In this document: in pieces, positions 1 through 10,572 of the stretch
How the letters are laid out: each line of letters begins with the position of its first letter
How positions within the stretch are numbered: the stretch's first letter is position 1
Assembly: GCA_030016455.1 (NCBI GenBank)
Contig: JASEJH010000015.1
Coordinates: forward strand, 1-10,572
Direction of reading: 5' to 3'
Length of the DNA stretch: 10,572 nt
Origin: Thermoanaerobacteraceae bacterium
Lineage (GTDB): Bacteria; Bacillota; Desulfotomaculia; Desulfotomaculales; Ammonificaceae
The notes under the pieces: generated by a model
Database searches by the model: none
What the model saw: the letters and a program-made list of their open reading frames with translations, nothing else
Told to the model about the DNA's origin: nothing
Program-made: the position numbers and the translations under genes

Positions 1-3
1 GGC

Positions 4-100
4 GTCGGTCGTCGGTCGTCAGACCATACCGTAGGAATTCGCATAAGCGAATTCCTTTCTCTGCTTCCAACCTCCAACCTCCAACCTCTAACTTCTAAAG
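4..100 (-). repeat. Modular hairpin/heptad repeat, copy A, downstream of tRNA-Ser(GCU)
   Basis: Read on the minus strand, directly after the tRNA, the element has three parts. First is a purine-rich tract built from a heptad close to TTGGAGG repeated about three times (61-98). Second is a perfect 10-bp hairpin, AGGAATTCGC/GCGAATTCCT with loop TTAT (33-56). Third is a GACGACC-like heptad tract (4-20). The copy at 211-312 has the same order. No U-tract follows the hairpin, so it is not a standard terminator. Its function is unknown; it looks like a dispersed genomic repeat. Confidence 0.65.
33..56. other. Perfect 10-bp inverted repeat with 4-nt loop
   Basis: Arms 33-42 and 47-56 are exactly complementary around a four-base loop, and the core contains an EcoRI-like GAATTC in each arm. 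It is the hairpin of repeat copy A and lies about 45 bases past the 3' end of the GCU tRNA. It could stabilise or end the tRNA transcript, but no T-run follows on either strand. Confidence 0.7.
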
Positions 101-198
101 TGGCGGAGAGAGTGGGATTCGAACCCACGATAGAGGGTTTACTGCCCCCTATAGTCGCTTAGCAGGCGACCGCCTTCAACCTGCTCGGCCATCTCTCC
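101..198 (-). tRNA. tRNA-Ser(GCU)
   Basis: This class II tRNA decodes AGC and AGU serine codons. On the minus strand the acceptor arms are GGAGAGA and TCTCTCC, followed by discriminator G and an encoded CCA at 101-103. The anticodon stem is GTCGC/GCGAC around loop CTGCTAA, giving anticodon GCU. A long variable arm (TATAGGG/CCCTCTA) and the GGTTCGAAT T-loop are present. The 98-nt length including CCA fits tRNA-Ser. It lies 114 bases downstream of the UGA serine tRNA. No separate promoter is visible between them, so the two are probably co-transcribed from the promoter at 415-444. Confidence 0.97.
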
Positions 199-210
199 GC
201 ATAACAGGTA

Positions 211-312
211 TTAGACGCAAGATGCCAGACGCTAAACGTCATCCGTTGGAACTGGCTTCGCCAGTTCCCTTCCTCTTTCCAACCTCCAACCTCTTGCCTC
301 TAACCTCCAAAC
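211..312 (-). repeat. Modular hairpin/heptad repeat, copy B, between the two tRNAs
   Basis: On the minus strand, after the UGA tRNA, comes a GGAGGTTAGAGG-type tract (269-311), then a hairpin GGAACTGGC/GCCAGTTCC with a 3-nt loop (248-268), then ACGG and a GACGTTTAGCGTCTGG-like tract (211-245). Parts and order match copy A: GAGGTTGGAGGTTGGAA, then AAGG, the stem, then ACGG. The stem sequence differs from copy A but remains self-complementary, which suggests that the structure is conserved. Confidence 0.65.
248..268. other. Perfect 9-bp inverted repeat with 3-nt loop
   Basis: Arms 248-256 and 260-268 are exactly complementary (GGAACTGGC and its reverse complement) around TTC. It is the hairpin of repeat copy B in the tRNA spacer. 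The transcribed 3' side is not U-rich, so a processing or stability role, or simple repeat structure, is likelier than termination. Confidence 0.7.
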
Positions 313-403
313 TGGCGGAGGGGGTGGGATTCGAACCCACGGAACCACAAGAGGGTTCAGCGATTTTCAAGACCGCCTCCTTAGGCCGCTCGGACACCCC
401 TCC
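313..403 (-). tRNA. tRNA-Ser(UGA)
   Basis: This class II serine tRNA reads UCA and, by wobble, other UCN codons. Minus-strand acceptor arms are GGAGGGG and CCCCTCC, followed by discriminator G and encoded CCA at 313-315. The anticodon stem GCGGT/ATCGC closes loop CTTGAAA, giving anticodon UGA. The long variable arm pairs GAACC with GGTTC, and the T-arm is GTGGG-TTCGAAT-CCCAC. It is 91 nt long with CCA. It is the promoter-proximal gene of the tRNA pair: its 5' end lies 11 bases past the -10 box at 415-420. Confidence 0.97.
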
Positions 404-414
404 GGGCACTTCCT

Positions 415-444
415 ACTATAGCACAAAGACCGCTCCAGTGTCAA
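415..444 (-). promoter_or_regulatory. Sigma-A promoter of the tRNA-Ser pair
   Basis: On the minus strand there is a perfect -35 TTGACA (439-444), an 18-bp spacer and a -10 TATAGT (415-420), giving a start near 408, just before the tRNA 5' end at 403. The TGA inside TTGACA is the stop codon of the Doc-like toxin gene at 441-443, so promoter and coding end share bases. Confidence 0.85.
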
Positions 445-860
445 CGAACGCCATTGCCGGTTTCCGCCGGTGCACCGGCGGCTACCTCCGCCAGCGGACG
501 GCCGTTTTCCCGCAACCAGGCCGAAACACCGCGCCAGTCGCAGGTCCCGGCCGCTACCGCCGCTACCAGCGCTGGCAGCCCGGCAGTCTTTTCGAGCCGC
601 CAGCCGAAACGGTGCAAAAGCAACACCGCCGCGGCAACCGCCAGCATTTCGTTGCCGTCGCGGAAGCACCTGTTAGCGATAAGACCGAAGAGCAGTATGC
701 CTGCTTTATCAAAAGGAGTAGGGTAAACGTCCTGCCCGCGGACCCGCGCGAAGGGGCGGGCAACCGCACTGGCCAGCAAAGCCGGCGCCCGGACCCCGTG
801 CCGGCCGCCGGTCCTGCTGATGAGGCGGTAATGAAGGTAAAGCACTTCCTCAACCGTCAT
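441..860 (-). CDS. Doc/Fic-family toxin-like protein with degenerate catalytic motif
   Basis: The protein has 139 residues from the ATG that overlaps the antitoxin stop (ATGA). The N-terminus (TVEEVLYLHYRLISRTGG, then GVR..ALLASAVARP and YPTPFDKAGILL) matches the death-on-curing fold of the Fic superfamily. Doc enzymes phosphorylate EF-Tu through an HxFxDGNKR-type motif. Here that stretch, residues 64-72, reads RCFRDGNEM: the catalytic His is Arg, and the Lys/Arg pair is Glu/Met, while Phe, Asp, Gly and Asn remain. The Arg codon is AGG, several changes away from a His codon, so a single sequencing error does not explain it. An upstream in-frame GTG at 869 is possible, but the ATGA coupling favours 860. 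The product is probably inactive as a kinase or repurposed; the family call is firm and the activity unknown. Confidence 0.85.
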   Translation of the reverse strand: MTVEEVLYLHYRLISRTGGRHGVRAPALLASAVARPFARVRGQDVYPTPFDKAGILLFGLIANRCFRDGNEMLAVAAAVLLLHRFGWRLEKTAGLPALVAAVAAGTCDWRGVSAWLRENGRPLAEVAAGAPAETGNGVR

Positions 861-1111
861 GGGGTCCACTTTTTAAGCTCCCGCAGGACTCCGGCGTACT
901 CCGCGACGAACTCCTCTACCAGCCGGGCGAAATCTCCGGTGATCTGTGCCGTTCCGGTGGCGGTAACCGGCCGGAGGACTATCTCCCCTTTCTGGCCGTT
1001 CACCGAAACCGCAAGCTGGCTTCCTTCCGCGAGCCGGAGTTCCCGCAGCACCTCCTGCGGCAGGGACACCACGAGGCTGTTTCCGGCACGAAAAATTTTG
1101 CGAATTTCCAT
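857..1111 (-). CDS. AbrB/MazE/SpoVT-type antitoxin
   Basis: The protein has 84 residues. The N-terminal half (MEIRKIFRAGNSLVVSLPQEV, then LRLAEGSQLAVSV..GEIVLRP) is a swapped-hairpin SpoVT/AbrB DNA-binding domain of the MazE kind. The C-terminal part (about residues 55-84) is a helical tail that in such antitoxins binds the toxin. I chose the ATG at 1111 because a GAGGTG ribosome binding site lies 4 bases upstream; the longer frame running to 1177 crosses the promoter. It is translationally coupled to the Doc-like gene (stop and start overlap as ATGA). It probably represses its own promoter through the inverted repeat at 1157-1175. Confidence 0.9.
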   Translation of the reverse strand: MEIRKIFRAGNSLVVSLPQEVLRELRLAEGSQLAVSVNGQKGEIVLRPVTATGTAQITGDFARLVEEFVAEYAGVLRELKKWTP

Positions 1112-1147
1112 GGTCCACCTCGTCCGGGCGTATTTACCGTCTTTACA

Positions 1148-1177
1148 ATTATAACAGAGCCCTTTGCACGGGCTCAA
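1148..1177 (-). promoter_or_regulatory. Promoter and inverted-repeat operator of the antitoxin-toxin pair
   Basis: Minus-strand -35 TTGAGC (1172-1177), 18-bp spacer and consensus -10 TATAAT (1148-1153). A perfect inverted repeat GAGCCC-N7-GGGCTC (1157-1175) fills the spacer and overlaps the -35, a natural site for autorepression by the AbrB-type antitoxin. The repeat could also form a hairpin in read-through RNA from the permease gene, but no U-tract follows. Confidence 0.75.
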
Positions 1178-1178
1178 G

Positions 1179-1220
1179 AAAATTTTCCGGGCGCAGGTCC
1201 CCGGCTGAGGCCGCGCCGGA
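1179..1220 (-). terminator. Possible terminator of the ABC efflux operon
   Basis: Just past the permease stop, the minus strand can form TCCGGCGC/GCGCCCGGA (8 bp with one bulged C; arms 1213-1220 and 1186-1194) around an 18-nt loop with an inner GGC/GCC pair. The tail is AAAATTTTC rather than a pure T-run. A weak or partly efficient terminator is plausible. Confidence 0.4.
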
Positions 1221-1224
1221 CGGT

Positions 1225-2358
1225 CTAATCGAGCGTCTTCCGGAAGCGCAGTGCAGCCAGGAGAAGCGTACCGCAGCCAAAAGCCACCAGGACAACCGCC
1301 TGGGTAAGGAGAAGATCCAGCCCCGCGCCCTTGAGGATCACGCCGCGCAAAACCTCGAGGAAATAGGTGAGCGGGATGAAATTGCCCAGCCAGCGGATTA
1401 CCAGGGGCATCGCCTCCCGCGGAAAGACGAATCCCGAAAGCAGGACGCTGGGGAGGATGAGTCCCATCGTTGCCTGCATCGCCTGCAGCTGGGTGCGCGT
1501 TACCGTGGAGATGAGCAACCCCAGGCCCAGCGCCCCGAGAAGGAAGAAAAGCGCCAGCACGGCCAGGAGCAGCACGTTGCCGGCCACCCCGACGCCGAAC
1601 CAGAAGGTACCCACCAGGAAGATCAGGGACACGTCAATAAAGGCGATGACCACGTAGGGGATGAGTTTGCCGATCACCAGCTCCGCAGGCCGCACCGGGG
1701 TCACGATCAGCTGCTCGAGCGTGCCCCGCTCCCGCTCGCGCACCAGGGCGAAGGCAGTCAGCATCGCGGTGATGTTCTGCATGATCAGCCCGATCAGTCC
1801 GGGAATGAAAAACCGGGCACTCTCCATGTTCGGATTGTACCAGACCCGGGAGCGGAAATCAACGCCGGCGGTAAGCGGTACGGTTTTCCCACTCCGGTCA
1901 AGCGCCGCCAGCATGAGCTTGCTCGAATGAACGCGGGCCACCAGTTCCCCGGCCTGCAGCGCCGTGCGGGCGGTGGTCGGGTCGCTGCCGTCAACAATGA
2001 ACTGCACGGGCGCCGCCTCCCCCCTTGCAAGGGTCCGGCCGTAGCCGGCGGGAATGATTAATCCCGCCTTTACCCTGCCGCTGGTGATCAGCCGCTCCAG
2101 CTCCTGGCGGCTCACCGGATAAGCCGTGAGCTTGAAGTACCCGGAGGCTGCGAAGGCAGACGCCAGTTCCCGGCTGGCCCGGGTGCGGTCGCCGTCCAGC
2201 ACCGCAGTCCGGATTTCGTCCACGTCCATGGTCACGGCGTAGCCGAAAAGAAAGAGCATCATCACCGGCAAGAGAAAGCTGATCACCAGGCTCGGCCTGT
2301 CTCTCCTGATGTGCAGCACCTCTTTTTTCACGATGGCCCACAGCCGCATGAGCCGCAT
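1225..2358 (-). CDS. ABC-2 type transporter permease (YbhS/YbhR/DrrB-like)
   Basis: This is the membrane subunit of an ABC exporter. It has about 377 residues: an N-terminal cytoplasmic stretch, a first membrane helix (about 23-43), a large extracytoplasmic loop (about 45-175), then five hydrophobic segments to the C-terminus. The motif RERERGTLEQLIVTPVRP (about residues 209-226) is the cytoplasmic signature of ABC-2 permeases. The architecture matches YbhS/YbhR-type drug or xenobiotic exporters. The gene follows the ATPase with no gap: ATG at 2358 has a GGGGGG ribosome binding site 6 bases upstream, and an adjacent GTG at 2361 overlaps the ATPase TAG. Only one permease is present, so it presumably homodimerises. 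Substrate cannot be read from sequence. Confidence 0.92.
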   Translation of the reverse strand: MRLMRLWAIVKKEVLHIRRDRPSLVISFLLPVMMLFLFGYAVTMDVDEIRTAVLDGDRTRASRELASAFAASGYFKLTAYPVSRQELERLITSGRVKAGLIIPAGYGRTLARGEAAPVQFIVDGSDPTTARTALQAGELVARVHSSKLMLAALDRSGKTVPLTAGVDFRSRVWYNPNMESARFFIPGLIGLIMQNITAMLTAFALVRERERGTLEQLIVTPVRPAELVIGKLIPYVVIAFIDVSLIFLVGTFWFGVGVAGNVLLLAVLALFFLLGALGLGLLISTVTRTQLQAMQATMGLILPSVLLSGFVFPREAMPLVIRWLGNFIPLTYFLEVLRGVILKGAGLDLLLTQAVVLVAFGCGTLLLAALRFRKTLD

Positions 2359-2360
2359 CA

Positions 2361-3113
2361 CTAACCCCCCAGCGCTTCCCGGTCCAGAGTCCTGCCCCGT
2401 CGTGCCAGGGCGATAAAAACATCCTCCAGCAACAGCGCGCCTTCAGCGGCTTTCAGCTCCTCCGGCGGGCCGATGGCCAGGAAGCGCCCCCGGTACATAA
2501 AAGCCAGGCGGTGACACTGCTCCGCCTCGTCCATGTAGTGGGTCGTCACCAGCACTGTAACGCCCTTCGCCGCCAAGCCGCGGAGGATGTCCCAGAACTC
2601 CCGCCTGGAAACGGGATCCACCCCGGCGGTGGGTTCGTCCAGGAAAAGCAGCCGCGGGCGGTGTACCAGCGCGCAGGCGAGGGCCACGCGCTGTTTCCAG
2701 CCGCCCGAAAGGGTGTGCACCAGGGCCCGGGTCCGTTCTCCCAGCCCGGTGGAGGCAGCGGCCACAGCGATCGCTTCCTCCTGTTTCTCCGGCGGCACCG
2801 TGTAAATGCTGGCGTAAAACTCCAGGTTTTCCCGTACGGTCAGGTCCTCGTAAAGGCTGAAACGCTGCGAGACGTACCCGATGCTCCCCTTTATGCGCTC
2901 CGCCTCCCGGGCGATGTCGTAACCCAGCACCTCGCCGCGTCCGTCGGAGGGCCGGAGAATGCCGCACAGCATCCTGACCGTGGTTGACTTCCCGGAGCCG
3001 TTCGGTCCGAGGAGGCCGAAAATCTCTCCCTCCTCCACCCGGAAGCTGATGCTGTCCACCGCCGCCAGGTCTCCGAAGCGCCGGGTCAGGTTTTCGACGA
3101 TGATGGCCGCCAC
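2361..3113 (-). CDS. ABC transporter ATP-binding protein
   Basis: This 250-residue nucleotide-binding subunit powers the neighbouring permease. All catalytic elements are present: Walker A GPNGSGKST (36-44), Q-loop Gln83, signature LSGGWKQR (135-142), Walker B LLFLDEP (155-161) and H-loop His192 in TTHYMDEAE. The TTHYMDEAEQCHR segment and length are typical of the DrrA/NatA/YbhF family of ABC-2 exporters. Unlike E. coli YbhF, which has two fused ATPase domains, this is a single domain and would act as a homodimer. It starts at GTG 3113, five bases after the adaptor stop, with GGAGGAG at the end of the adaptor gene as ribosome binding site. It is co-transcribed with TetR, adaptor and permease. 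Confidence 0.95.
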   Translation of the reverse strand: MAAIIVENLTRRFGDLAAVDSISFRVEEGEIFGLLGPNGSGKSTTVRMLCGILRPSDGRGEVLGYDIAREAERIKGSIGYVSQRFSLYEDLTVRENLEFYASIYTVPPEKQEEAIAVAAASTGLGERTRALVHTLSGGWKQRVALACALVHRPRLLFLDEPTAGVDPVSRREFWDILRGLAAKGVTVLVTTHYMDEAEQCHRLAFMYRGRFLAIGPPEELKAAEGALLLEDVFIALARRGRTLDREALGG

Positions 3114-3118
3114 TGTCC

Positions 3119-4153
3119 CTACTTCTCCTCCAGTACTACGTTGGCGGGCATCCCCGGCTTCAGCAGGCCCGCCCCTTTTTCTACGGCGACCCGTACGGCA
3201 AAAACGGTCTCGGCCCTTCCCTCGGGCGTCTGGACGTTCCGGGGGGTGAACTCCGCCTCCGGAGCGATGTAAACAACGCGTCCGGGAAACTTCTTGCCCG
3301 GGTAGGAATCAACCGTGATCGCCGCCCGCTGATCCAGGTGAACCCGGCCGATCTCCGGCTCGGGAATGAAGATCCTGACCCACAGCTCGTCGAGCCGGGA
3401 GAGGGTGAAAGCCGCCGTTCCCGGAACCACCGTTTCACCCACCTCCACCAGGCGCCCGGTCACCGTGCCCGCCACCGGAGCCTTGAGCACCGTCCGGTCG
3501 AGGTTGAGCCGCGCCAGGTCCCGCGCCGCCCGTGCCTGGACCACGGCCGCTTCGAGGTTACGGATGGCCTCCCTCGTAGCGCCGGCCTGCACCAGGTCAA
3601 GCTGGGCGCGGGCGGCCGCAGTGGCCGCCTGGCGCGCCGCCAGCTGCTCGGCCGCGCTGTCCCGCGCGTCCCGGGCGGCGTCAACCTGTTGCGCCGGAAC
3701 GGCTTCCTGTGCGTAAAGCTCCTCCAACCGCTCTAACTCCCGTTCCGCTGCGGCCAGCGCGATCTCCGCCTGTTTCTCGGCGGCCTCCGCCTGCTTCACG
3801 GCAGCCTGCGCCGCGCGGACCTGTTGCTCCCGCGAGCCGGCCTTTATCTCCGCCAGCCGGGCCTCGGCGGCGGCCAGGGCCCCCTCGGCCTGCGCAAGCT
3901 GCAGACGCGCCGCAGCGTCATCCAGCCGTGCCAGCACCATGCCAGGCTTCACCCGGTCCCCCTCCGCAACCGCGAGGTGTTCGACCCGGCCTCCCACCTC
4001 AAAGGCCAGCCGGACCTCGGTGGCCTCGATGTATCCGGAAGCCGTTAGCCCCTCCGGCTCACCCCGGTAGACCGTGAGGTAGTAATACCCGCCGATGCCG
4101 GCGGCAAGCAGGAGCATGACTAGAACGATCCCGATTTTCTTTCTACCGGCCAC
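3119..4153 (-). CDS. HlyD/YbhG-family membrane-fusion adaptor
   Basis: This 344-residue periplasmic-adaptor protein bridges the ABC permease to the cell exterior. A signal anchor lies at about 8-30 (IGIVLVMLLLAAGIGGYYYL). The first lipoyl-like half follows (about 38-78, GYIEATEVRLAFEVGGRV). A long Ala/Glu/Gln-rich coiled-coil hairpin spans about 79-215. The second lipoyl half (about 222-252, LKAPVAGTVTGRLVEVGE) and a beta-barrel region complete it. The stretch FTPRNVQTPEGR is typical of YbhG/MacA-like adaptors. It starts at GTG 4153 and overlaps the TetR gene by 11 bases, indicating translational coupling. In a single-membrane organism it would work without TolC; the window does not show which cell envelope applies. 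Confidence 0.92.
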   Translation of the reverse strand: MAGRKKIGIVLVMLLLAAGIGGYYYLTVYRGEPEGLTASGYIEATEVRLAFEVGGRVEHLAVAEGDRVKPGMVLARLDDAAARLQLAQAEGALAAAEARLAEIKAGSREQQVRAAQAAVKQAEAAEKQAEIALAAAERELERLEELYAQEAVPAQQVDAARDARDSAAEQLAARQAATAAARAQLDLVQAGATREAIRNLEAAVVQARAARDLARLNLDRTVLKAPVAGTVTGRLVEVGETVVPGTAAFTLSRLDELWVRIFIPEPEIGRVHLDQRAAITVDSYPGKKFPGRVVYIAPEAEFTPRNVQTPEGRAETVFAVRVAVEKGAGLLKPGMPANVVLEEK

Positions 4154-4730
4154 GGTCTCTCACCCCGTCTAGATAAATGGTGGTGATGGTCTCCAGCACC
4201 TCTTCCTCGTCGAACCGGACGTATTTGTCCCCGCCGAGGAACTCCTTCCAGATGACGAAAATCCCGAGCATTCCCATCAGGCACCTGATGGCGATCTGGG
4301 GGTTCAGCGGACGCAGGTTGCCCTGCTCCTGCTGCTGCCGGTAAAAGGCCTCGGCCCTTGCCGTGGCCCGGAGCACTACCTCCTCGATGAACTTTTCGCG
4401 CAGGTCTTCCCGGAAAAGGGCTTCCGCGAAGAAGAGCTTTAAAAGCGGCGCGTTTTCCTTGATCAGATCAAGCCGGTTACGGAGAATGTCTTTAATAGCG
4501 TCCTCTATGGTTCCGGTTTCAATTCGCTCCAAAAGTGCAGGTAGCGACTCCATCACCAGCGAAGCCACAACGCTGACCAGCAGGTCCCTCTTAGTTGGAA
4601 AATAGCGAAAAATCGTCCCCTCGGCGACCCCGGCTTCCCGGGCGATTTCGGCAGTGGTGCTCCGCTCAAAACCCTTCCGGGCGAAAACCCTGCCCGCCGC
4701 AGCAAGAATCTCCCGGCGCCGCTCTTCCAC
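4143..4730 (-). CDS. TetR/AcrR-family transcriptional regulator
   Basis: This is the local repressor of the efflux operon. The N-terminal TetR helix-turn-helix is clear: REILAAAGRVFARKGFERST, then TAEIAREAGVAEGTIFRYF and TKRDLL. A helical ligand-binding C-terminal domain follows. Length is 195 residues from GTG 4730, which has an AGAAGG ribosome binding site 6 bases upstream. A GTG at 4760 would add 10 residues (205 in all), but it lies about where transcription should begin and would be almost leaderless, so I prefer 4730. The 3' end overlaps the adaptor start. A palindrome at 4772-4787, between the -35 and -10 of the operon promoter, is the expected autoregulatory operator. The inducer is unknown. 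Confidence 0.92.
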   Translation of the reverse strand: MEERRREILAAAGRVFARKGFERSTTAEIAREAGVAEGTIFRYFPTKRDLLVSVVASLVMESLPALLERIETGTIEDAIKDILRNRLDLIKENAPLLKLFFAEALFREDLREKFIEEVVLRATARAEAFYRQQQEQGNLRPLNPQIAIRCLMGMLGIFVIWKEFLGGDKYVRFDEEEVLETITTIYLDGVRDRGR

Positions 4731-4767
4731 AGCCCGCCTTCTTTCCTGGATTGCCGACACCCCCTAA

Positions 4768-4797
4768 ATTATGAGTGAGCACTCACTAAAATTCTAA
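4768..4797 (-). promoter_or_regulatory. Promoter and TetR operator of the efflux operon
   Basis: Minus-strand -10 CATAAT (4768-4773) and a weaker -35 TTAGAA (4792-4797) are 18 bp apart. The spacer holds overlapping inverted repeats, TGAGTG-AG-CACTCA (4772-4785) and AGTGAG-CA-CTCACT (4774-4787), typical of TetR-family operators. Bound repressor would block RNA polymerase directly. Confidence 0.75.
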
Positions 4798-4944
4798 CAC
4801 TTTCACCTGACAGCGCACAAGAAGAATAAAAATTCAGCCCCTTCTGGGAATATCTGTCACAAATATTTCCCGTCCCAATATATCTATCTTAGTAACGGTG
4901 CATTGTTGAGGCGCCGCGAGTACTTTCCAGATGGGAGGGAAACG

Positions 4945-5001
4945 ATGCTCAAGAAGCGTTACCTGCTGCGGCCGGTCACTCACTGCAAGGAAGGCTGCTG
5001 A
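4945..5001 (+). CDS. Possible 18-residue small peptide or leader ORF
   Basis: ATG at 4945 is preceded by GGGAGGG with 5 bases of spacing, as good as any ribosome binding site in the window. The ORF encodes MLKKRYLLRPVTHCKEGC, then TGA. The peptide is basic and ends with Cys-x3-Cys. A strong hairpin begins about 25 bases after the stop and is followed by a T6 run, an arrangement seen in leader-peptide attenuators. No convincing promoter was found upstream, and a strong promoter for the next gene lies beyond the hairpin, so a regulatory link is uncertain. I do not recognise a family. Chance occurrence remains possible. Confidence 0.35.
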   Translation: MLKKRYLLRPVTHCKEGC

Positions 5002-5025
5002 GGCACCCGGGAGAGCAAGTTACGA

Positions 5026-5080
5026 AGGCGAGAGGAAGGACTGGGTCCTTCCTCTCGTGCCTGAAGTGGACCTATTTTTT
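5026..5080 (+). terminator. Strong hairpin with delayed T6 run, possible terminator or attenuator
   Basis: Arms 5029-5041 and 5045-5057 are perfectly complementary over 13 bp around a TGG loop. With a 2-nt bulge the stem extends by AGG/CCT (5026-5028 with 5060-5062). A run of six T occurs at 5075-5080, 12 bases after the stem, farther than in a classic intrinsic terminator. It could end an RNA carrying the 18-codon ORF. Confidence 0.5.
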
Positions 5081-5329
5081 GTAATGACCGCAGCCTCAAA
5101 TCCGTGCGGTTAACCCGTAAGCCGCGCTATATGAACCCTGTGCTACTATTCCGCTCCGGCAGGGGTCCGCCGGAAGCACCCCCAGGTGGCAGTTCATTCA
5201 ACAAACCTCTTCCCATGTTTTCCCGGTGACTTTTCTTGATCAACAATTTGCTTTGCCATGCAGACCGCCTCACTGTCTTCAGTGTGTTGCTATGTTTTTA
5301 ATGCCAGACCAAAATGAAAAATTCTATTC

Positions 5330-5359
5330 TTGTCAGCGGCACCGCAGCCCTGCTATAAT
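5330..5359 (+). promoter_or_regulatory. Sigma-A extended -10 promoter of the PadR-WtpA/TSUP operon
   Basis: -35 TTGTCA (5330-5335), 18-bp spacer and perfect -10 TATAAT (5354-5359), with the extended -10 TG at 5351-5352. Predicted start is near 5366, giving a leader of about 40 bases to the ATG at 5406. Confidence 0.85.
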
Positions 5360-5374
5360 CAATTTAAAAGTATA

Positions 5375-5385
5375 TGCATAATGCA
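5375..5385. promoter_or_regulatory. Candidate operator just downstream of the start site
   Basis: TGCAT-A-ATGCA is a perfect 11-bp inverted repeat in an AT-rich context (TATATGCATAATGCAAATA). It lies about +10 to +20 relative to the predicted start and directly before the AGGAG ribosome binding site (5389-5393). It is a plausible site for autoregulation by the PadR domain encoded next, but the match is short. Confidence 0.45.
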
Positions 5386-5405
5386 AATAGGAGAATGATG
5401 TAGGT

Positions 5406-6659
5406 ATGCCTGAGCGGGATGACTTGGACAATGAACACTCGGTCTACGCCGCCTACCTCCGGGGCGAACGGTTGCTGCATCCCGGGCTGCTGCTGCTTCT
5501 CGCCCGGCACCCCATGCACGGGTACGAACTCATCCAGTCGTTGAACCAGCTTTCCTTCACATCTGAGGAGTGCGACCCGGCGACGGTCTACCGTAACTTG
5601 CGGCGAATGGAGGAAGACGGCCTGGTACATTCGGAATGGCAGGCCGGCGAATCCGGCCCAGCACGGCGGGTTTACTACTTAACGGCCAACGGAGAACACC
5701 TCCTCGAGATGATGGCAGCCAATGCACAGCGCCGCCGTGAACAGCTTGAGGCCTTCCTAAGACTATTTACGGTAATCCATTCAGCGGGCAGCATCCCCGC
5801 GGAAAACCTCCGGAAAGAGGCGGAGGGGGAAAAGAGCGAATCCCAAAAGGAGGCTCTACACATCCTACACGCCGGAGCATTACGCGGGCCTCTTAAAGAG
5901 TGTGCCCGGGTATTCCAGGAAGCCCATCCCGGTACGGTTCTAACGCTGCAGGCCGCCGGCTCCCGGGAGTGCGCGCGCCGACTGCGCCGGGGGGAACAGG
6001 CCGATGTGATCGCCCTGGCCGACCCCGCTGTTTTCACCGAACTCCTGGAGCCGGAGATTGTATCCCGCTGTTTCGTCTTCGCCACCGACCGGATCGTCCT
6101 CGCCTTTGAAGAATACTCCCGGGGCCGAGATTCCCTCACAGAACACAACTGGATGGACATCCTCCTCATGAATCAGGTAACCTATGCCCGTTCAGACGAG
6201 AATCTGGACCCTTGCGGCTACCGAACGCTGATGGTCTGGCAGTTGGCCGAAGATTTCTACCACCGGCCGGGCCTCTACGACCGGCTTTGCGCCAGGTGCC
6301 CGCGGGAGAGAATCGCACCCAAGTCTATCGACCTGGTAGAGTTGCTCATCCAGGGCCGCGTGGACTACGTTTTTGTTTATTCTTCGGTGGCGGCGCAGTT
6401 CGGCCTGCAGCACCTCACCCTGCCCCGGGAAATCGACCTCTCCAGCCCGGCATTTGCCCAGCGTTATAATGCGGCAACAGTCACAGTAGAAGGGCGGCAA
6501 CCTGGTGAAACGGTGACGCTCCGGGGAGCGCCGATCGAGTTTGCCATCGGCATCCACCGGCAAACCAGGCACCCCGGCCCGGCGCAGGCATTCCTGGATT
6601 TTGTGCACGGGCGCGCCGGACAGGCGATCCTGGAAAGCTACGGGTTAATTCCTTGTTAA
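5406..6659 (+). CDS. PadR-type regulator fused to a WtpA/ModA-like tungstate/molybdate-binding domain
   Basis: The protein has 417 residues. Residues about 24-120 form a PadR winged helix: LLLLLARHPMHGYELIQSL, then PATVYRNLRRMEEDGLV and RRVYYLTANGEHLL. A charged linker (about 121-149) joins a periplasmic-binding-protein fold (150-417) of the WtpA tungstate/molybdate type. Evidence is HAGALRGPLKE (155-165), AAGS (183-186), RGEQADVIALAD (195-206), the hallmark RSDENLDPCGYRTL (262-275) and YSSVAAQFGL. There is no signal peptide, so the binding domain is cytoplasmic and likely serves as the sensor of a one-component regulator. ATG 5406 has AGGAG 12 bases upstream, a rather long spacing. It is co-transcribed with the TSUP transporter 16 bases downstream. 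The ligand is inferred from family, not shown. Confidence 0.88.
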   Translation: MPERDDLDNEHSVYAAYLRGERLLHPGLLLLLARHPMHGYELIQSLNQLSFTSEECDPATVYRNLRRMEEDGLVHSEWQAGESGPARRVYYLTANGEHLLEMMAANAQRRREQLEAFLRLFTVIHSAGSIPAENLRKEAEGEKSESQKEALHILHAGALRGPLKECARVFQEAHPGTVLTLQAAGSRECARRLRRGEQADVIALADPAVFTELLEPEIVSRCFVFATDRIVLAFEEYSRGRDSLTEHNWMDILLMNQVTYARSDENLDPCGYRTLMVWQLAEDFYHRPGLYDRLCARCPRERIAPKSIDLVELLIQGRVDYVFVYSSVAAQFGLQHLTLPREIDLSSPAFAQRYNAATVTVEGRQPGETVTLRGAPIEFAIGIHRQTRHPGPAQAFLDFVHGRAGQAILESYGLIPC

Positions 6660-6675
6660 GAAAGGAGTATGCGGC

Positions 6676-7644
6676 ATGTATTTTCCGGTCTCGGGCGTGG
6701 AAGTTTTTCCGCTGATTCCCCCCTTGGTGGCCTTCGCCGTTTCTTCGGTAACCGCATCCGCCGGTGTCTCCGGCGCTTTTCTGCTCCTGCCCTTTCAGGT
6801 AAGCGTTCTGGGCTTCGTCAGTCCGGCCGTCAGCCCCACGAACCTCATCTACAACATCGTGGCCATCCCCGGGGGGCTCTACCGGTACATAAGGGAAGGG
6901 CGGATGGCCTGGCCCCTTACCTGGATCGTGATCCTTGGCACCCTCCCCGGAGTCTTTGCGGGGGCGCTGATCCGCATCCGCTACCTTCCCGACCCGCGTG
7001 CCTTCAAGTTCTTCGTGGGTCTGGTGTTGCTCTACCTCGGAGCGCGGTTGCTCTACGAAGCGACCGGGCGCTACCGTAAGGGACGGGAACAGCAGCGCGC
7101 CCTGGAAAAGAAGTTCCGGGAACGTGTACGGCAGCAGAAGGAAGCGACGCGGAGCCGCCTGGCCGCCGGGCTGCCGGCAGAAGCAGTAGTGCGGACAAAG
7201 TCGGTATCCCTATCACGCATTGAGTATGAATTCTGGGGTGAAACCTTCTCCTTCAGCACCATCACCATCTTCAGCCTTGCCCTTGTTGTCGGGCTGGTCG
7301 GTGGTATATACGGCATCGGCGGCGGGGCCATCATCGCCCCCTTTGCGGTGGCCGTCCTCGGCCTGCCGGTGTATACTGTGGCCGGCGCCGCGCTGGCCGG
7401 AACCTTCTTGACCTCCATCGCCGGGGTAGCCTTTTTCGAAATCCTGGCCCTTACTCCCCTCGGCGCCGAAAGGGTGATCCGGCCAGACTGGGCGCTGGGG
7501 ACGCTCTTCGGGGTAGGAGGGCTGGCCGGCACCTACGTTGGCGCCCGTTTCCAGAAGTACCTGCCGGAGCAGTGGATCCGGGCAATGCTGAGCCTCCTGG
7601 TTATTGGCCTGGCCCTCCGGTATATCTTCGAATTCTTTGCTTGA
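6676..7644 (+). CDS. TSUP (TauE/SafE-like) membrane anion transporter
   Basis: This 322-residue multi-pass membrane protein has two hydrophobic halves, about 10-130 and 199-322. They are separated by a strongly charged linker of about 65 residues (roughly 134-198, rich in Arg, Lys, Glu and Gln). The second half carries the TSUP glycine motif VGGIYGIGGGAIIAP; the first half has the weaker ASAGVSGAFLLLP in the matching place. TSUP proteins move sulfite, sulfonates, thiosulfate or other organic and inorganic anions. A strong AAAGGAG ribosome binding site (6661-6667) lies 8 bases before ATG 6676, only 16 bases after the PadR-WtpA stop, with no promoter between. The transporter is therefore the likely target of that sensor. 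Substrate is unknown; an oxyanion is inferred. Confidence 0.88.
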   Translation: MYFPVSGVEVFPLIPPLVAFAVSSVTASAGVSGAFLLLPFQVSVLGFVSPAVSPTNLIYNIVAIPGGLYRYIREGRMAWPLTWIVILGTLPGVFAGALIRIRYLPDPRAFKFFVGLVLLYLGARLLYEATGRYRKGREQQRALEKKFRERVRQQKEATRSRLAAGLPAEAVVRTKSVSLSRIEYEFWGETFSFSTITIFSLALVVGLVGGIYGIGGGAIIAPFAVAVLGLPVYTVAGAALAGTFLTSIAGVAFFEILALTPLGAERVIRPDWALGTLFGVGGLAGTYVGARFQKYLPEQWIRAMLSLLVIGLALRYIFEFFA

Positions 7645-7691
7645 CGCCTGCCGCAACAGAGTGGAGGCCTGAAACACTTTCAAGCTTAACG

Positions 7692-7730
7692 CGAGAAGCC
7701 GTGAGTCGGCCCACGGCTTCTCGAAAAAAA
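7692..7730. other. 12-bp hairpin with A7 run in the convergent intergenic region
   Basis: CGAGAAGCCGTG (7692-7703) and CACGGCTTCTCG (7712-7723) pair perfectly around an 8-nt loop, between the ends of the TSUP gene and ymdB. Seven A residues follow on the plus strand (7724-7730). On the minus strand the T7 therefore precedes the hairpin, and neither direction shows the usual hairpin-then-U order. For ymdB, a weak CCC/GGG stem at about 7731-7749 just before the T7 could give poor termination. It probably still separates the two convergent transcripts. Confidence 0.6.
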
Positions 7731-7746
7731 CCCCGCTGTAAAGGGC

Positions 7747-8526
7747 TCACGCCTCGAAATTTCGAATCCGCTCGATTCCCAGCGCCTTTCCGGTTACCGG
7801 GTCTATGGTAACGACGCAGGCGTCAAACTGGTAAGGCCCGCCCGCCACCTCGAACCGCTTGGGAAGTTGCGTCACGTATTTGGCGATTATGGTCTCTGTT
7901 TTCACCCCGATCACCGAGTCGCGCGGTCCGGTCATTCCCACATCGGAGATGTAGGCCGTGCCTCCCGGTAGGACACGTTCATCCGCAGTTTGCACATGCG
8001 TATGTGTGCCCAGGACCGCCGATACCCTTCCGTCCAAGAACCACCCGAAAGCCATTTTTTCCGAGGTAGCCTCGGCGTGGAAATCCACCACGATCACCGG
8101 CGTCACCGCCGACAGCTCGGCCAGGATTTCCTCTGCCCGGCGGAAAGGGCAGTCTACGCCAGGCATGAAAACCCGCCCCAGGAGGTTCACCACCGCCACC
8201 TTACAGTCCCCGACCGGGAAAACCCGGTAACCGGCGCCCGGAACCTCCGGCGGGTAGTTGGCCGGCCGGATCAGCCGGGCCTCCTCAGCGATGAAGGCGT
8301 AACTTTCCTTTTTATCCCAGATGTGATTTCCGCCGGTCAAGACGTCAATCCCGTAGCCGAAAAGCTCGTTCGCCGTTTCGCGGGTGACGCCGTTGCCGCC
8401 GGCGATATTTTCCCCGTTCGCAATGGTGAAGTCAATCCCGAACTCCTGCCGAATGGCCGCCAGGTTCTCTTTTACCGCCCGGCGGCCCGGGCGGCCGACT
8501 ATATCTCCGATCATCAGGATACGCAT
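7747..8526 (-). CDS. ymdB: YmdB-family metallophosphoesterase (2',3'-cyclic nucleotide phosphodiesterase)
   Basis: The 259-residue protein, close to the 264 residues of B. subtilis YmdB, matches the TIGR00282 metallophosphoesterase family. Metal-binding motifs are in place: GDIVG with Asp8, NGEN with Glu39 and Asn40, GNHIWD with Asn67 and His68, DFHAE with His150, and GTHTHVQT with His175 and His177. In B. subtilis YmdB hydrolyses 2',3'-cyclic nucleotides and influences biofilm and motility gene expression, possibly by acting with RNase Y. ATG 8526 follows the rny stop by 15 bases and has GAGG upstream. The gene is the second of the rny operon, an arrangement conserved across Firmicutes. Confidence 0.96.
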   Translation of the reverse strand: MRILMIGDIVGRPGRRAVKENLAAIRQEFGIDFTIANGENIAGGNGVTRETANELFGYGIDVLTGGNHIWDKKESYAFIAEEARLIRPANYPPEVPGAGYRVFPVGDCKVAVVNLLGRVFMPGVDCPFRRAEEILAELSAVTPVIVVDFHAEATSEKMAFGWFLDGRVSAVLGTHTHVQTADERVLPGGTAYISDVGMTGPRDSVIGVKTETIIAKYVTQLPKRFEVAGGPYQFDACVVTIDPVTGKALGIERIRNFEA

Positions 8527-8541
8527 CCGCTTCGCCTCAGC

Positions 8542-10080
8542 CTATTTCGCGTACTCAACCGCTCTAGTCTCGCGGATAATCACCACTTTTACCTGCCCGG
8601 GATACTCCATCTCGCCCTCGATCTTTCCGGCGATGTCCCGCGCCAGCCGCACCATTGCCAGGTCATCAACCCGTTCCGGCTTGACCATCACGCGGATTTC
8701 CCGCCCTGCCTGCACGGCGTACGCTTTCTCCACGCCCTGGAACGAACCGGCGATTTCCTCTAGCTTGGTCAGCCGTTTGATGTAAGCCTCCAGGGTTTCC
8801 CGGCGTGCACCCGGCCGCGCGGCGGAAATGGCGTCTGCCGCCTGCACCAGCACGGCTTCCACCGTCTGGGGTTCCTCGTCCCCGTGGTGCGCGGCGATGG
8901 CATGGAGCACCTCCGGATCCTCGCCGTACTTTCGCGCCAGTTCCACACCGATGGCCACATGCGGCCCTTCGGCCTCCCGGTCCACAGCCTTGCCGATATC
9001 GTGCAGGAGCCCCGCGCGTTTGGCCAGGGCGACGTTGACCCCAAGTTCCGCGGCCATCAGGCCCGCCAAACGCATCACTTCCAGTGAGTGCTGCAGCACG
9101 TTCTGACCGTAGCTCGTGCGGAACCGCAACCTGCCCAGGAGCTTGATGAGCTCTTCGTGCAGTCCGGCGACCCCCGCCTCGAAGGCCGCTTGTTCACCGG
9201 CCTCCCAGATCTGGCGGTCGACCTCCTTCTGCGCCTTTTCCACCATCTCTTCGATGCGCGCCGGGTGAATCCGGCCGTCAGAGACCAACCGCTCCAGCGC
9301 CAGGCGGGCTACTTCCCGCCGCACGGGGTCGAAACTCGATAAAATAACGGCCTCCGGCGTATCGTCAATGATCAGGTCCACGCCGGTAAGGTTCTCAAAA
9401 GCCCGGATGTTCCGCCCTTCCCTACCGATAATCCGCCCCTTCATTTCGTCGTTTGGCAGGGGGATCACCGAAACCGTGGTCTCCCCAACCTGGTCGGCGG
9501 CGCAACGCTGGATCGCGGAAGCGATGATTTCCTTTGCGCGGCGCTCTCCTTCTTCCTTGGCCCGCGCCTCGATGTCCCGGATGAGCTTCGCCGTCTCCTG
9601 CTGCATCTCTTTTTCCACTTCCGCCAGCAGGGCTTCCCGGGCTTGCTCAAGCGTCATGCCGGAAACCTGTTCCAACTCCGCCAGCCGTTGCTGGTGCAAC
9701 TTTTCCAGTTCGGTTTGCAGGTCGGTGACTTTGGCTTCTTTTCTGCTGAGTTCCTCCTCCCGCTTCTGGACCCGTTCCAGTTTGGCCTCCAGCGCCTCGA
9801 CCTTCTGGGCCAGACGCTTCTCCATGCGCTGAAGTTCCTGGCGCCGCTCCCGGTTCTCACGCTCGGCCTCATTTTTCAGCTTCAGGACTTCTTCCTTTGC
9901 TTCGAGAAGTGCCTCCCGCTTCTTGCCTTCGGCCTCTTTCGCCGCCTCTTCGATAATCCGGCGGGCCTGCTTTTCCGCATCCGCCACCTTGAATTCGGCA
10001 ACATACCGCCGGGCAAAATACCCCCCGACAAAAGCCACTACGATTGCTGCTGCCAGTATGAACCATATCGCATCCGGCAA
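8542..10080 (-). CDS. rny: RNase Y, membrane-anchored endoribonuclease
   Basis: RNase Y starts bulk mRNA decay and matures some RNAs at the membrane. Domains in order are an N-terminal membrane helix (about 5-25, [19 protein letters not shown]), a long charged coiled coil (about 30-200), a KH domain ([15 protein letters not shown], about 215-229), an HD phosphohydrolase domain with LLHDIGK and AIAAHHGD, and the conserved C-terminal region ending near [22 protein letters not shown]. The 512-residue length is normal for the family. The start is TTG 10080, supported by a near-perfect GGAGGTG ribosome binding site (10088-10094); no ATG fits as well. It is transcribed with ymdB. The leader contains terminator-like hairpins (10119-10185), suggesting regulation by attenuation or RNA processing. 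Confidence 0.97.
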
Positions 10081-10118
10081 AAAATCTCACCTCCGTTCCG
10101 TGCCGGTTAAACCAAAAT

Positions 10119-10140
10119 AAAAAAACCGAGTCCACCTCGG
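10119..10140 (-). terminator. Intrinsic terminator in the rny leader
   Basis: On the minus strand CCGAG-GTGGA-CTCGG (10126-10140) is followed at once by seven T (10119-10125), a textbook though short terminator. It lies between the only visible rny promoter and the rny ribosome binding site, so it would stop rny transcription unless read through. Confidence 0.75.
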
Positions 10141-10141
10141 C

Positions 10142-10185
10142 AAAGAAAAGAAGCGGTACGCCACTCGAAAGCAACCGTACGCTTC
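10142..10185 (-). terminator. Second terminator-like hairpin in the rny leader
   Basis: Minus-strand GAAGCGTACG (10176-10185) pairs with CGTACCGCTTC (10150-10160): 10 bp with one bulged C around a 15-nt loop, followed by TTTTCTTT (10142-10149). The GAAGCG arm can instead pair with CGCTTC at 10191-10196 upstream, a mutually exclusive hairpin (10180-10196) that would disrupt this one. Confidence 0.55.
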
Positions 10186-10287
10186 GACCAGAAGCGACCG
10201 TTGGTATTCGATTCTTTGAGCCTATATCATAATCACAAACGCCCTTGTGGCGCTACACGCGTTCTATTCTCTCCCAGGTTTAGTGTT

Positions 10288-10317
10288 ATTGTACAGGCTC
10301 CGTAAAGGCGGTGTCAA
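10288..10317 (-). promoter_or_regulatory. Sigma-A promoter of the rny-ymdB operon
   Basis: Minus-strand perfect -35 TTGACA (10312-10317), 18-bp spacer and -10 TACAAT (10288-10293). Predicted start is near 10281, about 200 bases before the rny TTG. It is the only good minus-strand promoter visible upstream of rny. Confidence 0.8.
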
Positions 10318-10439
10318 GTCGCTTGAGCACAAGCAGGAGCACCCGTCACCCCCGTTGCCCGGATAAAATTTTACGCGCCCCCGCTGCTCTAAATGCCTCC
10401 CGACCGTTCAAACCTTCCCAGGTGACACTCAGTCCCGAT
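10318..10439. other. Intergenic DNA between divergent promoters
   Basis: This stretch lies between the leftward rny promoter and the rightward promoter at the edge. It contains a short AAAATTTT palindrome near 10366-10373 but no supported gene. A 79-codon frame at 10311-10550 runs through both promoter regions and lacks a ribosome binding site. Confidence 0.55.
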
Positions 10440-10461
10440 ATAATCCGTTTACCCGGATTAT
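10440..10461. promoter_or_regulatory. Inverted repeat upstream of the rightward promoter
   Basis: ATAATCCG-TTTACC-CGGATTAT has perfect 8-bp arms with a 6-base spacer and ends 3 bases before the -35 at 10464. Its position suits an activator or repressor site for the gene beyond the right edge. No match to a named regulator box is claimed. Confidence 0.5.
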
Positions 10462-10463
10462 TA

Positions 10464-10492
10464 TTGACACCCACCGGACCGGGTGTTATATT
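10464..10492 (+). promoter_or_regulatory. Sigma-A promoter for a gene beyond the right edge
   Basis: Perfect -35 TTGACA (10464-10469), 17-bp spacer and extended -10 TGT-TATATT (10484-10492). Inverted repeats overlap it: ACACCC/GGGTGT within the spacer, and AACAC/GTGTT (10499-10512) with TGGTG/CACCA (10506-10522) at the start site. No coding start is seen before the window ends. Confidence 0.75.
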
Positions 10493-10572
10493 GTCGCCAA
10501 CACACTGGTGTTTACAGCACCAACGGTTTTGCCACCGCTTCGTAATTTAGATATAGCTGGCTCGTTGTGGAT

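Follow-up and report, generated by a model that had tools for sequence, protein, structure and literature searches.

Regulators that combine a winged helix with a sensor of the periplasmic-binding-protein type are an already known kind: LysR-type regulators such as CysB carry a winged helix together with a type II periplasmic-binding-protein fold that serves as a cytoplasmic sensor. ModE, another regulator, senses via Mop domains. Three transporter families have oxyanion substrates in common, with sulfite and sulfate for TSUP, chromate and sulfate for CHR, and molybdate and sulfate for MOT1, and for sulfate reducers it makes sense to monitor sulfur oxyanions as well as to protect themselves from molybdate, which is a sulfate analogue. 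According to the accessible text of PMC2936356, ChrI and chrA of Bacillus cereus SJ1 belong to a chromate transporter operon that is induced by chromate. TSUP proteins of clade B are widespread in sulfate reducers, as stated in the accessible part of PMC5840216. Additionally, P. furiosus WtpA binds tungstate via two carboxylates, Asp160 and Glu218 (accessible part of PMC10221389).

We analysed a window, that is, a stretch of 10,572 nucleotides from a Thermoanaerobacteraceae bacterium, in which a PadR domain and a WtpA-like domain are joined in one protein ahead of a TSUP gene (Table 1). In Gram-positive sulfate reducers, an oxyanion catcher that is normally external appears to have moved inside the cell and joined a DNA-binding protein, and the resulting module of PadR and a WtpA-like protein probably controls oxyanion transporters via a conserved 21-letter DNA switch. 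We consider it likely that the module is an oxyanion-responsive and usually autoregulated repressor, normally made of two proteins and here of one. A wider proposal, which we put forward tentatively and with appreciable doubt, is that an ABC-importer receptor lost its signal for export and came to serve as the subunit that binds the ligand in a PadR repressor made of two proteins, at times fused into one, an unrecognised switch that would tune the transport of sulfate and related oxyanions by TSUP, CHR and MOT1 to the cytoplasmic pool in Gram-positive sulfate reducers.

The comparison with described systems gave partial likenesses. The window domain shares 32–38% identity with the solved WtpA/ModA structures (A. 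fulgidus 3cij/2onk, M. acetivorans 3cfx, P. furiosus 3cg1) but differs from these proteins in that it has no signal peptide, is joined to PadR, carries Ser for Glu and Ala for the HAGS Ser, and has neither adjacent wtpB/wtpC partners nor an ABC permease or ATPase of the Wtp type in the window. The module resembles LysR-type regulators in having a winged helix with a sensor of the type II periplasmic-binding-protein fold, whereas its HTH family and binding-domain family are different and it mostly consists of two separate proteins. As with ModE, intracellular and oxyanion-responsive control of transport is proposed here; unlike in ModE, the ModE HTH and Mop/TOBE domains are absent from the family matches of the fusion protein at E 0.001. 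Like ChrI, the window PadR lies in an operon with an oxyanion transporter, and CHR is the transporter family common to the ChrI system and the module targets, whereas ChrI is encoded by a 309-bp gene for which the accessible text mentions no SBP partner (PMC2936356). The likeness of the window TSUP to the clade B TSUP of sulfate reducers lies at the level of the TSUP family (accessible part of PMC5840216). A PadR protein partnered by a WtpA-like one, usually as separate proteins, and with this operator and these targets, was not found in the literature searched, the cover of which was partial.

Table 1. Features of the PadR/WtpA-like locus, with positions counted from the first letter of the window.
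Feature	Position	Strand	Basis or remark
-35 hexamer TTGTCA	5330..5335	+	promoter scan of 5200-7800
-10 hexamer TATAAT, extended (TG before)	5354..5359	+	promoter scan; similar layout in relatives
Predicted operator GTATATGCATAATGCAAATAG, 21-bp palindrome	5370..5390	+	27.5 bits; conserved in relatives
PadR/WtpA-like fusion gene	5406..6659	+	intact, 417 codons, 417 aa
PadR winged-helix domain, residues 28-100	5487..5705	+	Pfam PF03551, 1e-18
Fusion point GAATCCCAAAAGGAG	5838..5852	+	G012 equivalent GAATGAGCGGGGAG, G003 equivalent AAATGAACAAAGAA
WtpA-like type II solute-binding domain, residues 150-417, without signal peptide	5853..6656	+	
A158	5877..5879	+	HAGS serine in secreted relatives
D268, equivalent of the WtpA metal-ligand Asp	6207..6209	+	alignment to 3cij
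S307	6324..6326	+	Glu in solved archaeal WtpAs; alignment to 3cij and 3k6u
TSUP (TauE/SafE) transporter gene, 322 aa	6676..7644	+	PF01925 7.7e-36

The PadR domain of the fusion protein scored 67.5 bits, above the Pfam cut-off of 27, and the TSUP protein 124.4 bits against a PF01925 cut-off of 32.6. The N-terminus of the fusion protein is the PadR domain, with no export signal in the form of a signal peptide or lipobox, and linker residues 133–144 had a pLDDT below 50 in the single-chain predicted model. When this model was compared with solved structures, the WtpA-like half was predicted to adopt the fold of closed WtpA. Both NCBIfam WtpA equivalog models stayed under their cut-offs (219 vs 355 and 197.7 vs 242.75 bits), and a weak LysR_substrate match reached 24.7 bits against a cut-off of 28. 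Purifying selection acts on the fused gene. The TSUP gene, which follows after 16 nt, is the predicted regulated gene of the same operon. The initial annotation had described an intact 417-codon gene that lacks a signal peptide and is followed by a TSUP gene after 16 nt, and it had pointed to 5330–5400 as the regulatory interval; the former was confirmed, and the latter contains the predicted operator.

The fusion is a late and rare form, and the conserved two-gene pair is the usual one. Among the 120 homologues that were listed from a total of 295, PadR is present in two, namely the window's own protein (P0001) and P0008 (397 aa), and the remaining 118 have 265–287 aa and no PadR. Our scan of public genomes, from which the best 80 of 268 loci were kept, contains a close class of 48 loci (L027–L074), all of which have a padR ORF directly 5' of a same-strand SBP ORF, with gaps of -157 to 63 nt in which some starts were over-called. 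The absence of a signal peptide was called from the residues ahead of the HAG motif, counted from longest-ORF starts: there are 8–21 in 44 of the 48 split SBPs, which leaves no room for a usual signal peptide, and 35–61 in the other 4. In the 32 loci L075–L106, on the other hand, no PadR match was detected, all 32 SBPs have at least 27 residues before the motif, and many show an apparent signal or lipobox. The tree united the cytoplasmic SBPs in one clade, apart from the 12 secreted ones sampled (support 100/100), and within it the window fusion was nested among split proteins (100/88 with P0003), whereas P0008 fell in another branch beside L061 (100/100). These separate branches suggest that fusion took place twice, if P0008, known as a protein only and from a 3,444-bp contig, is no artefact. 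By analogy with the two fusions, the split PadR and SBP may contact each other. The PadR part of the fusion shares 78% amino acid identity with the split PadR of genome G012 over the 124 codons compared. A paralogue in the window's own genome (L001) was considered as a secreted WtpA and set aside, as its ORF looks like a different SBP.

Oxyanion transporter genes accompany the pair almost throughout. Neighbour families were called by BLAST, with Pfam confirmation on example loci, and a same-strand TSUP, CHR or MOT1 gene was found within 1.35 kb in 44 of the 48 pair loci. It lies within 420 nt in 41 of them (TSUP 30, CHR 9 and MOT1 2) and at 425–1341 nt in 3 more (TSUP 2 and MOT1 1), and a TSUP similar to that of the window stands beside the pair in 32/48 relatives. 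Two of the 30 TSUP loci, L030 and L074, have only a partial TSUP frame, and the CHR gene of L065 is interrupted by a contig end. No TSUP, CHR or MOT1 neighbour was detected at L048, L054, L057 and L068.

A conserved palindrome of 21 bp with the consensus CTATNTGCANNNTGCANATAG was first noticed upstream of padR. We built a symmetric weight matrix, seeded by eye, from 14 sites upstream of padR, among which was the window site, and ran it over all loci. The best site of the whole locus lies at -320..+45 of the first module gene, which is TSUP instead of padR in 17 loci, in 43 of the 48 pair loci and in 32 of the 37 with a site outside the training set, against a chance of 0.028 per locus; many pair loci are close kin, so these operator and locus counts are not independent. 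Sites of at least 14 bits occur in 40/48 upstream regions, compared with 5/48 anywhere in one dinucleotide shuffle per locus. The best site lies elsewhere in five loci: upstream sites of L050 and L054 reach 10.2 and 4.7 bits, the site of L043 is 324 nt away, and those of L062 and L073 precede the downstream TSUP rather than padR. At L064 the operator scores only 8.5 bits. In genomes G048 and G040 the pair has no operator, the best scores in the region being 5.3 and 9.4 bits, which indicates that autoregulation is not universal. The conserved half-site at the module promoters is TGCA, unlike the ATGT/ACAT that we take to be the half-site of PadR proper.

The position of the palindrome is that of a repressor site. 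In the window, the promoter has 11/12 matches and an 18-nt spacer (one found vs 0.7 expected in shuffles of 5200–7800), and the operator starts 10 nt past the -10 box and ends 15 nt ahead of the ATG. Of the 46 sites that score 14 bits or more, 33 come with a promoter of at least 9/12; the -10 box ends 9–15 nt before the operator in 28 of these 33, as a raw count taken without a shuffled control, and the mode of this distance is 10 nt, with 14 sites at exactly 10. A location just past the -10 box is of the repressor type.

The operator also precedes transporter genes away from the module. With a stricter pattern allowing up to 2 mismatches, 60 genomes including the window's own contained 28 sites, compared with 4 for the reversed control; 16 of them are at or beside the module, 8 are unlinked in genomes with the pair, and 4 are in genomes without it. 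Four of the 8 unlinked sites in pair genomes precede oxyanion transporter genes and the other 4 do not. The window site is the only one with at most 2 mismatches to the consensus in its own genome, which is 80.55% complete. In G003 an unlinked site lies 4 nt before a MOT1 gene, in G023 (identical to G070, Desulfoscipio geothermicus) a perfect palindrome lies 23 nt before an unlinked CHR gene, and unlinked TSUP genes have a site 54 nt upstream in G056 and 75 nt upstream in G040; that of G048 has a site of 22.3 bits. For the TSUP loci, of which the best 30 of 42 were taken with a threshold of at least 10 bits, the operator was present in 17/18 loci of pair genomes, several of which are training sites, and in 2/11 assessable loci of no-pair genomes (G037 and G013), with Fisher 5e-5 when kinship is ignored. 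The operator of the G023 TSUP locus is beyond the flank, and the G002 locus was excluded as its upstream sequence is absent. When the pattern was relaxed and applied to 16 named genomes, there were 79 strand hits vs 51 for the reversed control, so its matches are mostly noise, and the good ones coincide with module sites or with the known CHR site. An ABC ATPase, for which WtpC is the top NCBIfam model, lies divergent from the CHR gene of G023 and 389 nt from the operator; it was considered as part of a tungstate importer and rejected, because it reached 174 bits against a cut-off of 440 and no permease ORF of at least 150 aa adjoins it. The genes adjoining the examined sites included no complete ABC Mo/W importer that could be recognised.

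We propose that the PadR half, in the manner of its family, binds the palindrome as a dimer and that the bound protein, just past the predicted transcription start, would block the promoter of its own operon and thereby the TSUP gene. The WtpA-like half may act as a cytoplasmic Venus-flytrap sensor that closes on an intracellular oxyanion, and this closure could alter the DNA affinity of the PadR half, with repression being relieved or strengthened. The ligand may either induce an exporter or co-repress an importer. In most of the relatives examined, two proteins from overlapping or adjacent genes would form the switch, which is fused in the window lineage and in P0008.

Other explanations need to be weighed against this switch. 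A sequencing or assembly error in an ordinary split pair would also produce a fusion, and the window does come from a fragmented draft genome of 308 contigs with split nearest relatives; nevertheless, we regard this as most improbable. At the junction, an ATGA stop/start overlap is seen in G012 and G003; relative to it, neither the start nor the stop codon is left in the window, and one base has been added. A single-indel artefact was therefore rejected, as several changes are needed. A 116,870-bp contig is a further listed source of the protein cluster of the window fusion, and a second fused protein occurs in another branch; both observations speak against a one-off artefact. A different account is that the SBP in the cytoplasm buffers or chaperones imported oxyanion while PadR regulates alone, adjacency and fusion being an operon convenience. 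It would explain why fusion is seen in only 2 of the 120 listed homologues and why the short PadR ChrI adjoins chrA in Bacillus cereus SJ1 with no SBP mentioned in the accessible text (PMC2936356). G037, in which PadR and TSUP occur with an operator and no SBP was seen, agrees with it as well but would also fit a recent loss of the SBP. We hold this account to be improbable in view of the pairing in 48/48 loci, the fused forms in two branches, and the ten positions that distinguish the cytoplasmic from the secreted proteins.

For the proposed repressor, the identity of the ligand is the matter on which two readings compete, and as sulfate reducers have reason to respond to both types of anion, the evidence leaves molybdate or tungstate and the sulfur oxyanions nearly level. 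A sensor for molybdate or tungstate, with a regulon that governs Mo/W entry or exit, is plausible, if short of probable. WtpA/ModA is the closest solved family, the metal-site Asp is retained (Asp at the D268 position in 46/48 cytoplasmic and 32/32 secreted proteins), and a pocket carboxylate would be awkward for sulfate and suit a metal centre. The Asp and Glu of A. fulgidus 3cij that align with D268 and S307 are presumably metal ligands, and M. acetivorans 3k6u has the same Glu. On the other side, this two-carboxylate site is incomplete in the window protein, where Asp is present and Glu is replaced by Ser; position 307 is Ser in 48/48 cytoplasmic proteins, and position 158 is Ala in 48/48 cytoplasmic and Ser in 32/32 secreted ones. 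The loss of Glu was discarded as a hallmark of the cytoplasmic class, since the secreted proteins (n=32) have Ser in 17, Glu in 9 and Ala in 6 and the loss hence does not track the change of location. The ten separating positions include D228 (Asn in 32/32 secreted), R262 (45/48 cytoplasmic; His in 30/32 secreted), E378 (48/48 cytoplasmic; mostly Val in secreted) and F379 (Tyr in 32/32 secreted), and judging from these residues the pocket is perhaps re-tuned, possibly to a lower affinity, which would fit an intracellular sensor. The operator at MOT1 genes also speaks for Mo/W, as MOT1-like proteins of two sulfate reducers are likely molybdate transporters (accessible part of PMC5840216), and so does the WtpC-like ATPase of G023, though far under its cut-off. 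The recognised targets, however, are TSUP, CHR and MOT1 with no complete ABC Mo/W importer beside the examined sites, the equivalog cut-offs were not reached, and ModE-type HTHs, all below cut-off, occur in 15 of the 26 pair genomes. With such HTHs in 31/60 genomes overall, a replacement of ModE by the pair was not supported, although they were detected in 0/8 genomes of the window's family.

The alternative ligand is sulfate, sulfite or thiosulfate, in which case the module would adjust sulfur-oxyanion transport and be the regulator so far missing from the sulfate handling of Gram-positive sulfate reducers, a possibility we hold more loosely. It is favoured by dsrA, which was over the cut-off in 25/25 relatives with the pair (own genome aside), while the pair was found in 0/12 dsrA-negative relatives (Fisher 0.0006, with kinship ignored and some genomes incomplete). 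The main text of PMC5840216 does not contain the word PadR. Against it, the pocket Asp is retained and 5 dsrA-negative genomes likewise have TSUP relatives. Tungstate or molybdate, the ligand first suggested for the window protein, lost ground on the equivalog scores and the two substitutions, with the Asp kept. The idea of an intracellular receptor acting as a switch on an anion transporter gained from the neighbours, the operator, the unlinked targets and the two fused branches, whereas its one-component form proved to be the exception to two adjacent genes, and the choice of TSUP as the controlled transporter was supported but too narrow, CHR and MOT1 being predicted targets too. The search for PadR-plus-SBP proteins and the tabulation of neighbours proposed by the initial annotation had yielded the 48/48 pairing, the 44/48 same-strand transporters and the two fusions among the 120 listed.

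With the oxyanion-responsive repressor proposed here, a major group of sulfate reducers gains a candidate regulator of oxyanion transport together with a candidate operator and a list of targets; the control of uptake in this group has been documented by physiology, and the accessible part of PMC5840216 gives no such regulator by name. The repressor further points to a possible path from transport receptor to intracellular sensor, through loss of the export signal, pairing with PadR and then fusion. Furthermore, because TSUP, CHR and MOT1 genes share the operator, the substrates of these three little-known transporter families could be tested jointly, and the fusion offers a single protein ready for use in ligand screens or as an oxyanion biosensor. 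Near the fusion gene and beside TSUP, the window also encodes TetR, HlyD, an ABC-2 exporter pair, YmdB and RNase Y.

Operator-like sites were also found at genes other than the standard pair, in which padR adjoins a separate gene for a WtpA-like binding protein. One such site, of 19.5 bits, lies at L135 (G034:C56), facing the pair, 16 nt upstream of a second PadR-like gene, which is divergent and is followed by permease-like genes. Two further loci, L151 (genome G037) and L157 (genome G013), have TSUP transporter genes with an operator-like site, in genomes that lack the pair; PadR is retained in G037, and none was seen in G013. In G023, the lone ABC ATPase beside the chromate-family (CHR) gene (Table) had WtpC as its top NCBIfam model, at 174 of 440 bits, and no permease ORF adjoins it.

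Several pair loci carry small ORFs of 73–104 aa immediately ahead of padR, and those scanned, from L033, L057, and L070, had no Pfam match. Two genomes each contain two pairs, namely Desulfoscipio geothermicus DSM 3669 (L057 and L063) and Desulfosporosinus nitroreducens (L033 and L058); in the latter, TSUP adjoins one pair and CHR the other. In L046, L049, and L072, besides the close TSUP gene, a second, divergent one (24–28% identity) lies upstream of the pair. Two typical pair loci labeled Armatimonadetes (L036) and Actinobacteria (L039) were nested among Desulfotomaculum-type sequences, perhaps reflecting mislabelled bins or transfer.

Coordinates of accessory features in the window and at related loci
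Feature	Location	Position	Strand	Remark
Fic/DOC-type gene	Window	441–869	−	
MazE-type antitoxin gene	Window	857–1177	−	
TetR regulator, HlyD-type adaptor, ABC ATPase, ABC-2 permease	Window	1225–4760	−	Single run
Small ORF before padR	L033	7375–7596		
Small ORFs before padR	L035, L037, L040			
Small ORF before padR	L057	2594–2860		Close to operator
Small ORF before padR	L063	7323–7613		Close to operator
Small ORF before padR	L070	7344–7658		Close to operator
Lone ABC ATPase gene	L171 (G023)	6674–7444		Divergent from CHR gene bearing perfect operator
Second divergent TSUP	L046	4189–5130		
Second divergent TSUP	L049	1138–2118		
Second divergent TSUP	L072	5883–6821		

Within the window, the Fic/DOC-type and MazE-type genes overlap in their reading frames, are adjoined by two tRNA-Ser genes, and likely constitute a toxin-antitoxin pair (441–1177, minus strand). 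The TetR-to-permease run, divergent in orientation from the fusion gene, is an efflux-type operon of typical make-up.
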